A model generated the notes under the pieces. It was not told the origin of the DNA. It saw only the letters and a list, made by a program, of their open reading frames with translations, and did not search any database. The position numbers and the translations under genes are program-made. A DNA stretch of 64,000 bases from Bacillus sp. MM2020_4 (GTDB lineage Bacteria > Bacillota > Bacilli > Bacillales > Cytobacillaceae), in the NCBI RefSeq assembly GCF_011250555.1, contig NZ_JAANMZ010000024.1, positions 1 to 64,000 on the forward strand, in the 5' to 3' direction. Below, one piece after another: positions 1-64,000 of this stretch; the first letter of the stretch is position 1; each line of letters opens with the position of its first letter.

Positions 1-200
1 TCCTCATGAGAGGAAATGGATTATCCGGTATTAGCACCGGTTTCCCGGTGTTATCCCAGTCTTACAGGCAGGTTGCCCACGTGTTACTCACCCGTCCGCC
101 GCTAACCAATGGGAGCAAGCTCCCAAAGATTCGCTCGACTTGCATGTATTAGGCACGCCGCCAGCGTTCGTCCTGAGCCAGGATCAAACTCTCCAAGAAA
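1..200 (-). rRNA. 16S ribosomal RNA, 5' end (partial)
   Basis: The reverse strand reads into the universal 16S start, with GGAGAGTTTGATCCTGGCTC near 175-194. The following V1 helix and the GGCGGACGGGTGAGTAACACG motif are intact. Only about the first 200 nt lie in the window and the gene continues past base 1. The exact 5' end is uncertain by a few bases. It is transcribed away from, and downstream of, the tRNA cluster. Confidence 0.97.
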
Positions 201-313
201 GTTGATTAGCTCATTTTGTTACGTTGGCTTAGTTTCATATATATTGAAACTAAAAAATATTGTTTGTTGACGTTTTTGTTTGTTTAGTTTTCAAAGAGCA
301 ATAAAAGGTATTT
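201..313 (-). promoter_or_regulatory. rRNA leader between tRNA-Gly and 16S
   Basis: On the reverse strand this spacer carries GCTCTTTGAAAACTAAAC followed by an ACGTCAAC element, the conserved leader seen upstream of 16S in Bacillus rrn operons and used in antitermination and processing. An imperfect hairpin with arms GTTTCAATAT / ATATGAAAC follows. I see no strong sigma-A promoter here, which suggests the tRNAs and 16S share a transcript. Confidence 0.6.
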
Positions 314-387
314 TGGAGCGGGTGATGAGAATCGAACTCACAACATCAGCTTGGAAGGCTGAGGTTTTACCACTAAACTACACCCGC
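314..387 (-). tRNA. tRNA-Gly (TCC)
   Basis: 74-nt cloverleaf with encoded CCA. The seven-base acceptor stem GCGGGTG pairs fully, the anticodon loop is CTTCCAA (anticodon TCC), and the T-arm contains GTTCGAT. It is the last tRNA before the 16S gene. Confidence 0.95.
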
Positions 388-403
388 GTATTTATTTTTA
401 TAA

Positions 404-480
404 TGGTCGGGAAGACAGGATTCGAACCTGCGACCCCTTGGTCCCAAACCAAGTGCTCTACCAAGCTGAGCTACTTCCCG
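404..480 (-). tRNA. tRNA-Pro (TGG)
   Basis: 77-nt cloverleaf with encoded CCA. The acceptor stem begins CGGGAAG, the anticodon loop is TTTGGGA (anticodon TGG), and the T-arm has GGTTCGAATCC. Confidence 0.95.
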
Positions 481-488
481 AAAAGTAA

Positions 489-565
<77 letters not shown>

Positions 566-627
566 ATTATTTAAAATCAACTTTTAAAGTATATCATACT
601 CAGGTTTGGTTTGTCAACAAGTTTCTT

Positions 628-713
<86 letters not shown>

Positions 714-775
714 AAGTGAATTAGCGACAAAAATAATCATAACACATTAACCAGTATAATTCAAGTGGTAATGTT

Positions 776-860
776 TGGTGCGGGTGAAGGGAGTCGAACC
801 CCCACGCCTTGCGGCGCCAGATCCTAAGTCTGGTGCGTCTGCCAATTCCGCCACACCCGC
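776..860 (-). tRNA. tRNA-Leu (TAG)
   Basis: 85-nt class II tRNA with encoded CCA. The acceptor stem begins GCGGGTG, the anticodon loop is CTTAGGA (anticodon TAG), and there is a long variable arm. Confidence 0.95.
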
Positions 861-878
861 ATATTTTTTTTATAAAAG

Positions 879-953
879 TGGCTGGGCTAGCTGGATTTGA
901 ACCAACGCATGTCGCAGTCAAAGTGCGATGCCTTACCGCTTGGCTATAGCCCA
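879..953 (-). tRNA. tRNA-Gln (TTG)
   Basis: 75-nt cloverleaf with encoded CCA. The 5' end TGGGCTATAGCCAAG is typical of bacterial tRNA-Gln. The anticodon loop is CTTTGAC (anticodon TTG). Confidence 0.95.
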
Positions 954-1010
954 ATAAAGAAGTGATGAATAAGAAACAGGAAATGAATCAAAGTCACTTC
1001 CCGCTCCAGA

Positions 1011-1082
1011 TGACCCCTACGGGATTCGAACCCGTGTTACCGCCGTGAAAGGGCGGTGTCTTAACCGCTTGACCAAGGGGCC
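1011..1082 (-). tRNA. tRNA-Glu (TTC), CCA not encoded
   Basis: The cloverleaf begins GGCCCCTTGGTCAAG, the anticodon loop is CTTTCAC (anticodon TTC), and the T-arm has GGTTCGAATCC. After the discriminator base A the DNA reads TCTGG, not CCA. This is the only tRNA of the nine that would need CCA added after transcription. Confidence 0.93.
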
Positions 1083-1100
1083 GGAATTGCAGAAAACATA

Positions 1101-1191
1101 TGGCGGAGAAGGAGGGATTTGAACCCTCGCGCCGGTCACCCGACCTACACCCTTAGCAGGGGCGCCTCTTCAGCCTCTTGAGTACTTCCCC
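1101..1191 (-). tRNA. tRNA-Ser (GCT)
   Basis: 91-nt class II tRNA with encoded CCA. The anticodon loop is CTGCTAA (anticodon GCT). The acceptor stem GGGGAAG pairs with CTTCTCC through one G-U pair. Only three bases separate it from the tRNA-Asn CCA. Confidence 0.94.
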
Positions 1192-1194
1192 ATA

Positions 1195-1269
1195 TGGCTC
1201 CGCAGGTAGGACTCGAACCTACGACCGATCGGTTAACAGCCGATAGCTCTACCACTGAGCTACTGCGGA
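1195..1269 (-). tRNA. tRNA-Asn (GTT)
   Basis: 75-nt cloverleaf with encoded CCA. The acceptor stem begins TCCGCAG and the anticodon loop is CTGTTAA (anticodon GTT). It is the promoter-proximal tRNA of the cluster. Confidence 0.95.
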
Positions 1270-1310
1270 ATAATGATTTCAATAAGGCGTTTGCCCTATC
1301 GACTCTTACC

Positions 1311-1339
1311 ATTATAATGACGAAACAATAGAAAGTCAA
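1311..1339 (-). promoter_or_regulatory. Sigma-A promoter of the tRNA-rRNA operon
   Basis: On the reverse strand TTGACT (1334-1339) is followed by a 17-bp spacer and a perfect TATAAT (1311-1316). It lies about 40 bp upstream of tRNA-Asn and has the strength expected for a stable-RNA promoter. Confidence 0.85.
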
Positions 1340-1377
1340 CATGATTTTCGGATAAAAATCTCTTCCATATTCTTACG

Positions 1378-1851
1378 TTATTCAAGGATTATTTCTTTCA
1401 GCTTTGTCAATTTCCCTCGACATTTCCCACACACATACCTACTTGTATCAATGGTTCTTCTTCTCTTATATGAGAGCTTACAGTTCGTACACTCATAAAT
1501 GAGTATCTTTTTAGCCGTGCGTTTCGCTTGCCGCTCTGGTAGCGGTGTGCAAAATCTTGGTGCTCCTACCTTTTTCAATAACATCTTGAATGCTTGATCT
1601 CGATGCTGATGGCCTTTTCCTTCTATGTGAAGGTGATAATGACATAGTTCATGCTTGATGATGCCTACTAATTCTCTTTCACCAAGCTGCTCCAGGTACT
1701 TCTTATTGATTTCAATATTATGTGTACCGAGTAGGTATCTTCCACCCGTCGACCTTAATCTTGGATTGAACGACGCTTGATGTTTGAATGGTTTGTCAAA
1801 CGAATCAATTGATATCTTCTCAACCAACAATTGAAGTGCTTTTTGTTCCAT
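1378..1851 (-). CDS. SprT-like zinc metalloprotease-fold protein (YdcK type)
   Basis: 157-aa cytosolic protein. HELCH at residues 67-71 is the zinc-binding HExxH motif of the SprT family. A C-terminal zinc ribbon has cysteines 121, 124, 141 and 144. The ATG at 1851 was chosen because GGCGGGAG lies nine bases upstream and because B. subtilis YdcK starts similarly; an in-frame start 14 codons earlier lacks this support. It sits between the tRNA cluster and cmpA, as in B. subtilis. Its substrate is unknown: SprT/Spartan relatives act on DNA-protein crosslinks in eukaryotes, but that role is not shown for bacterial members. Confidence 0.85.
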   Translation of the reverse strand: MEQKALQLLVEKISIDSFDKPFKHQASFNPRLRSTGGRYLLGTHNIEINKKYLEQLGERELVGIIKHELCHYHLHIEGKGHQHRDQAFKMLLKKVGAPRFCTPLPERQAKRTAKKILIYECTNCKLSYKRRRTIDTSRYVCGKCRGKLTKLKEIILE

Positions 1852-1949
1852 TTTTAAGATCTCCCGCCTTCCGCACGAACGTTGACAACCCATTATAGCA
1901 TATATTGTATATACCTTTAGATTGATGAACTTTTCGGGAGGTTTTATTT

Positions 1950-2063
1950 ATGCCAACTTGGTTGCAAAACCAAATGAAAAGGGCCTTTTATGAGAAGGAT
2001 CGCTATCAGATTAAGCTGTTAAATCAGTGCTGGTTTTTTTACAGAAAAAAACACTGCTCTTAG
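1950..2063 (+). CDS. cmpA: CmpA-like spore morphogenesis regulator (37 aa)
   Basis: This 37-codon gene encodes a small basic protein beginning MPTWLQNQMKRAFYEKD and ending FFYRKKHCS. I recognise it as CmpA of B. subtilis, which is the same length and lies at the same place beside ydcI/tex. In B. subtilis CmpA gates spore cortex assembly together with SpoIVA and ClpXP. A good ribosome-binding site, CGGGAGG, lies nine bases before the ATG. The stop codon is inside the terminator hairpin. It is divergent from the SprT-like gene and convergent with tex. The mother-cell role is taken from the homologue. Confidence 0.88.
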   Translation: MPTWLQNQMKRAFYEKDRYQIKLLNQCWFFYRKKHCS

Positions 2064-2084
2064 AGGCAGTGTTTCTTATTTTTA
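2045..2084. terminator. Bidirectional terminator, cmpA / tex
   Basis: Inverted repeat AAACACTGC (2049-2057) / GCAGTGTTT (2066-2074), T-rich on the plus strand after the stem and preceded by an A run that gives a T run on the minus strand. It overlaps the cmpA stop codon and also serves tex. Confidence 0.8.
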
Positions 2085-2114
2085 AGATGCTCTGAGTCTG
2101 AAGGATCCCTTGCT

Positions 2115-4280
2115 CTATGCCGTCGGCAGCATGGTTAAGGCAACGCGGCCCTTTTTCATATCGACAGAGTCCACCCAAACAGTAACGACATCTCCTACAG
2201 AGACGATGTCTAGCGGATGTTTCACAAATCGATTGCTTAGTTTTGAAATATGCACAAGCCCATCCTGCTTCACACCAATATCGACAAACGCTCCAAAGTC
2301 AACGACATTTCGAACCGTTCCTTGCAGTTCCATTCCTGCTTTAAGGTCCTCAAGTTTTAGAACATCCTTTTTCAGTAGCGGACGAGGCAAATCATCACGC
2401 GGATCTCGTTCCGGTCTTACCAAGGCATCTATGATATCCCTTAGGGTAAGTACGCCGATTGAAAGTTCTTCAGAAACTAGTTGTAAATCGAGACCGTTAA
2501 GTGCGGTCTTAAGCTCTTCCGACCCTAGGTCATTAGCGGTAAAACCAAGGCTACCCAACAGCTTTTTTACTTCATCATAGTTCTCCGGATGAATTCCCGT
2601 CCGATCAAGCGGCTGTTTACCATCCAGTACACGTAAAAAGCCGATTGCTTGTTCATAAGTCTTCGCGCCGAGACGAGGGACCTTCTTCAATTGAACGCGG
2701 CTTGTAAATTTTCCTTCCTCCTCGCGCTTTTTCACAATATTGTTTGCAGCTGTTTTGTTTAATCCTGCTACATACTGTAGAAGCGAGGATGAAGCGGTAT
2801 TGACATTGACACCAACCCGGTTAACAGCAGTCTCGACGACAAAATGCAAGGATTCAGATAAGCGTTTTTGCGTAACATCATGCTGATATTGGCCGACACC
2901 CACTGATTTAGGATCTATTTTTACCAATTCAGCTAGTGGGTCTTGCAAGCGGCGTGCGATAGAGACGGCACTTCTTTCTTCTACTTGAAAAGTAGGAAAC
3001 TCTTCTCTAGCAAGGTCTGAAGCGGAATAGACACTGGCACCTGCTTCATTAACGATTAAATAGAAGATTTCTTCTTCCATTTCTTTTAATATATCGGCAA
3101 CAAACTGTTCCGTCTCCCGCGATGCCGTACCATTTCCGATGGCCGCCATTTCCACCTTATACTCACGTAAAATCTGTATAAACTTTTCACGCGCTTCCTT
3201 TCTTTTCGAGACCGGTGGGTGCGGGTAAATCACATCGATTTTTAGGACTTTCCCCGTTTCATCTACTACTGCTAATTTACAACCGGTACGATAGGCAGGG
3301 TCAACACCGATGACCACTTTTCCTTTTAGAGGCGGCTGCAATAATAGATTACGGAGATTTTCCGAGAATATATGAATGGCTTGTTCTTCGCCCTTTTCCG
3401 TTAACTCACTGCGGATTTCTCGTTCAATTGACGGCTGGATCAAACGTTTATAGCTATCTTCCATGGCCTCCAAGACAATCGGGGCAACCGGAGAATGCTG
3501 ATTACGAATCCATTTTCTCGATAGATAGGACAAAATAAGATCGCTATTCATTTTAATAGAAACCCGTAATATGTCTTCTTTTTCACCACGATTTAAGGCT
3601 AACGTTCGGTGTGGGACAATTTTGCTAACCGGTTCCTCATACTCATAGTACATTTCATAAACTTTTTTCTCGTCCTTCTCCGCATCTTTTACACTTGAAG
3701 CGACATGACCTGATTTCAATGTTTCTTTGCGGATCCACTTACGGCTTTCCGCATCATCAGAAACCCATTCAGCGATGATGTCCTTTGCGCCGGCAATGGC
3801 ATCTTCAACTGCAAGTACCTCCTCTGTTAAAAATTGCTTCGCTTTTTCTTCCATACTGTCTTTCGGAAATGTCATCAACCATTCAGCAAGTGGTTCCAAG
3901 CCTTTTTCCTTGGCAACAGTCGCTTTCGTCCGCCTTTTTTGTTTATAAGGACGGTATAAATCTTCCACCTCTTGAAGTTTTTCCGCCTTCGTTATACTTT
4001 GGCTAAGTTCTTCCGTTAATTTGCCCTGTTCGGCAATAATGCGAAGAACCTCTTCCTTTCTTTGCTCTAGGTTTTGTATGTACTGTGAGCGTTCCATAAT
4101 GGTACGGATTTGCACTTCATCGAGGGCACCGGTCATTTCCTTTCGGTAGCGGGCAATAAACGGAACGGTATTACCTTCACCTAATAACGAAATAACACTT
4201 TTCACTTGTTTATAAGGGATCGCTAGTTCAGCGGCTATTTTTCCTAACATTTGTTCATCCTTTACGGCTGTATCGATCAC
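2115..4280 (-). CDS. tex: Tex family RNA-binding transcription accessory protein
   Basis: 721-aa protein close to B. subtilis YdcI (about 719 aa). The usual Tex layout is visible: an N-terminal helical HTH-like region, a YqgF/RNase H-like fold near residues 320-450 (VVIGVDPAYRTGCK begins it), helix-hairpin-helix segments around 480-560 (NTASSSLLQYVAGLNKTAA), and a C-terminal S1 domain near 640-715 (GTVRNVVDFGAFVDIG). The GTG at 4280 was preferred because GGAGG lies nine bases upstream. Tex binds nucleic acids and associates with transcription, but its precise role in Bacillus is unresolved. It lies directly downstream of ndoA here. Confidence 0.95.
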   Translation of the reverse strand: MIDTAVKDEQMLGKIAAELAIPYKQVKSVISLLGEGNTVPFIARYRKEMTGALDEVQIRTIMERSQYIQNLEQRKEEVLRIIAEQGKLTEELSQSITKAEKLQEVEDLYRPYKQKRRTKATVAKEKGLEPLAEWLMTFPKDSMEEKAKQFLTEEVLAVEDAIAGAKDIIAEWVSDDAESRKWIRKETLKSGHVASSVKDAEKDEKKVYEMYYEYEEPVSKIVPHRTLALNRGEKEDILRVSIKMNSDLILSYLSRKWIRNQHSPVAPIVLEAMEDSYKRLIQPSIEREIRSELTEKGEEQAIHIFSENLRNLLLQPPLKGKVVIGVDPAYRTGCKLAVVDETGKVLKIDVIYPHPPVSKRKEAREKFIQILREYKVEMAAIGNGTASRETEQFVADILKEMEEEIFYLIVNEAGASVYSASDLAREEFPTFQVEERSAVSIARRLQDPLAELVKIDPKSVGVGQYQHDVTQKRLSESLHFVVETAVNRVGVNVNTASSSLLQYVAGLNKTAANNIVKKREEEGKFTSRVQLKKVPRLGAKTYEQAIGFLRVLDGKQPLDRTGIHPENYDEVKKLLGSLGFTANDLGSEELKTALNGLDLQLVSEELSIGVLTLRDIIDALVRPERDPRDDLPRPLLKKDVLKLEDLKAGMELQGTVRNVVDFGAFVDIGVKQDGLVHISKLSNRFVKHPLDIVSVGDVVTVWVDSVDMKKGRVALTMLPTA

Positions 4281-4368
4281 TAAATTTTTCCTCCATTCAC
4301 TTTTCCTATATTGTACCAAAATCGTATGGGTGTTTCATTAAACATCCCAGTCCATGCGCGTTTCAATG

Positions 4369-4402
4369 CAAAAATAAAAGCAAGCTATGTTAGCTTGCTC
4401 AT
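4369..4402 (-). terminator. Intrinsic terminator upstream of tex
   Basis: Perfect 9-bp arms AGCAAGCTA (4379-4387) / TAGCTTGCT (4391-4399), with a T-rich tract on the minus strand. It is the second of two terminators after ndoA. Confidence 0.7.
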
Positions 4403-4433
4403 TGGCAGAAATATCACGAGGCATGATATGTAT

Positions 4434-4461
4434 GAAAAAACGCTCTTTTTAAAAGAGCGTA
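4434..4461 (-). terminator. Terminator of the ndoAI-ndoA operon
   Basis: 10-bp arms ACGCTCTTTT (4440-4449) / AAAAGAGCGT (4451-4460), followed on the minus strand by TTTTTT. It sits immediately after the ndoA stop codon. Confidence 0.85.
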
Positions 4462-4468
4462 TTTAAAA

Positions 4469-4819
4469 CTAAAATTCGATGAGTCCTAAGCTTACTTGCA
4501 AGGCTTCATCCACTTTCTCCATCATTTCGTCATCGAGATGGGTGATTTTATCGGTTAACCGCTGCTTATCAATTGTACGAATCTGCTCTAGCAGAATGAC
4601 CGAATCTCGTTCAAATCCGTAGCGCTTCGCATCAATTTCTACATGTGTTGGAAGCTTCGCTTTTTGGATTTGAGCTGTAATCGCTGCAACAATCACTGTG
4701 GGACTAAACCGATTCCCGATGTCGTTTTGGATGACAAGTACAGGACGGACGCCGCCTTGTTCAGAACCAACAACTGGGGATAGGTCCGCGAAATATACGT
4801 CACCACGCTTGACAATCAA
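4469..4819 (-). CDS. ndoA: EndoA / MazF-family mRNA interferase toxin
   Basis: 116 aa, the same length as B. subtilis NdoA, with the PemK/MazF opening [20 protein letters not shown] and the conserved [12 protein letters not shown] stretch. The B. subtilis enzyme is a ribosome-independent endoribonuclease that cuts RNA at a U^ACAU-type site and is neutralised by EndoAI. It is the second gene of a two-gene operon four bases after the antitoxin stop, and ends in its own terminator. In B. subtilis the rsb-sigB genes follow; here tex does. Confidence 0.96.
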
Positions 4820-4823
4820 AGGG

Positions 4824-5105
4824 TTACCCTCCGCTTACAAGACGTTCTACAGTATGTTCTGCCTCATATTCTGCCAGAAATGCTTCTGATGCAATTCTAA
4901 GATTGATCTTTGCCATTTCCATGTATCCACGTCTCATCGACTCGCGAATTTGTCTCTTCTTTCGTTCGCGCAAATACATCTTTGTTGCTTGGTAAATAAA
5001 CTCGCTCCGGTTTACATTTTCTTGCTTAACGAAACCATCTAACTCAGTTAAAAGATGTTGCGGTAACTTCACTAAGATTTCCGTAGTTGCGCCGGATTCA
5101 GACAC
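4824..5105 (-). CDS. ndoAI: EndoAI antitoxin
   Basis: 93-aa ribbon-helix-helix antitoxin matching B. subtilis YdcD/EndoAI in length. The near-identical C-terminal half ([13 protein letters not shown], then TVERLVSGG at the end) is the toxin-binding region. The GTG at 5105 was chosen over an ATG two codons upstream: GGAGG lies nine bases before the GTG but only two before the ATG, and the resulting MSES start matches the homologue. It precedes ndoA in the operon. It could also act as a DNA-binding autorepressor, which is inference. Confidence 0.93.
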
Positions 5106-5230
5106 AAACATACACCTCCACCATCACTACACACCATTTTTAGCTAACCAGAAATGCATTCTGTCGCATAAATACAACACCTCATGAACGGCCCTTAAGC
5201 ACGCTATTCGGCGAGTTTTATCTGTACCAT

Positions 5231-5258
5231 ATTTTATAATAACACTAATCGAGCCCAA
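5231..5258 (-). promoter_or_regulatory. Possible sigma-A promoter for ndoAI-ndoA
   Basis: The reverse strand shows TTGGGC (5253-5258), a 16-bp spacer and TAAAAT (5231-5236). Each box has mismatches to consensus. Another TATAAT lies further upstream near 5285, so the start site is uncertain. Confidence 0.35.
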
Positions 5259-5366
5259 TTCATAGACTAAATATAATTCTACTGTATTATAAGCCAATTA
5301 AAGATCCTTTTATGCACAAATTACCGCAATATCATAAATATGTTCGAATTTCCTTATTTACGCCTG

Positions 5367-6530
5367 TTATTGATGAAGGAGCCCATTTTTTATATCGACA
5401 ATTTTTCCGTCCTTTTTATACAGGCGTGGAACACGATTTGATATAATACATGGCACCTCATAATTTATCGTTTCAAGTTTTGCAGCGATTTCATTCACTG
5501 AGATAAATTGCTCCTCCTGCCTCCCAATTAACGTTACTGGTGTCCCGATAGGCATATACGAAGGAAGACGCACCATACACTGATCCATACAGATCCTGCC
5601 GACAATCTTCGAACGGTTTCCACCAACAAGTACTTCCTGGTCTTTCAGTTTGCGGATCCACCCGTCAGCGTAGCCAATTGGAATCGTACCTATCCACTCC
5701 CCTTCTTCACATTCGTAGGTTGCCCCGTAACTCACTTTATCTCCCTTTTGCAGCTGTTTTACATGGACAAGCCGGGAATGCAGGGAGAAACTTTCCTTTA
5801 ACGGAAATGGAATTTCCTTTTCCATCTCAATAGAAGGGGTTAATCCATACATCGAGATTCCGAGACGCACCGCATTAAAATAGGCATTAGGAAAGCGGAT
5901 TGCTGCTGCACTATTACTGGTATGGACATACTTTGGACGTTCCGTTAGGCAGCTGACTATTTCCTCAAAGCGAGTAAGCTGCTGTTTAAAATAGGTACTA
6001 TCCAGTTCATCCGCAGTGGCAAAATGGGTAAAGATTCCTTCTAGAAGAAATCGTTCATCCGCTAAAATGATTTGCTCAACGACGTTTAATTCCTCACTGC
6101 TCCGAACACCGAGCCTGCCCATACCCGTATCTACCTTGATATGAAACGATACCCGTTCACCCGTTACTATATATTTTTGCGCTTCTTCAAGCCATTCCTT
6201 TTGAAAAACAGTTAGCGTGATCATATATTTTGCTGCCATTCGAATATCTTCAGGACGGGTCGCACCCAGCACGAGAATCGGCGCCGTGATTCCCTTATTT
6301 CTTAAGGCGATGGCTTCATCCATAAAGGCGACTGCCAGATACTTCGCCCCTGCCGCAAGTGCTGTTTCCGCTACCTGAATATCCCCGTGGCCATAAGCAT
6401 TGGCTTTCACAACTGCCATAATATCGACTTGGCTAGGTAAATGTCTTTTAAAGGAACTGACATTTTCAGTGATCCCATCTAAATCGACCTCAACCCATGT
6501 ATCTCGATAAAAATATCCTTGCTTTTCCAT
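5367..6530 (-). CDS. alr: Alanine racemase
   Basis: 387-aa PLP enzyme that interconverts L- and D-alanine for peptidoglycan. [10 protein letters not shown] contains the PLP lysine (K42) and VSYGATY contains the second catalytic base (Y268). The length fits the family. The ATG at 6530 is preceded by AGGAAGTGGAAAG; the GTG four codons earlier has no spacing to its own Shine-Dalgarno sequence. Placed between the lipoprotein gene and ndoAI, as in B. subtilis, and with acpS, murF and ddl in the same region it forms a cell-wall precursor neighbourhood. Confidence 0.96.
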
Positions 6531-6588
6531 ATTTCTTTCCACTTCCTAAAATAAATTAGAACTGTTTTTATTTTATCACAAAAAGTAA

Positions 6589-6617
6589 AAAACAGGCTCC
6601 CAATAGTGAGAGCCTGC
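6589..6617 (-). terminator. Terminator of the ydcC-like gene
   Basis: Arms CAGGCTC (6593-6599) / GAGCCTG (6610-6616), followed on the minus strand by TTTTTT. It separates the lipoprotein gene from alr. Confidence 0.8.
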
Positions 6618-6631
6618 AGAATGTGTAAAGA

Positions 6632-7645
6632 TTATTTTACCGCGTCGCCTTGAACCGATTTAGCTACCTCAATCATTTCTTCAGTCGTTAGGTTTTTCGA
6701 AGCAATCATGTAATCAACTCCGCCATGTGACCATGACAGGGAATGGTCGGAAACCGCTCCAATCGTGACACCTAAATCAACGATATCACCTTCCACATTG
6801 GTTGGGGAAGTGGATGCCACTTTCGCTGTAACCTTTTCTTGGACAAGCGTAAATGATTTTTTACCGTCATAGGTGAGAACTACCCTTTTACCATCCTGGA
6901 TATTGATTGTCTTTTCCCCGATCAACTTGGTTCCTGTTAGCTTATAGGTCGGATACATGACAGTAAAGGCTTGATCGCCGCCAGTTGCCATCGCCGGTAA
7001 ATTAAGCTGGGCACGGGTCATGTTCTTCTTCATATCGAAATCATCCTTATCAAAACTTGCATTAAACGTTACCTTCGAAAATTCAACCGTCACAAGGGCA
7101 TTCCGATCAGGATCCATCACTTTTACCATAGCTGGCGATAAATCACTTTTATTAAGCTTAATTTCTTGGATTGGAAGCATACTATTATTTTGATAACGTG
7201 TTTTCGTTTCAAATACATAATGGTCTTTTGTTGAGGTGAACTTAGCCTCTTTATCTGCGACAATATCTTTAATCAATGATTCATATAAATAGGCCTGGCT
7301 GCTGTTTTGCGGCCAATCACTTTGAAAACGGAAGCTCTTATTCAATGCAGGAGTAAGAACGAACACCCCTTGGTTATTTCGTAAAATCATTTGGCTTTGG
7401 TCTTTTTCGGCATTTTTCAAATTGACGCGATAGAATGTTGGGTCCTTATGCCAGATTTCTACCTTATACACCTGTGAGTCAGCGCCCATTTTCAACGTCA
7501 TCGTTGCATTCACCTTATAGCTGGTTAAGTCACCTTGTTTACCCTTTAATTCCTTCACCACATCGTCCTGTGATTTTGAACCACAGGCAGCAAGCATAAA
7601 AATGACGACCAGCCCCATTAAGAGGAGCAACCACTTTTTCCTCAT
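6632..7645 (-). CDS. LolA-fold lipoprotein (YdcC type)
   Basis: 337-aa predicted lipoprotein. The signal peptide ends in the lipobox LAAC with Cys21 as the lipidated residue. The mature part has the beta-rich repeats of LolA/LolB-like proteins (for example KVEIWHKDPTFYRVNL), and a C-terminal DUF4367-like portion. B. subtilis YdcC (about 354 aa) occupies the same place between acpS and alr. The ATG at 7645 has AGAAGGGG eight bases upstream. Its function in Gram-positive cells is unknown; related proteins act in sporulation or envelope sensing, so an envelope location is the safest statement. Confidence 0.85.
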   Translation of the reverse strand: MRKKWLLLLMGLVVIFMLAACGSKSQDDVVKELKGKQGDLTSYKVNATMTLKMGADSQVYKVEIWHKDPTFYRVNLKNAEKDQSQMILRNNQGVFVLTPALNKSFRFQSDWPQNSSQAYLYESLIKDIVADKEAKFTSTKDHYVFETKTRYQNNSMLPIQEIKLNKSDLSPAMVKVMDPDRNALVTVEFSKVTFNASFDKDDFDMKKNMTRAQLNLPAMATGGDQAFTVMYPTYKLTGTKLIGEKTINIQDGKRVVLTYDGKKSFTLVQEKVTAKVASTSPTNVEGDIVDLGVTIGAVSDHSLSWSHGGVDYMIASKNLTTEEMIEVAKSVQGDAVK

Positions 7646-7828
7646 CCCTTCAACCCCTTCTTGTCTCATTTCATATGATTATCAAAGAAGAGAAAGGCAG
7701 GAATCAGGCTTCAATAACCATAGCTGACCTTGTCTCTCCTATTTCCCTATGAATATATGAGACAACCTGGGTGAATATGCGAAAAAAATATAAGCGGAAG
7801 GCGCCCGGAGCTGGACGATTCTCAACGT

Positions 7829-8179
7829 TTACTCACTCTCAATAATTACTTGCGCAACTGCATACTCCCTGCTGTGGGAGATTGACAGATGCGCCTTCAC
7901 CTCTGGCCTTACAATAAGCGGCTTCCCCAGTTGGTCTGTATCTATTTCAATATCTAAAAAGGAAAGCTCTTTCCCAATACCTGTGCCCATCGCTTTTGAA
8001 AAAGCCTCCTTTGCTGAAAATCTACCTGCTAAAAATTCCACCTTTCTAGTTTCGGATAAGTCCTCAAACTTACTCTTTTCATTACTTGTTAGGATTCGGT
8101 CGACGAATTTACTTTGTCTAGCGATAATCTCCCGCACCCGTGAAAGTTCAATAATATCAATCCCAATCCCTTTAATCAT
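7829..8179 (-). CDS. acpS: Holo-acyl-carrier-protein synthase
   Basis: 116-aa 4'-phosphopantetheinyl transferase of the AcpS class, which moves phosphopantetheine from CoA to the ACP serine. Asp8 in GIGIDIIEL and Glu58 in [11 protein letters not shown] are the magnesium ligands, and [15 protein letters not shown] closes the fold. AAGGAAG precedes the ATG. The start is within 100 bp of the divergent rhomboid gene. Confidence 0.96.
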
Positions 8180-8273
8180 CGTTCATCTTCCTTCTATTTA
8201 ATATATCTTTTGCATAATAGTGTATAAGACAGAGAATCTGTTTATGATGGTATGTGAGGGGAGGTTTTTCATT

Positions 8274-9002
8274 TTGTTTACAAGAACAGAAAGCTTTCGT
8301 GAATTTATTCGTTTTTATCCGCTGGTTTCTATTATTGTTGCCATTCACATCCTATTATATCTTTTAACCATTTTACCAATATTCCCAAACCAATGGTTCA
8401 TTCAAACTTTTTCCGGTGTTAACCTTTATATTACGGAAGGAGAAGTTTGGCGGTTAATTACGCCAACATTTATGCACAGCGGCTTTGCCCACATGTTGTT
8501 TAATAGTTTTTCTCTGGTTTTATTCGGACCGGCGCTCGAGCGGATACTTGGTAGCGGCAGATTCTTATTCGTCTACCTTCTCTCCGGACTCATCGCGAAC
8601 GTCGCTACACTTCTACTTGAACCATTAACCTATACCCATGTTGGATCAAGCGGTGCTATCTTTGGGCTTTTCGGTTACTATCTTGCGATTATTATCTTTC
8701 AAAAACATATGCTTTCAAAGCAAAACTCGCAAATTATCCTCATACTTTGTGTCGTCAGCTTGATTATGACCTTTTTACAGCCAAATATAAATATTACCGC
8801 TCACCTCTTCGGGTTAATTGGCGGCTTTTTACTTGGTGCCATTCCTAACTATAATAAAAAGAACCTTTCGGATTCTATAAGAAGCACAGCAAACTGGGCC
8901 AGCACCAACAGAAAGAGAGCCGCAGCGCAATCCCCTGTAAAAGTACTAATTTGGGCTGCTATCATCATCATTGCAATTGTTGGTCTTTTAGCGCAAAAAT
9001 AA
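8274..9002 (+). CDS. Rhomboid family intramembrane serine protease (YdcA type)
   Basis: 242-aa membrane protein with six or seven membrane spans. The rhomboid catalytic pair is visible: GSSG with Ser126 and AHLFG with His177. HxxxN (H73, N77) is the conserved oxyanion element. The TTG at 8274 was chosen because GGGGAGG lies eight to nine bases upstream and MFTRTESF resembles the B. subtilis YdcA start; upstream ATGs have no ribosome-binding site. Unlike YdcA (199 aa) it has an extra C-terminal lysine/arginine-rich linker and a final hydrophobic helix. The substrate is unknown. Confidence 0.9.
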   Translation: MFTRTESFREFIRFYPLVSIIVAIHILLYLLTILPIFPNQWFIQTFSGVNLYITEGEVWRLITPTFMHSGFAHMLFNSFSLVLFGPALERILGSGRFLFVYLLSGLIANVATLLLEPLTYTHVGSSGAIFGLFGYYLAIIIFQKHMLSKQNSQIILILCVVSLIMTFLQPNINITAHLFGLIGGFLLGAIPNYNKKNLSDSIRSTANWASTNRKRAAAQSPVKVLIWAAIIIIAIVGLLAQK

Positions 9003-9036
9003 CGACAGCCGATTCCTAGTAATCGGCTGTCGGTTT
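9003..9036 (+). terminator. Terminator after rhomboid gene
   Basis: 12-bp perfect arms CGACAGCCGATT (9003-9014) / AATCGGCTGTCG (9021-9032), followed by a short T-rich stretch. Confidence 0.7.
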
Positions 9037-9041
9037 AACAC

Positions 9042-9072
9042 AAAAAAGAGCACGGAGATTATCCATGCTCTT
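9042..9072 (-). terminator. Terminator of cshA
   Basis: Arms GAGCATGGA / TCCGTGCTC with a TTTTTT tract on the minus strand, placed just after the cshA stop codon. Confidence 0.8.
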
Positions 9073-9076
9073 CATT

Positions 9077-10570
9077 TTATGATTGGTGGTTATAGCTTCT
9101 TGGTTTTGTTGATTTTCCACCAGTTCTTTTTTCACCGCTTCTTGGCTTCACAGGTGCCTTTTTACGATTGCGGTCGCCGCCTCCGCCGTATGATCCACGA
9201 GAATCATCTCTTCTGCGACGGTCACGGTCTTGTGGTTTTCTATCTCTTTTTTGTGGAAGCTGTTCTTCTGTTAATTTAATCGGAGTTGTATCCGGTTCTT
9301 TTGTTAACATTTTAAGAACTGCTGCAATTACTGTTGAAGCATCATTTTCTTCAAGTAATTCTTGAGCTGCCGCTTTATAATAATGTAAATTGTTTGATTC
9401 GATCGTTTGGACGATTTTCTCAACAACCGCTTTTTGTTGGCCTTCTAATGCTTCATCAAGCGTTGGAGCCTTCATTTTTTCCATCTTACGTTTCGTTGTT
9501 CTTTCAACGACTGCAAGATATGATTTTTCCCGCGGTGTAATGAAAGTTAAAGCAATACCCTTTTTACCAGCACGACCCGTACGTCCGATTCGGTGTACAT
9601 AACTTTCCGGATCTTGTGGGATGTCGAAGTTATATACATGGGTAACTCCAGAAATATCTAGGCCCCTCGCTGCAACGTCTGTTGCTACAAGGACATCGAT
9701 AGTACCTTCTTTAAATTTACGAAGAACAGATATACGTTTAGCCTGGCTTAAATCACCATGAATACCTTCTGCTGTATATCCTCTTAACGTTAATGCTTCC
9801 GATAATTCATCAACACGGCGCTTCGTACGACCAAACACAATCGCTAATTCCGGTGATTGGATATCCAAGAGTCTTGTTAAAACGTCAAATTTATTTCTTT
9901 CTTGCACTTCAAGGTAATATTGTTCGATGGAAGGCATCGTCAATTCTTTCGTTTTTACACGAACAATTTGCGGATCCTTCATGAACTTTTCTGCCATTCT
10001 TTGAATTGGACCAGGCATTGTTGCTGAGAAGAGCAACGTTTGGCGATCATCAGGTGTTGCAGCAAGAATGGATTCAATGTCTTCAATGAAGCCCATGTTT
10101 AACATTTCATCCGCTTCATCGAGGATGACTGTGTTAACGGTATCAAGGCGCATGGTCTTTCTGTTAATATGATCCAATACCCGTCCAGGAGTCCCTACAA
10201 TGATATGCGGTGCTTTCTTTAATGAACGGATCTGGCGGCTGATGTCTTGTCCGCCATAGATTGGCAATACGCGAACTCTTTTGCCTGAACCAAGTTTATA
10301 AAGTTCTTCCGATACCTGGATGGCAAGTTCTCGAGTTGGTGCAATAATGATCCCTTGGATCGCATCCGCACTAACATCTACTTTTTCAACCAACGGAATT
10401 CCAAATGCAGCTGTTTTTCCTGTTCCTGTTTGAGCTTGACCGATCAAATCAATATTTTTTAAGCCCAATGGAATAGTTTCTGCCTGGATTGGTGTTGCTT
10501 CCTCAAAACCCATTTTGAGGACAGCTTTTAAAGTGGCCTGACTCAGACCTAGTTCTTCAAACTTTGTCAA
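9077..10570 (-). CDS. cshA: DEAD-box RNA helicase CshA
   Basis: 497-aa ATP-dependent RNA helicase of the RNA-degradosome and ribosome-assembly type. Q-motif ATPIQ, Walker A AQTGTGKT (46-53), DEAD (151-154), SAT (182-184) and [10 protein letters not shown] are all intact, followed by a basic, glycine-rich tail ([15 protein letters not shown]) that should bind RNA. I chose the TTG at 10570 because GGAG is ten bases upstream; the ATG three codons earlier is only one base from it. It follows murF, as in B. subtilis, but with its own promoter and a long leader. Confidence 0.93.
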
Positions 10571-10897
10571 TGTTTTCATTCTCCTTCATCTTTTTGAAAA
10601 TGGTTTGCCTACGTGCTTATATTCATACGCATCAAGTGCAGTAATAGGTGTACTATATTTCACCCTAAAAACGAACATGGTGATTATTCCAAATCCCATC
10701 ATGGAAAGGAACCTGGTTATGAGTGATACACCAACTTATAAAGGCGGTGTGAGCAGAGCTTAGAATTATCCATATTACGAAAGGAAATTCGGAAATTACA
10801 ATTAATAACTCATTTTGGCGGCGCTCCGCCCTATTCAAAATAAAAAGAACATTCTCCAAAGGAGTATGCCCTTTTAAATCGTCCTTTAGACACGTTG
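10571..10897 (-). promoter_or_regulatory. Long 5' leader of cshA
   Basis: About 327 nt separate the predicted start of transcription from the cshA start codon. The leader contains a GC-rich hairpin GGCGGAGCGCC and the self-complementary ACTCCTTTGGAG near 10860. A 64-codon frame (10665-10859) starts one base after GGAG, has no database-like features that I recognise, and is probably not a gene. Long leaders are common on cold-shock RNA-helicase mRNAs, so post-transcriptional control is plausible but inferred. Confidence 0.45.
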
Positions 10898-10903
10898 ATG
10901 ACT

Positions 10904-10932
10904 ATCATACCACTTTTATTAGTCCTTTGCAA
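10904..10932 (-). promoter_or_regulatory. Sigma-A promoter of cshA
   Basis: The reverse strand shows TTGCAA (10927-10932), a 17-bp spacer and TATGAT (10904-10909). The remaining bases to the murF stop (10933-11113) hold only a weak CCCCTTCGGAGGG hairpin near 11030 that may end the murF transcript. Confidence 0.7.
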
Positions 10933-11113
10933 TAAAGACAGTAAATTGGCTTACCGCTTTAGCAGAAATCTGTTACTTGAGAAATAGGGCAGTCTGTTCC
11001 TCACAGTGGCAAATATGCGGTTTCAAATCCCTCCGAAGGGGTTTCTGTTAGTTTTCTTTTAAAACAGTGGAATCATTCATTCCCTTGAAGAAATTTAAAA
11101 ATCATTTCATCCT

Positions 11114-12493
11114 CTACTTTTGTAAAGACGAAACGATTTCCTCTAGCCTCATTCCGCGGGAGGCCTTCACAAGGATTAGTGTATTAGTATCCACGAACGT
11201 TTTTAACTTCTGAATAAGTTCCGTCTTATCAGTAAAAGCAAATACGTTTTGTTCCCCCAAGGTCTGTCTTGCACCCCTGGCAATCTCCCTGCCAAGCACA
11301 CCGAAAGTAAAGAGATAATCAATCTTATCTGCTTGTAACCCTGATCCAATTTGCAGATGATATTGCTCCTCCTGTGGTCCAAGCTCTAACATATCACCAA
11401 GGACTAGGATTTTCCGCTCATACCCTTGGAGATTTGACACCAATTCGATTGCAGCCATCATCGAGGTTGGACTGGCATTATAGGCATCGTTAATAATCTT
11501 TTCCCCATTCTGACCTTCTACCAGTTCCATCCGCATATTAGTCAGCTTAATACTGGCCAAGCCCGCAATCATTTTTTCAAAGGGAATGGAAAAATGATTG
11601 GCAATTAACATCGATGCCAGCGCGTTTAATATATTATGTGTGCCGAGAACAGGAAGGTCGAAAACTACGTCCGAAACGGCATTTATTTTAAAGGAATTTC
11701 CTTGCTCTATTTGGGTAATTTCTGTTGGATATAGATCATTGGATTCGTTTCTGCCAAAGGTCTGAACAGTTACATTCCCTTTATAGCGGTGGATTCGTTC
11801 CATCAGAAGCGGTTCATCGCCATGGAGGACAGCTAGTCCGCCATCACGAAGGCCATGAAGAATCTCTAGCTTTGCTTCCGCAATTCCTTCTCTCGAACCA
11901 AGGTCAAGAAGATGTGACTCCCCAATATTGGTAATAATAACAGCATCAGGACAGGCAAGTTTTGTCAGGAACTCAATTTCTCCCCGGCCGCTCATCCCCA
12001 TCTCAAGGACAGCGATATCAGTGTCTTCCTTTAGGCCTAAAACAGTTAAAGGCATACCGATGTGGTTATTGAAATTTCCTTCCGTCTTTTGGACTTTATA
12101 CTGGATCGATAATAGCCCGGCAGTCATATCCTTAGTAGTCGTCTTCCCATTACTTCCCGTAATTCCAACAACTTTAATAGGTAATTCCTGGCGATAGTTG
12201 CGCGCTAATTCCTGTAAGGCAATAAGGCAGTCATCGACAATGATAATCGGTAAATCTGCCGGCGGGTTTGGCACATCCTTTTGCCACAGGGCTGCCGCTG
12301 CCCCGTTTCGAATCGACTCCTCAACATACTTATGCCCGTCTGCACGCTCGCCCTTAAAGGGAATAAATAAATTGCCGGCCTTTATTTTTCGGGAATCAAT
12401 CGTTACCCCCTCAATCATTACATCAGCAAACTGGGGGATGTCATTAGCAGCAGAAACCATTTCTGAAATCTGTTTCAAAGATCGCTTAATCAA
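11114..12493 (-). CDS. murF: UDP-N-acetylmuramoyl-tripeptide--D-alanyl-D-alanine ligase
   Basis: 459-aa Mur ligase that adds D-Ala-D-Ala to the UDP-MurNAc tripeptide. The ATP site GITGSNGKTT is at residues 111-120; the central-domain motif NIGESHL and the C-terminal motif NDAYNASPTSM are intact. The TTG at 12493 has AGAGGAGG seven bases upstream, and MIKRSLKQI matches the homologous N terminus. Directly downstream of ddl, whose product it consumes; the 82-bp gap carries a hairpin without a T tract, so read-through is likely. Confidence 0.96.
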   Translation of the reverse strand: MIKRSLKQISEMVSAANDIPQFADVMIEGVTIDSRKIKAGNLFIPFKGERADGHKYVEESIRNGAAAALWQKDVPNPPADLPIIIVDDCLIALQELARNYRQELPIKVVGITGSNGKTTTKDMTAGLLSIQYKVQKTEGNFNNHIGMPLTVLGLKEDTDIAVLEMGMSGRGEIEFLTKLACPDAVIITNIGESHLLDLGSREGIAEAKLEILHGLRDGGLAVLHGDEPLLMERIHRYKGNVTVQTFGRNESNDLYPTEITQIEQGNSFKINAVSDVVFDLPVLGTHNILNALASMLIANHFSIPFEKMIAGLASIKLTNMRMELVEGQNGEKIINDAYNASPTSMMAAIELVSNLQGYERKILVLGDMLELGPQEEQYHLQIGSGLQADKIDYLFTFGVLGREIARGARQTLGEQNVFAFTDKTELIQKLKTFVDTNTLILVKASRGMRLEEIVSSLQK

Positions 12494-12532
12494 ATAGTAC
12501 CCTCCTCTATTCTTTTCTGAAACTACAAATGG

Positions 12533-12554
12533 ACACGGCATTTTAGCCGTGTCA
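12533..12554 (-). repeat. Intercistronic hairpin ddl-murF
   Basis: Perfect 8-bp arms GACACGGC / GCCGTGTC around a TAAAAT loop, with no T tract on the minus strand. It may stabilise or partly attenuate the ddl-murF mRNA. Confidence 0.45.
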
Positions 12555-12575
12555 CCTTTGTCTCCCTCTCGTCAG

Positions 12576-13655
12576 TTAAAAAGTATATTTAATGTTTTGT
12601 TTCTCCGCATGTCTTTCTTTCGCAAGATCCACTAGCCGCTCAATTAATTGCGGATACTCTACACCAGTATGTTTCCATAGGAGCGGAAACATGCTAAATG
12701 GCGTAAAGCCAGGCATTGTATTGACTTCGTTAATCAACGCTTTACCATCTTTCGTTAAGAAGAAATCAGCCCGAACAAGCCCGGAACAATCCAATGCTTT
12801 AAAGGATCGAATCGCCATTTCCCTCAATTGTTCGTATTCCTCTTCCGTTACGTCAGCCGGAATAATCAACGCTGTATCCCCGTCTTCATATTTCGCTTTG
12901 TAATCATAGAAATCTTTTTTCGGAACAATCTCACCGGCTACAGAACATTGCGGATCATCGTTTCCAAGGACAGCAATTTCAATTTCTCGTGCTGTGACAC
13001 CCTCTTCAATGATCACTTTACGGTCAAATTGGAAAGCCTCCACAAATGCCGCTTCTAATTCTGTGCGATTCGTACATTTACTGATTCCAACACTCGATCC
13101 GAGATTCGCCGGTTTTACAAAACACGGATATCCGAGTTCTGCTTCTACCTTGGCATATGACTCCTCTTTTGCCTTTGTCCATTCGCTTTTTATAAAAGCA
13201 ACATAGTTTACTTGTGCCAAACCGGCCTGTGCAAAGACATTCTTCATCATCACTTTATCCATTCCAGCAGCTGATGCCAGAACACCGTTTCCTACATAGG
13301 GAAGGTTTAGTAATTCCAATAATCCCTGTACAGTCCCGTCTTCGCCATTCGGTCCGTGTAACAATGGAAAGATGACATCAAGCGGTGCTGCTTCCTGCTG
13401 CGCATCTTGTTGAAATGACGGTGCCAGTGATAGTGGTGATAGGGAATGTCCCTGTGAAAATTCAAGTGCCTTGACCTCTTCTACCGGCCCGCTTAACTGT
13501 GGTCCTTTAATCCACGCGCCTTCAACATTTATGTAAATAGGATGAATTTCAAACTTTTCAAGGTCCAATGCATTAATAACAGATCGTGCTGTCTGTAAAG
13601 ACACCTGATGCTCGGCGGATTTTCCCCCATATAACAAACCTAGTTTTGTTTTCAT
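12576..13655 (-). CDS. ddl: D-alanine--D-alanine ligase
   Basis: 359-aa ATP-grasp enzyme that makes the D-Ala-D-Ala substrate for MurF. It opens with [17 protein letters not shown], contains the serine-loop segment [11 protein letters not shown], and ends with the metal-binding stretch [16 protein letters not shown]. The ATG at 13655 has TGGAGG eight bases upstream. First gene of a ddl-murF unit; alr lies 6 kb away in the same orientation. Confidence 0.96.
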
Positions 13656-13797
13656 AAATAAACCTCCATATTCTCTGTCACGGTTATATTTTATCATTTT
13701 ATTAAATAAGAAAGGAAATGTGGCAGACGAGTTTTAGTAAAGTTTTTTCTCTTCCTTATTTTATGATACATACTGCTTGCTTCAAACCAATACCATA

Positions 13798-13824
13798 AAG
13801 AAAATCTCCCCAAATCGGAGAGAT
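13798..13824 (-). terminator. Terminator of the 13826 gene
   Basis: Arms ATCTCTCC / GGGGAGAT (one wobble pair), followed on the minus strand by TTTTCTTT. It lies just after the stop codon of the uncharacterised gene. Confidence 0.6.
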
Positions 13825-13825
13825 C

Positions 13826-14602
13826 TTAGATGACATTAAGTTTCCACTCTTTTGTTTTTTTATCAAAGATAATCTTCGCATGGTAGGGTTTAGTGGAAAT
13901 TAGTTCATATTCCTCCACCATATCATCCATATTCGCATAATCGCCTATCACCCAGATCGGAATTTCAATGCGGCCGCGCTGATGGTCTACGTCTCGTAAT
14001 GAGATACAAATCCCTTCCTTTATGAAAGGGGTTAACGAAAGGAGAATTTCTTTGTTCACCTGCGGATAGTCACGTTTTTTCCGAATCCCCAGGATTGATT
14101 TTTCCAGCTTCATTTCCCCTAGTTTGCCGGCAAGCACTTCACTAAGTAAATGAAAAAAGTCCTTAAAGCTGCGGTAATAGGTTTTATTATACCAGCCATC
14201 ATCATGGGCTAAATAAACAAAGCGGTTACCCAGTTTATTGTAAAAAGGTAATTTTAAATGCTGCTTTTGATGACCTAAATAGAGTAATTCAGCTAATTCC
14301 TGACCTGTAAGTTCATTTAGGACATCATCTTCCATAAAATCAATCCAGCAGAAGTTTCCGTAACTATAGACATCTTCTGCAGCTAACTTGTTAATTCGCT
14401 CTTCTGGACAATAGTCAAGTAGTGTGTGCATATTAAAGTCAGCATCATCAAAACCGTGCTTAAGTAAGAGTAGATGATTTAATGAACCAGAAAAAGCAGC
14501 AGTAAATTCGGCGAATTCAATACCATAGGATAGTACATACTGATCTGTTTGATTTAAATGAATGTAGATGAGATCCTGTATGTCTTGATGATGCTTTTTC
14601 AA
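13826..14602 (-). CDS. Conserved hypothetical protein, 258 aa
   Basis: I do not recognise a domain. The protein is soluble, rich in aromatic and acidic residues, with no signal peptide or membrane segment. Stretches such as SYGNFCWIDFMEDDVLNEL and FVYLAHDDGWYNKTYYRSF look like a folded globular protein. The TTG at 14602 was chosen because GGAGGAG lies seven bases upstream, while the more upstream GTG or ATG starts lack a ribosome-binding site. It is alone, divergent from mgtE, with its own terminator. No function is proposed. Confidence 0.7.
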   Translation of the reverse strand: MKKHHQDIQDLIYIHLNQTDQYVLSYGIEFAEFTAAFSGSLNHLLLLKHGFDDADFNMHTLLDYCPEERINKLAAEDVYSYGNFCWIDFMEDDVLNELTGQELAELLYLGHQKQHLKLPFYNKLGNRFVYLAHDDGWYNKTYYRSFKDFFHLLSEVLAGKLGEMKLEKSILGIRKKRDYPQVNKEILLSLTPFIKEGICISLRDVDHQRGRIEIPIWVIGDYANMDDMVEEYELISTKPYHAKIIFDKKTKEWKLNVI

Positions 14603-14845
14603 AGTCAAACTCCTCCGTTCAACAACATATACATAAATTTCACGGGTCAATTTCCATGAAACTTCCAAATACCTTTTGTAAATACTTCCTTATTTTATCA
14701 AATAATAGGTCAAATAGCATATTTCATTTCGTTTACAAAAAATGATTCTGTGTTACACATACTATGACTAAATCCTTTGACTAAATTTGTTGTCTTACCA
14801 TTTTTTGTCATCACCCCCGCGCCTGAAAGGAGTGTACAAAAGTGC

Positions 14846-16204
14846 ATGATTAAAGATATGACTCCCAATGAAATAACGTTATATATTATTAAAGCCTTGA
14901 AGGAAAACAAAAAGACGGAGTTTGAAGCGATTCTAGAGGAACTCCAACCCTATGATGTCGCAAAAATATATCAAGAATTACCTGAAAAGCATAAAGGAAG
15001 ATTCCTATTATTTTTAAAATTTGACGTCCTCGCTGATTTAATGGAGGAGCTTCAAAAGCCAGATCAACTCGGGTTATTAAATATTCTCGGTATCGAAAAA
15101 TCCAGTAAGGTACTGGATTTAATGGATAATGATGATTTGGCCCTGCTATTAAATGAATTGTCTCCGGAGAAAAAGGAGTCTCTCCTTTCTGGCATGAAAC
15201 AAGAGGAGTCCAATGCGGTCAAAGACATCATGAATTACCCTTCGGAAACAGCAGGAAGAATGATGACCAACCGCTTTGTTTGGATTCGTGATTATTTTTC
15301 TGTCAGAGAAGCCGTCGATAAGTTTAAAATATTTGCTGAGTTTGCTGAATCGATTAACTATTTGTATGTCATTGATGAAGCCCGGCAGCTTGTCGGGGTT
15401 GTCTCCTACCGAGATTTACTGTTAGCTGAACCAGAGGAGAAAATCCGCACAATCATGTACGAACGGGTCATTTCTGTTTCCGTAACAACTGACCAAGAGG
15501 TTGTCGCGCGAATAGCGGAACGTTACGACTTTTTAGCCATCCCGGTTGTTGACGAGGACAATATCCTTGTTGGGATTGTAACGGTTGATGACATTATCGA
15601 TATTGTCATTAAGGAAGCAAATGAAGATATTGAAAAGTTATCAGCTTCTGGGAAGTCGATCGACTTTGAAACCAAAACATTGGTTGCGGCAGCAAGACGT
15701 CTTCCCTGGCTGATTTTACTTTTATTTATTGGGGTAATTTCTGGAAGAATTATCAGTAGCTTTGAAGATACCCTCCAACAAGTTGTCGCTTTAGCCTTTT
15801 TTATGCCAATGATTGCTGGGATGACAGGAAACACCGGGACACAGTCTCTCGCTGTCGTTGTCAGGGGATTGATCTCTCATGATATTAATAAACGAGCAGT
15901 TACCCGCTTAATTGCAAGGGAACTTGGCGTGGGCATCACCATTGGCCTTACCTGTGCCATTCTTATCGCCATTATCGCTTATATCTGGCAGGGGAATTTA
16001 ATTTTAGGCGCTGTTGTCGGCTGCTCCTTATTTTTCACTCTCATCATCGGTACACTGGCAGGAACGATTATTCCCCTGATCCTTTACCGACTGAAAATTG
16101 ATCCCGCAGTAGCATCCGGGCCGTTAATTACCACCTTAAACGATATTTTTTCATTACTCACCTACTTTGGCATCGCCACAATGTTTATAAACTATCTTAT
16201 GTAG
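14846..16204 (+). CDS. mgtE: Magnesium transporter MgtE
   Basis: 452-aa magnesium channel. An N-terminal MgtE_N superhelical domain (about 10-130) precedes two CBS repeats (about 135-255; magnesium-sensing in this family) and a C-terminal domain of five membrane helices (from about residue 285), including the pore signature MIAGMTGNTGTQSL. The ATG at 14846 follows AAAGGAG by 13 bases, and a second in-frame ATG lies four codons later. I found no M-box riboswitch upstream, unlike B. subtilis mgtE, so regulation may rely on the CBS gate alone. Confidence 0.94.
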   Translation: MIKDMTPNEITLYIIKALKENKKTEFEAILEELQPYDVAKIYQELPEKHKGRFLLFLKFDVLADLMEELQKPDQLGLLNILGIEKSSKVLDLMDNDDLALLLNELSPEKKESLLSGMKQEESNAVKDIMNYPSETAGRMMTNRFVWIRDYFSVREAVDKFKIFAEFAESINYLYVIDEARQLVGVVSYRDLLLAEPEEKIRTIMYERVISVSVTTDQEVVARIAERYDFLAIPVVDEDNILVGIVTVDDIIDIVIKEANEDIEKLSASGKSIDFETKTLVAAARRLPWLILLLFIGVISGRIISSFEDTLQQVVALAFFMPMIAGMTGNTGTQSLAVVVRGLISHDINKRAVTRLIARELGVGITIGLTCAILIAIIAYIWQGNLILGAVVGCSLFFTLIIGTLAGTIIPLILYRLKIDPAVASGPLITTLNDIFSLLTYFGIATMFINYLM

Positions 16205-16348
16205 ATTCCTATTGAGAAAACAAATTGAAACCTTTCGCCCGTTGAATCGTTATAATAGGTAATGATGTCATATTTTCCCTAAATAGGGATTGTTGGTAAC
16301 CCCTTACAGCAAAAAAATAGATTACTATTGGAAAAATGGGTGTAGCAG

Positions 16349-17536
16349 ATGGATCAATACAAGAAAAAGGCTGACCGTTTTGATTGGACGTTAACCTTAT
16401 TATTATTCCTCTTTTTTTTAATCAGCTGTGCAGCTATTTATAGTGCACAAGCTTCAGAGCAATATGGAGCAAAAAATTTCTTACGCATGCAAATTTTTTG
16501 GTATGTGATCGGGGCCGCTATTATCTCCGTTTCCATCTTTATCGACAGCTATCAATATAAGCGGCTTTCCTGGTATTTATATTGCTTCGGGTTGCTTTTG
16601 CTTCTTACCGTTTACCTTGCACCAGAATCCATTGCCCCAATAAGAAATGGAGCAAAAAGCTGGTTTGTCATTAGAGGCATCGGGCAAATCCAGCCGTCGG
16701 AATTTGTGAAAACCTTTTTGATTTTGGCGCTAAGTCGTGTCATCACTACCCATAAGGAAAACCATCTGGAAAAATCACTGAAAACTGATTTCCTTTTACT
16801 AGTAAAATTAGGGATCACTACGGCGGTGCCGCTGGGATTGATTATGTTGCAGCCGGACCTTGGCACAGGTCTCGTCATTTTAGCAATTTTAACCGGACTT
16901 ATTCTAATCTCGGGAATTTCATGGAAAATCATCATCCCAATCTATGGTGCGGGCGCGTCATTTGCAGCACTTATTTTCTATCTTGTCTTAATAAAGCCTG
17001 AATTTCTTGAAAAATACCTGCACGTACAAACCTATCAATTTAATCGAATTTATGCCTGGCTTGATCCCTATAGTCATGCCACAAGCTCTAGCTTTCACTT
17101 GTTAAGGTCGTTACGTGCCATTGGCTCAGGTCTTGTTACCGGGAAGGGCTTTGGTCATCGCGAGGTTTATATCCCGGAGGCTCATACCGACTTCATCTTT
17201 AGCGTGATTGGGGAAGAGTATGGCTTCGTCGGTGGCAGTATCATCGTTGGTCTCTTTTTTCTGCTTATTTATCATTTAATCAAGACTGCTATGCACACCC
17301 GCGACCCATTTAATACCTATGTCTGTACAGGCATTATCAGCGTGATCACCTTTCATGTATTCCAAAATATCGGGATGACGATTCAAGTACTTCCGATTAC
17401 AGGTATTCCGCTGCCCTTTATCAGCTACGGCGGGAGCTCGCTTATGGGTAATATGTTCGGAATGGGTCTTATTTACAGCTTTCGCTATCACCATAAAACA
17501 TACATGTTTTCAACAGAAAATTCCTTACAGGCTTAA
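16349..17536 (+). CDS. FtsW/RodA/SpoVE family cell-wall polymerase
   Basis: 395-aa membrane protein with about ten helices, belonging to the SEDS glycosyltransferases that polymerise lipid II with a partner class B PBP. Family hallmarks include QPSEFVKTFLILALS, MLQPDLGTG and the C-terminal LPFISYGGSSLMGNM. Length and N terminus resemble RodA more than FtsW or SpoVE, but sequence alone does not fix the paralogue. No PBP gene is adjacent. The ribosome-binding site (GGGTG) is weak. Confidence 0.9.
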   Translation: MDQYKKKADRFDWTLTLLLFLFFLISCAAIYSAQASEQYGAKNFLRMQIFWYVIGAAIISVSIFIDSYQYKRLSWYLYCFGLLLLLTVYLAPESIAPIRNGAKSWFVIRGIGQIQPSEFVKTFLILALSRVITTHKENHLEKSLKTDFLLLVKLGITTAVPLGLIMLQPDLGTGLVILAILTGLILISGISWKIIIPIYGAGASFAALIFYLVLIKPEFLEKYLHVQTYQFNRIYAWLDPYSHATSSSFHLLRSLRAIGSGLVTGKGFGHREVYIPEAHTDFIFSVIGEEYGFVGGSIIVGLFFLLIYHLIKTAMHTRDPFNTYVCTGIISVITFHVFQNIGMTIQVLPITGIPLPFISYGGSSLMGNMFGMGLIYSFRYHHKTYMFSTENSLQA

Positions 17537-17545
17537 TTTAAATGA

Positions 17546-17570
17546 GGCAGCGTTTCCCGCTGCCCTTTCT
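17546..17570 (+). terminator. Terminator after FtsW/RodA gene
   Basis: Arms GGCAGCG (17546-17552) / CGCTGCC (17558-17564) with a T-rich CTTTCT tail. Confidence 0.7.
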
Positions 17571-17672
17571 GTGACCAGGTATAAATAAAGGAAATTCACC
17601 ATATTAATTTCATTATCAGACAAACTAAGATACACTATAAACGTTATACTACTACATAAGTGAAGGTGAATT

Positions 17673-18266
17673 ATGGCAGACTTTTTTAACTCCATTTTAG
17701 AATTTTTATCGCAGTTAGGGTACTTTGGTATCGCGCTGGGATTAATGATAGAGATTATCCCGAGCGAGATTGTTTTAGGCTATGGCGGTTATATGATTTC
17801 TCAAGGACATTTAAATTTTGCAGGTGCTGTTATTGCCGGTACCATCGGCGGCACAATTGCCCAATTATTTTTATATTGGGCCGGTTATTATGGCGGACGT
17901 CCCTTTTTGGAGAAATACGGGAAGTATGTCTTGATTAAGAAGAACCATATTGATGTGGCAGAACTTTGGTTTAGAAAATACGGTGCAGGAGTCATCTTCT
18001 CAGCCCGATTCATCCCCGTCGTCAGGCATGCCATTTCCATTCCTGCCGGGATTGCAAAAATGCCCGTCGGTAAATTTACCCTTTACACCGTTGCAGCCAT
18101 TTTGCCATGGTCGATTCTTTTCCTCTACTTAGGAAAGGTGTTAGGCAGCAACTGGTCACATGTGAAAGAATTCGCTCAGCCATATGTGTTGCCCATCATA
18201 ATTGCTGCTGTCGTGTTGGGGGCCATCTACTTTTTAGTCAAAAAAACAAAGAAAACCACCGATTAA
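17673..18266 (+). CDS. DedA family membrane protein
   Basis: 197-aa DedA/VTT-domain protein with four or five membrane helices. The family signature is clear: FSARFIPVVRHAISIPAG with the conserved arginines, and the upstream acidic IEIIPSEIVLGYGG re-entrant region. DedA proteins act as phospholipid (undecaprenyl-phosphate or phosphatidylethanolamine) translocases or affect proton motive force. It has its own start signal (GAAGGTG seven bases before ATG) and is monocistronic. Confidence 0.9.
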   Translation: MADFFNSILEFLSQLGYFGIALGLMIEIIPSEIVLGYGGYMISQGHLNFAGAVIAGTIGGTIAQLFLYWAGYYGGRPFLEKYGKYVLIKKNHIDVAELWFRKYGAGVIFSARFIPVVRHAISIPAGIAKMPVGKFTLYTVAAILPWSILFLYLGKVLGSNWSHVKEFAQPYVLPIIIAAVVLGAIYFLVKKTKKTTD

Positions 18267-18287
18267 GTTCATTTTCGGTGGTTTTTT
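18252..18287. terminator. Bidirectional terminator, DedA gene / 18300 gene
   Basis: Arms AAAACCACCGA / TCGGTGGTTTT with T runs on both strands, overlapping the DedA stop codon and lying 13 bases after the convergent gene. Confidence 0.85.
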
Positions 18288-18299
18288 ACTAGTTCTTTC

Positions 18300-18620
18300 T
18301 CAAGTTGTCTGCTTTGAAAATTTCTCCTGCGCCCAAGCATCCAACCTTTTTACATGCTTTTTCCCAATGGTAAAGCCATATATGATCAGTACCACAATGA
18401 TTAGGGTAAACAGATCCACCTTTTTGGTCGAGATAAAATTAAGAATGCCCATCAACACCTGTGGGATCACTCCCGTTACCGCAAAGAGAACTGTCGCTAC
18501 CTTAAACCAAAAGGTCGATTTTAATCCATATCTCGCATATAACAAGAAAAAAGTTGATGACCAAGCCAATACTTCAAGACACACTAAAATTGTCCACTTA
18601 TTCTCAAGTAAAACGTCCAT
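18300..18620 (-). CDS. Small membrane protein under ykkC/guanidine-I riboswitch control
   Basis: 106-aa protein with about three membrane helices (near 8-30, 37-60 and 68-86) and a basic, amphipathic tail. It is not a recognisable SMR exporter (those have four helices), although the first helix contains a buried glutamate (Glu16 in CLEVLAW) at a place comparable to the substrate-binding Glu of SMR proteins. GGAAGGAG lies six bases before the ATG. It is the only gene downstream of a ykkC-class riboswitch with a transcription terminator, so it is expected to be induced by guanidine or a related ligand. Guanidine efflux or tolerance is inference. Confidence 0.75.
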   Translation of the reverse strand: MDVLLENKWTILVCLEVLAWSSTFFLLYARYGLKSTFWFKVATVLFAVTGVIPQVLMGILNFISTKKVDLFTLIIVVLIIYGFTIGKKHVKRLDAWAQEKFSKQTT

Positions 18621-18642
18621 TTCAAACTCCTTCCTATTAATA

Positions 18643-18696
18643 TAAAAAAAGCCTAGAAGAAATACATCGACGCGCGATTATTTCTCCCAGGCTTTT
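18643..18696 (-). terminator. Riboswitch expression-platform terminator
   Basis: On the minus strand AAAAGCCTGGGAGAAATA pairs with TATTTCTTCTAGGCTTTT, followed by TTTTTTT. The 5' arm is the 3' part of the aptamer core, so ligand-stabilised aptamer and terminator are mutually exclusive: a switch that turns on with ligand. Confidence 0.85.
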
Positions 18697-18780
18697 GTCC
18701 TTCCGTGTCCGCACCATGACAGGTGCGCGTTTTCTCTCGGACCAGACTGGCCAATATGGCCACGGAACCCTAGAAAACCA
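18683..18780 (-). promoter_or_regulatory. ykkC-class riboswitch (guanidine-I likely)
   Basis: The minus strand has the three ykkC signatures in order: CTAGGGTTCCG (18763-18773), CTGGTCCGAGAGAAAAC, and ACACGGAAGGACAAAAGCC followed by GGGAGA. Variable helices are GGCCAATATGGCC-like and GCACC...GGTGC. Subtype 1 senses guanidine; subtype 2 variants sense ppGpp, PRPP or nucleoside diphosphates and differ at a few core bases that I cannot assign with certainty. The gene context (small membrane protein) favours guanidine-I. Confidence 0.9.
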
Positions 18781-18791
18781 GCGTATTTTTT

Positions 18792-18797
18792 ATTATA
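18792..18797 (-). promoter_or_regulatory. -10 box for the riboswitch transcript
   Basis: Perfect TATAAT on the minus strand, about 15 bases before the aptamer. The best -35 box, TTCTTT 16 bases upstream, is weak. Confidence 0.55.
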
Positions 18798-18831
18798 TGA
18801 TAATTTTAGCACAAAAGAATTCAATAAGGAA

Positions 18832-20013
18832 CTAAAGCATAATACCCGTAATGGCTGCGGTTAATAGGCTGACAAGGGTTGCGCCAAATAGCAATTTAAG
18901 GCCAAACTTCGCCACTTGATTTCCTTTCTTCTCGCTTAGGCCTTTTACAGCACCGCTGATAATCCCAATGGACGAAAAGTTAGCGAACGATACTAGGAAA
19001 ACAGAAATGATCCCCACTGTTCTGCCAGACAACGAATCCGTTAATTTTCCTAAATCCATCATCGCTACAAATTCATTGGATAACAACTTGGTCGCCATAA
19101 TCGTTCCTGCATCGACTATTTCGGATGAAGGGATGCCAACAACGAAAGCCAGTGGAGCAAACACATAACCAAGAGCGGTTTGGAAGCTAATACCAAAGAT
19201 TGCTGCAAATATATGATTAATCATGCTGATTAACGCAACAAACCCAATCAGCATGGCACCCACGATAATGGCTACTTTGAAGCCATCCAAAATATATTCT
19301 CCAAGCATTTCAAAAAAGGTTTGTTTCTCGGCATCATGAATCTCGATAATATCCTCTTGTTCCGTTACTTCATATGGATTAATGATATTGGCAATGATAA
19401 ATCCACCAAACAAGTTTAAAACAAGCGCAGTAATAACATATTTCGGATCAATCATGGTCATATAAGCCCCTAAAATGGATGCCGACACGGTTGACATCGC
19501 AGAGGTACACAGTGTATACAATCGATGTTCAGGAAGGAATGGCAGCTGTTTTTTCACCGAAATAAACACCTCAGACTGACCAAAAACAGCTGATGCGACT
19601 GCATTATAGGATTCTAATTTCCCGAGACCATTCACCTTACTTAAAACCAAGCCAAGGAAACGAATAATGATTGGCAGGACTTTTATGTACTGAGCAATTC
19701 CAATCAAGACAGAAATAAAGACAATCGGCATCAGAACATTTAAGAAAAAGGGTGCCGCTCCCTTCATGGCCATTCCGCCAAAGACAAAGTTGATTCCCTC
19801 TGCCGCATACTTGAGAAGATGCTCAAACAACGCAGATACACCTCTAATAATCACAAGGCCTATTTCCGTATTAAGCAATAAATAAGCGAATACTAGCTGC
19901 AAAACAAGCATAATCGCAACCGGCTTCAATTTTATTCTTTTTTTATTGTTACTTACGATAAAAGCAAGTAAAAAGATGACGGCCAATGCGGCCAAAAACA
20001 AAATAAATTTCAA
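18832..20013 (-). CDS. nupC: NupC family nucleoside:cation symporter
   Basis: 393-aa concentrative nucleoside transporter, the same length as B. subtilis NupC. Typical features are the SVNGLGKLESYNAVASAVFGQSEVF-region (conserved GQSE), the LGAYMTM loop and the VGIPSSEIVDAG stretch. The TTG at 20013 has AAAGGAGA about eight bases upstream. It is monocistronic; B. subtilis nupC is linked to pdp and dra, which are absent here. A cre-like site upstream suggests CcpA control. A related paralogue (YutK or NupG) cannot be excluded. Confidence 0.88.
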   Translation of the reverse strand: MKFILFLAALAVIFLLAFIVSNNKKRIKLKPVAIMLVLQLVFAYLLLNTEIGLVIIRGVSALFEHLLKYAAEGINFVFGGMAMKGAAPFFLNVLMPIVFISVLIGIAQYIKVLPIIIRFLGLVLSKVNGLGKLESYNAVASAVFGQSEVFISVKKQLPFLPEHRLYTLCTSAMSTVSASILGAYMTMIDPKYVITALVLNLFGGFIIANIINPYEVTEQEDIIEIHDAEKQTFFEMLGEYILDGFKVAIIVGAMLIGFVALISMINHIFAAIFGISFQTALGYVFAPLAFVVGIPSSEIVDAGTIMATKLLSNEFVAMMDLGKLTDSLSGRTVGIISVFLVSFANFSSIGIISGAVKGLSEKKGNQVAKFGLKLLFGATLVSLLTAAITGIML

Positions 20014-20083
20014 AAAGTTTCTCTCCTTTTTCAGACAAGCCCTCAGTGTATAACGAGCAATATATAAAATTTCCGACAAAAAT

Positions 20084-20097
20084 CGACAACGTTTTCA
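20084..20097 (-). promoter_or_regulatory. Candidate cre (CcpA) site of nupC
   Basis: On the minus strand TGAAAACGTTGTCG matches the consensus TGWAANCGNTNWCA at all but the last base. It lies about 70 bp upstream of the nupC start codon, a position compatible with repression. Confidence 0.55.
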
Positions 20098-20245
20098 AAC
20101 AACCTTTTGATTATAGAATTGTGGTTATTAGGTGTCAACCACATGACGGGAAGAGGCAAAATTCAGGTTATTCACTATCATTCAATAATTAATTTATCCC
20201 TGTTGTCACCGAATCATCCATCCTTACCCATATGAAGAAAGATAA

Positions 20246-20272
20246 AAAGACATGGAGATTTCCTCCATGCCC
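20246..20272 (-). terminator. Terminator of the MFS gene
   Basis: Arms CATGGAG / CTCCATG with CTTTTTAT after the stem on the minus strand. Confidence 0.75.
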
Positions 20273-20289
20273 TTTACCATTAACGCTCT

Positions 20290-21471
20290 CTATGATCCCT
20301 GTTGTCCTGCACTTATCCGATCTTTGTATAGAAAATAGAAATAAAGCAGCATCGAAATGAAGATTGAAATAGCAGCCGTTTTATAGATACTGCTGTAACC
20401 GAGTAGATGGCCAATTTGCCCGAACACCATTGCCCCGATCCCAACGCCTAAATCGAAAAAGGAATAGAACGTCGCATTCGCCATCCCTCTTCGATTCATA
20501 GGAACCTTTTCAATCGCCCATGACTGTAAGGCAGGCTGGACCGTCCCGAAGCCAAGACCGTAGAGAATAGCCGCTATGTAAAGAACGGTACTATTCGGAA
20601 GCCATGCCAACAAAATCATCGCCCCCAAGATTAACAATGTACCGGGAATATAAACAGCTATATGTCCTCTCCGGTCGTATAACTGCCCGGCAAAAGTCCT
20701 TGTCACCATCAATGCAAGGGCATAGATGAGAAAATAAAATTGAATACCGGCAATATGTTTTTCAGCCGTATATAACGGCAGGAAAGCAGCAATCCCGCCA
20801 AATGTGACTGTGATAAAGAACATCAACATCGACGGTTTTAGGGCGCTTTTCTCATAAAGATCAAGCTTTGTTTTAGTCTGTTTCGGTTTAGGTTCGACCT
20901 TTTTATAGGTAATTCTTGATGACAACAGAAGGGCCATCAACCCTAATCCCGCACAAATTAAGAAAAATAGTTTAAACGAAATAATACCGGTTAGAATCAG
21001 TCCAAGGGAGGGGCCAAATGCCAATGCTAAATTGCCGGAAAGCCCGTAATAGCCCATTCCCTCGCCCCTTCTCGAAGCAGGGATTAAATCAGTAGCAATC
21101 GTTCCTGAGGCTGTAGTGGAAAATCCCCAGCCAGCCCCTTGAACGACGCGCATCGCAAATAGTAAAACAATACTGGTTAAAAACCCAAAAGAACCGACCG
21201 AAAGAACAAAAACAGTTAATCCAATTAGATAGACAAAGCCTCTCCCCTTTGTTTCAAGCGAACTACCTGCAATAGGGCGCAGCAGCAACGCAGAGAAGGT
21301 AAAGATGCCTACCACAAACCCAATTAATTGTTCATTTCCGCCTAAATCCTCCACAAACAACGGAATGGTCGGCAGTGTCATTTGAAATCCAAGAAAGATA
21401 AAGAAGTTTGCTAAACAAATCAGCACAAAGTCTTTTGTCCAAATCTTTTCTTTCGTCATCTGTTTTTCCAT
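20290..21471 (-). CDS. MFS-type drug/metabolite exporter
   Basis: 393-aa, twelve-helix transporter of the DHA1-like major facilitator group. Motif A of the first half is degenerate (GIFTFSALLLRPIAGSSLETKGRG) and motif C-like glycines occur near GAGWGFSTTASG. The ATG at 21471 follows AAAGGGAG by 12 bases; an upstream start would add a poorly supported 25-aa tail. It starts seven codons after the stop of the DinB-like gene, so the two may be co-transcribed. Substrate unknown. Confidence 0.82.
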   Translation of the reverse strand: MEKQMTKEKIWTKDFVLICLANFFIFLGFQMTLPTIPLFVEDLGGNEQLIGFVVGIFTFSALLLRPIAGSSLETKGRGFVYLIGLTVFVLSVGSFGFLTSIVLLFAMRVVQGAGWGFSTTASGTIATDLIPASRRGEGMGYYGLSGNLALAFGPSLGLILTGIISFKLFFLICAGLGLMALLLSSRITYKKVEPKPKQTKTKLDLYEKSALKPSMLMFFITVTFGGIAAFLPLYTAEKHIAGIQFYFLIYALALMVTRTFAGQLYDRRGHIAVYIPGTLLILGAMILLAWLPNSTVLYIAAILYGLGFGTVQPALQSWAIEKVPMNRRGMANATFYSFFDLGVGIGAMVFGQIGHLLGYSSIYKTAAISIFISMLLYFYFLYKDRISAGQQGS

Positions 21472-21552
21472 AGAAGTTAAAAACTCCCTTTCTGAAATAA
21501 AAAAATGAAAAAACGTTTCTACGATTAGTAGAAACGGAATTTTCATGATCCT

Positions 21553-22014
21553 TTACTTTGCAGCTTCTATAACGCGTTTCATTGCATGCATTTGTCCAAG
21601 ATGATTTGACTCATGGAAAACAGCAAAGTTGCCAAGTTCCCCAAACGTTTCTTGACCAAGAAAAGGAGCCTTCAGCTTTTCATTAAAGCGTTCTCCTGGA
21701 ATTTCCTTGATGCGTTTGAGTTGCTCCTTTAACTGTGCAGTCAATTCCTGAACGGATGGAACGTCACCTTGCCAGTCAGCAGGCTTTGTGCCCGATGCAA
21801 AAAGTTCCATATAGTTCGCAGGGAGATTCGTTGACTTTTTCGGAAAGCCAAACATAAATTGTTCGGCAACCGTTAATACATGGCCGATATGCCAGTGGAG
21901 TGTGTTGTTAAATCCTTGCGGTTGGACATCGAGTATAGCTTCGTCGAATCCCTCCACATTATTAATCAACTTACCCCTGGTTAACTCAAAACTCTTAAAT
22001 AATAATCCGCTCAT
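21553..22014 (-). CDS. DinB/YfiT-family putative metal-dependent hydrolase
   Basis: 153-aa four-helix-bundle protein of the DinB superfamily. The metal triad is visible as His45 in HWHIGH and His134/His138 in HESNHLGQMH. Bacterial relatives include bacillithiol transferases (BstA) and damage-inducible proteins of unknown substrate. It ends only about 80 bp before the MFS start codon, suggesting a stress or thiol-conjugate detoxification pair, which is inference. Confidence 0.85.
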   Translation of the reverse strand: MSGLLFKSFELTRGKLINNVEGFDEAILDVQPQGFNNTLHWHIGHVLTVAEQFMFGFPKKSTNLPANYMELFASGTKPADWQGDVPSVQELTAQLKEQLKRIKEIPGERFNEKLKAPFLGQETFGELGNFAVFHESNHLGQMHAMKRVIEAAK

Positions 22015-22086
22015 TTCGTTAGCCCCCTTAAAATTGACATAGCCTTATTCTATACCATTATTCACCAACTATAAAACAAAATGTCC

Positions 22087-23781
22087 TTACATTTCTTCCG
22101 GTGCTTCAATGCCCAATAAGCGTAATCCTTCTTTAAGAACGACCGTAACACTGTAAACAAGGGCCAAGCGTGCTTGTTTCTCCGTGCTATCTTCTAAGAC
22201 TTTTACCTCTGCGTAATACTTATTAAAGGCTTGGGCAAGGTCAACAATATATTTTGCCACCTGTGACGGATCGTAATTCTCACAAGCTCTTTTAACAGCG
22301 GGAGCAAATTCCATTAATAGACTGGCCACTTTCCATTCCTTATCCCAGGAATTTGTGAAGGTTTCAGGCTGTGATTCGGTTTGCCAATTGGCTTTTCGTA
22401 AAATGGAACAGGCACGGGCAAAGGTATATTGAACATATGGTCCTGTTTCCCCTTCAAAGCGCAGCATTTCCTCTAAGGAAAATTCGATATCGTTCATTCG
22501 ATTGTTCTTTAAGTCGTGGAAAATAACTGCGCCCACCCCTACTTGTTTCGCTACTACATCTTTGTTTGCCAGGTTTGGATTTTTCTCTTCGATATTGTGG
22601 TGCGCCATCGCAATCGATTCGTTTAGTACTTCTTCTAAAAGGACCACTTTGCCTTTACGGGTCGACATCTTTTTGCCGTCCTTTAACATCATGCCAAAAG
22701 GAACATGAACCATTTTTTCCGACCATTCATAGCCCATTTTTCCTAATACGGCGATTAACTGTTTAAAGTGAAGACTTTGTTCATGACCAACGACATATAA
22801 TGATTGAACAAAATTATAGTTTTCTTTTCTGTAGAGAGCGGCAGCTAAATCACGGGTGGCATAAAGCGTAGCCCCGTCTGACTTTTTAATGAGACACGGC
22901 GGCAGCTGTTCATCGGTTAATTCAACCACCTGTGCTTGATCAGATTCAATTAGCAGCTGTTTCTCCTCGAGCAGCTTGACGATGCGTTCCATTTTGTCAT
23001 TATAGAAAGCCTCGCCGGCATAAGAATCAAATTCAACATTCATTAATTCATAGATTCTTGAAAACTCCTTCAGCGATTCATCGCGGAACCATTGCCATAG
23101 GCTTAACGCTTCCGCGTCGCCATCCTCTAATCGTTTAAACCAGCTGCGGCCTTGATCCTCTAGTGCTGGATCGGCTTCTGCCACTTCATGAAACTTAATA
23201 TATAGAGCCAGTAATTCCTTAATCGGGTTTTGTTTTACCTTTTCGGCATCACCCCAAAGTTTATAGGCGGTAATTAATTTTCCGAATTGAGTCCCCCAGT
23301 CCCCCAGATGGTTGATTTTGATGGGCTTATAGCCGCATTTTTCTGTTATGAGAGCAATAGAATTTCCTATTACAGTCGAACGCAAATGTCCCATTGAAAA
23401 AGGCTTCGCAATATTCGGTGAGGACATGTCGATTGTTATATTGCCGCCTGCCCCAAATTCGAGGTCTGCGAAATGCCCCTTTTGTTCGAAAATGCTGCTG
23501 ATGAGCTGTTCGGAAACCAGCTTTTTGTTTAAAAAGATATTAAGATACGCGCCTACGACTTCCACTTTTTCAAAAATAGGGGACTGTATCTTTCCACTTA
23601 GTTCCTGTGCGATCAGATTAGGTGATTTTCTTTTCAGCTTTGATAAGGTGAAGCATGGAAAGGCCAAATCCCCATGTGTGGCGTTTTTTGGTTTTTCAAT
23701 CATCAGTTCCAGATCCGCTGCTGCCATTTCCTGGTCAAGCAGCTCAAAGAGAACGGCTGCCAGCTCCTTCTTAAAATTCAT
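22087..23781 (-). CDS. argS: Arginyl-tRNA synthetase
   Basis: 564-aa class I synthetase. The N-terminal Add-1 domain is followed by the HIGH-equivalent SPNIAKPFSMGHLRS, the KMSTRKGKVV (KMSKS-equivalent) loop, and the C-terminal DALR anticodon-binding domain (YVQYTFARACSILRKA). The ATG at 23781 was chosen because GGAGG lies about eight bases upstream; 29 further upstream codons fall into the leader. Expression is controlled by a T-box leader, unlike B. subtilis argS as far as I recall. Confidence 0.96.
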   Translation of the reverse strand: MNFKKELAAVLFELLDQEMAAADLELMIEKPKNATHGDLAFPCFTLSKLKRKSPNLIAQELSGKIQSPIFEKVEVVGAYLNIFLNKKLVSEQLISSIFEQKGHFADLEFGAGGNITIDMSSPNIAKPFSMGHLRSTVIGNSIALITEKCGYKPIKINHLGDWGTQFGKLITAYKLWGDAEKVKQNPIKELLALYIKFHEVAEADPALEDQGRSWFKRLEDGDAEALSLWQWFRDESLKEFSRIYELMNVEFDSYAGEAFYNDKMERIVKLLEEKQLLIESDQAQVVELTDEQLPPCLIKKSDGATLYATRDLAAALYRKENYNFVQSLYVVGHEQSLHFKQLIAVLGKMGYEWSEKMVHVPFGMMLKDGKKMSTRKGKVVLLEEVLNESIAMAHHNIEEKNPNLANKDVVAKQVGVGAVIFHDLKNNRMNDIEFSLEEMLRFEGETGPYVQYTFARACSILRKANWQTESQPETFTNSWDKEWKVASLLMEFAPAVKRACENYDPSQVAKYIVDLAQAFNKYYAEVKVLEDSTEKQARLALVYSVTVVLKEGLRLLGIEAPEEM

Positions 23782-23810
23782 TTCTATAGACCTCCTTTTT
23801 TTATAAAAAA

Positions 23811-24036
23811 CAAAAAACCCCCGCCTCTTATATAAAGAGACGAGAGTTTGATAATCCCGCGGTACCACTCTAATTGTTCAAAAAGAACCGGCTTAACTTT
23901 GTAACGGAGGATTCTCCGGCCTACCCTACTACTTTCAGGCAAGCATCTCAAAAGTGCGCTTCATTATCTGCTCTGTATCAGGCTTCCACCGCCCCTGACT
24001 CGCTTTGACTTCCTAGATAACTACTCTCTTTTTCAT
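23811..24036 (-). promoter_or_regulatory. T-box riboswitch (tRNA-Arg) of argS
   Basis: The minus strand contains the AGTA-box (GAGAGTAG), stem I, and the T-box core GAGTGGTACCGCGGG (about 23856-23871), followed by a terminator with arms near 23818-23845 and a T run. The specifier loop reads GAAGCGCA, giving the codon CGC (Arg) followed by the conserved purine and closed by AAAAG/CTTTT pairing. Uncharged tRNA-Arg(ICG), encoded in this window, would stabilise the antiterminator. Confidence 0.93.
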
Positions 24037-24064
24037 TGATTTATTTATAGCTCGATTACCAGCT

Positions 24065-24093
24065 ATTATACTGGAAAGATAAGGATTTATCCA
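24065..24093 (-). promoter_or_regulatory. Promoter of the argS leader
   Basis: Perfect TATAAT (24065-24070) with a 17-bp spacer and a weaker TGGATA (24088-24093). Confidence 0.6.
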
Positions 24094-24151
24094 GCCCATA
24101 TTGATGAATTTTTATATTAAGGAAATCCTATTTTTAAAGGAGGGATTTTCG

Positions 24152-24406
24152 ATGGCGAGAAGAAATAAAATACTTGTACCTGAAGCACGAAGGGGCTTGG
24201 ATGTGCTTAAAGCGCAGGTTGTTCAATCTGCGAACCCGGAGGATGCGAAGTTTGAAGCAGCCGAAGAGGTCGGTGTTCCATTGAAAAAGGGCTATAACGG
24301 TCAGCTTACATCTGAACAGGCTGGAAAAGTGGGCGGCCGGCTCGGCGGCAGTATGGTGCGGGAGCTCGTGAAAATGGCCCAGGAAAACTTAAGTAAAAAG
24401 CCGTGA
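24152..24406 (+). CDS. Alpha/beta-type small acid-soluble spore protein (divergent)
   Basis: 84-aa DNA-binding spore protein. The germination-protease site region KFEAA (33-37) and the C-terminal signature GKVGGRLGGSMVRELVKMAQ are present. The segment between the protease site and the signature is longer than in SspA/SspB, and N-terminal residues 1-30 are atypical, so this is a divergent paralogue. AAAGGAGGG lies seven bases before the ATG. Expected expression is in the forespore under sigma-G. It is divergent from argS. Confidence 0.85.
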   Translation: MARRNKILVPEARRGLDVLKAQVVQSANPEDAKFEAAEEVGVPLKKGYNGQLTSEQAGKVGGRLGGSMVRELVKMAQENLSKKP

Positions 24407-24428
24407 TTGCTTGGGTCTAAGCTGGTAT

Positions 24429-24521
24429 GAAGGACGAATCTCTCTTGAAAGCCGGGGGATTTGTCCTTCATATGGCCGGTGACGGACTAATCCCTGCTGC
24501 TACCCTCTCGATTTGTCCTTC
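24429..24521. repeat. 52-bp-period palindromic repeat, two units
   Basis: Two 41-nt inverted repeats (24429-24469 and 24481-24521) spaced exactly 52 bp apart. Each begins GAAGGACGAAT or GACGGACTAAT and ends GATTTGTCCTTC. They are related to the array at 37701-37897 and to the copy at 60531. The array lies between the convergent SASP and TetR genes. Confidence 0.8.
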
Positions 24522-24546
24522 ATAAAGCTAAAGCAAAGAAGTCCCG

Positions 24547-25119
24547 TTACCCCTGCAACCCCTTTAATAGAAATACCTTCATGATTTCAGCAATCTGCTC
24601 GGAACTTAACGGGTCGTGATTTCTTTCCCAGTCAGACACAAGGGCAATATACATCTTTAACAAAAGAAAGCTGGTTATTTCTGTGTTGACCTTCGTAATT
24701 GCACCTTTCGCAATCGCTGTTTCAATTTTTTGCCTTAGATAGGCAATAATCTCGTTTTCTACATGTTGGAGCATTTCAGATACCGTCAATGTTCCCATTT
24801 CAGCTTCTTCCTGGACAAGCTTAATCATAAGCTGGTGCTGGGAGCGGAATTCTAATAAACGATATAAGGCGTGATGAACATTTTCCGTAAACGGTAAATC
24901 CGGCTGGATGGCTGCATCCGCCTCCACAATCATTTCCTTCACAAGCGAAGAAATAATTTCTTCAAACAGTTCTTCTTTATTTTTAAAAAAGGTATAAATG
25001 GTCCCTTTTCCAACATTGGCAAGCTTCGCAACCTGATCCATTGTCGTTGCTTTAAAGCCAAATAATGAAAAGGACTTTGTAGCTGCCTCCACAATCATCT
25101 TTCTCCTGTCGGGTGCCAT
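24547..25119 (-). CDS. TetR family transcriptional regulator
   Basis: 190-aa regulator with a classical N-terminal TetR helix-turn-helix (about residues 7-52; ATTMDQVAKLANVGKGTIYTFF). The C-terminal helical domain has no recognised ligand signature. It resembles regulators of drug pumps and fatty-acid genes such as YhgD or YerO. The ATG at 25119 has GGAGG nine bases upstream. The gene is not paired with an obvious target; the gerA operon lies divergently 215 bp away. Confidence 0.85.
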   Translation of the reverse strand: MAPDRRKMIVEAATKSFSLFGFKATTMDQVAKLANVGKGTIYTFFKNKEELFEEIISSLVKEMIVEADAAIQPDLPFTENVHHALYRLLEFRSQHQLMIKLVQEEAEMGTLTVSEMLQHVENEIIAYLRQKIETAIAKGAITKVNTEITSFLLLKMYIALVSDWERNHDPLSSEQIAEIMKVFLLKGLQG

Positions 25120-25334
25120 TTGCATCACCCTCCTTATTGACTGATTTAGTTTTTCGGTCATTCCAAACACTTTTACTATACCACAGCCTGTCTTCTGTTT
25201 TCAATTTTTCCTGTAAAGTTTTTGGAAATTGTCAATTACCATTTAGCAGATATAAAAAATGGTTATCTACTGAAAGAAAATGCATACAACCCCCTCGAAT
25301 TGGAAAAATATACTCAGTTACATAAGGGGGATAT

Positions 25335-26915
25335 ATGATGATTCGGTTCCGCAAAAAAAAGCATTTTGATGGCAATAAAATCACCCCCTATCCTTCTACT
25401 ATAAAAAATGAGCCATTGCGTTCAGAGCTTATAGCAAATGAGCAAATAATAAAGGATCTTTTTCAAAACTGTGCTGACCTTGTCACTCATCCCATCTACG
25501 AAGCAGGAAAACCTAGATTGCTTTTAATTTATTTAGATGGGTTGACAGATACAAAGACTTTAGAACAGGGATTGCTGCGGCCTTTGTTATATGAAGGGTT
25601 TCCTCACGGCTTAAACAAAGTTCATTCACTTCAACAAATAATTGAGCAGCAACTATTCGCGGTCACACCCATTAAGAATATTTCAACCATTGATGAACTT
25701 GTTGACGGGATCCTAATGGGTAATGCTGGAATCATATTTGAGGGAGAAATAAAGGGTATTGTTGCTGATTTAAATGGAATGCCCCAGCGCAGTATTGAAG
25801 AACCGGCGACCGAAATTACGATTCGCGGCCCACGGGACGGATTTACGGAATCCATCCGCACCAATTCTTCGCTGCTACGCAGAAGGATTCGCAGTTCGAG
25901 GCTTAAATTCGAAGCATTAACCGTTGGGAAATTGTCGCAAACAAGTGTAGAGATTACCTACATTGAGGGAATTGCTTCTGAAAGCTTATTAGAGGAGGTT
26001 CGCGGGAGACTTAGTCGGATTGAAATTGATGGAGTATTGGAATCGGAATATATCGAGGAGTTTATAGAGGATAATCCCTTTACACCCTTTCCCCAAATTC
26101 AAAATACGGAAAGACCTGATATTGTCATTGCAAATCTTCTTGAAGGTAAAGTGGCTATTATGGTGGATAACACACCCTTCGTACTTATTGTTCCTATGAC
26201 CTTCTGGAACGGTCTACAGTCGGTAGAAGATTATTATGAACGATTTCTCTACACATCCTTTATTCGGCTAGTTCGTTATATATTATTTAATATGACAATG
26301 TATTTACCATCTGTTTATGTTGCCTTGACTACCTATCATCCTAAACTGATCCCAACCACACTTCTTATTAGTATTGCCGCGGCCCGTGAAGGCGTCCCAT
26401 TTCCTGCCATCGTAGAGGCGCTAATTATGGAATTTGTTTTTGAGGGGCTGCGGGAAGCAGGGATTCGCCTGCCAAAAGCAGTTGGGTCAGCCGTCAGTAT
26501 TGTCGGTGCGCTTGTTATCGGCCAGGCTGCTGTACAAGCCGGAATTGTATCGGCCCCGATGGTCATTGTTGTGGCGACAACGGGGATTGCTTCATTTGCC
26601 ATACCACGTTACAACCTGGGTACGGCGTTACGGCTTATCCGGTTTCCAATGCTGCTTTTAGCAGGGATTTTTGGCTTATACGGTATTGTCATCGGCTTTA
26701 TTGCCTTGACCATCCATCTCGTCACCCTTCGTTCTTTTGGCGTTCCCTATTTCACTCCCGTTGCCCCGCAAATACCTGTAGATTTAAAGGATGTGTTTTT
26801 TCGGGTGCCAAGATGGGCAAACACGGCCGGTCCTATCTTTACGTTTGGTAGGAATAAACAGCGTATTCCTACAGGGCAGAAGCCAGGCCCCCAAAAAGGA
26901 GGTACGAAGCAATGA
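25335..26915 (+). CDS. Spore germinant receptor, GerA-type subunit A
   Basis: 526-aa GerA/SpoVAF-family protein. A soluble N-terminal domain (about 1-270) with SELIANEQIIKDLF and GNAGIIFEGE leads to a membrane domain of four or five helices in the C-terminal half, and a proline-rich cytoplasmic tail. AGGGGG is five to eight bases before two adjacent ATGs. A TGCATA element about 50 bp upstream resembles a sigma-G -35 box, but the -10 is unclear. First gene of an A-C-B operon with 4-bp overlaps. The germinant is not predictable. Confidence 0.93.
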   Translation: MMIRFRKKKHFDGNKITPYPSTIKNEPLRSELIANEQIIKDLFQNCADLVTHPIYEAGKPRLLLIYLDGLTDTKTLEQGLLRPLLYEGFPHGLNKVHSLQQIIEQQLFAVTPIKNISTIDELVDGILMGNAGIIFEGEIKGIVADLNGMPQRSIEEPATEITIRGPRDGFTESIRTNSSLLRRRIRSSRLKFEALTVGKLSQTSVEITYIEGIASESLLEEVRGRLSRIEIDGVLESEYIEEFIEDNPFTPFPQIQNTERPDIVIANLLEGKVAIMVDNTPFVLIVPMTFWNGLQSVEDYYERFLYTSFIRLVRYILFNMTMYLPSVYVALTTYHPKLIPTTLLISIAAAREGVPFPAIVEALIMEFVFEGLREAGIRLPKAVGSAVSIVGALVIGQAAVQAGIVSAPMVIVVATTGIASFAIPRYNLGTALRLIRFPMLLLAGIFGLYGIVIGFIALTIHLVTLRSFGVPYFTPVAPQIPVDLKDVFFRVPRWANTAGPIFTFGRNKQRIPTGQKPGPQKGGTKQ

Positions 26916-28117
26916 ACAAAATGCCACTTCTTTGTCTTTGTTCTTGCCTGTCCTTGCTATTTCTTTCTGGCTGCTGGGATCGCAAAGAATTAAATGAACG
27001 GGCGATTTGGTTGGCATCCGGCTGGGATGTAGCTGAAAATGGCGAGATTGAAATAAGCGGGCAAATTGTGATTCCGGCGAACATTCAAACCCAAGGCGGT
27101 GGAGGTGGAGCGGCAGGTCAGGGATACTTCACCATTTCTGCAAAGGGGAAAAATGCTGAGGAGGCCCTGCAAAACATACAGACAAAACTCCCTAGGGAAG
27201 CATTTTTTGGCCAACGCCGCTTGATCTTCTTTAGCGAGGCGTTCGCAAGACGCGGGCTGAAAAAAGAGCTTGATTTGAATAACCGGTCTCCTGATGTCAG
27301 CCTTCGGTCCGATATATTTGTGGTAAAGGGGATGAAAGCAAAAGAACTCCTTACTGTCCCCAATCCATTAGAGAAATCCCCCGCCGCTTCGGCATTAAAG
27401 GAGCACCGGCAGAGTGGCGGGAGAGGTGATACCGCTTATTTACATTTACTGATTGCGGCAAACCGTGAGGGAATTAGTCCAACAATTCCGACCATTGAAA
27501 TTAGCAGTTCGCTTGAAGGGATAAAATCTGGGAAAGATACATCCCCGAACCCAAAGGTATTCCGTTTAGCCGGTGTTAGCGTGTTTGACCAAAACCTTAA
27601 AATGGTTGGAGAATTTCTTAACTCGGCAGAAAATCGAGATATGCTCTGGGTAATGGGCAATCTAAAAAAGATAAATATTAGTATTCAAACAAAGGATAGT
27701 AATGCCAGCATAAATTTAACGAAAATAACGAGCAAAATCGAACCAATACTAAGTAAGAATAACAAGGTTAATTTTACTGTCAAATTGATAGGTGAAGGAA
27801 CATTGACAGAAAATAACTCTGGTTTAAATGTTGAGTATAACAATAATTTAAAGCTACTAGAAAAGGAATTTGAAGTGGCAGCACAAAAGCAGGTTCAGCA
27901 AACCATAAAAAAGGTTCAAAAAAAATATGGTTTGGATATTTTCGGTTTTGGTGAGGCCATTCATCGTAAGCATCCAATCCAGTGGAAGACGATGAAAAGA
28001 AACTGGAATCAGACGTTTTCACAGGCAGATATTTCAGTCCAATCCGACATAAAAATTAAACGAATCGGAATGAATGGGCCATCTTTATTGTTTAAAGAAA
28101 GTGAGATTAAAAAATGA
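26912..28117 (+). CDS. Spore germinant receptor, GerC-type lipoprotein subunit
   Basis: 401-aa Ger(x)C family lipoprotein. Signal peptide with lipobox LSGC and lipidated Cys21, immediately followed by the family hallmark WDRKELNERAIWL. C-terminal residues resemble the GerC domain-3 fold (HPIQWKTMKRNWNQTF). It overlaps the A gene by ATGA and the B gene by ATGA, indicating translational coupling. It should sit on the outer face of the spore inner membrane. Confidence 0.93.
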   Translation: MNKMPLLCLCSCLSLLFLSGCWDRKELNERAIWLASGWDVAENGEIEISGQIVIPANIQTQGGGGGAAGQGYFTISAKGKNAEEALQNIQTKLPREAFFGQRRLIFFSEAFARRGLKKELDLNNRSPDVSLRSDIFVVKGMKAKELLTVPNPLEKSPAASALKEHRQSGGRGDTAYLHLLIAANREGISPTIPTIEISSSLEGIKSGKDTSPNPKVFRLAGVSVFDQNLKMVGEFLNSAENRDMLWVMGNLKKINISIQTKDSNASINLTKITSKIEPILSKNNKVNFTVKLIGEGTLTENNSGLNVEYNNNLKLLEKEFEVAAQKQVQQTIKKVQKKYGLDIFGFGEAIHRKHPIQWKTMKRNWNQTFSQADISVQSDIKIKRIGMNGPSLLFKESEIKK

Positions 28118-29208
28118 AATTGTCGGGATTGCAAATATTTTGGCTGATGTTCACATTTGAAACAGGAAACATTATCCTTCTCACGATTGGCCCTGTTATG
28201 GAAGATGCCAAGCAGGATTTATGGATTTCTTATATGATCGCTAGCTTTTTGGGCGTATTCATTGTTTACATTGCCACAAAAACAGCCCTGCTTTATCCCA
28301 AACATTCGTTAGTTCAATTTAGCAGGCTACTTTTAGGTAAGTGGCTTGGGACATTGATTGTGATTGCTTACCTCATTCAATGGTTTTCAGTGATTGGCAA
28401 TATTTTAAGAGAGTTTTCTGATTTTACGATTACCATTCTGCTTCCGACGACCCCCCCATGGGCATTAAATCTGACCATGCTTTTACTGCTTATATATGTT
28501 ACTTATGTTGGAGGAATCGAAGGAATTGGCCGATGCAGTGAAGTTTTCGGTCCAATCATTATCATTTCCGTCATTATGTTAGTTGTGTTATCTATTAAGG
28601 ATTTCGATACCCAAAATATCATGCCGATCTTTATTGATTCTGGAATTCCTTCGATTTGGAAAGGAACATTAATTCCGCTGGCTTTCTTTGGGGAGTCCGT
28701 TACCATGTTAATGCTCGTTTCTTTTATGAATGAGCCACAGAAGGCTATAAAAAGCGCCGTATGGGGAATTGCTATATCTGCTTTTACGGTTTGCATTGTT
28801 TCTTTATGCGTACTGCTAGTTTTGGGTCCTGAGATCTCAGCTAAATTGCGTCACCCTACTTTTGATGTGGTTAGCTACATCTCAGTAATGGATTTTGTCC
28901 AAAACATCGAAATCATTGCTGTCTTAGTTTGGATTCTTAGTGTTTTTATCAAATTATCACTTTACTTCTTTTTAGCTTGTTATGGTGCTGCTCAATTATT
29001 TAACATTAAAAATTGGCGGAAGTTGATTTGGATAGCTGCGCCTTTGTTTTTTATCTTAGCTCAACTTTATCCAAATTCATCTTACACATTTGGCTATATG
29101 AAGACATTTTGGGTGTATTATGCGCTACCGATCAACATGGTGGGAATCCCGCTGCTCCTTTTGGCAATTGGAAGCCTTCGAAAAAAATATGCTCATGCTA
29201 AACACTAA
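28114..29208 (+). CDS. Spore germinant receptor, GerB-type permease subunit
   Basis: 364-aa GerB/spore-permease family protein with ten predicted helices of the APC fold; homologous B subunits bind the germinant. Motifs include WISYMIASFLGVFIVYIATK and the IEIIAVLVWILSVF helix. It is translationally coupled to the C gene. The operon order A-C-B differs from the A-B-C order of B. subtilis gerA but is common in other Bacillaceae. Confidence 0.92.
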   Translation: MKLSGLQIFWLMFTFETGNIILLTIGPVMEDAKQDLWISYMIASFLGVFIVYIATKTALLYPKHSLVQFSRLLLGKWLGTLIVIAYLIQWFSVIGNILREFSDFTITILLPTTPPWALNLTMLLLLIYVTYVGGIEGIGRCSEVFGPIIIISVIMLVVLSIKDFDTQNIMPIFIDSGIPSIWKGTLIPLAFFGESVTMLMLVSFMNEPQKAIKSAVWGIAISAFTVCIVSLCVLLVLGPEISAKLRHPTFDVVSYISVMDFVQNIEIIAVLVWILSVFIKLSLYFFLACYGAAQLFNIKNWRKLIWIAAPLFFILAQLYPNSSYTFGYMKTFWVYYALPINMVGIPLLLLAIGSLRKKYAHAKH

Positions 29209-29256
29209 TCAAACGATTGATTGAACATGTACTATATTAATTAATCAATCGTTTGA
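29209..29256. repeat. Long hairpin after gerB
   Basis: 14-bp perfect arms TCAAACGATTGATT (29209-29222) / AATCAATCGTTTGA (29243-29256). No T run follows, so a protein-independent terminator is uncertain. The right arm overlaps the 3' end of the convergent 50-aa gene. Confidence 0.6.
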
Positions 29257-29397
29257 CTTCTGCTTCCAATCCCCACCTCCTACCTGCGAATCCTCATCCT
29301 CATTTTTATATTCAGGGCCTCCATAGAGTTGAGATATTTCTCTTGCTAATTCGTCTAAAAATCTATCAGTAAATAAGGGTTTCTTATAGCCAGACAT
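29245..29397 (-). CDS. Small hypothetical protein, 50 aa
   Basis: A 50-aa hydrophilic protein starting MSGYKKPLFTDRFLDEL with an acidic glycine-rich tail. AGGAGG lies six bases before the ATG, which is why I accept it as a gene. No domain recognised. It sits between the gerA operon and kimA, on the opposite strand; a sporulation role would be guesswork. Confidence 0.6.
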   Translation of the reverse strand: MSGYKKPLFTDRFLDELAREISQLYGGPEYKNEDEDSQVGGGDWKQKSND

Positions 29398-29481
29398 TGT
29401 TTGCCTCCTATCAAGATAAAATATCACCTATTATCTACATTTCTTTGAATAACATTCATAGCTAAGTTAAAAATTTTTTTA

Positions 29482-29510
29482 TTTACTTTTCCACAACACG
29501 GGAGTATGAT
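29482..29510 (+). promoter_or_regulatory. Promoter of kimA leader
   Basis: TTTACT (29482-29487), 17-bp spacer, TATGAT (29505-29510), about 20 bp upstream of the riboswitch. Confidence 0.65.
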
Positions 29511-29530
29511 AATCCACAGTTTCAAATTTC

Positions 29531-29690
29531 TAAATCGCTGAAACCATATGGTACGGGGGAACCGTGTTTGCGGGTTGATCTACAACCCAGGGGTGAATCC
29601 TTTCAAAAGGTAGGGCTACTCATTGGCCCGAATCCGACAGCTAACCTCGTAAGCGTTATATGAGAAGGAAGGTGGAGCTTGTGCGACATG
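29531..29690 (+). promoter_or_regulatory. c-di-AMP riboswitch (ydaO/yuaA class)
   Basis: Conserved elements in order: CGCTGAAACC, GGTACGGGGGAACCG, GGGGTGAATCC, GGTAGGG, CCCGAATCCGACAGCTAACC and TCGTAAGCG. In B. subtilis this RNA sits upstream of kimA and turns the gene off when c-di-AMP (a signal of potassium sufficiency) is high. The rest of the 29398-29819 gap holds only the promoter and terminator. Confidence 0.95.
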
Positions 29691-29700
29691 GAAAATAATG

Positions 29701-29739
29701 TCTACAAGTCTATTCAAAATGGCTTGTAGATTTTTTTTG
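29701..29739 (+). terminator. Riboswitch terminator upstream of kimA
   Basis: Arms TCTACAAG / CTTGTAGA followed by TTTTTTTT. It is the off-state terminator of the c-di-AMP switch. Confidence 0.9.
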
Positions 29740-29819
29740 TTCCAAAGATATCCTTAGCGACTGTTTTTTTAGTTGCAAAGAGAATACTACTTTTATACTT
29801 AATTCGGTGGTGAACTGCA

Positions 29820-31646
29820 GTGATTTCTTCTATAAAGAGGTTATTAATCGGACGTCCTTTAAAATCAACAGCTTTAGGGGAACAAAAACTCACAAAAACG
29901 AAGGCATTAGCCATCCTTTCCTCGGATGCATTGTCATCCGTGGCCTATGGTCCGGAACAAATATTGATTGTCCTTGTAACATTGGGCACCCTTGCCTTTT
30001 GGTACTCCATTCCCATTGCGGTCGGGGTATTAATCCTTTTAGCTGCCTTAATTCTTTCCTACCGGCAGATAATCTTTGCCTATCCGCATGGCGGCGGAGC
30101 ATATGTGGTTTCTAAGGAAAATTTAGGGGTTAATCCAGGTCTTATTGCCGGTGGGTCATTGTTGGTAGACTACATTTTAACGGTGGCTGTAAGTGTATCT
30201 GCAGGTACCGATGCCATTACATCCGCATTTCCTGCCTTACATGCGCACAATGTAGTCATTGCCATCATTTTTGTCATTTTTATAACCATTTTAAACTTAA
30301 GAGGGGTAACGGAATCCGCCTCTATATTAGCCTACCCTGTTTATTTATTTGTGTTCGCCTTATTTATTTTAATTGGGGTCGGATTATTCAATATCGTAAC
30401 GGGTCGTGTTTCACCCGATTTATCGGCACCGCTTGGGACACCGGTTGCAGGCATTAGTCTTTTTATACTCTTAAAGGCCTTTGCCTCTGGCAGTTCGGCG
30501 CTTACAGGAGTAGAAGCAATCTCCAATGCCATCCCAAACTTTAAAGACCCGGCACCAAAGAATGCCGCGAAAACATTAATGGCGATGGGAACGTTACTGG
30601 CCCTACTATTTTCCGGAATCGTCTTTTTAGCCTATTATTATGGGATTTCTCCCCGCGTCGAGGTAACGGTTGTTTCGCAAATAGCCGAAGAGATCTTTGG
30701 CCGGAATGGCATGTATTACTTTATCCAAGGGACAACGGCCTTGATATTAATCCTTGCGGCCAATACGGGGTACTCAGCCTTCCCGCTGCTAGCTGTGAAT
30801 TTGGCTAAAGATAAATTTATCCCAAGAATGTTTACCATCAGAGGTGACCGGTTAGGTTATTCCAATGGCATCATCATCCTTGGTGTTGCCTCCATCCTGT
30901 TAATTATGTTTTTTGAAGGTCAGACAGAACATCTCATTCCACTATATGCTGTGGGAGTGTTCATTCCATTTACATTGTCACAGACAGGAATGATGCTGAA
31001 ATGGATTCGTGAAAAACCAACGGGATGGGTACCGAAGCTTATTATTAACACCACGGGAGCAATCATTAGTTTTACTGTAACCATCGTGTTCTTTTTAACA
31101 AAGTTCGATCGCGTCTGGCCTGTATTGATTTTTATTCCCATTATCATTTTAATTTTCCATAGAATCAGAAGGCATTATGATTCAGTAGGTGACCAACTTA
31201 GGATTACCACTTGCGAGCCTGCTGCTCTGATTGAAGGCAATGTCATTGTTGTACCTGTTGCAGGAATTACGCATGTGGTGGAAAACTCACTAAATTACGC
31301 TAAATCTCTTTCAGCTGACCAGATTATTGCCGTTTACGTTGCTTTTGAAAGAGAAGACGAAAAAAAGTTTGAAGAGAAATGGAAAAAGTGGCAGCCCGAT
31401 ATCCGACTTGTGACATTACACTCTCATTATCGCAGCATCATCCAGCCATTAACCAAATTTGTTGATACGGTTGAACATAAAGCGAGCGAATCCAATTATC
31501 AAGTCACTGTGATTATTCCACAGTTTATTCCTAAAAAAGGCTGGCACAATATTCTTCATAACCAATCAAGCTTACTGATTCGGTCATTCTTGCTCTATCG
31601 CAGAAATGTAATCATCACGACTGTGCCCTATCATTTGAAAAAATAA
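29820..31646 (+). CDS. kimA: High-affinity potassium importer KimA
   Basis: 608-aa KUP-superfamily potassium/proton symporter, nearly the same length as B. subtilis KimA (607 aa) and strongly similar throughout, including LSSDALSSVAYGPEQIL, FAYPHGGGAYVVSKENLG and the soluble C-terminal domain. Twelve membrane helices are followed by a cytoplasmic c-di-AMP-binding region. The start is GTG, preceded by GGTGG. It is controlled by the c-di-AMP riboswitch and, by homology, the protein is also inhibited directly by c-di-AMP. Confidence 0.96.
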   Translation: MISSIKRLLIGRPLKSTALGEQKLTKTKALAILSSDALSSVAYGPEQILIVLVTLGTLAFWYSIPIAVGVLILLAALILSYRQIIFAYPHGGGAYVVSKENLGVNPGLIAGGSLLVDYILTVAVSVSAGTDAITSAFPALHAHNVVIAIIFVIFITILNLRGVTESASILAYPVYLFVFALFILIGVGLFNIVTGRVSPDLSAPLGTPVAGISLFILLKAFASGSSALTGVEAISNAIPNFKDPAPKNAAKTLMAMGTLLALLFSGIVFLAYYYGISPRVEVTVVSQIAEEIFGRNGMYYFIQGTTALILILAANTGYSAFPLLAVNLAKDKFIPRMFTIRGDRLGYSNGIIILGVASILLIMFFEGQTEHLIPLYAVGVFIPFTLSQTGMMLKWIREKPTGWVPKLIINTTGAIISFTVTIVFFLTKFDRVWPVLIFIPIIILIFHRIRRHYDSVGDQLRITTCEPAALIEGNVIVVPVAGITHVVENSLNYAKSLSADQIIAVYVAFEREDEKKFEEKWKKWQPDIRLVTLHSHYRSIIQPLTKFVDTVEHKASESNYQVTVIIPQFIPKKGWHNILHNQSSLLIRSFLLYRRNVIITTVPYHLKK

Positions 31647-31655
31647 ATAACAAAA

Positions 31656-31708
31656 CAAAAGGGGCTATCCCAAAAGTCATGCAACTGACCGTGGGGAGCC
31701 CCTTTTTA
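31656..31708. terminator. Bidirectional terminator, kimA / kinase gene
   Basis: Arms AAAAGGGGCTATCCCA / TGGGGAGCCCCTTTT (one mismatch), with A and T runs on each side. Confidence 0.85.
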
Positions 31709-31716
31709 GTTCCTCA

Positions 31717-32622
31717 TTAAATCTTCCATTCACATTTCATCATCAAGTGCTCCTCTTGCCATTCCGCTGTCAAATTCCCATTCATTTTTTTCATCAAGCC
31801 TTTGGCAATCGATAAGCCCAGCCCTGTCCCTTTTCCTATTCTTGTTTGATCGGCTTTATAGAAACGATCGAACAGAAAAAAGAGATCCCTTTCGGTAAGG
31901 AAGCCGGCAGGATTGCTAATTGTTAGCTCAACCGAAGATCGTCGTTTTTCAAGACAGATTGTCACATTTCCCGTTGAGTGCTTTAGGGCATTACTCAGTA
32001 AATTTTCGATTACCCGTTTGACTGCAGAGGCATCTGCCTTAATGACGACTTCTTCTTCCGGAAGATGAATAATCGGTTCGAGTCCCCTTTGATAAAATGC
32101 TTCATAAAATCCAACCAATACTTCAGGTACTATTTGATTCAGTTTGATAGATTCAATTTTTAGCGGATAATCTGCGGATTCGATGACCGATAACTCAAAA
32201 AAGTCTTCTAGTAACACCTTTAAGCGGAGCGCCCCCTTTTTAACGATTGTCGTATACTCCGTTCTTTGCTCAGGAGCTATGTCAGCTGATTCGAGGAACT
32301 GAATATAGCCAAGAATGGAGGTCATCGGGGTCCGAATATCATGAGAAATATTAGCAATTGCCTGTTTCAGCTCATTCTCTGTCCGTTGTTTCTCTGCCTG
32401 GGCCTGCATCGTACTATCTATTTGCTGGTTAATTTCACTCGCAAGTTTCTCCAGGTCTGTTTCGAAAAAGGTAAGATCAACCTTTTTTTTCGTCTGTTTA
32501 TGATTAAACTGGTTGAGCTGCACTGTGACGCGTTTGATTTCCCTTTTGATAAAAAAAAGACGAGTGAGAAAAAGCAGTGCGGCTAGAACAGAAATAATTG
32601 TTATATAGAGCACGCTTCCCAC
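31717..32622 (-). CDS. Sensor histidine kinase
   Basis: 301-aa kinase with a single N-terminal membrane helix (about 4-24) and almost no extracytoplasmic loop. H-box NISHDIRTPM has the phospho-accepting His94; N-box ENLLSNALKH, and the G-boxes DRFYKADQ and GKGTGLGLSI are intact. The GTG start at 32622 has AAGGAAG seven bases upstream. Lacking a sensor domain, it probably reads out the state of the co-encoded ABC transporter, as in bacitracin-type systems. It is the last gene of a response regulator-ATPase-permease-kinase operon, resembling B. subtilis ycbLMNO in content but not order. Confidence 0.88.
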   Translation of the reverse strand: MGSVLYITIISVLAALLFLTRLFFIKREIKRVTVQLNQFNHKQTKKKVDLTFFETDLEKLASEINQQIDSTMQAQAEKQRTENELKQAIANISHDIRTPMTSILGYIQFLESADIAPEQRTEYTTIVKKGALRLKVLLEDFFELSVIESADYPLKIESIKLNQIVPEVLVGFYEAFYQRGLEPIIHLPEEEVVIKADASAVKRVIENLLSNALKHSTGNVTICLEKRRSSVELTISNPAGFLTERDLFFLFDRFYKADQTRIGKGTGLGLSIAKGLMKKMNGNLTAEWQEEHLMMKCEWKI

Positions 32623-32634
32623 CCGCTTTCTTCC

Positions 32635-33378
32635 TTACTTTATTTCCTTTTTTTGAAAAATAAAACTGCCTAAAAACCCAAACACCATCCATGTAATGAC
32701 TGGGACTAGCAAAATTTTCAAAAAAGCACCATTACTTAATTCAGCTTTAATATCCAAAAATAGCTTGAACACGGAGTAGTTAAAAACGGCCTCAACAAAG
32801 GCAAATTCTTTGCTTAACAAATATAAGATACTATCAAATAGAAGGAAAAAGATAAGTAAAAACCCAATCGTCTTTCCACTATCGCTGAAGATAATAGAAA
32901 ATAGTGACATAATCGAGGCAAATGCTGCCGCATAAAGGATCGTTAAGCCCATCGTCTGGATAACATAGTCTAAGGCAGGCAGATCATGAGCCCCAAACAA
33001 AATGGTACTGGCTACCAATATGACAAGGGGAAAGACTAATGAAATAATCACTGCACCTATTGAAAAAGCCAGTAATTTGGCAAAATAGATCCTGATTCTG
33101 TTATTGCCAGAAGCCCCGATACTTTTCATCGTACCATTCGAATATTCACTTGAAATGAAGAAACCTGCAAGTATACATGGGACAAGCCTGATAATATAAT
33201 CGTTTCCGCTAAGAGCGGTACCGATATAAAAATCATTCACTGTGGCAGAATTTGCACCATTATCAAAGAAAATCAGAACTGGATAAAAAATAGCTGAAGC
33301 CATTAGGATGACGATCAATGTCCAAAGGGAACGATCCTTTTGTAACTTATATAATTCTGATTTCACCAAATTACCCAT
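32635..33378 (-). CDS. ABC-2 type permease
   Basis: 247-aa membrane protein with six helices and the ABC-2 layout (a cytoplasmic start, a large loop after helix 1, and paired helices). SSEYSNGTMKSIGASGNNRIRIYFAKLL is the characteristic ABC-2 stretch, in two fragments. It overlaps the ATPase gene by 8 bp and is followed 12 bp later by the kinase gene. Likely exports or protects against an antimicrobial peptide, or moves lipids; the substrate is unknown. Confidence 0.85.
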   Translation of the reverse strand: MGNLVKSELYKLQKDRSLWTLIVILMASAIFYPVLIFFDNGANSATVNDFYIGTALSGNDYIIRLVPCILAGFFISSEYSNGTMKSIGASGNNRIRIYFAKLLAFSIGAVIISLVFPLVILVASTILFGAHDLPALDYVIQTMGLTILYAAAFASIMSLFSIIFSDSGKTIGFLLIFFLLFDSILYLLSKEFAFVEAVFNYSVFKLFLDIKAELSNGAFLKILLVPVITWMVFGFLGSFIFQKKEIK

Positions 33379-34294
33379 GGTTCACGCCTCCAATCCGATT
33401 CATAAAATAGCCTTCAAGGTCCTCACCCATCGGCATGAATTGTTCGATGACTAAACCATGATTCGTTAAGGTTGTCGAGATTTTACCAGGAACATCTAAA
33501 TAAGCAAACAACTTAATCACACCGTCTGGCATGACCTCGAACGCACTGGTGGCTAGTTCCGTTTCAAGTATGGTTGCCGCTTTGTTCGGATTATCCACTT
33601 TTATATGCAAAAATTGCTGGCACTTCCCATTTAGTTCCTCTGCTGTTAATTGCTCGATTAATTCCCCTTTATGAATGATGCCATAGTGCGTAGCTAATAA
33701 ATGCAGTTCACTTAAGATATGGCTCGAGATTAAGATGGTAATCCCAAATTCTCGGTTTAGCTTCTTTAAAAGTTCTCGGATTTCGACGACTCCCATCGGG
33801 TCGAGTCCGTTAATAGGTTCATCGAGAATTAAGAATTCAGGATCACCCAATAGTGCAATCGCAAGACCAAGACGTTGCTTCATCCCTAAAGAAAAGTTTT
33901 TGGCTTTCTTTTTCCCAGTCTCCTGAAGTCCGACAAGGGATAAGGTTTTTTCGATACATTCCTTTCCCGGTATACCTTTTAGCAGTCGGTGGACTTCCAA
34001 GTTTTCAGCAGCGGTCATTTGGGGATACAATGCCGGTCCTTCGATGATTGTCCCGATGCGTTTTCTTGCTTGTATAAGCTCCGTCTCGTTACCTTTTCCA
34101 AATAACTCCATTGTACCGGTTGTGGGAAATGCAAGTCCTGACACTAGTCGAATGAGCGTTGATTTTCCAGCACCATTTTGCCCGATAAAACCATAGATTG
34201 AACCTTTTTTAATCGAAAGATTTACTTTGTTTAAGGCCTGTTGCTGTTTATACTTTTTGGATAGATTGTTGGTTTTGAGTACATATTCTTTCAT
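33371..34294 (-). CDS. ABC transporter ATP-binding protein
   Basis: 307-aa ATPase of the BcrA/NatA-like class. Walker A GQNGAGKST (38-46), signature SLGMKQ (135-140) and Walker B FLILDEP (154-160) are intact, with a C-terminal extension of about 90 residues typical of self-immunity ATPases. AAGGGAGG precedes the ATG by nine bases. It works with the downstream permease. In B. subtilis the closest arrangement is YcbN-YcbO. Confidence 0.92.
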   Translation of the reverse strand: MKEYVLKTNNLSKKYKQQQALNKVNLSIKKGSIYGFIGQNGAGKSTLIRLVSGLAFPTTGTMELFGKGNETELIQARKRIGTIIEGPALYPQMTAAENLEVHRLLKGIPGKECIEKTLSLVGLQETGKKKAKNFSLGMKQRLGLAIALLGDPEFLILDEPINGLDPMGVVEIRELLKKLNREFGITILISSHILSELHLLATHYGIIHKGELIEQLTAEELNGKCQQFLHIKVDNPNKAATILETELATSAFEVMPDGVIKLFAYLDVPGKISTTLTNHGLVIEQFMPMGEDLEGYFMNRIGGVNHG

Positions 34295-34378
34295 TTAAAT
34301 TTACCTCCCTTATGCGGCGATAAATTTAGTATAGGTATGATTACATAAGAAAGGCTTAAGCAAACTCTTAAGAAAACA

Positions 34379-35068
34379 TTAAGTTTTAAGGCGGTAGCCC
34401 ATTCCCCAGATGGTTTCGATGTATTCTTCATTAGGGTTGGCTTTGGCCAGCTTGCTCCTGACATTACTCATATGCACATTGATGGTGTTATCATCGCCAC
34501 GGAATTCCTCGTTCCAGACACTTTCATATACGTTCGCCTTGGTAAAGACCTTTTTGGGAGATGACAAAAGCAGTGCAAGGATTGCGTATTCTCGTGCCGT
34601 AACTGTCAATTGAAATCCATTAACAGTTACTGTCTTTGCCACCGTATCAACCTGTAAATCCTTGAATGTTAATTCTTTAGGATGTGGCTGTTGAGTTAGA
34701 CGGCGGGATCTTCTTAGATGGGAATCAATTCTTGCAGAAACCTCTTCAATATCAAAGGGCTTCGTGATGTAATCATCCGCACCGGTTCGTAAGGCTTCGA
34801 TTTTTGTTTGCTGCTCCAGCTTTGCGGAGATTACAATGACAGGTATAGGATTTTGTTCACTTATTTTTGCTAAGATCTCTTCTCCTGTCATACCAGGCAG
34901 CATTAAATCGAGCAGCACCATATCCCATTCTGATCGTTCCAAGTAGATCATCGCTTCAGTACCAGAATAGGCCGGCTGCGGGACATACCCGCTTTTCCGG
35001 ATAATATTGCATAATAATTGATTAATATCATTATCATCTTCCACAACCAAAATATTGATTTGCTCCAT
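34379..35068 (-). CDS. OmpR/PhoB-family response regulator
   Basis: 229-aa regulator with a receiver domain (acidic pocket at 10-12, phospho-accepting Asp54 in VLLDLMLPG, Lys103 in KPF) and an OmpR-type winged helix (about 130-228, ending EYIETIWGMGYRLKT). GGGTGATGATTGA precedes the ATG. First gene of the operon with the transporter and kinase, so it most likely activates this operon. Confidence 0.93.
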   Translation of the reverse strand: MEQINILVVEDDNDINQLLCNIIRKSGYVPQPAYSGTEAMIYLERSEWDMVLLDLMLPGMTGEEILAKISEQNPIPVIVISAKLEQQTKIEALRTGADDYITKPFDIEEVSARIDSHLRRSRRLTQQPHPKELTFKDLQVDTVAKTVTVNGFQLTVTAREYAILALLLSSPKKVFTKANVYESVWNEEFRGDDNTINVHMSNVRSKLAKANPNEEYIETIWGMGYRLKT

Positions 35069-35157
35069 TCAATCATCACCCAGTTACTCTCCAAATTTTG
35101 TATATACAGCATAAACTTGTTTCACCATTTACACAAATACTATCTATATAGTAAAAA

Positions 35158-35215
35158 GGGTGTCAGGCACCACAAAAAGACACTTGTCTCCCCGCAGTGG
35201 ACAACACCCAAATGA
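35158..35215. repeat. Dispersed GGTGTCAGGCACC repeat
   Basis: Contains GGTGTCAGGCACC (35159-35171) in a segment bounded by GGGTGT and ACACCC. The inverse copy GGTGCCTGACACC occurs at 50935-50947 and a degenerate relative at 44421-44433. It lies between the WWP-repeat gene and the response-regulator gene. Confidence 0.65.
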
Positions 35216-35854
35216 TTATTTTATGAGTTTTCTTTTATAGACGAAGTAGTACATGCTTAATGGCCACCACAATGCGCAAAAGATGGGGTATACGGCCCAA
35301 ATTGCGCTAGGGCTGGAGACGGTATTAACGGTAATAAAAAAGACCGTTAGTAAGAGAGTAGCATGAAGAGAGAATGCAAAAAATGTCTTTTGTTTGGCAT
35401 GATAGATGACAAGCGGCCACCACAACACAACGAAAGCCGGATAGATAGCCCACGGATGCTGTGGAAACAAGAATACATTAAGCACCGCATAATAAAAAAT
35501 AATCGACGTACTCCCAATCAATGCCACGGGTAATGTTAGTGCGCGCTTCCCTAAAAAAACTAGAATCGGCCACCAGAATACTGGATAAACAGCTAAAATT
35601 GACCATGGATACTCTGGTGAATGGAGGAAATTCTCTACTGTCAAAAAGGCAATGAGCAATACGCTATATGAAAGTGACAGATGTTTATGTTTCCCATTTT
35701 TCACACAGTACACACCAATAGGCCACAACAACAATACAAAGGAAGGATAAAAAAACCATACGTATTGGCTGCTAGTTAGATAGTTAACAAGTATAAGAAA
35801 GATAATACTCATGATACATCCTGCGACGGCAAAGCCTGGATCGAATTTTCTCAT
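35216..35854 (-). CDS. Membrane protein with four exact 51-residue WWP repeats
   Basis: 212-aa integral membrane protein of eight predicted helices. It is built of four tandem modules with a fixed 51-residue period: tryptophans 33, 84, 135 and 186, and prolines 45, 96, 147 and 198 at identical spacing. Each module reads approximately W-x-x-YP-x-F-x-x-LWWP. AGGGAGG precedes the ATG. It is encoded 12 bp after a HAAS-domain protein carrying one copy of the same module, behind a PadR regulator. Resembles 2TM-type domains; function unknown. Confidence 0.8.
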   Translation of the reverse strand: MRKFDPGFAVAGCIMSIIFLILVNYLTSSQYVWFFYPSFVLLLWPIGVYCVKNGKHKHLSLSYSVLLIAFLTVENFLHSPEYPWSILAVYPVFWWPILVFLGKRALTLPVALIGSTSIIFYYAVLNVFLFPQHPWAIYPAFVVLWWPLVIYHAKQKTFFAFSLHATLLLTVFFITVNTVSSPSAIWAVYPIFCALWWPLSMYYFVYKRKLIK

Positions 35855-35866
35855 TGTAATCCCTCC

Positions 35867-36265
35867 CTATTTTGACCGCTGCCAATGAAAATACATGGCT
35901 AGCGGCCACCATAACACCGCGAAGGTTGGATAGACAAACCAGATTGTTTGCGGTGAATAGGCAAAATTGATAAACACAAATAAAGCGATAATGAGAATGC
36001 TCCCCCAAATGGAGAAACCTAAATTTAATCTTGACATATTTTTCTTCACCGGCTGCTTTACACCCAGTTCCTTTTTTAAATCCTCAATGTCTCCAAAGTC
36101 CACGATCGCTTTATTGATCGCATCCTCTTCTTCCTTCCCTTGTTCTATCAGGTCTAGCACTTTTTCTTCAAGATTTTCTAAAACCTCCTGCTTAACAGCC
36201 TTCTTTTGCTCACTCTCCGGAACATCTTTAAACAGTTCATCGACATGATTTTTTAACTTTTTCAC
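35867..36265 (-). CDS. HAAS-domain membrane protein with one WWP module
   Basis: 132-aa protein. The N-terminal half (1-70) is an acidic HAAS-type (DUF1700-like) helical domain (LENLEEKVLDLIEQGKEEEDA...DFGDIEDLK in fragments), typical partners of PadR regulators. The C-terminal half has two membrane helices with W109 and WWP (119-121) as in the adjacent four-repeat protein. The GTG start at 36265 has GGAGGGG five bases upstream and overlaps the padR stop as GTGA. Function unknown; probably an envelope component controlled by PadR. Confidence 0.8.
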   Translation of the reverse strand: MKKLKNHVDELFKDVPESEQKKAVKQEVLENLEEKVLDLIEQGKEEEDAINKAIVDFGDIEDLKKELGVKQPVKKNMSRLNLGFSIWGSILIIALFVFINFAYSPQTIWFVYPTFAVLWWPLAMYFHWQRSK

Positions 36266-36591
36266 TTTAACCCCTCCATAAATAAATCGATTACCTCTTT
36301 TGTTTCTTTCCATTCCGCAATCATTTCTTTTAAGTAAGCTTTCCCAAGCGTGGTAATCCTGTAATATTTCCTTTTCCCGCCTTGTGAAACGCTCCCCATG
36401 TACGATTCAATTAATTCCTTTTTCTCCAGTCTTTGAAAAACAGCATATAAGGTTGCCTCTTTTATCTGGAATCGATTGTCTGTACGTAAACTGATTTCCT
36501 TCGATATTTCATAGCCATACCTATCCTGTTCAAAAATCAGGCGTAAAATAATCGAATCTAAATGACCGCGAATCAGATCGCTTCTAATCAT
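36262..36591 (-). CDS. PadR family transcriptional regulator
   Basis: 109-aa PadR-type winged-helix repressor (LDSIILRLIFEQDRYGYEI, KEATLYAVFQRLEKKELI and GGKRKYYRITTLGKAYL are the family landmarks). The ATG at 36591 has GGGAAGTG five bases upstream. Promoter region 36592-36784 is A/T rich; a repeat TCAAAGTAATATT and AGAGTAATCTTACTC near 36630-36670 could be the operator. It probably autoregulates the three-gene unit. Confidence 0.88.
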   Translation of the reverse strand: MIRSDLIRGHLDSIILRLIFEQDRYGYEISKEISLRTDNRFQIKEATLYAVFQRLEKKELIESYMGSVSQGGKRKYYRITTLGKAYLKEMIAEWKETKEVIDLFMEGLK

Positions 36592-36784
36592 CTTGTCACT
36601 TCCCTGTTTCAATAACTATTCTATCTGATAGAGTAATCTTACTCGAAATTACTCTATCTGTCAAAGTAATATTAGGCCCTTTTTTTAAAAAAAATTAACA
36701 AAATTTTCATAACCCTTGGCCGCTTAGGTAGAGAGATTCTTATAAAATAAACTTGGAGTGATAAAAAAAGAATGGCCGTGGCAT

Positions 36785-37702
36785 ATGGCGTATAAACCCC
36801 GTATTAAATCTAAGGAATTAATCATTTTGGAGTTGCTAGACACCTTCATGACCCTACCCGAAAAAGACAGACAGCATTATGTTAGACTTAAAAAAGGATA
36901 TGAAGGTGAGCTCATGTTTGACGCGTTGACGAAGAAACTTCAATGTGAGTGCTATATCCTAAATGACCTGTTATTAAACGTAAACAACACTACATTCCAA
37001 ATAGACTCGCTGCTTATTGTTTCTGAAAAGATTTGCCTTTTCGAAGTGAAGAATTTTGAAGGTGATTATTTTTACGAAACAGATACTGATGTAGATAGAT
37101 TATATAAGAGGCCCAATAAGGAATATACTAATCCACTTCATCAATTGAATCGCTGCAAATCCCTACTCCGTCAATTACTTCATCAAATTGGGTTTATTTT
37201 GCCCATTGAAGCCCAGGTCGTTTTTATCAACCCCGGGTTCACCCTATACCAGGCCACCCTCGACAAACCTTTTATCTTTCCAACACAGGTAAATAGCTAT
37301 TTGAAAAAAATAGATGGGCTCCCTTCTCGTTTAAATGAAAAACACAAGTTTCTTGCTGATAAATTAATTTCCCTTCATATGGAGGAAAATCCTTATACCA
37401 CACTGCCCCCGTATCATTATGAAGGGCTGCGAAAAGGACTTACATGTGTGGGATGCCGCTCATTTTCGATGTCTGTTCACGGAAAGAAATGCGTGTGTGG
37501 TGATTGCGGGCACGAAGAGTTGGCGACAACGGCCGTATTGCGGAGTGTGAATGAATTAAAGCTTCTGTTTCCTAAAATGAGGATTACAACCAATTTGGTT
37601 TATGAGTGGTGTAGGGTTGTGAAGTGTAAAAAGACGATTAGAAGGGTTTTAGAGAGGAATTTTAAAAAGGCAGGAGTTCGACAATGGACTTATTATGTTT
37701 GA
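36785..37702 (+). CDS. NERD-domain protein with zinc-ribbon tail
   Basis: 305-aa protein with an N-terminal NERD (nuclease-related) domain from about residue 30 to 150: YEGELMFDALTKKL, then QIDSLLIV and FEVKNFEGDYF carry the D-x-n-ExK pattern of restriction-like nucleases. A cysteine cluster (CVGC then CVCGDC) forms a probable zinc ribbon, followed by a basic helical C terminus. The start is uncertain: ATG at 36785 (MAYKPRIK) has no clear ribosome-binding site, a GTG nine codons earlier overlaps GGAG, and an out-of-frame ATG sits between. Role unknown; NERD proteins are inferred DNA-processing enzymes. Confidence 0.75.
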   Translation: MAYKPRIKSKELIILELLDTFMTLPEKDRQHYVRLKKGYEGELMFDALTKKLQCECYILNDLLLNVNNTTFQIDSLLIVSEKICLFEVKNFEGDYFYETDTDVDRLYKRPNKEYTNPLHQLNRCKSLLRQLLHQIGFILPIEAQVVFINPGFTLYQATLDKPFIFPTQVNSYLKKIDGLPSRLNEKHKFLADKLISLHMEENPYTTLPPYHYEGLRKGLTCVGCRSFSMSVHGKKCVCGDCGHEELATTAVLRSVNELKLLFPKMRITTNLVYEWCRVVKCKKTIRRVLERNFKKAGVRQWTYYV

Positions 37703-37917
37703 AGGACTAATCCTTTGTTTTCCTTTCGAGATTAGTCCTTCAGCGACCTTATGAAGGACTAATCCTTTGTTTCCCTATCGAGATTTGTCCTTCAGCAACC
37801 TCATGAAGGACTAATCCTTTGTTTCCCTATCGAGATTTGTCCTTCAGCAACCTTATGAGGGACTAATCCTTAGTTTCCCTAGTAAGATTTGTCCTTCAGC
37901 GATCTTATGAAGTCCTT
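37701..37917. repeat. Tandem array of a 52-bp palindromic repeat (four units plus a fragment)
   Basis: Units at 37701-37741, 37753-37793, 37805-37845 and 37857-37897, each 41 nt with arms GAAGGACTAATC / GATTTGTCCTTC, then an 11-nt linker (AGCAACCTTAT or similar). The period is exactly 52 bp, and a truncated fifth unit starts at 37909. The first unit overlaps the stop codon of the NERD gene. Nothing else is seen up to 37969. Confidence 0.92.
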
Positions 37918-37969
37918 TTTTCCAATTTCATTCACACTCTTGGTCTTCATCCGCTTGATTACAATGAAG

Positions 37970-38662
37970 TTACCCCTTCTCTACCCTCTTAACCTCTTCA
38001 TAAGGCTGCACCACGACAAATCCATCGCCCTCGAACCTCATTTGAATCGATTCACCGCTGCCCCTTCCAAAGAATGTTTTTAAACTGATGTCCGTTTGAA
38101 ACTCAGGCTGTAGATTTCCGGACCAGGCGACGGTTGCATTTGGATCAGTGATAACCGGCTGTCCCGGCAATACCCGCAGTGTCAATGGCTCGTAGTGTGT
38201 AGTAATGGCAATCATGCCAGTTCCTTCACAGCGGACATTGAATAAACCGCCGGCCATCATCCCGGCAATCCGCTTCATTAATTTAATCTCCCATTTTATC
38301 CCCGGCTCAAATGCTAGCAAGTCATTTCCATTCACATAGATGGAATCGTTTTGCAAGTTTAGGATAATAATCTTTTTCCCCTCATCGGCAAGATACAATT
38401 TCCCCCGTCCGTTTGCCTTCATTAGCGAGGCACCTTCACCGGTGAATGCCTTTTTAAAGGCGGTCCCCAATCCGTGCTCCAAAATGCCTTCGCGATCAAA
38501 CTTTATTTTCCCATGATACGCGACCATAGATCCCGCCTTTGCCCAAACAAGGCCATCCAAGTTCACTTCAAGCATCCGCGGGGTTTCTAATTCGAAAAAG
38601 CCTTCCCCTTTATCCTTTTGTTCTGTCTGTTTAATGAATTCATCCATTGAATATCTACTCAT
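37970..38662 (-). CDS. AIM24 family protein
   Basis: 230-aa beta-rich AIM24/TIGR00266-like protein. Recognisable segments are LVWAKAGSMVAYHG, GLGTAFKKAFTGEGASLMKANGRG and LPGQPVITDPNATVAWSG. Family members include a yeast mitochondrial biogenesis factor; bacterial members have no established reaction. ATG at 38662 has AAAGGGG nine bases upstream. Monocistronic. Confidence 0.85.
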   Translation of the reverse strand: MSRYSMDEFIKQTEQKDKGEGFFELETPRMLEVNLDGLVWAKAGSMVAYHGKIKFDREGILEHGLGTAFKKAFTGEGASLMKANGRGKLYLADEGKKIIILNLQNDSIYVNGNDLLAFEPGIKWEIKLMKRIAGMMAGGLFNVRCEGTGMIAITTHYEPLTLRVLPGQPVITDPNATVAWSGNLQPEFQTDISLKTFFGRGSGESIQMRFEGDGFVVVQPYEEVKRVEKG

Positions 38663-38840
38663 CCAGCCCATCCCCTTTCTTAATTGTATTACGTAGAAAA
38701 GATAGGAATGTTTCAATTTTGTTTTTCGCTAGATTCTTTTGCTGTTTCGGAAAACAATTACCCTGATTCTTAACATAAGAATGATGATATAGGCACACAT
38801 TAGTAAGACTAACTAGTTTGGTCGTTAAGGGAGATTCGCC

Positions 38841-39566
38841 ATGATAAAATGGGTTCGATTCATTATTGCATTTATTTGCTTTTATTCCAGCGTTCAAACA
38901 ACTGTGTTTGCGGAGATGATAAAGAGAAAGCAAGTGGAGCCAACGGGGCAAGTCATCTGGGAAGTAGCCACACACAAAAAGGTCATAGCTTTAACATTTG
39001 ATGATGGTCCCGATCCTGTCTATACGCCCCAAATTCTTTTACTTCTCGAGAAGTTTGGTGCCCATGCGACATTTTTTCAAATCGGAAACCGAATGGAACT
39101 GTATCCGGACATTGTCGAACAGGTTGTGGAGGCCGGTCATGAATTGGGCAATCACTCTATGACACATCCATACGAAAATAAAGTTGGCTTTCATCAGATG
39201 CGCAACGAGGTTATATTGGCAGATCGTATTATCCAAAAATACCAGCCAAACCACCCTAAATTGTTCAGACCTCCTGGGGGATACCTAGACACTGCCCTAT
39301 TGCAGGAGGCAAAAGAACAAGGATACAAAGTCGTACTTTGGTCGTATCATCAGGAATTAAGAGATTGGTCCCTGCCGGGGGCACTGAGTATTGCTAATCA
39401 TGTCATCAGCCATGCTCGCCATGGTGATATTCTCCTTCTTCATGATAGCGGCGGCGACCGGAGTCAGACCATCCAGGCTTTAAAAATTTTTCTACCTGCA
39501 TTGAAAGAACAAGGATACAACTTTGTAACTGTTTCAGAGCTTCTCTCTTATAAATTGATAAAATAA
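38841..39566 (+). CDS. Polysaccharide deacetylase (NodB domain), secreted
   Basis: 241-aa protein with an N-terminal signal peptide or anchor (residues 1-24, ending VFAE) and one carbohydrate-esterase-4 domain. Motifs TFDDGPD (52-58), NHSMTH with His105/His109, RPPGG (143-147) and LLHDSGGD are intact, so catalysis on peptidoglycan or another N-acetylated glycan is expected. AAGGGAG precedes the ATG. Its last 19 bp overlap the convergent 39548 gene. Confidence 0.92.
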   Translation: MIKWVRFIIAFICFYSSVQTTVFAEMIKRKQVEPTGQVIWEVATHKKVIALTFDDGPDPVYTPQILLLLEKFGAHATFFQIGNRMELYPDIVEQVVEAGHELGNHSMTHPYENKVGFHQMRNEVILADRIIQKYQPNHPKLFRPPGGYLDTALLQEAKEQGYKVVLWSYHQELRDWSLPGALSIANHVISHARHGDILLLHDSGGDRSQTIQALKIFLPALKEQGYNFVTVSELLSYKLIK

Positions 39567-39826
39567 TGTCTCAAAATAATTGTTTTTAACACCGAAGCTG
39601 TTATCACAAACAGTAGAAGCAATACTGCGCCACTAATATAATAGAGCATATCCGGACTAAAGCCGTTTTGGTAAAAGATAAAACATGACACTCCCAACAA
39701 TGCAATCAAAAACAATTCAACCAAAAGGGCAGAAAAAATAAATAGGATATAAGGTTTAACGACTTTCGGGTGTGACACATGTTTTAGCGTAAACCCATCC
39801 CAACAAAGATTTGCTAGTTTCTCCAA
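39548..39826 (-). CDS. Small membrane protein, 92 aa
   Basis: 92-aa protein with two hydrophobic helices (about 30-52 and 62-82) and a short cytoplasmic start. The TTG at 39826 follows GAGGTGAT by five bases; the in-frame GTG upstream lies inside that ribosome-binding site. Its end overlaps the deacetylase gene on the other strand. No family recognised. Confidence 0.6.
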   Translation of the reverse strand: MEKLANLCWDGFTLKHVSHPKVVKPYILFIFSALLVELFLIALLGVSCFIFYQNGFSPDMLYYISGAVLLLLFVITASVLKTIILRHYFINL

Positions 39827-39912
39827 CTTTATCACCTCATGTGGACATGCCTTTATCTAACAGTATGTCCAGCGATGAGGATTCTGTACCATTTTTCATA
39901 AAAAACTTCGTG

Positions 39913-40221
39913 TTATGGTTTTGGGTTAATGCTTAATGCTGCAATCATCATTAATAGGGTAAAAACTAGTAAAAAGATATTAAGGGTAAGTCCCCAAATG
40001 GCATATAATCTTGATCTTCTCACGGTTACCAGCCCCGCAAGTCCGAGAAAAAAACCGACAATTGGCAGTTGAACGATAAAGATTCCGGGAAACTCTGCGT
40101 TTTTTACTAATAGAGCTACATTTAAACCAGCTAATGAAAGTAGCGCAACCAGAAAAGATAGAAATCCAGATATCGTCGGAAGGCGTCTGTTGCCCCCTTT
40201 TTTCTTTATTCCCAGTTCCAT
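39913..40221 (-). CDS. Small membrane protein of the sigma operon (YhdK-like)
   Basis: 102-aa protein with three membrane helices. It overlaps the anti-sigma gene by 16 bp and has GGGGAGG eight bases before its ATG, so it is the third gene of the operon. In B. subtilis the operon sigM-yhdL-yhdK has the same design: ECF sigma, large anti-sigma, about 96-aa membrane protein that helps hold sigma inactive. The parallel is from gene order and size, not from sequence identity that I can verify. Confidence 0.65.
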   Translation of the reverse strand: MELGIKKKGGNRRLPTISGFLSFLVALLSLAGLNVALLVKNAEFPGIFIVQLPIVGFFLGLAGLVTVRRSRLYAIWGLTLNIFLLVFTLLMMIAALSINPKP

Positions 40222-41228
40222 AGTTTTACCTCCCCTACCTTCATCGTATTAATTTCTTTTACATTCTGCAGCTTTCTTAATTCCTCTGTTGGGCCGGTAA
40301 TCACAGCGCCATACACCTTGATGCCGTGTTTCTTAATATAGGCAATGCGGCTTTTCAGGGACAATGATTTAGCCCGGGCGACTTTTTCAGCAACCGATTC
40401 ATTTTTTTCAAGCAGCGATAAAATATCGAGAAACACTTCCTCATTTGTTTGATTATAGGATTTAAACGGGGACCACGTCGTCTGATCATATTGCGCAGGG
40501 TATCCAAGAGGTGTAATGGGTACCCCTTCATCATCCACCTGTGCTGCATCCATCCCCGTATCCACCGCTAGCCAGCGAAGTTCCATATCCTTAGGCAGAA
40601 TTTTATTCAGTTCCTTTGGTTTCATAACATCGTTTAATGATATATATACCTCCGCTACAGTCCCATCGGGAAGCTTATTTAACATATCCCATTGATCGTT
40701 TCTATTAAAAGGGACGGATGCTTTAGGGTGAAACAAGACTTCTGTATCCTTATCTGGATATTCCGCTAACGGCCTATCTAGATTAAGGTTCTTCTTAGGA
40801 AAGTTCGCTCTGTCTAAAAAAAAGTCAATATCATAGTTCCCAACCTTATAATCTTCCTTACCGATTTTTTTAAATACATCAAACTTGATATTCATTGAAA
40901 AAAAGCCAATTTCATGCTCTAGGCGTAATTTTTCCAGCCCCATATTCGGTTCGGTCACATAGATCGTTTTCGTGGCAACGTCAATCAGACGGTTTGCCCT
41001 ATCGCCAACGGCATAGTACATATGGGAGGCCAATGTCATGATAGGGACAATTAATAATAGAATGGCCAGACTGATCATAATATTCGTCCTGCGGGCCCTA
41101 TTTTTCCCCATCGTGACGATCTCCGTTTGGCTTTTTTCGGAATAAGAGTGCACTTCGCTTACTTCATTCAATGATTCCTTTAGGTATTTTTGATATTCAT
41201 CGTCTACATTATTTTTTTCATCACTCAT
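40206..41228 (-). CDS. Membrane-anchored anti-sigma factor (YhdL-like)
   Basis: 340-aa single-pass membrane protein: cytoplasmic N-terminal part (1-45) that should bind sigma, one helix (about 48-68), then a large external domain with the Sigma_reg_N/C appearance (TPLGYPAQYDQTTWSPFKSYNQT, ITGPTEELRKLQNVKEI). It overlaps the sigma gene by 8 bp. Expected to sequester the sigma factor until cell-envelope stress. Confidence 0.82.
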   Translation of the reverse strand: MSDEKNNVDDEYQKYLKESLNEVSEVHSYSEKSQTEIVTMGKNRARRTNIMISLAILLLIVPIMTLASHMYYAVGDRANRLIDVATKTIYVTEPNMGLEKLRLEHEIGFFSMNIKFDVFKKIGKEDYKVGNYDIDFFLDRANFPKKNLNLDRPLAEYPDKDTEVLFHPKASVPFNRNDQWDMLNKLPDGTVAEVYISLNDVMKPKELNKILPKDMELRWLAVDTGMDAAQVDDEGVPITPLGYPAQYDQTTWSPFKSYNQTNEEVFLDILSLLEKNESVAEKVARAKSLSLKSRIAYIKKHGIKVYGAVITGPTEELRKLQNVKEINTMKVGEVKLWNWE

Positions 41229-41715
41229 CCGTCTTCTTCCTTTCCTTCACTTTTTCCATGACCTTCCGCCGGCCCCTATGTAAATGGCTTTTCAAGGTAT
41301 TCAAATTCATTCCCAAAATTTCCGCAACTTCGTTGTATGCAAGCTGATGCAAATCACATAACAACAGCACATGTCTTTCTTGTTCTTTTAACAAATGAAT
41401 TTCTTCCAATAATAATTGGAAGCTTTCCTTTTCTAAGAGCTTTTTTTCCGGCGTATCCCGAGAGGAATTACTCTCATCCATTTCCGCCTGAATAACAAGA
41501 CGTTTATTTTTCCGTTGAAAATCAATAAAGGCATGGTATGCGACCTTAAATAGCCATGCACGAATATTAGAGATTTCATAATCCTCCAGATGCAAATAGG
41601 CACGGTAAAAAGCCTCCTGAACCAAGTCCTCGGCGATAAAATGGTCCTTTGAAAGGGAGTATAGATACCGGTATAAATCATTGACATGTTCCAGGTAAAC
41701 CTGATCTAGCTCCAC
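41221..41715 (-). CDS. ECF sigma factor (SigM-like)
   Basis: 164-aa sigma factor, close to B. subtilis SigM (163 aa). Region 2 is LYRYLYSLSKDHFIAEDLVQEAF with the DxxQ-type core, region 4 is YNEVAEILGMNLNTLKSHLHRGRRKV. The GTG at 41715 was chosen because AAAGGGGG lies seven bases upstream and MELDQVYLEHV matches region 2 starts. A canonical ECF promoter sits just upstream, so it should drive its own operon (sigma, anti-sigma, membrane protein). Confidence 0.88.
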   Translation of the reverse strand: MELDQVYLEHVNDLYRYLYSLSKDHFIAEDLVQEAFYRAYLHLEDYEISNIRAWLFKVAYHAFIDFQRKNKRLVIQAEMDESNSSRDTPEKKLLEKESFQLLLEEIHLLKEQERHVLLLCDLHQLAYNEVAEILGMNLNTLKSHLHRGRRKVMEKVKERKKTDE

Positions 41716-41739
41716 TCCCGTTCCCCCTTTCACCTTAAC

Positions 41740-41766
41740 CACGTTTAACGATAGCAAAAGGTTGCA
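41740..41766 (-). promoter_or_regulatory. Autoregulatory ECF promoter
   Basis: The minus strand reads TGCAAC (41761-41766), a 17-bp spacer and CGTG (41740-41743), close to the sigma-M/W/X pattern TGAAAC-N16/17-CGTC, including the CTTTT after the -35. The -10 lies 25 bp before the GTG, leaving room for the ribosome-binding site. Confidence 0.75.
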
Positions 41767-41784
41767 GTTTTGGAAATTATTTCA

Positions 41785-41816
41785 CAAAAAAATACGAACA
41801 GTTTAGCCCCTGTTCG
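41785..41816 (-). terminator. Terminator of the ClC gene
   Basis: Arms CGAACAG / CTGTTCG followed on the minus strand by TATTTTTTT, just upstream of the sigma promoter. Confidence 0.8.
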
Positions 41817-41871
41817 CATTCATCCATCTATATCCTACTAATCAAACGTTTGTTTAAAATATCCTTCGCTA

Positions 41872-43239
41872 TTACCTTTTAACTTTAAAGTAAGGCTTCC
41901 GCCGCTGCCACCGTTTTATTTTTCGTAACAGCCCGTAAGAAACATGGATTTTTTCCCTTTCTAATGATATTCCCGGCTGCAGATACATCCATAAGGACTT
42001 TGGATAAGCAACAAGCTGGTCGGGATAAACGCTCCTGTGGCCAATGACAATATACGCTGTAATACAGGCCCCGACCACATATATGCCAGTTAAGCTGCCA
42101 AATAATTCATATCCCATGAATATTGCAGCAATAGGTGTATTCGATGCCGCGGCAACAACCGCAACCATTCCGACCGCTGCCCCCAGAGCAGGATTGATGC
42201 CCATTAGATGGGCAAGAACATTTCCAGTTAGAGCGCCAATCACAAATTGTGGTGTGACGATCCCGCCGTAAAATCCCGACCCTAACGTAATTGCAACAAA
42301 GAGTGATTTCCACAGAAAACCTAAATAGGGCACTTGCTCCCCAGCTAAAGCGCTCTCCATCAACGGCAAGCTTAACCCAAGGTAATCGGTTGGCAGTATG
42401 AAAATAAGTAATGATAAAACAAGACCACCCATCAAAGGCATGAACGGTTCCCAAATATGAAACCTCTCCTGAATAAAGCCAAAAAACGTACGCGCCTGGA
42501 CAAACAGCTCAATAAAGAGCCACGAAATAAGTCCGCAAAGGATGCCGATGATAATCATTTTAATAAACAGTCCCTCTGAAAACTGTGAAGCAACCCGTAT
42601 TGGATAATAGTCATATGTAAGTCCCCATAGCTTGCTTATACGGTAAGATGTGACACCTGCAATCACAGCAGGGAAAATAACATCGTGACGAAGACGCCCG
42701 ATGGTTAACACCTCAATCCCATAGATAGCTCCTGCAATCGGCGTGCCAAATACACTGGCAAACCCAGCACTAACACCACAGGCAACCATTCGCCGTTGAA
42801 GTTCCGGATTTAAGCGAAAAAGAAGGCCAAATAATGATGCCAACGAACCACCGATATGCGAACATGGACCTTCCTTTCCCGCTGAGCCTCCGCAACTAAG
42901 CGTAATAATCGCCGTTAACGGCTTTACCCACATGGTTTTAAAGGGCATAACCCCCGACTGCTCATGTACAGCGGCAATCGTTGAGTCTTTATTTGTTTTC
43001 GAAGCATGGCGGTATCCATAATATAAAATGAGTCCGTTCAACAACCCGCCAAGCGGTAGAAGCACCATTTGCAGCCATAATGGGATATGTACTGTTTGAC
43101 CTGTTGAATAGTATAATAAACGTAAAAATAGGCTTGTTCCGGTCCCAACAAATGCTCCCATAATCGTTGCTAAAAATAGCCACCGGAGTAATGTTGCAAT
43201 CATCACAAGCGGTTCCACGTAATAGATCCGCGAAAACAT
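41872..43239 (-). CDS. ClC-family channel/antiporter, atypical selectivity motifs
   Basis: 455-aa ClC homologue with about eleven membrane segments. GSAGKEGP (118-125) carries the gating glutamate (Glu123). However, the usual GSGIP segment is replaced by KDSTIAAV, and GGIFAP by GGIVTP (in GSGFYGGIVTPQFV), so two of the chloride-coordinating residues are changed. No tyrosine at the expected late position was found. It could carry another anion; no fluoride riboswitch precedes it. The ATG at 43239 has GGGGGG nine bases upstream. The C-terminal tail is basic. Confidence 0.85.
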   Translation of the reverse strand: MFSRIYYVEPLVMIATLLRWLFLATIMGAFVGTGTSLFLRLLYYSTGQTVHIPLWLQMVLLPLGGLLNGLILYYGYRHASKTNKDSTIAAVHEQSGVMPFKTMWVKPLTAIITLSCGGSAGKEGPCSHIGGSLASLFGLLFRLNPELQRRMVACGVSAGFASVFGTPIAGAIYGIEVLTIGRLRHDVIFPAVIAGVTSYRISKLWGLTYDYYPIRVASQFSEGLFIKMIIIGILCGLISWLFIELFVQARTFFGFIQERFHIWEPFMPLMGGLVLSLLIFILPTDYLGLSLPLMESALAGEQVPYLGFLWKSLFVAITLGSGFYGGIVTPQFVIGALTGNVLAHLMGINPALGAAVGMVAVVAAASNTPIAAIFMGYELFGSLTGIYVVGACITAYIVIGHRSVYPDQLVAYPKSLWMYLQPGISLEREKIHVSYGLLRKIKRWQRRKPYFKVKR

Positions 43240-43315
43240 TTGTCCGTTCACCCCCCTATTGAAAATAGCACTACATGTTTAGGAAGTCTATTGATTGAAA
43301 ATTTAGGATAACACC

Positions 43316-43350
43316 TGAAAAAACACCGTCCAAAAAAGGAACGGTGTCAA
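43316..43350 (-). terminator. Terminator of the methyltransferase gene
   Basis: Arms ACACCGT / ACGGTGT followed by TTTTTT on the minus strand. Confidence 0.8.
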
Positions 43351-43353
43351 CAT

Positions 43354-44271
43354 TTACTTATGAACAACTAAATGGGCGAAGTGAAAATGGTCAAAAGCGT
43401 GCAAGTCGTCTTCCCTGTCTGTGAAGTACAGCTCTTCAATATTCTCCGGTGAAAGATTTTCATATAAAAGCATCTGACAATCTTGCAGCTCGAGGTCAAG
43501 TTCAAAAGGATCGAAGCCGGTAACCATTGATTCACCCGTGGCAGCAGTAATTTGCCGCATTTGAATGAGCTTCTTTGAGGCCTTTCTTTCATTAAACGCG
43601 GTGTCATCAAGATAATCAAAGACAAAGGAGCTTCCGTTTAAAGACATTTCCGAAATGGCAGTCAAGAGTTTTAAAAAATCAAGTTTCTCTAAGTACATAA
43701 CAACCCCTAACAAGCTAAAATAGGCAATTTGCCCGCTATCATAGCCGCTTTTTTTCAGCTCTTCAGGTAAGGAATCATGTTTAAAATCAACGGGAACAAA
43801 TTTTATGTTTGCAGGAATGGCGAAACCCATTTCTTGCAGGCACTTCATTTTGAATGCTTGGGTTGCGGGGTGGTCGACTTCATAGATGATAAAATCCTCC
43901 GGCAAGTTTTTATGGCGAAGGGCAAAAGTGTCAAGGCCGGCACCTAAAATCACATATTGTCTCACTCCACGTTCAATCGCCGACACGAGACTTTCCTCTG
44001 CATATCGTGCCCGGCTGACTAATTGAGGAACGGTCTGATTGTTCATCACCCATTCTAATTTTTCGTTAAATGATGTCAAGGATTCACTCTTTTCCGGATC
44101 GAAAAAGGCGATGGCATTTGCCCAATTGGTGCTGATTAGTTGTTTTTCCTCGTCACGTAACAGTGAAGGGGCAGCCCAATCATTAAAAATGGGCTTGCTG
44201 CAATTCAATGCATGGTATCCCCTGGCAAAGCAGCTTACTAATGCAGTTAAACTTTCCTTATTAGCTTCCAT
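43354..44271 (-). CDS. SAM-dependent methyltransferase, leucine carboxyl methyltransferase type
   Basis: 305-aa class I methyltransferase of the LCMT/TIGR00027 family. AdoMet binding is seen in QYVILGAGLDTFALR and IIYEVDHPATQAFK, and FDYLDD lies in the later strand. The family methylates carboxylates or O-atoms in secondary or protein substrates; the partner here is unknown. AAAGGGGGAG precedes the ATG. A strong promoter and a terminator-like hairpin are in its leader, so expression may be attenuated. Confidence 0.85.
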   Translation of the reverse strand: MEANKESLTALVSCFARGYHALNCSKPIFNDWAAPSLLRDEEKQLISTNWANAIAFFDPEKSESLTSFNEKLEWVMNNQTVPQLVSRARYAEESLVSAIERGVRQYVILGAGLDTFALRHKNLPEDFIIYEVDHPATQAFKMKCLQEMGFAIPANIKFVPVDFKHDSLPEELKKSGYDSGQIAYFSLLGVVMYLEKLDFLKLLTAISEMSLNGSSFVFDYLDDTAFNERKASKKLIQMRQITAATGESMVTGFDPFELDLELQDCQMLLYENLSPENIEELYFTDREDDLHAFDHFHFAHLVVHK

Positions 44272-44286
44272 GAAAACTCCCCCTTT

Positions 44287-44325
44287 AAAAAAAGAAAACT
44301 CCCAGCAAAAAGTGGCTAGGAGTTT
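44287..44325 (-). terminator. Attenuator-like hairpin in the methyltransferase leader
   Basis: On the minus strand AAACTCCTAGC pairs with GCTGGGAGTTT (one mismatch) and is followed by TCTTTTTTT. It ends about two bases before the ribosome-binding site of the methyltransferase, so a terminated transcript would stop just before translation begins. Confidence 0.6.
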
Positions 44326-44363
44326 ATTTTAGGATGAGTTAACTTTATTGTCAATAAATAAAT

Positions 44364-44392
44364 ATTATAGCACGTTTTATAGTTAAAGTCAA
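44364..44392 (-). promoter_or_regulatory. Strong sigma-A promoter of the methyltransferase
   Basis: TTGACT (44387-44392), 17-bp spacer and perfect TATAAT (44364-44369). The rest of the 44272-44598 gap contains a degenerate dispersed repeat (GTACCTAACACCC) at 44421-44433 and AT-rich sequence, and is otherwise empty. Confidence 0.8.
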
Positions 44393-44598
44393 TAAATTTA
44401 TTTTCTTTTTTGGAAAAATAGTACCTAACACCCGTTGTTAACAGAATCGACAAAGATGTTTACAAAATCCTGCTTTCATATGCTCATCCATCAAGTTAAA
44501 ATATAATGGTGTACCTGCACTGTCAATTAAAGTCTCACCTAAGTATAAAAAAAGTAAATATAAATTATTAAATATCCCAATATAGATGGAGTGTAGAA

Positions 44599-45483
44599 AT
44601 GAATTTTAATAAACTAGAAGCGTTTATTTTGGTTGTCGAGAAAAGGAGTTTTTCAGAGGCAGCTGCTGCCTTAAAAAGTTCACAGCCGACGACAAGCCTT
44701 AAAATAAAGAGTTTGGAAGAAGAGCTTGGGATGGAGCTTTTGGAACGAGGCACATCGGGAATACAGCCAACCCCTGCCGGAAAGCTAGTTTATCAGGCCG
44801 CTAAAGAAGTAACACAAAGATGGCGAAGGCTGGAGGATGAACTTCATGGTCTTCATGATACATTAACCGGGACCTTAACCATCGGTGCCAGCACCATCCC
44901 TGGTACCTATCTTGTTCCAAACTGGATTAAAACATTCCGAAGCCTTTACCCAAAGGTAGATGTAACCATTGAAATTGGTGATTCTAAGAAAATCCTCGAT
45001 AGACTTCTGGATCATCGAATTGATATAGGAATCATTGGCCTTGAGCAAGAGTCAACCAAACTTCAATTCAGGCCGATTGCCTCTGATTCACTCGTATTGA
45101 TTACACCAAATGGACACCCGATGATCCATTCAGACGACTCGGAGTTTAGGCAGATTAAACAATATGATTTTGTTTTAAGGGAGCAGGGATCAGGCACAAG
45201 AAAGGTAATGGAGGATTACCTGACACTTCATGGGTGTTCACTTTCTGATTTGCATTCCGTTGTCTCCATCGGCAGTACCGAAGCCGTTATCGCTGCAGTA
45301 GAAGCAGGACTTGGTATCAGTTTTATCTCGAAGCTAGCTGCCATGCCAGCCGCAAAGGCAGGTCGGATCCAGATTATTGAAAAATTTGATCCTTTTCTAA
45401 GAAACTTTTATTTTACTTCTCTAACTGATGCGGCAGACCGTCCGATCATTAAAGAATTTACAGGGCTTTTATTTAAGCAGTGA
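44599..45483 (+). CDS. LysR family transcriptional regulator
   Basis: 294-aa LysR regulator: winged-helix DNA-binding domain at 1-60 (SEAAAALKSSQPTTSLKIKSLEEELG, landmarks in fragments) and a substrate-binding domain, with closest resemblance to the CysL/YwfK group. GGAGTG precedes the ATG. It is followed 45 bp later by an ECF-transporter S component and a TudS-like desulfidase in the same direction, with no terminator between, so it probably regulates them and may sense a sulfur-related effector (inference). Confidence 0.86.
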   Translation: MNFNKLEAFILVVEKRSFSEAAAALKSSQPTTSLKIKSLEEELGMELLERGTSGIQPTPAGKLVYQAAKEVTQRWRRLEDELHGLHDTLTGTLTIGASTIPGTYLVPNWIKTFRSLYPKVDVTIEIGDSKKILDRLLDHRIDIGIIGLEQESTKLQFRPIASDSLVLITPNGHPMIHSDDSEFRQIKQYDFVLREQGSGTRKVMEDYLTLHGCSLSDLHSVVSIGSTEAVIAAVEAGLGISFISKLAAMPAAKAGRIQIIEKFDPFLRNFYFTSLTDAADRPIIKEFTGLLFKQ

Positions 45484-45528
45484 TGCAATCGGATTTTACT
45501 ATTCTTTTATAAAAGAGGGGAAAGGTTT

Positions 45529-46104
45529 ATGAAAGTAAGTAGAACAATGATTTTAACTTATTCTGCAATGGGTATTGCTTTAAACGTACTATTAGGAACT
45601 GTGGTCTCATCAATGAAAATTCCTTTGTTATTCCTTGATACAATTGGTACGGTTTTAGTCGCCGTCTTATTCGGCCCATGGTGGGGAGCATTAGCCGGTG
45701 GACTGACCAACGTGGTCCTCGGTGCCACAACAGGTCCATCTGCCATGTTCTTTGGGCTTGTTAATATTGCTATTGCGTTAGTCGCAGGTTACATGGCGAA
45801 AAAGTTTGATTTCAGAAAATGGTATATCGCCCTTATCACCGGAATTATGTTATCTATTATCGCACCTCTTATTGGGACACCGATTGCTGTTGCCGTCTAT
45901 GGCGGATTAAATGGAAGCGGGATGGATTTAGTCGTCCTTTGGCTGCGCTCAGCAGGAGAAAGCGTTTTTGCCTCTACCTTTATTTCACGGATTACCGGCA
46001 ATTTTGTCGATAAAATCATTACGTGTTTGTTGGTTATGTTCATGATAGCCCGCTTACCAAATCTAGCAAAGATCGTGAATAAGGAGAAGAAAAATGCAGC
46101 GTAG
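45529..46104 (+). CDS. ECF transporter S component (CD3073-like)
   Basis: 191-aa membrane protein of six predicted helices with the ECF S-component layout. It is most like the family annotated CD3073 that travels with TudS-like desulfidases. There is no EcfA/EcfT module nearby, so it must use a shared energising complex elsewhere. GAGGGGAAAGGTTT precedes the ATG. It overlaps the desulfidase gene by 11 bp, indicating tight coupling. Likely substrate is a thio-substituted base or sulfur compound; inferred only from context. Confidence 0.75.
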   Translation: MKVSRTMILTYSAMGIALNVLLGTVVSSMKIPLLFLDTIGTVLVAVLFGPWWGALAGGLTNVVLGATTGPSAMFFGLVNIAIALVAGYMAKKFDFRKWYIALITGIMLSIIAPLIGTPIAVAVYGGLNGSGMDLVVLWLRSAGESVFASTFISRITGNFVDKIITCLLVMFMIARLPNLAKIVNKEKKNAA

Positions 46105-46558
46105 TAAAAAGATCCTGCTAGTTTCTCATTGTATCTTAAATCAGAATACCGTCATTGTAGATGAGGCCCGTGCAGAAGGTGCTGTCCTTTCAGCTGTTGA
46201 GTGGGCAATGAAAGAGGGTTACGGATTTCTCCAGCTGCCATGCCCGGAATTTACCTTTCTTGGGCTGAATCGGCCATCGATGACCTACGAACAATACAAC
46301 ACACCTGAGTACAGAGAGCATTGTCGGAAGATCCTGAACCCTGTCCTTCTACAAGCTGAAGACTATCTGAAAAATGATTATGACATTATCGGTCTGCTAG
46401 GGATTCAGAGTAGCCCATCATGTGACCCGACTCGCGGCATTTTTATCGAAGAGTTAACAGCGATGTTTGGCGAAAAAGGAATCACATTGAAAACCCTCTG
46501 GTATTTGCCGAATACCAGTGAACCAGAATTCAAAGGTAATCTGCACTTTATAAAATAA
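46094..46558 (+). CDS. TudS-related putative desulfidase (CD3072-like)
   Basis: 154-aa protein resembling the DUF523/TudS thiouracil-desulfidase group. Cys13 (SHCILNQN), Cys50 (LPCPEF) and Cys110 (SPSCDPTRG) match the three cysteines that hold an iron-sulfur cluster in TudS; the cluster would abstract sulfur from a thio-base. Translationally overlaps the ECF S gene and ends in a terminator. Substrate is unproven. Confidence 0.75.
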   Translation: MQRSKKILLVSHCILNQNTVIVDEARAEGAVLSAVEWAMKEGYGFLQLPCPEFTFLGLNRPSMTYEQYNTPEYREHCRKILNPVLLQAEDYLKNDYDIIGLLGIQSSPSCDPTRGIFIEELTAMFGEKGITLKTLWYLPNTSEPEFKGNLHFIK

Positions 46559-46567
46559 GGAATGCAC

Positions 46568-46604
46568 AAAAAACAAGCCTGATCCGGAAAGCGGGCTTGT
46601 TTTT
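46568..46604 (+). terminator. Terminator of the desulfidase operon
   Basis: Arms AAAACAAGCC / GGGCTTGTTTT followed by TTTT. Confidence 0.85.
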
Positions 46605-46658
46605 AAGTTGTTTTCTATTGCAGCAAATATTGTATATAATGGGGGCAGAGGTGAGAAC

Positions 46659-47210
46659 ATGGCACGTGAACGCAAATTTTCTAGGGATGAATTATTTCAG
46701 GAGACAAAACAGCTCCTTCTTCAACATGGTTATGAAGGATTTACTTTTAGCATTTTAGCAGATACTTTACACGTATCGCGCGGTGCCCTTTACAAATACT
46801 TTGAAAATAAAGAAGATCTCATCACGAACTTTATTTTTTATGAAATGGATCAATTTCTAATTCATTTAAAGCAATTAGACCTACAACTTGGGTTCGACGC
46901 CCAATTTGATTTTCTTTTAAACCTGATATTATCATCATCAGACATTCAGAAACTCATCAGAATCGGACAGCAAATCCCAGGACATAATGAAAAGTTTGAG
47001 AAACTTCATGTTGATATGTATCAGTATTTACAAGACTTTATCGATAGAGGGAAGGCAGAAGGCAAACTACGGTCTGATATTCCAAACAACTTACTGTTGG
47101 GCTACATCTTTCAATCTGTAGCCATCCCTAATCACGGGGGGACCCCCCATTCTACTTGGGTTAGTTCCATTAAACAAATTATTCGCGAGGGAATGTTCAC
47201 AAATACCTAA
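46659..47210 (+). CDS. TetR family regulator of MMPL exporter
   Basis: 183-aa TetR regulator with an N-terminal helix-turn-helix (FTFSILADTLHVSRGALYKYF). ATG at 46659 has GAGGTGAGAAC upstream. The promoter and palindrome just after its stop codon, directly before the MMPL gene, suggest it represses that exporter. Its own expression is probably from TATAAT at about 46634. Confidence 0.85.
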   Translation: MARERKFSRDELFQETKQLLLQHGYEGFTFSILADTLHVSRGALYKYFENKEDLITNFIFYEMDQFLIHLKQLDLQLGFDAQFDFLLNLILSSSDIQKLIRIGQQIPGHNEKFEKLHVDMYQYLQDFIDRGKAEGKLRSDIPNNLLLGYIFQSVAIPNHGGTPHSTWVSSIKQIIREGMFTNT

Positions 47211-47211
47211 A

Positions 47212-47259
47212 TTGACACCCATGTTACTTTCAAAGATAATAGTAGTGACAATAGTGTCA
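47212..47259 (+). promoter_or_regulatory. MMPL promoter with putative TetR operator
   Basis: Sigma-A promoter TTGACA (47212-47217), 17-bp spacer, GATAAT (47235-47240), followed at once by the palindrome TGACAATAGTGTCA (47246-47259; arms TGACA/TGTCA). Binding there would block initiation. Confidence 0.7.
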
Positions 47260-47331
47260 ATTTACTTTTACCAAAAGTGACATTTGCGTTACTTTGTAAA
47301 TTTTTATAAAGAGAGGGGCTACATCAAAAAG

Positions 47332-49440
47332 ATGAAATCATTTTTACAAGCAATAACCGATCGAGTTTCAACCAAAAGGGGGATGTGGATTACCTTATCC
47401 ATCTGGCTAGTTATGACCATCCTTTTGGCTATGCTTGCACCGAGCGCAAAGGATTATGAGGTTTCTAGAATTGATTCCCTACCAGATGATGCGAAGTCTG
47501 TGATTGCTCAAAAGAAAATGGATCACTATTTTCCTAATAATGAAGGAACTCCGGCCATATTAGTTTTTCAATCCAAAGAGGGCCAAGTAGAAATTGCTAA
47601 ACTAGGGGAAATTTTAGATGAAGTTAAGAGGAAAGACATCGCTGGGATTGAACAAATGATTCCCATCGCATCCCTACCTCCACAAGCTGCAGCTGGTTTC
47701 CTATCAGAGGACAAAACAACGGCCTTGATTCCCCTTACCTTCGATGCTTCGCTGGAAAATAAGGAAATTAAGGAGTCATTGACAAAAGTCAAAAAGGCGA
47801 TTGCAGATACATCCGAATACAAATTATATGTAACAGGACCAGCGGGAATCGCAACAGACTCTCTTGATTTATTTTCTCGTGCAGATCTTGTCCTTATTTT
47901 ATCAACTGTCGGTTTAATTCTTATCCTATTAATCGTAATCTATCGTTCACCATTACTAGCATTCATTCCGCTTCTTGCGGCTGTCTTTGTCTATGAGGTC
48001 GTGAATCAAATCCTTGGAATCATGGGGAAGGCCGGGCTTGCTTTGAGCAACCAGACAATTTCAATTATGTCGATTCTTTTATTTGCGGCGATGATTGATT
48101 ATTCCTTATTTGTCTTTTCCAGGTATCGCGAGGAACTCACGAACCACGAAAGTAAGTTTGATGCGATGAAGGAAGCAATGCGTGAAACAGGCATGCCTGT
48201 CTTCTTCTCGGGAGGAACCGTTTTAGCCGCCATGCTTGTGTTATTTTTTGCTCAATTTGGTGACTACCAGAACTTTGCTCCAACTTTTGCAACAACCATG
48301 TTGGTCATTATGCTGGCATCGATTACACTTGTACCTGCCTTGTTTACGCTATTTGGGAGAAAGTCCTTCTGGCCTAAGGTTCCCCGCGTTGGTAATCGCG
48401 CAGTAAATCAACATGTTGTTTGGGGAAAAATTGGCCGCTTCGTTACCAGGAAGCCTGGTCTGTCCGTCGCTGTAATCGGGATCATTCTTTTATTATCGGC
48501 AAGCAATTTATTTAATCTAAAGTTTGAATTTGACACAATGAAATCATTCCCAGAAGATATGCCATCCCGCCAAGGCTATGAAATTTTGGCGAAAAAGTTT
48601 GAACCCGGCGATTTAGCCCAAACTACCGTTGTATTCGAGTCATCTGCCTCAGTAACAGCTGACCAACAGGAAAGTTTACGAAAAACATTGGCTGAACAGC
48701 CGCTTGTTAGTGATGTTCGCTTAGGCGGGAAAACGGAGGATGATTCCGTTCTTTATTATAGTCTGACTTTTGCCGGAAACCCGTATTCTATTAAAACCAT
48801 CGATGCCTTGGAAGAAATAATTGGTTCCACCAAACAAATTACCACTGATAGCAAGGTGTATGGTAAGCTTTATTTTTCTGGTGAAACCGCAGCGAAAGTG
48901 GATGATCGTTCCGTAAACGACCGGGACGTCATTGTCATTGTGCTGCTGGAAACCATTTTAATCTTTGGAATGTTAATTATCTTAACAAAATCGGTTAAGA
49001 TGCCCATTTACATGATGGGTACCATTTTAATCTCCTTCTTTGCAGCATTAGGGCTTGGGACATTCTTGAGCAACCTGCTCTTTGATATTGATTCCATCAG
49101 TAATAGGGTTCCGCTTTATGCGTTTGTTTTCTTGGTTGCCCTTGGAATCGACTATAATATCATACTCATCTCAAGATTCCAAGAAGAGAGGGCGACTCAT
49201 TCTGTTAAGGATGCTGTAGAAATCGCAGTTACAAACACAGGCGGAGTCATCTCCTCTGCCGGTATTATTCTAGCTGCCACCTTTGCCGTATTAATGACCC
49301 AGCCGATCCAGCTGTTATTTACATTCGGCTTTATTGTTGCAGTCGGAATCTTATTAGATACCTTCTTAATTAGAGGTGTCCTGCTGCCTGGATTAATTGT
49401 TTTATTGGAAAAAGATAAAAAGGTTAGTGAAAATAGATAG
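47332..49440 (+). CDS. MMPL/RND superfamily exporter
   Basis: 702-aa MMPL protein like B. subtilis YdfJ/YdgH. Twelve membrane helices in two repeats (helices 1, 2-6 and 7, 8-12), each with an external domain between helices 1 and 2 of the repeat. The proton-relay DY pair is seen in AAMIDYSLFVFSRYREE and LGIDYNIILISRFQEE. ATG at 47332 follows GAGAGGGG by 13 bases. Exports lipids, drugs or metabolites; substrate unknown. Controlled by the upstream TetR gene. Confidence 0.9.
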   Translation: MKSFLQAITDRVSTKRGMWITLSIWLVMTILLAMLAPSAKDYEVSRIDSLPDDAKSVIAQKKMDHYFPNNEGTPAILVFQSKEGQVEIAKLGEILDEVKRKDIAGIEQMIPIASLPPQAAAGFLSEDKTTALIPLTFDASLENKEIKESLTKVKKAIADTSEYKLYVTGPAGIATDSLDLFSRADLVLILSTVGLILILLIVIYRSPLLAFIPLLAAVFVYEVVNQILGIMGKAGLALSNQTISIMSILLFAAMIDYSLFVFSRYREELTNHESKFDAMKEAMRETGMPVFFSGGTVLAAMLVLFFAQFGDYQNFAPTFATTMLVIMLASITLVPALFTLFGRKSFWPKVPRVGNRAVNQHVVWGKIGRFVTRKPGLSVAVIGIILLLSASNLFNLKFEFDTMKSFPEDMPSRQGYEILAKKFEPGDLAQTTVVFESSASVTADQQESLRKTLAEQPLVSDVRLGGKTEDDSVLYYSLTFAGNPYSIKTIDALEEIIGSTKQITTDSKVYGKLYFSGETAAKVDDRSVNDRDVIVIVLLETILIFGMLIILTKSVKMPIYMMGTILISFFAALGLGTFLSNLLFDIDSISNRVPLYAFVFLVALGIDYNIILISRFQEERATHSVKDAVEIAVTNTGGVISSAGIILAATFAVLMTQPIQLLFTFGFIVAVGILLDTFLIRGVLLPGLIVLLEKDKKVSENR

Positions 49441-49453
49441 CACCTATAAAGAG

Positions 49454-49490
49454 AGGCAGCCACAAATTTTTTGGCTGCCTTTCTTCTTCT
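49454..49490 (+). terminator. Terminator after MMPL gene
   Basis: 9-bp arms AGGCAGCCA (49454-49462) / TGGCTGCCT (49472-49480), with a T-rich tail. It may also serve the convergent oxidase gene. Confidence 0.8.
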
Positions 49491-49503
49491 TTATATGACT
49501 GCT

Positions 49504-50910
49504 TTACGAAGTGATTGGCCCCTTCAATTGAGACGTTACAGACACCCCTTCAAATATCTTCCCGGGATTTAAAATATGGTTCGGATCAACGGATGCTTTG
49601 ATCCCCTTCATAATCGGTAAAAGATCTCCATGTTCTTGCCGCAAGAAGGCTTTCTTGCCGAGACCAATCCCGTGCTCACCAGTGCAGGTCCCTCCTTTGG
49701 ACAATGCAAACTGGACAATTTGTTTATGGACTTCCTCTACGCGCTTCTGTTGTTCTTTACTATTTGGATCCACTGGTAATACCGCATGATAATTACCATC
49801 ACCCACATGCCCAAAAATGGCTGCATCGAGACCCTGCTCTTCGACTACATTCCTAGTATGTGCTAATGCACTGGTTAGTTCGGACAGTGGGACACATACA
49901 TCTGTAGACATCATCCCCATCCCCGGATTTGCCGCTAAAATAGCAAAGGCTACATGGTGCCTGGCTTCCCAAAGTTGGGCCCTCTTTAGGGAATCATTTT
50001 CAAATTCAAACGTCGCAGATTGTTCACCACTGATAATTTCTCGTGCCTGTTCGACGCTATACGCTACATCAGGTCCGTTGCCGCTGAATTCCATAAACAA
50101 AGTGGGTTCCTCACGATAGGTTGTGTTTTTATAGGAATTTACGGCTTTGATGGTCTTTTCATCCACTAACTCTATTTTTCCAATTGGAAGTCCAGCCTTT
50201 AGCAACATCGTGGCTGCTTTCCCAGCTGCTTCAATCGATGGGAATGTTGCTTTCACATCTGAGATAACCTCTGGAATTCCTTGCAGTTTTAGAATAATTT
50301 CCGTAAAGATCCCTAATGTCCCTTCCGATCCAACGAAGAGTCCAGTTAAATTGTATCCTGCCGATGATTTATAGGAATAACCGCCGCTCCGAATAACCGA
50401 ACCGTCTGCCAAAACGAGCTCCAATCCCAGCACCTGATCGCGCATGACTCCATATTTAACACTATTTGTACCGCTGGCATTCGTTGCCGCCATTCCTCCA
50501 ATGGAGGCATCTGCCCCGGGATCGATAGGAAAAAAGAGACCATGTTTCTTTAACGCATGATTCAATTGATCCCTTGTGACCCCCGGCTGAACCGTGACCA
50601 AAAAGTCATCCGGCCTGATCGAGAGAATTTGATTCATCAGCGTGAAATTAAGGGTAATTCCTCCATTGACAGGGATAATATGCCCTTCCAAACTTGTTCC
50701 GGCCCCAAATGGGACAACTGCAATAGAATGCTCATTGGCAAACTGAACAATCCTGCAAACCTCTTCTTTTGAAATAGGGAAAACAACTATATCGGGCATT
50801 GCGGGTGTGTGGTATGCCACCCCCTTACTATGCTGTTCCAAGACCGTCTGATTAATCGAAACCCTCTCACCATCCCCGATAATACGTAACAACTCATCAT
50901 AAAGCTTCAC
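49504..50910 (-). CDS. FAD-linked (D)-2-hydroxyacid oxidase/dehydrogenase, GlcD-like
   Basis: 468-aa flavoprotein of the vanillyl-alcohol-oxidase fold: PCMH FAD-binding domain (VVPFGAGTSLEGHIIPVNGG) and C-terminal FAD-oxidase domain (GEHGIGLGKKAF with its conserved histidines). GTG start with GGAAGGGGG about eight bases upstream. It follows the E2 gene of a 2-oxoacid dehydrogenase operon by 41 bp (bearing a GGTGCCTGACACC repeat), so it may feed a 2-oxo acid into that complex. Glycolate or D-lactate is a guess. Confidence 0.85.
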   Translation of the reverse strand: MKLYDELLRIIGDGERVSINQTVLEQHSKGVAYHTPAMPDIVVFPISKEEVCRIVQFANEHSIAVVPFGAGTSLEGHIIPVNGGITLNFTLMNQILSIRPDDFLVTVQPGVTRDQLNHALKKHGLFFPIDPGADASIGGMAATNASGTNSVKYGVMRDQVLGLELVLADGSVIRSGGYSYKSSAGYNLTGLFVGSEGTLGIFTEIILKLQGIPEVISDVKATFPSIEAAGKAATMLLKAGLPIGKIELVDEKTIKAVNSYKNTTYREEPTLFMEFSGNGPDVAYSVEQAREIISGEQSATFEFENDSLKRAQLWEARHHVAFAILAANPGMGMMSTDVCVPLSELTSALAHTRNVVEEQGLDAAIFGHVGDGNYHAVLPVDPNSKEQQKRVEEVHKQIVQFALSKGGTCTGEHGIGLGKKAFLRQEHGDLLPIMKGIKASVDPNHILNPGKIFEGVSVTSQLKGPITS

Positions 50911-50934
50911 TGTGGAACCCCCTTCCTAAATAAC

Positions 50935-50947
50935 GGTGCCTGACACC
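50935..50947. repeat. Dispersed GGTGCCTGACACC element
   Basis: Inverse of the copy at 35159-35171. It lies between the E2 gene and the oxidase gene. Confidence 0.6.
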
Positions 50948-50951
50948 CTTT

Positions 50952-52235
50952 CTACCTTCCCTCTAGTATTAATAGCTCAGGATTTTCAATGAATGAGTGA
51001 ACGTCCGTCATAAAGGCATTTGATGGGGCACCATCAATGACGCGGTGATCAAAGGTAATGGACATCCCCATCACATCGCCAATGATGATTTGATCATCCT
51101 GGACAATTGGTTTCCTTTTAATACTGTGTATGCCTAGGATGGCAACCTCTGGGTAGTTAATAATCGGTGTTGCATACCAGCCGCCATTTCCGCCTGTGTT
51201 TGAAATCGTAAAAGTACTGCCTGTGAGCTCGTCAGTCCTTAACTTCCTTTCTCTGGCTCGAATCGAAAGATCTTGAATCTCCTTTGCTATTTCTAAAATT
51301 GTTTTTTGATCCGCATGTTTAATGACAGGGACCATTAGGCCCGCGTCTGTCGCCGTTGCAATCCCGATATGGATTTGTTTCTTATAAACAATCTCCATCC
51401 TTTCATCATCAACGGATGCATTAAAGATTGGATGGCGTTGAAGTGCTTTTGCAGCTGCTTTCACAAAGAACGGAAGATACGTCAACTTGACTCCCACCTT
51501 TTCAGCATGGTGCTGCAACTGTTTTCGCCATTCAACCAGCTTCGTGATCACCACTTCGTCCATACCACTGCAATGGACAGCCTTTGATTTTGAAAGAGTC
51601 ATATTTTCATAAATTCTTTTCCGCAACCCCCGAATCGGTTCCCTTATTTCTTCAACCACTTCCCCCTTCAACATTTGTTCGGGTTGTAGCGCAGAAACAA
51701 CCTTTGGAGCAGCTGACGCGATCGCGACGGCAACCTCCTTAGTAGCTCGGATGCCAAAGGACCTTACATCCTCTTCCGTTACCTTGCCGGCCTTACCTGT
51801 CGGCGTCACTTCTGTTATATCAACCCCTAGTTCCCTTGCCAGTTTTCTTACAGATGGTGCCGCTATGACTCGTTGTTTCGGTAAAAGATTGGCTTGAGTA
51901 GGTTGTCTTCCGTCCTGTTGACTGATTGACCACTGCTGTGTGGAATTTTGGGGTAAGGATTCTTGTGGGAGGGGGGTGATCGCCTCCATTCGATGATTAT
52001 TTTCAAGAACGGTAAAAAGGATTTCGCCCACCTTAACCACATCACCACTTTTTGCTCCAAAGGATTGAATGGTTCCTCCTACAGGTGAGGAAATTTCTAC
52101 AACCGCTTTATCCGTCTGTATTTCTACTAGATTTTCATTTTCCTTTACTTGGTCGCCGACGTTTTTGAACCAAGTAAGGACTTCCGCTTCGTGTAATCCT
52201 TCGCCTATGTCAGGCAATCGAAATTCGTATGCCAT
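50952..52235 (-). CDS. Dihydrolipoamide acyltransferase, E2 (branched-chain type)
   Basis: 427-aa E2: one lipoyl domain (1-78) with the lipoyl lysine Lys43 in [11 protein letters not shown], a hinge rich in glutamine and proline, a peripheral subunit-binding domain (about 125-165, [13 protein letters not shown]), and the catalytic acyltransferase domain ending with DHRVIDG (His397, Asp401). Third gene of E1alpha-E1beta-E2. No E3 gene is adjacent, so lipoamide dehydrogenase must come from elsewhere. Whether the substrate is a branched-chain 2-oxo acid, pyruvate or acetoin is unclear. Confidence 0.9.
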
Positions 52236-52256
52236 TCCTTATGCATCTCCTATTCC

Positions 52257-53240
52257 TTAATGCGAAAATACTTCCTTCATGCCTTGAATGATTCTGTTGG
52301 CATTAGGCAGCCATTCATCCTCCACCGATGGTACCGGGTAAGGGGTATCAAAACCAGTTATTCTAATAATCGGTGCCGTTAGGTGAAATAATGCCTTTTC
52401 ATTGATGAGCGCGGAGATCTCGGCGCCTGGTCCCCCGGTTTTCACTGCTTCATGAACGATGATCGCCCTCCCAGTCTTTTGCACGGAAGTCAGAATCGTT
52501 TCCTCATCGATTGGGGAAATCGTCCTTACATCAATTATTTCAACAGTTGTATTGGTCTGCTTTTCCCATTGCTCGACTACCTTACTGACAAGCGGTACAC
52601 TTGGTCCCCAAGTAATGATCGTTAACTCTTCACCTTGCTTTAACACACGAGCCTTTCCGATCTCAATCACATAATCTTCCTCTGGTACTTCTTGTTTGAA
52701 AGCCCTATAAAGCTTCATTGGTTCAAGGAATAATACCGGATCATTATCACGAATTGCCGCTGTTAATAATCCCTTAGCATCATAGGCATTACTTGGCATA
52801 ACCACCTTCATCCCAGGCGAATGCAAAAACAAACCTTCTAAACTATCAGAATGGAGTTCCGGGGTTCTTACTCCCCCACCAAATGGTGCCCTGACGACCA
52901 TTGGTGCCTGAAATACACCACCAGACCTAAATCGAAGTCTCGCAGCCTGTGCCACCATCTGATCCATCGCTTCGTAAATAAATCCAAAAAATTGAATCTC
53001 AGCGACTGGACGTAATCCCCTGCTTGCCATCCCAACGGAAGCTCCAATAATGGCCGACTCTGCGATTGGCGTATCGACAACGCGTTCTTCCCCAAATAGC
53101 GCCTGTAGACCATCTGTGGCACGGAAAACTCCGCCGTTTTTTCCAATATCCTCACCTATGCAAATGACTCGCTGATCCCTTTCCATTTCCTTTCTCAGGG
53201 TAAAATTAATTGCCTCAATCATCGTCATTGTGGTCATCAC
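52257..53240 (-). CDS. 2-oxoacid dehydrogenase E1 beta subunit
   Basis: 327-aa E1 beta of the branched-chain/pyruvate class. GEDIGKNGGVFRATDGL, YEAMDQMVAQAARLRFRSGG and VPLVSKVV-containing C-terminal transketolase domain are typical. It overlaps the E1 alpha gene by GTGA. E1 alpha and beta form the thiamine diphosphate tetramer that decarboxylates the 2-oxo acid. Confidence 0.92.
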   Translation of the reverse strand: MMTTMTMIEAINFTLRKEMERDQRVICIGEDIGKNGGVFRATDGLQALFGEERVVDTPIAESAIIGASVGMASRGLRPVAEIQFFGFIYEAMDQMVAQAARLRFRSGGVFQAPMVVRAPFGGGVRTPELHSDSLEGLFLHSPGMKVVMPSNAYDAKGLLTAAIRDNDPVLFLEPMKLYRAFKQEVPEEDYVIEIGKARVLKQGEELTIITWGPSVPLVSKVVEQWEKQTNTTVEIIDVRTISPIDEETILTSVQKTGRAIIVHEAVKTGGPGAEISALINEKALFHLTAPIIRITGFDTPYPVPSVEDEWLPNANRIIQGMKEVFSH

Positions 53241-54301
53241 TTCAATACCCCCTCTGTTGGAATGGAGTTCAGCTGCTCTGTAAGCTGGTTTGTCTTTTGC
53301 TCATATACCAACCCAAATATTTCTTCAACCTTGCTTCTTGGTGTGTTGACAGCGAGTTCAAATGCCTCTGAAACCTTTTTGTCGGCCCATTCATATTCTT
53401 TTTGTTCCAGCTCTTCGTTCCAGATTTCCTTTTCCATGAGAAAAGCTTTCATTCTCTTCAGTGGATCCATTGCCAGCCATTTCTCTAGCTCACCACTATC
53501 CCTGTATTTGGTCGGGTCATCAGCCGTCGTATGCGGCCCTTGTCTGTATGTAATAGCCTCCACTAATACAGGTTTTCCCTGGCGAGCACGTTCAAGTGCC
53601 TGCTTCATGGTAGAATAAACGGCAAGTGCATCATTACCATCCACTTGAACCCCGGTAATGCCATACGCTACTGCTTTTTGGGAAATCGAGGCACTGCCCG
53701 TTTGTTTTGAAATCGGGACACTTATCGCCCACTGATTGTTTTGAACGAAAAAAACGACTGGAAGTTTATAGACACCGGCAAAATTTAACGCCTCGTGGAA
53801 ATCGCCCTCGGAAGTACCGCCGTCGCCGATATAGGCAACACTTACACTATTTTCCTTATTGTATTTTCCTGCCCAGGCACCGCCGACAGCATGTAGACAC
53901 TGGGCCCCAATGATAATTTGCACAGGGAAAACATTGGCTGATTCAGATGCCGTCCCCTTGAGATGTCCCATAGTATAAAGGAAAAAATTCTCCATTGGGA
54001 CTCCGTGGACCAAACTAACACCGACTTCCCGGTAGCTAGGATAGACCCAATCCTGTTTTTCTAAGGAGAAAGCGCTACCAATTTGTGCCGCCTCCTGGCC
54101 AATCATGGGGGCATACGTACCGATTCTCCCTTGACGCTGCAATTTTAAGGCTCGTTGATCAAACGATCTCGCTTGAATCATCCATTTATACAAGTTAATC
54201 AGTTCCTCATCCTTTACGTCCGGACTTTCACCGGTAAGCTTTCCATTCTCATCCAGATACTGAATTTTTTCCACTACGGTTTCATTAGGTTCCAACCACA
54301 T
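53237..54301 (-). CDS. 2-oxoacid dehydrogenase E1 alpha subunit
   Basis: 354-aa E1 alpha. The thiamine diphosphate motif GDGGTSEGDFHEALNFAG is intact, as are the phosphorylation-loop-like YRQGPHTTADDPTKYR and QEAAQIGS. The ATG at 54301 has GGAGGG six bases upstream. First gene of the operon; a promoter and a perfect palindrome precede it. Confidence 0.92.
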   Translation of the reverse strand: MWLEPNETVVEKIQYLDENGKLTGESPDVKDEELINLYKWMIQARSFDQRALKLQRQGRIGTYAPMIGQEAAQIGSAFSLEKQDWVYPSYREVGVSLVHGVPMENFFLYTMGHLKGTASESANVFPVQIIIGAQCLHAVGGAWAGKYNKENSVSVAYIGDGGTSEGDFHEALNFAGVYKLPVVFFVQNNQWAISVPISKQTGSASISQKAVAYGITGVQVDGNDALAVYSTMKQALERARQGKPVLVEAITYRQGPHTTADDPTKYRDSGELEKWLAMDPLKRMKAFLMEKEIWNEELEQKEYEWADKKVSEAFELAVNTPRSKVEEIFGLVYEQKTNQLTEQLNSIPTEGVLK

Positions 54302-54336
54302 AGATTTCCCTCCATATTCGAATTGGATTTCTGAAA

Positions 54337-54383
54337 ATTGACATGATGTCAATAGTATATATTTTCCTTAATAGCGATGTCAA
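54337..54383 (-). promoter_or_regulatory. E1 alpha promoter and palindromic operator
   Basis: On the minus strand TTGACA (54378-54383), 18-bp spacer, TATACT (54354-54359). Immediately downstream lies the 17-bp perfect palindrome ATTGACATGATGTCAAT (54337-54353). Its place at the start site suggests a repressor site; the regulator is not identifiable here. Confidence 0.7.
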
Positions 54384-54496
54384 TGAAATGTCAGAAGGTT
54401 CAGAAATTATACCGCCTTTCCTGCGCTCTCCTGAGCTCTATTAATAAGCGGCTACTCTTGTGACACTAATTGAGGTATTATTTCATGATTAGGACA

Positions 54497-54539
54497 AAAA
54501 AACATCTCCTTGGATGAAAATCACAAGGAGATGTTTTTA
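54497..54539 (-). terminator. Terminator of the FAD dehydrogenase gene
   Basis: 15-bp perfect arms AAAAACATCTCCTTG (54498-54512) / CAAGGAGATGTTTTT (54524-54538). Confidence 0.88.
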
Positions 54540-54546
54540 TACACAA

Positions 54547-56202
54547 CTAGAGGAGCTTTTTTGCAATTGCCCGACCGGCTACTCTTCCCGAAAAAAGACA
54601 GCCGCCGACAAACGTGCCTTCAAGTGAACGATATCCATGTACTCCACCGCCACCGAACCCCGATGCTTCTCCAGCCGCATACAGCCCTGGAACCGGATCT
54701 CCTGAAGCGTTAAGAACTTGCCCCGACAAATCAGTCTGCAAGCCGCCTAATGTTTTTCGGCTTACGATATGCAAACGGACTGCAATCAAAGGTCCATTTT
54801 TCGGATCAAGAATTTTATGCGGTGTCGCAACGCGGATTAGTTTATCCCCAAGATAATTCCGTGCACCCCGGATTGCTGTTATTTGAAGATCCTTCGTAAA
54901 TTTATTTTCCAGTTCGCGATCTCGTGCTTTTATTTGACGCTCAATCTCTGAGAAATTTAACAGGTTTTCTCCTGTCAATTTATTCATACCGGCTACTAAA
55001 TCGCTCAAATTATCTTCAATGATAAAGTCTTCCCCTTTGTCCATAAATGCCTTTACAGGGCCAGATGCCCCAGGCAGCGCTCTGCCTATTACTTTTCGAA
55101 TACTTTTTCCTGTTAGATCCGGGTTTTGTTCCGAACCGGAAAGGGCAAATTCCTTTTCGATAATTTTCTGCGTTAAAATAAACCATGAATAGTCATAGCC
55201 TGTCTTTTGGATCGCTTCAAGCGTTCCTAATGTGTCAAACCCAGGAAAATTGGGTGCAGGGAAACGATTGCCTCGTGCATCTAACCAGATTGATGAAGGC
55301 CCTGGAAGGATTCGAATCCCGTGATTAGCCCAAACAGGATCCCAGTTTTTAATTCCTTCGGTATAGTGCCACATACGGTCACGGTTTACCATTCGACCGC
55401 CTGCTTCTTCGGTAATGGCAAGCATCCTTCCATCCACATGTGCGGGTACACCTGAAATCATCAGTTTTGGGGGCTTCCCCATTCGACTGGGCCAATTTTT
55501 GCGGACTAGATCATGGTTGCCACCTATACCACCACTTGAAACCAACACGGCTTGTGCCTGATATGCAAAGTTTCCAACCACCTCTCGACTGCTGGCCTCA
55601 CCGCGGGCAGCAGAACTTGGGGCAAGAACAGAACCGCTCACACCAACAATTGCCCCGTTACGATTCATCAGATCGTCAACCCGATGTCGCGGACGGAATT
55701 CGACTAATCCCTTTTTCATATGCTCCCGGACTCTCCGTTCAAACGGTGCCACGATGCCTGGACCCGTTCCCCACACAATATGGAAGCGCGGGACTGAATT
55801 TCCATGTCCGTCGGCAAGATAACCACCACGTTCTGCCCATCCTACTACTGGAAAAAGGCGCACTCCCATATCATATAGCCATGAACGTTTCTCCCCTGAT
55901 GCAAAATCTACATATGCCTTCGCCCATTTTACCGCCCAGTAATCTTCATCCAATTCCCTGTCGAAACCAGCTGTACCTAACCAATCCTGCCATGCTAATT
56001 CTTTCGAATCTTTTATTCCCATTCGCCGCTGTTCCGGTGAATCAACTAGGAACAAACCGCCGAAGGACCACCATGCCTGTCCGCCCATGGATGCCTCAGG
56101 TTCCTGATCTAACAGCAAAACCTTTTTACCGGCATCGGCAATCTCCGCTGTCGCTACTAACCCCGCAAGTCCGGCCCCAACTACGATGACATCAAATTCC
56201 AC
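54547..56202 (-). CDS. FAD-dependent dehydrogenase (KsdD/fumarate-reductase-like)
   Basis: 551-aa flavoprotein with an N-terminal Rossmann motif VVGAGLAGLVATAE (GAGLAG at 9-14) and C-terminal GYRSLEGTFVGGCLFSGRVAGR. It belongs to the COG3573-type predicted oxidoreductases near 3-ketosteroid delta-1-dehydrogenase. The start is GTG at 56202 with GGGGG upstream. Monocistronic; substrate unknown. Confidence 0.85.
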   Translation of the reverse strand: MEFDVIVVGAGLAGLVATAEIADAGKKVLLLDQEPEASMGGQAWWSFGGLFLVDSPEQRRMGIKDSKELAWQDWLGTAGFDRELDEDYWAVKWAKAYVDFASGEKRSWLYDMGVRLFPVVGWAERGGYLADGHGNSVPRFHIVWGTGPGIVAPFERRVREHMKKGLVEFRPRHRVDDLMNRNGAIVGVSGSVLAPSSAARGEASSREVVGNFAYQAQAVLVSSGGIGGNHDLVRKNWPSRMGKPPKLMISGVPAHVDGRMLAITEEAGGRMVNRDRMWHYTEGIKNWDPVWANHGIRILPGPSSIWLDARGNRFPAPNFPGFDTLGTLEAIQKTGYDYSWFILTQKIIEKEFALSGSEQNPDLTGKSIRKVIGRALPGASGPVKAFMDKGEDFIIEDNLSDLVAGMNKLTGENLLNFSEIERQIKARDRELENKFTKDLQITAIRGARNYLGDKLIRVATPHKILDPKNGPLIAVRLHIVSRKTLGGLQTDLSGQVLNASGDPVPGLYAAGEASGFGGGGVHGYRSLEGTFVGGCLFSGRVAGRAIAKKLL

Positions 56203-56280
56203 AGGACAAATCCCCCATCCATTATCATGTACTTGTTATTTTTTCACCAGAAATTACTGACTTTTTAGATAATTATACAA

Positions 56281-56859
56281 TTAAAAAGGTACTCCTAACC
56301 ACTCCAATAAGAAAAATAACAAAGTGACCATTGGCAGCATACGTAAGCGCTGAAAATGATTAGCGGGTAAAATACTAAATAGTAAAACAGCTGCGAAAAC
56401 AGCAAGTCCACTGGAAACTGAAAAAGTATAGAAAAAGTTATTGCCCTTAACCAAGAGCATACTAATAGGTAAAGCCGCACAAAACGCGGCCCGCCAGCCA
56501 TTTCCTTTGGCGTACCACACCAGATAACCGGCTAGCGGCGAAAGTAAGGCAATACCGCCCCAATAGATAAGATCATCCTTTGGTGAAAATCCTAACAACA
56601 CCATCGAATATATATAATAAGTAATAATCATTGTAGTCAAAAAGACAAATACGTGTAATGCTGCGACTTTAGGCGAACGACTTCGCATGGCTATGATTGA
56701 TGCTACGACTACCCCAAAAACTGGGTAAGTTCCTATTAATTTTGCAGACAGGCCCAATAAGGCACCCAATAAAAATACCCACAATACTCTTACTACTCTC
56801 TGGGATAGTGGAGGCACTCGATCCGACTTTGCTCTGATATAAACCAGCTTTTCCTTCAT
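56281..56859 (-). CDS. Conserved membrane protein, 192 aa
   Basis: 192-aa protein with six predicted membrane helices and a basic N terminus, no recognised domain (VFGVVVASIIAMRSRSPK is a conserved-looking turn). AAGGG is ten bases before the ATG. It lies between an FAD dehydrogenase (77 bp away) and a divergent aminopeptidase; a link to either is unproven. Confidence 0.7.
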   Translation of the reverse strand: MKEKLVYIRAKSDRVPPLSQRVVRVLWVFLLGALLGLSAKLIGTYPVFGVVVASIIAMRSRSPKVAALHVFVFLTTMIITYYIYSMVLLGFSPKDDLIYWGGIALLSPLAGYLVWYAKGNGWRAAFCAALPISMLLVKGNNFFYTFSVSSGLAVFAAVLLFSILPANHFQRLRMLPMVTLLFFLLEWLGVPF

Positions 56860-57048
56860 ATTTTTTGTACCCTTTGCGTCTCATTCACTATCATCACCTC
56901 TATTTACATGATTTTACCAGATCCCACAAAGGTATTAAAACACGTATTCTATTCTTTTGGTGCAACCTAGTTTCATGAAGTTTGATAATTTTGAAGATAC
57001 TTTTAAGTATGGTATGTTAGTAAGGAAAAAACAATTGGGGGTTAAAAA

Positions 57049-58293
57049 ATGGTCCTGCCAAATTTTAATGAAAACTTACAAAAATACGCAAAACTTTTAG
57101 TAGCAAAGGGAATCAACGTTCAGCCCGGTGATTGGGTAAAAATGACGATTACTGTGGATCAAGCTCCATTAGCTCGTTATATCACCCAAGAGGCATATAC
57201 GTTAGGGGCTGAAAAAGTAATCGTTAAATGGTCTGATGATGAAATCAGTAAACTGCATTACTTACATCAACCTGTAGAAGTGTTGACGACCATTCCTGAA
57301 TACGAAATTCAAGAATCCGAAGACCATGTGTTAAATCATCGAGTAAGTCGTCTATCGATTGTCTCAAGTGATCCTGGATTACTAAATGAAGTCGATCCCG
57401 CTAAAATCGGTGCCTATCAAAATATAGCTGGAAAAGCATTCAGTGCCCAGCGTATTGCCACACAAAATGATGATTTAAAATGGACTGTTGCTGCCGCTGC
57501 CGGTGCAGGTTGGGCTGCAAAAGTGTTCCCGGACTTATCATCTTCTGAGGAACAGGTCGATGCCTTATGGGATCAAATCTTTAAAACCTCCCGTGTTTAT
57601 GCAGATGACCCAATTGCTGCATGGGATGACCATAAACAAACATTGAATGAAAAAGCGGCGAAACTAAATGAAATTCAATTTGATGCCCTTCACTATACAG
57701 CTCCAGGTACGGATTTAACGTTAGGTTTACCAAAGAACCACATTTGGGCCTGTGCAGAGAGCTATAATCCTAAAGGGGAAGAGTTTATTGCCAACATGCC
57801 GACGGAGGAAGTCTTCACGGCGCCTGATACCCATCGCATGGATGGTGTGGTTCGCAGCACCAAACCGTTAAGCTATGCCGGGACATTAATTGAAGGCATT
57901 GAGATTCATTTTAAGGATGGCAAAATCGTGGATATTTCTGCTGAAAAGGGCGATGAGGCGATTAAGAAGTTGGTTTTTGATAACGAAGGCGGTACAGGCT
58001 TGGGTGAAGTGGCCCTAGTACCAGATCCATCACCTATTTCACAATCCGGAATTACTTTCTTCAATACCCTTTTTGATGAAAATGCCTCCAATCACTTAGC
58101 CATCGGATCAGCTTATCCGACTACCATTCAGGGTGGCACAAAGATGAGTCAAGAGGAACTATTGAAGCACGGCATGAACACTTCCACCGTACACGTCGAT
58201 TTCATGATAGGTTCTGACCAAATGGATATCGATGGCATCAAGCAAGACGGCACCATTGTTCCCATCTTCCGTAATGGAGACTGGGCGTTTTAG
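57049..58293 (+). CDS. ampS: Aminopeptidase AmpS-like (M29 family)
   Basis: 414-aa metallo-aminopeptidase of family M29; B. subtilis AmpS has about 410 aa. Conserved metal-ligand and catalytic stretches include NMPTEEVFTAPD, EGGTGLGEVALV, ENASNHLAIGSAY and HVDFMIGSDQMDIDG. A ribosome-binding site GGGGG precedes the ATG. It is a cytosolic exo-peptidase, and appears to stand alone. Confidence 0.93.
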   Translation: MVLPNFNENLQKYAKLLVAKGINVQPGDWVKMTITVDQAPLARYITQEAYTLGAEKVIVKWSDDEISKLHYLHQPVEVLTTIPEYEIQESEDHVLNHRVSRLSIVSSDPGLLNEVDPAKIGAYQNIAGKAFSAQRIATQNDDLKWTVAAAAGAGWAAKVFPDLSSSEEQVDALWDQIFKTSRVYADDPIAAWDDHKQTLNEKAAKLNEIQFDALHYTAPGTDLTLGLPKNHIWACAESYNPKGEEFIANMPTEEVFTAPDTHRMDGVVRSTKPLSYAGTLIEGIEIHFKDGKIVDISAEKGDEAIKKLVFDNEGGTGLGEVALVPDPSPISQSGITFFNTLFDENASNHLAIGSAYPTTIQGGTKMSQEELLKHGMNTSTVHVDFMIGSDQMDIDGIKQDGTIVPIFRNGDWAF

Positions 58294-58367
58294 GAAGCGC
58301 ATGAAGCGCGGGGACGGTTCTTGTGCTTCAGAAGCATAAGAACCGTCCCCTGCTTCCCTGCCTCCAC
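58293..58367. repeat. Large dispersed hairpin, GGGACGGTTCTT family
   Basis: Inverted repeat with arms GGGGACGGTTCTTGTGCTTC (58310-58329) and its complement (58331-58350; one mismatch). The same motif, GGAAGCAGGGGACGGTTCTT, recurs at 61352. It separates the convergent ampS and acyl-CoA dehydrogenase genes and could act as a terminator. Confidence 0.7.
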
Positions 58368-59984
58368 CTACTTTATCTCCGATACTGCCACTTCCTGATA
58401 GGCTTTGAAGAAGGCACTGCAAAATGTATCCCATTCGATTGCTGCTTCCATGGACCCCTCACTTACTTCGCCTAGAACCGGCCGTTGCAGCAGGTCTTGA
58501 AGCTGTTCCGAAAAGGCTTGAATGGTTTCTTGAGAGGCTCCTTCAAGAACATGACGAACGAAATCAGACGGTGGATACCAATCAGCTACTCTACTAATAT
58601 CACGATAAATCTGGGTTAATAAGAGGTTTCGTGGTCCTTCCCATTGTTCGTTTACGACGACATCCCTAAAGATCCGTGGAAGCGCGGAGAACTCTTCCAT
58701 CACGCCATGACCGGCAAACACTGAGATAGCCTCACGTACTATTTCTACTCCCTCTTTGGTAGCGCCAATTTTTTGCAATAAAATTAGTTCCCGTAGATTA
58801 AATAATTGCTTTCTGATTTCAAGCGGGTGGTCTGATTTTAGTCCGGGATTGAGTGGCTTTTCAAGTCGCAGGAAGAGATCATAAATTTTAAAGGCACCTG
58901 CTGTTGTACGCTGTGCCGCATTTTCTATTTGCTTTAACTTGCTGGCAGCAAGTGGATAGTCTTTTATCTTTTTGCCAAAAACGGAACGGAATTCACTATA
59001 AAGATATGCTTCTCTTGATGCACGGAGCATAAATCCGGCACAGGCAATGCCAATTTCAAGACGGGACAACGTCAGAACTATTCCCACTGCCACGGCTATC
59101 CCTTTATCTTTTGGACCGATTGGATAGGCAAGGGCACCATTATATTGAAATTCACCTGTCGGAACCTCCGCAGTACCCATTTTCCATTTAATCCGGTTAA
59201 TTTGATATCCATTTCTCTTTTCCTTTTCTTTGTCCCCTGGAAGCCATGAAGGAACAATAAAAGTGGATACCTTATTTGACCCTGATATCTTTGCGGTAAC
59301 CACGGAATAATCGGCATGGGCCACCGAACAAAAGAATTTATTCCCATATAACCGATAGTTTTTTCCATCCGGCACGGCTTCTAGTAGATTGGCAGGTAAA
59401 TCAGAGCCGCCCTGAATTTCTGACATAAACTGGGCACCAATGGCAAATTCACCGTTAGCCCCCTCTTTTGTCTGCATTAAAATCTCTTGGAGTTCTGGAT
59501 GTGCCTCATTCGGAAATTCTTCAAGTAGAGCAATTAAGCCATGGGTACATGTTAAAGGGCATGTAACCCCCGCTTCTCCCAATTGATGAATTAACATTCG
59601 TTTCACAAAACTTTCCCAAGCCGTCTTTTGACTAGAAAACAGCCCTTCACCAAATACTCCTTTTTCTAATTGATGTGTTTCCGGTGGACGGACCACTCTG
59701 TCGATCCTATGATTAAACGCATCATAGTGTAGCATGTGTGGGCGAACCTCCGGCCTTGCACTTTGTGCAGCTAAATGATTCCATTTGGAGGAAACCGTTG
59801 GTGAAAAGGAAAGAATTTTTTCATGAATTTGTTCAAATTCCATACCAGTGAATTTTTCCATGGCTTTCTGCAAAAATGGTTCATCACGATACCAATCAAG
59901 ATTTTCGCGCTTTTCTACGAATTCATCAAAGGTGTAGGTGTTTTTCCCTCTAGTTTCCGTGTCCTGGGAAGTAAGGCTCATCAA
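58368..59984 (-). CDS. Acyl-CoA dehydrogenase (AidB-like)
   Basis: 538-aa flavoprotein of the acyl-CoA dehydrogenase fold, nearer the long AidB-like group than the 380-aa enzymes. Signatures: GAQFMSEIQGGSDL in the FAD region, SRLEIGIACAGFMLRASREA, and VFAGHGVMEEFSALPRIFRDVVVNEQWEGP with the catalytic-glutamate region. TTG start at 59984, with GGAGTGATTAG seven bases before; ATG one codon later is possible. Its promoter carries a MerR-type operator. Substrate unknown. Confidence 0.85.
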   Translation of the reverse strand: MMSLTSQDTETRGKNTYTFDEFVEKRENLDWYRDEPFLQKAMEKFTGMEFEQIHEKILSFSPTVSSKWNHLAAQSARPEVRPHMLHYDAFNHRIDRVVRPPETHQLEKGVFGEGLFSSQKTAWESFVKRMLIHQLGEAGVTCPLTCTHGLIALLEEFPNEAHPELQEILMQTKEGANGEFAIGAQFMSEIQGGSDLPANLLEAVPDGKNYRLYGNKFFCSVAHADYSVVTAKISGSNKVSTFIVPSWLPGDKEKEKRNGYQINRIKWKMGTAEVPTGEFQYNGALAYPIGPKDKGIAVAVGIVLTLSRLEIGIACAGFMLRASREAYLYSEFRSVFGKKIKDYPLAASKLKQIENAAQRTTAGAFKIYDLFLRLEKPLNPGLKSDHPLEIRKQLFNLRELILLQKIGATKEGVEIVREAISVFAGHGVMEEFSALPRIFRDVVVNEQWEGPRNLLLTQIYRDISRVADWYPPSDFVRHVLEGASQETIQAFSEQLQDLLQRPVLGEVSEGSMEAAIEWDTFCSAFFKAYQEVAVSEIK

Positions 59985-60030
59985 CTAATCACTCCTTCTT
60001 TTCAATTGACAAAATGGATTATTCAGAATT

Positions 60031-60060
60031 ATTATAATGTTATGTTAACGTTAACGTCAA
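60031..60060 (-). promoter_or_regulatory. MerR-type promoter/operator of the acyl-CoA dehydrogenase
   Basis: On the minus strand TTGACG (60055-60060), 18-bp spacer, TATAAT (60031-60036). The palindrome GTTAACGTTAAC (60044-60055) lies inside the spacer, the hallmark arrangement for MerR activators. Confidence 0.7.
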
Positions 60061-60075
60061 CTAGGAGGATAAATA

Positions 60076-60456
60076 ATGTCAGAGGAACGTCTTTTTTCAA
60101 TAAGCGAACTAGCAACCATGTTTGATGTCAGCTCCAGAACCATTCGTTACTATGAAGAAGTCGGAATGCTAACGTCAGAGACACGCGACAGCTTAACCAA
60201 GCAAAGAAGTTATACAACTCAAGAAAGAAGAAGGTTAAAAATGATTCTCCGCGGCAAAAACCTCGGCTTTAGCTTGCAAGAAATAAAAGAAATGATTGAG
60301 CTGTATGAAGCAAATCCTGAGGGTGAAGAAGAGCAGAAAAGAATCATCCAGCATGCTGACCGAAAAATTCAGGATATCAATGAACAGATTTTACAATTGG
60401 AAATGTTAAGAGATGAGATCATTGCTCATAAGGTGAGGTATTTACAAAAAGGGTGA
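60076..60456 (+). CDS. MerR family regulator
   Basis: 126-aa MerR regulator with a winged HTH (SISELATMFDVSSRTIRYYEEVGML) and a C-terminal coiled coil, without metal-binding cysteines. GAGGAT precedes the ATG. Divergent from the acyl-CoA dehydrogenase, whose promoter has a MerR-type operator. Resembles LiuR-like regulators of branched-chain or fatty-acid catabolism. Confidence 0.88.
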   Translation: MSEERLFSISELATMFDVSSRTIRYYEEVGMLTSETRDSLTKQRSYTTQERRRLKMILRGKNLGFSLQEIKEMIELYEANPEGEEEQKRIIQHADRKIQDINEQILQLEMLRDEIIAHKVRYLQKG

Positions 60457-60480
60457 GAAATACTGGTCTAAAGAAAACGC

Positions 60481-60518
60481 AAGCGCCCCTGGGCAGCCAT
60501 GTATGGCCAGGGGCGCTT
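60481..60518. repeat. GC-rich hairpin after merR
   Basis: 12-bp perfect arms AAGCGCCCCTGG (60481-60492) / CCAGGGGCGCTT (60507-60518). No T run follows it. Confidence 0.7.
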
Positions 60519-60530
60519 CAACCTGCCGAT

Positions 60531-60570
60531 GGAGGACAAATCTCCGCGAAAACCAACAGAAATGTCCTTC
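60531..60570. repeat. Single copy of the 52-bp repeat family
   Basis: 40-nt degenerate copy, GGAGGACAAATCTCC at the left and ATGTCCTTC at the right. It is again placed between convergent genes (merR and DUF1275). Confidence 0.6.
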
Positions 60571-60607
60571 ATTTTTTACCTTTTAAGAATAGGCTTAATG
60601 ATCATTT

Positions 60608-61306
60608 TCACGTAATGGGGCTTCTAATATATCCTCTATCCCTATGATATAAAACAAGAGCAATCACTAAAAATCCCGATGCAATCCAAATAGAAGTATT
60701 CCCTATATAAGTTGTGGTCACTGTCCCCGTTAATGCACCAAATAAAAAGGAAAGAATAATGCCGTTGAATTCTTTAAACTTCTTTTTCGCTTCTGGATTA
60801 CGTTCAATAAATGCTGAATAAGCTGCTTGTGTTGCGGTTCGAAGGTTGCCTGTTGTCATCGTCGAGTTGTAAGCCCACTTATCAAGTTTATTGAATGTAG
60901 AGATTTGCAATGACGATACGAATGAAATACTTACCGTTACCACTAAATTCGGGGCACCACTCGGCAAAATACCGACAACGACCAATACCACGCATTCCAA
61001 AATAAGGATCGAACGTCTATAGCTATGCAAAGCTTGCCTTATCTGAGGAAGCTTCACTACTTCAGATACTAAAACCCCCAGAATAAAAGCTGAAATGGGA
61101 ACAATATAGAGGAGAGAACTTCTCCACTCCCCATTCGCCACTTTTACCGCAAATAAGACGATATTCCCTGTCTGAGCATTTGCAAATACTCCATCTCTGC
61201 TTACGAAAGTATACGCATCTAAAAAGCCACCAACTATCGCCAACAATACAGCCAGACGGACTGAATTTGACGCTAACGAAGGAATTTTCTTCTGTTTGTC
61301 TATCAT
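60608..61306 (-). CDS. DUF1275 (YoaK-like) membrane protein
   Basis: 232-aa membrane protein with six predicted helices; GGFLDAYTFVSRDGVFANAQTGNI is the DUF1275 N-terminal signature. The ATG at 61306 has AAGGTGA seven bases upstream. A frame 65 codons longer runs through a dispersed repeat and is unlikely to be coding. Function of the family is not established. Confidence 0.88.
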   Translation of the reverse strand: MIDKQKKIPSLASNSVRLAVLLAIVGGFLDAYTFVSRDGVFANAQTGNIVLFAVKVANGEWRSSLLYIVPISAFILGVLVSEVVKLPQIRQALHSYRRSILILECVVLVVVGILPSGAPNLVVTVSISFVSSLQISTFNKLDKWAYNSTMTTGNLRTATQAAYSAFIERNPEAKKKFKEFNGIILSFLFGALTGTVTTTYIGNTSIWIASGFLVIALVLYHRDRGYIRSPIT

Positions 61307-61591
61307 ATGATGTTCACCTTGATTCAATAATAATGTACAATTTGTAGCAGTGGAAGCAGGGGACGGTTCTTGCGCTTTATTTTTAAAGAAATTAATCAAA
61401 CGTTTAATTAGGTAACCTTGTTTGTCATTCCAAGTGTCCCTCGGTTTAACCAATTGTTTGATTAGTTTTACCAGACCAGTCATACCAGGGTCTCTCGCCA
61501 TTCAAGCAATTGTTTGTTTAGTTTTTGTACCTATTCTGTTAGTATCCATACCCCCAGATAATTGACCACCTCAACCAAACACCTTTTTATA
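61307..61591. other. Intergenic region with dispersed repeat and palindrome
   Basis: Contains the GGGACGGTTCTT-family copy at 61352-61378 and a near-perfect palindrome TAATCAAACGTTTAATTA (61393-61410). Related AATCAAACG/CGTTTGATT sequences recur near 61440-61520 and at 29209. It might be a leader or a regulator-binding region for the DUF1275 gene. Confidence 0.45.
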
Positions 61592-61756
61592 TTAATCCTT
61601 TGATTTAGTGGCTTCAACCACTTTCTTTAATGTTGAATTGATATTTTGTAAGCTTATGAGAATAAAACCAAGCATGACAAAAGTTACGATCTCACCAGTA
61701 TAAATGGAGACAATAGCCAATATTACCGCATACGCAGCATATAAAAAACCATTCAT
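61592..61756 (-). CDS. Small membrane protein, 54 aa
   Basis: A 54-codon gene starting MNGFLYAAYAVILAIVSIY with two hydrophobic helices and a charged end (EATKSKD). GGGGG lies nine bases before its ATG. The codon usage and signal make it look real, although no family is recognised. It lies between the permease terminator and the DUF1275 leader. Confidence 0.6.
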   Translation of the reverse strand: MNGFLYAAYAVILAIVSIYTGEIVTFVMLGFILISLQNINSTLKKVVEATKSKD

Positions 61757-61837
61757 TACCGTTCACCCCCTATATTTTCCATTGATTTACGTCTCCATTT
61801 TAACATAGTCTTCCAATTCCCTTGCTTATTAAAAAAG

Positions 61838-61866
61838 AAAAACGCTTGAGCCCAAGCGTTTTTTTA
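61838..61866. terminator. Bidirectional terminator of the permease gene
   Basis: Arms AAACGCTTG / CAAGCGTTT with A and T runs outside. Confidence 0.88.
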
Positions 61867-61871
61867 AAAGT

Positions 61872-63314
61872 TTATATAATCATCTTTTTATCGGATTGTA
61901 GTTGAAGTTCCTGTTCTCCCAAATCGTCCTGCTCACGATTCTTTTTGATTTTAAAGTGATAAATTAAATAGCAGGCAATGACAAATGGAACTCCGCAATA
62001 CAGTGCAACTCGCTGCTCAGAATCAAATGCTAAGCTGAGTAGGACGATAATGTTTAACGTTAATCCCAGGATTGGCAGGAATGGGAATAACGGTGTTCTG
62101 AATTTAAGGTCTTCCACTTTTCCGCCTTCACGAATGAATTTCCTGCGGAAGGCAATTTGCGAAGCGGTGATGGAAATCCAGCCAACTTGCGCACCTAGTC
62201 CCGCGACAGAAATAAGCCATACAAACACAGTACTAGCAGCTACTACACTTGATAATAGTGATAATAGGGCTATTCCAATGGTTAAAATAAGGGCATTAAC
62301 AGGAACTCCTCTTTTCGATACCTTCGTTAGTAGGGGACTAGCCATTTTCTCCCTTCCCATGGCATACAACATCCGGGTTGCTGCATAAAGACCAGAGTTT
62401 GCCACAGAAAGTAATGCAGTTAGAACAACAAAGTTCATAATATCTGCTGCATATGGGATTCCAATACTATCAAATACCACTACGAATGGGCTTTCAATTA
62501 CTCCAGCTTTTTCCGTTGGTATTAAACCTGATAAAACAAAGATGGCTAATACAAAGAAGAAAAGAGTACGCCAAACGGTTTGTTTAATCGACTTTGGAAT
62601 CGTTTTTTCAGGCTCTTCACTTTCTCCCGCGGCGATCCCAATTAATTCCGTACCTTGGAACGAAAAGTTTACGGTAATCATCGTGATTAGTAAGGCTGTT
62701 ATTCCATGTGGCAAGAGGCCGTGCGCGGTGAAATTCGTCATAAATGGCGCCGGTTGGCCGCCTTTCATGTGAATAAACCCAAACATGGCAGCTCCACCTA
62801 ATACAATAAACGCTATGATAGCAAAAATTTTAATACTTGAGAACCAAAATTCAGCTTCACCAAACGCACGAGCTGAAAGTGCATTAAGGGCAAATAGAAC
62901 GATGGCAAATATCGCACACCAGATCCAAATCGGAGAATCAGGAAACCATCTTTGCATTAACTGCCCCGCAGATAGTAATTCCAGTGCAACCGTCACAGCC
63001 CACCCTAACCAATAAAGCCATCCAAGGGCAAATCCAGTTCCTGGGCCAATAAATTTCGTCGTATAGGTTTGAAACGAGCCGGAGACTGGCATTGCCACCG
63101 ACATTTCACCAAGGCAAAGCATCGTCAAAAACATGATGAAGCCGCCAACGATATAAGAAAGGATGGCACCGGCTGGTCCTGCATGAGAAATCGTATAACC
63201 TGACCCTAAGAAAAGACCTGATCCGATAACCCCTCCTAAAGAGATCATAAATAAATGTCTTGACTTCATTGTTCGTTTTAATTCATGTGTTGAATTAGAT
63301 TCTTGTAGATTCAT
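61872..63314 (-). CDS. Amino-acid permease (APC superfamily)
   Basis: 480-aa transporter with twelve helices of the AAT/LysP/RocE type. Landmarks are MISLGGVIGSGLFLGSG, GEMSVAMPVSGSF and NFSFQGTELIGIAAGE. It is monocistronic and terminated by the hairpin at 61838-61866. Substrate not deducible (lysine, arginine or another amino acid). Confidence 0.9.
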   Translation of the reverse strand: MNLQESNSTHELKRTMKSRHLFMISLGGVIGSGLFLGSGYTISHAGPAGAILSYIVGGFIMFLTMLCLGEMSVAMPVSGSFQTYTTKFIGPGTGFALGWLYWLGWAVTVALELLSAGQLMQRWFPDSPIWIWCAIFAIVLFALNALSARAFGEAEFWFSSIKIFAIIAFIVLGGAAMFGFIHMKGGQPAPFMTNFTAHGLLPHGITALLITMITVNFSFQGTELIGIAAGESEEPEKTIPKSIKQTVWRTLFFFVLAIFVLSGLIPTEKAGVIESPFVVVFDSIGIPYAADIMNFVVLTALLSVANSGLYAATRMLYAMGREKMASPLLTKVSKRGVPVNALILTIGIALLSLLSSVVAASTVFVWLISVAGLGAQVGWISITASQIAFRRKFIREGGKVEDLKFRTPLFPFLPILGLTLNIIVLLSLAFDSEQRVALYCGVPFVIACYLIYHFKIKKNREQDDLGEQELQLQSDKKMII

Positions 63315-63578
63315 TAAGTTTCCCCCTTTTTCCCCAAAAAGAATGCGCTTCCATTAAAAAAGTGTTGAATAGGATAATTCTTTTCACAAGTAGTGCTTTC
63401 AGTCTTCCTTTGTATAAGAAAGAATAAGGCAATATTCGACATTTAGCAACAACTACTTCTTTCTAAATTATCCCTAAATTCACAAAATAATAATGCAATT
63501 TCCGTGCCAAACAATACTTGCTTAATTGTGAACATATTTTGACGAATGCTGCCAATATTTTTTGCATCTTCATTAAAC

Positions 63579-63654
63579 TTTTTGCACATACACCGCAAAA
63601 AAAACATCCCCTCCGAATGGAAAGGATGTTTTTTTTGCGGTGTATGTGCAAAAA
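63579..63654. repeat. Very long perfect inverted repeat (31-bp arms)
   Basis: Arms at 63579-63609 and 63624-63654, each starting or ending at TTTTTGCACATACACCGC, with a 14-nt loop. The inner part ACATCC/GGATGT plus T8 is a normal terminator for the gene at its right; the outer 18 bp are extra. The rest of 63315-63578 shows nothing recognisable. Confidence 0.85.
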
Positions 63655-63659
63655 TATCT

Positions 63660-64000
63660 TTACACCCAGCCACGGAATCGTGAAGCTTCTGCTGCCTTTT
63701 TTATCCCTGTCATATAGGCCGCTAACCGCATATCCACCTGATGAGTAGCAGCTGTTTGATAAATATTTTCAAAAGACTCAATCATGACCTTGGCTAATTT
63801 TTGATGAACTTCTTCTTCCGACCAATAATAGCCTTGATTATTTTGCACCCATTCAAAATAAGAAACGGTTACTCCGCCGGCACTCGCCAAAATATCGGGG
63901 ACAAGGAGGACTCCACGTTCCGTTAAGATACTGGTTGCTTCAAGTGTTGTTGGTCCATTTGCTGCCTCCACGATAATCGAGGCCTTAATATTTGCCGCAT
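63660..64000 (-). CDS. Glutamate dehydrogenase, C-terminal part (partial)
   Basis: The C-terminal part of an NAD-specific glutamate dehydrogenase of the RocG/GudB type, continuing past base 64000. The frame reads [19 protein letters not shown], then [18 protein letters not shown], and ends EASRFRGWV, almost the B. subtilis RocG/GudB end. Leucine dehydrogenases differ in this end. It converts glutamate to 2-oxoglutarate and ammonia. Confidence 0.88.

Follow-up and report, generated by a model that had tools for sequence, protein, structure and literature searches.

What does a guanidine riboswitch tell us about a gene that has no family name? Guanidine riboswitches have repeatedly revealed what wrongly named or nameless genes do, leading from SMR proteins to Gdx and from a urea carboxylase to the guanidine carboxylase (passages of the review PMC12186494). 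In a 64,000-nucleotide stretch of the Bacillus sp. MM2020_4 genome (hereafter the window), a first-pass annotation had noticed such a riboswitch, with a competing terminator, ahead of an unrecognised 106-residue membrane protein, and had raised the possibility of a new family for guanidine tolerance or transport. The gene, which we call the orphan, stands without a family name under a guanidine switch, and it has two independent links to guanidino compounds and a partition with a known exporter.

The riboswitch is real. On the minus strand, window positions 18784..18682 match the guanidine-I (ykkC subtype 1) model RF00442 end to end (model positions 1–107 of 107) at 91.1 bits, against a gathering cut-off of 63 (E 4e-15), and we found no second RF00442 match elsewhere in the 4.9 Mb draft genome. 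The originally proposed interval, 18300–18797, contains the whole unit, which lies on the minus strand. In the minimum-free-energy fold, an intrinsic terminator hairpin with a T run occupies 18646..18696 (minus strand), and the 5' arm of its stem starts inside the aptamer, with the final fifteen bases (18696–18682), which form the aptamer 3' strand. Terminator and aptamer are therefore predicted to be mutually exclusive, the layout of an ON switch, and the leader RNA from 18784 to 18641 folds with an energy z of −5.0 (0 of 200 shuffles as low), bearing out the competing terminator that had been proposed. A pattern tool for terminators listed neither this hairpin nor a probable terminator at 18252..18287 (minus strand; ACCACCG..CGGTGGT and a T run, by direct reading of the sequence) that the orphan gene would share with the convergent uptA. 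Direct reading also places a ribosome-binding site, AGGAAGGAG, at 18627..18635 (minus strand), ahead of the ATG at 18620. The promoter-like consensus site ending at 18797 is weak, as it has 9 of 12 matches and two such sites occur in the region where 1.6 are expected. Elsewhere in the window, a c-di-AMP riboswitch (101.4 bits) precedes a KimA-like permease gene (Pfam AA_permease_2) at 29526–31646 (plus strand), and a T-box leader (126.4 bits) at 24045–23833 (minus strand) precedes a gene that we take to be arginyl-tRNA synthetase-like.

The ligand of a ykkC RNA can be predicted from a single base. According to PMC6031431, guanidine-I aptamers have an adenosine at position 46 where PRPP and ppGpp aptamers have a pyrimidine, and sorting by this base sets guanidine genes apart from the others. 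By our own alignment, A46 of the crystal structure corresponds to position 18735 (minus strand) of the window, which is an adenosine and no pyrimidine. We compared 61 guanidine-type aptamers with a search pattern free of any demand for the marker base. All 17 linked to the orphan had A there, as did all 10 linked to UAAP/permease genes and 33 of the 34 linked to SMR genes (in the remaining one the base was not located). The purE-linked L158 has C instead, and the NUDIX-linked L117, L138 and, by eye, L161 have G. As expected, the C and G markers of these purE- and NUDIX-linked RNAs appear to fit subtypes 2b and 2c. The 3' block was readable in every orphan-linked (17) and UAAP/permease-linked (10) aptamer and in 14 of the 34 linked to SMR genes. 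A strict-pattern comparison, which did require the marker base, counted 12 of 33 SMR-linked aptamers (21 did not fit) and 9 of 10 UAAP/permease-linked ones; the truncated aptamer of L030 was left out of both. At conserved positions, 15 of the 17 orphan-linked aptamers carry no change, L020 carries one and L050, from Clostridium, carries three.

Bit score alone does not split the groups. The orphan-linked aptamers above the cut-off score 78.6–92 bits and the RF00442 matches of 33–54 bits in these genomes lie ahead of NUDIX (L117, L138, L161) and purE (L158) genes, yet the orphan-linked L020 scores 44.5 bits and the SMR-linked L115 and L116 score 43–44. Gene names were taken from single examples (UAAP1, TIGR03425; UAAP2, TIGR03424; SMR, PF00893; NUDIX; purE); the NUDIX and purE profiles were run on L117 and L158, and L162 (33.2 bits) falls outside the assignment. 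Because the window aptamer has the marker base and conserved blocks seen before SMR and UAAP genes, unlike those before purE and NUDIX genes, guanidine is its expected ligand, and the subtype that had been left uncertain is largely settled by sequence as the guanidine one. Candidate ligands ppGpp, PRPP and NDP were discounted on the marker base and the gene context. In six aptamers (L020, L013, L017, L021, L022 and L116) we observed long inserts in the P2 region, about 60–150 nt between fixed blocks; some are repeat-like, and the conserved blocks are intact in most.

The open reading frame behind this RNA (18300..18620, minus strand) looks genuine, since it is preceded by AGGAAGGAG, has homologues that are 64–99% identical, and shows dN/dS of 0.02–0.06 in the four of nine comparisons with computable dS (dS was saturated in the other five). 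Upstream, in the same direction, lies a nupC-like gene (Nucleos_tra2; 423.6 bits for TIGR00804, just below its cut-off of 442); downstream, uptA (NF052604, 322.6 bits) is convergent, which leaves the orphan as the sole gene of the riboswitch unit, as had been proposed. The protein also proved as unrecognised as first described. No Pfam family reached its cut-off (the best, among matches listed at E up to 1, was Aim19 at E 0.027 and 15.2 bits against 29.5), no NCBIfam or PADLOC family matched, the best PHROGs match had an E of 0.53, PDB sequences compared with a profile of 26 homologues gave a best E of 1.1, and a structural fold comparison gave nothing at an E of 0.001 or below.

An AlphaFold2 model (mean pLDDT 79.9, pTM 0.60) contains helices at residues 8–33, 36–65, 70–84 and 86–105, of which the first three are predicted membrane spans and the last a basic C-terminal helix. 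Mean counts of lysine plus arginine are 1.0 at the N-terminus, 3.0 in loop 1, 1.8 in loop 2 and 5.8 at the C-terminus, a distribution that suggests a fixed topology with the N-terminus outside and the C-terminus inside, unlike that of single-gene SMR proteins. An alignment of 26 homologues (A1) has 19 invariant columns, including E16, W20, R30, Y31 and D94. The buried glutamate seen earlier in the first helix is Glu16 (codon 18573..18575, minus strand); it is present in 26 of 26 sequences of A1 and in 10 of 10 longer relatives (alignment A2), and it is the only invariant acidic residue within a predicted membrane span, D94 sitting in the C-terminal helix.

How firmly is the riboswitch tied to this gene? 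Homologues at E 0.01 occur in 42 of 193 genomes of the taxonomic family, and 29 places, counting that of the window, hold a close homologue (64–100% identity). Sixteen of the 29 have a guanidine-I aptamer immediately before the gene, namely the window, 12 of the 20 loci L003–L022 and three of the eight loci L023–L030; 14 score above the gathering cut-off, and the two below it are L020, with its long insert, and L030, which is truncated. Further afield, among six loci from named genomes, orphan-linked riboswitches occur in Pullulanibacillus camelliae (L048, 88.4 bits) and Clostridium sp. CX1 (L050, 88.2 bits). We saw none in Aneurinibacillus, Caenibacillus and a MAG, and the Pullulanibacillus pueri sequence starts 62 bases upstream of the gene, too close for a verdict, although the tree test labelled it as lacking a riboswitch; 12 of 18 loci (L036–L047) did not enter the riboswitch counts, as apparent repeats of contigs already seen. 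The unit recurs in five genera, Clostridium among them, and since its surroundings differ between genera, riboswitch and orphan gene seem to move as one. Mapped on the protein tree, the presence of the riboswitch requires 7 changes against 12.7 after shuffling (0 of 500 shuffles as low), a figure to which near copies contribute. Between the riboswitch terminator and the orphan gene of P. camelliae, L048 contains a repeat-like stretch (4686–5001), and the aptamers L155 and L160 in two Pullulanibacillus genomes have no evident gene behind them.

The linkage is not universal. The survey of riboswitch-linked homologues that the first-pass annotation had called for came out divided, with 13 of the 29 close homologues lacking the riboswitch, and homologues of this kind had been named in advance as evidence against a guanidine role; that objection holds for the 13, but five of them lie in a creatininase operon, itself another guanidino link. 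By gene-order reading, seven of the 13 stand behind a gene that we take to be KimA-like (Pfam AA_permease_2), with an insert between the two in L010, one (L016) stands behind a nupC-like gene, and five are located elsewhere. A motif scan likewise found no riboswitch beside L031 and L103, the short relatives furthest from the orphan, or beside the longer relatives L104–L112 and L114, where L107 gave a single stray and incomplete motif. Judged by the samples taken, members of the family are rare beyond Bacillaceae and a small number of other Bacillota: in a spread sample it was present in one of 398 genomes across the phylum (the window's own) and in one of seven in the group of Clostridium sp. 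CX1 (that genome itself), none of 15 candidate stretches in viral contigs was confirmed, and plasmids yielded one match of 35% identity over 77% of the query (Priestia).

The five riboswitch-less homologues L023–L027, from three genera, form one clade (support 99/97) in which the orphan gene follows genes for a creatininase and an NCS1-type permease in the same direction, with gaps of about 63–151 nt. The creatininases score 314–317 bits against TIGR04448 (cut-off 235), and the permease was checked by profile at two of the five loci. Creatininase matches above the cut-off number 10 in nine of the 193 genomes, and 5 of the 10 adjoin an orphan; around the other five, tblastn gave no hit for the orphan or for the SMR query, and by eye there are permease-like genes nearby. 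No known RNA family was found before the operon at E 0.05 in the five loci. Creatinine gives rise to methylguanidine abiotically, and guanidine exporters accept methylguanidine (excerpts of PMC12508155); an exporter would fit this operon, which is probably catabolic. The creatininase operon is a second link of the orphan family to guanidino compounds.

A further set of relatives consists of Bacillaceae membrane proteins of 205–220 residues (A2: L104–L112 and L114), whose N-terminal 103 residues are homologous to the orphan (hhalign probability 99.5%, E 1.6e-22). They share Glu16 and differ by extra C-terminal membrane helices, and on this profile comparison the orphan is a member of a broader family that includes them; the six long members that we scanned matched no named Pfam or NCBIfam family. 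Three of the ten are located behind regulator genes, two MerR and one PadR, and in Caenibacillus a TetR-like gene (sub-threshold matches, including a QacR-like C-terminal model) ends just upstream of the relative. TetR-like, MerR and PadR regulators are often found with efflux genes.

We took a census of the genus, Neobacillus, with a riboswitch search whose stricter filters lose weak matches, and it yielded 68 riboswitch places in 61 genomes: 13 before the orphan, 34 before SMR genes, 18 at UAAP/permease loci, two before NUDIX genes and one, unassigned, at a contig end. Ten of the UAAP/permease places were read directly and eight were assigned by their pairing with a second place about 1.6 kb away, and the SMR assignments include two at a distance (L124, 2.2 kb downstream in a genome that has a nearer one, and L096, about 0.7 kb). 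Orphan-linked riboswitches occur in 13 genomes and SMR-linked ones in 30, and the two coincide in one genome where 6.4 would be expected (Fisher p 0.0007 one-sided, 0.0011 two-sided, with kinship ignored). That one genome, G141, belongs to the window's own species, and its first SMR gene is disrupted (L123); we did not find this SMR riboswitch locus in the window's draft genome, which holds two SMR pairs without a riboswitch. A riboswitch-less orphan is present in nine genomes of the genus, four of which also have a riboswitch-linked SMR. Riboswitch-linked UAAP/permease loci accompany the orphan-linked riboswitch in 4 of the 13 genomes and are missing from the other 9, the window's own included. 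The disrupted SMR gene at L123 has a piece in reverse orientation.

We propose, at a probability of about 0.55, that the orphan founds a new family of small membrane proteins that lower cellular guanidinium or methylguanidine, likely as an oligomeric exporter that uses Glu16 under a guanidine ON riboswitch. At low guanidinium, the terminator would capture the 3' strand of the aptamer and transcription would stop; when guanidinium is bound, P3 would be held, the terminator blocked and the 106-residue protein made, a logic that we infer from the sequence and from the known riboswitch class. The protein would then reduce the cellular content of guanidinium and close relatives such as methylguanidine. 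As an oligomeric exporter it might bind the cation at the invariant glutamate of helix 1, perhaps exchanging it for protons, and would so work like a Gdx-type SMR exporter from outside that family; ligand binding, transport, direction, coupling and oligomer are what we infer for the orphan system.

The exporter reading draws on the conserved riboswitch linkage, the guanidine-type marker base and conserved blocks, the creatininase link, the partition with SMR, the invariant Glu16 and the TetR-like, MerR and PadR neighbours, and the step from a riboswitch to a new exporter family has a precedent in MATE and PnuC proteins under guanidine-IV riboswitches (described in part of PMC7736828). Against it stand the close homologues without a riboswitch, the four genomes that combine a riboswitch-less orphan with a riboswitch-linked SMR, the distant short and longer relatives without one, and the lack of a fold match at E 0.001; the two SMR pairs of the window's own genome may already cover export, and it is unusual for carriers to have three transmembrane helices. 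Taken together, these observations support the original suggestion of a new tolerance or transport family as a possibility, with the function still putative. A fuller account is tentative and falls somewhat short of even odds: a family of three-helix guanidinium/methylguanidine exporters of about 105 residues, unrelated to SMR by profile, would take the place of Gdx behind the guanidine-I riboswitch of some Neobacillus, have reached other Bacillota as a cassette of riboswitch and gene and have been recruited once into a creatinine-degradation operon, and its larger relatives would export other toxic cations.

The main rival is that the orphan is no carrier but an accessory or stress protein induced by guanidine, which modifies an SMR pair or the KimA-like permease, or limits guanidinium entry through it. 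The frequent position of the orphan directly behind the KimA-like gene in the genus agrees with this idea, three helices with a basic C-terminal helix would suit a small regulator, and SMR pairs to act upon exist elsewhere in the window's own genome. Outside the genus, however, the riboswitch-gene unit has no evident KimA-like neighbour by eye (L143, L144, L048, L050), the creatininase operon has none either, and a pure helper should co-occur with riboswitch-linked SMR pairs, which the orphan does not. We regard such a role as rather unlikely.

We find it improbable that the orphan instead serves nitrogen supply by taking up guanidine or another guanidino compound. The genomes that pair it with riboswitch-linked UAAP/permease loci and the probably catabolic creatininase-NCS1 operon would be in keeping with import, but most orphan-linked genomes of the genus have no such locus, both the UAAP loci and the creatininase operon bring permease genes of their own, and the partition is with SMR exporters. 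More improbable still is a leader that was merely inherited and bears no functional relation to the gene, or that responds to a ligand other than guanidine. Its absence from 13 of the 29 close homologues, and its score below the cut-off in two, would suit an inherited leader, yet the unit recurs in differing surroundings as far away as Clostridium, and a different ligand is hard to reconcile with aptamers that mostly keep every conserved position and in no case lose the marker adenosine, whereas NUDIX- and purE-linked RNAs have another base there.

If the orphan transports guanidinium, as our preferred exporter reading has it, it would rank among the smallest carriers and would have arrived independently at the helix-1 glutamate chemistry of SMR proteins; if it does not, it would be a protein of guanidine stress that acts in a new way. 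Such a gene goes unmentioned in the portions of the literature that we searched, a scope that lies outside the gene lists of the primary guanidine-I paper, and the excerpted 2025 review (PMC12186494) names Gdx, carboxylase, guanidinase, APC, ABC and MATE-like proteins.

The closest functional comparison is with the Gdx-type SMR exporters (PF00893; YkkCD, SugE), in which, according to sections of PMC9574504, the helix-1 glutamate binds guanidinium and carries protons, and four helices are the rule. The orphan resembles them in being a membrane protein of about 105 residues under guanidine-I control, in its single invariant helix-1 glutamate, which recalls the invariant central glutamate of SMR proteins, and in its complementary occurrence in the genus census. 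It differs in profile, predicted helix number and topology, and had been judged from its layout to be no SMR exporter: no PF00893 match is listed at E up to 1, hhalign of A1 against an alignment of seven SMR sequences (A3) gives a probability of 0.6%, and the model has three membrane-length helices (mean pLDDT 80) in place of four. Nor does it show dual topology or an oppositely charged partner, as its charge is strongly biased towards a basic C-terminus and the unit holds no second small gene. A tryptophan stands at Glu+4 in the orphan and at Glu+3 in Gdx (Gdx numbering from the same sections of PMC9574504).

A second comparison is with the MATE and PnuC proteins under guanidine-IV riboswitches, which the portion of PMC7736828 concerned with them proposes as exporters on the ground of that control. 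Like these, the orphan is a non-SMR membrane protein tied to guanidine by a riboswitch, but it comes from a different family, with a Pfam match to neither (only the sub-threshold Aim19). The RNA, by contrast, agrees with other guanidine-I riboswitches (RF00442) in full length, conserved blocks, marker adenosine and terminator overlap, and we saw no difference; the riboswitch itself is ordinary, and the new part is the gene that it regulates.
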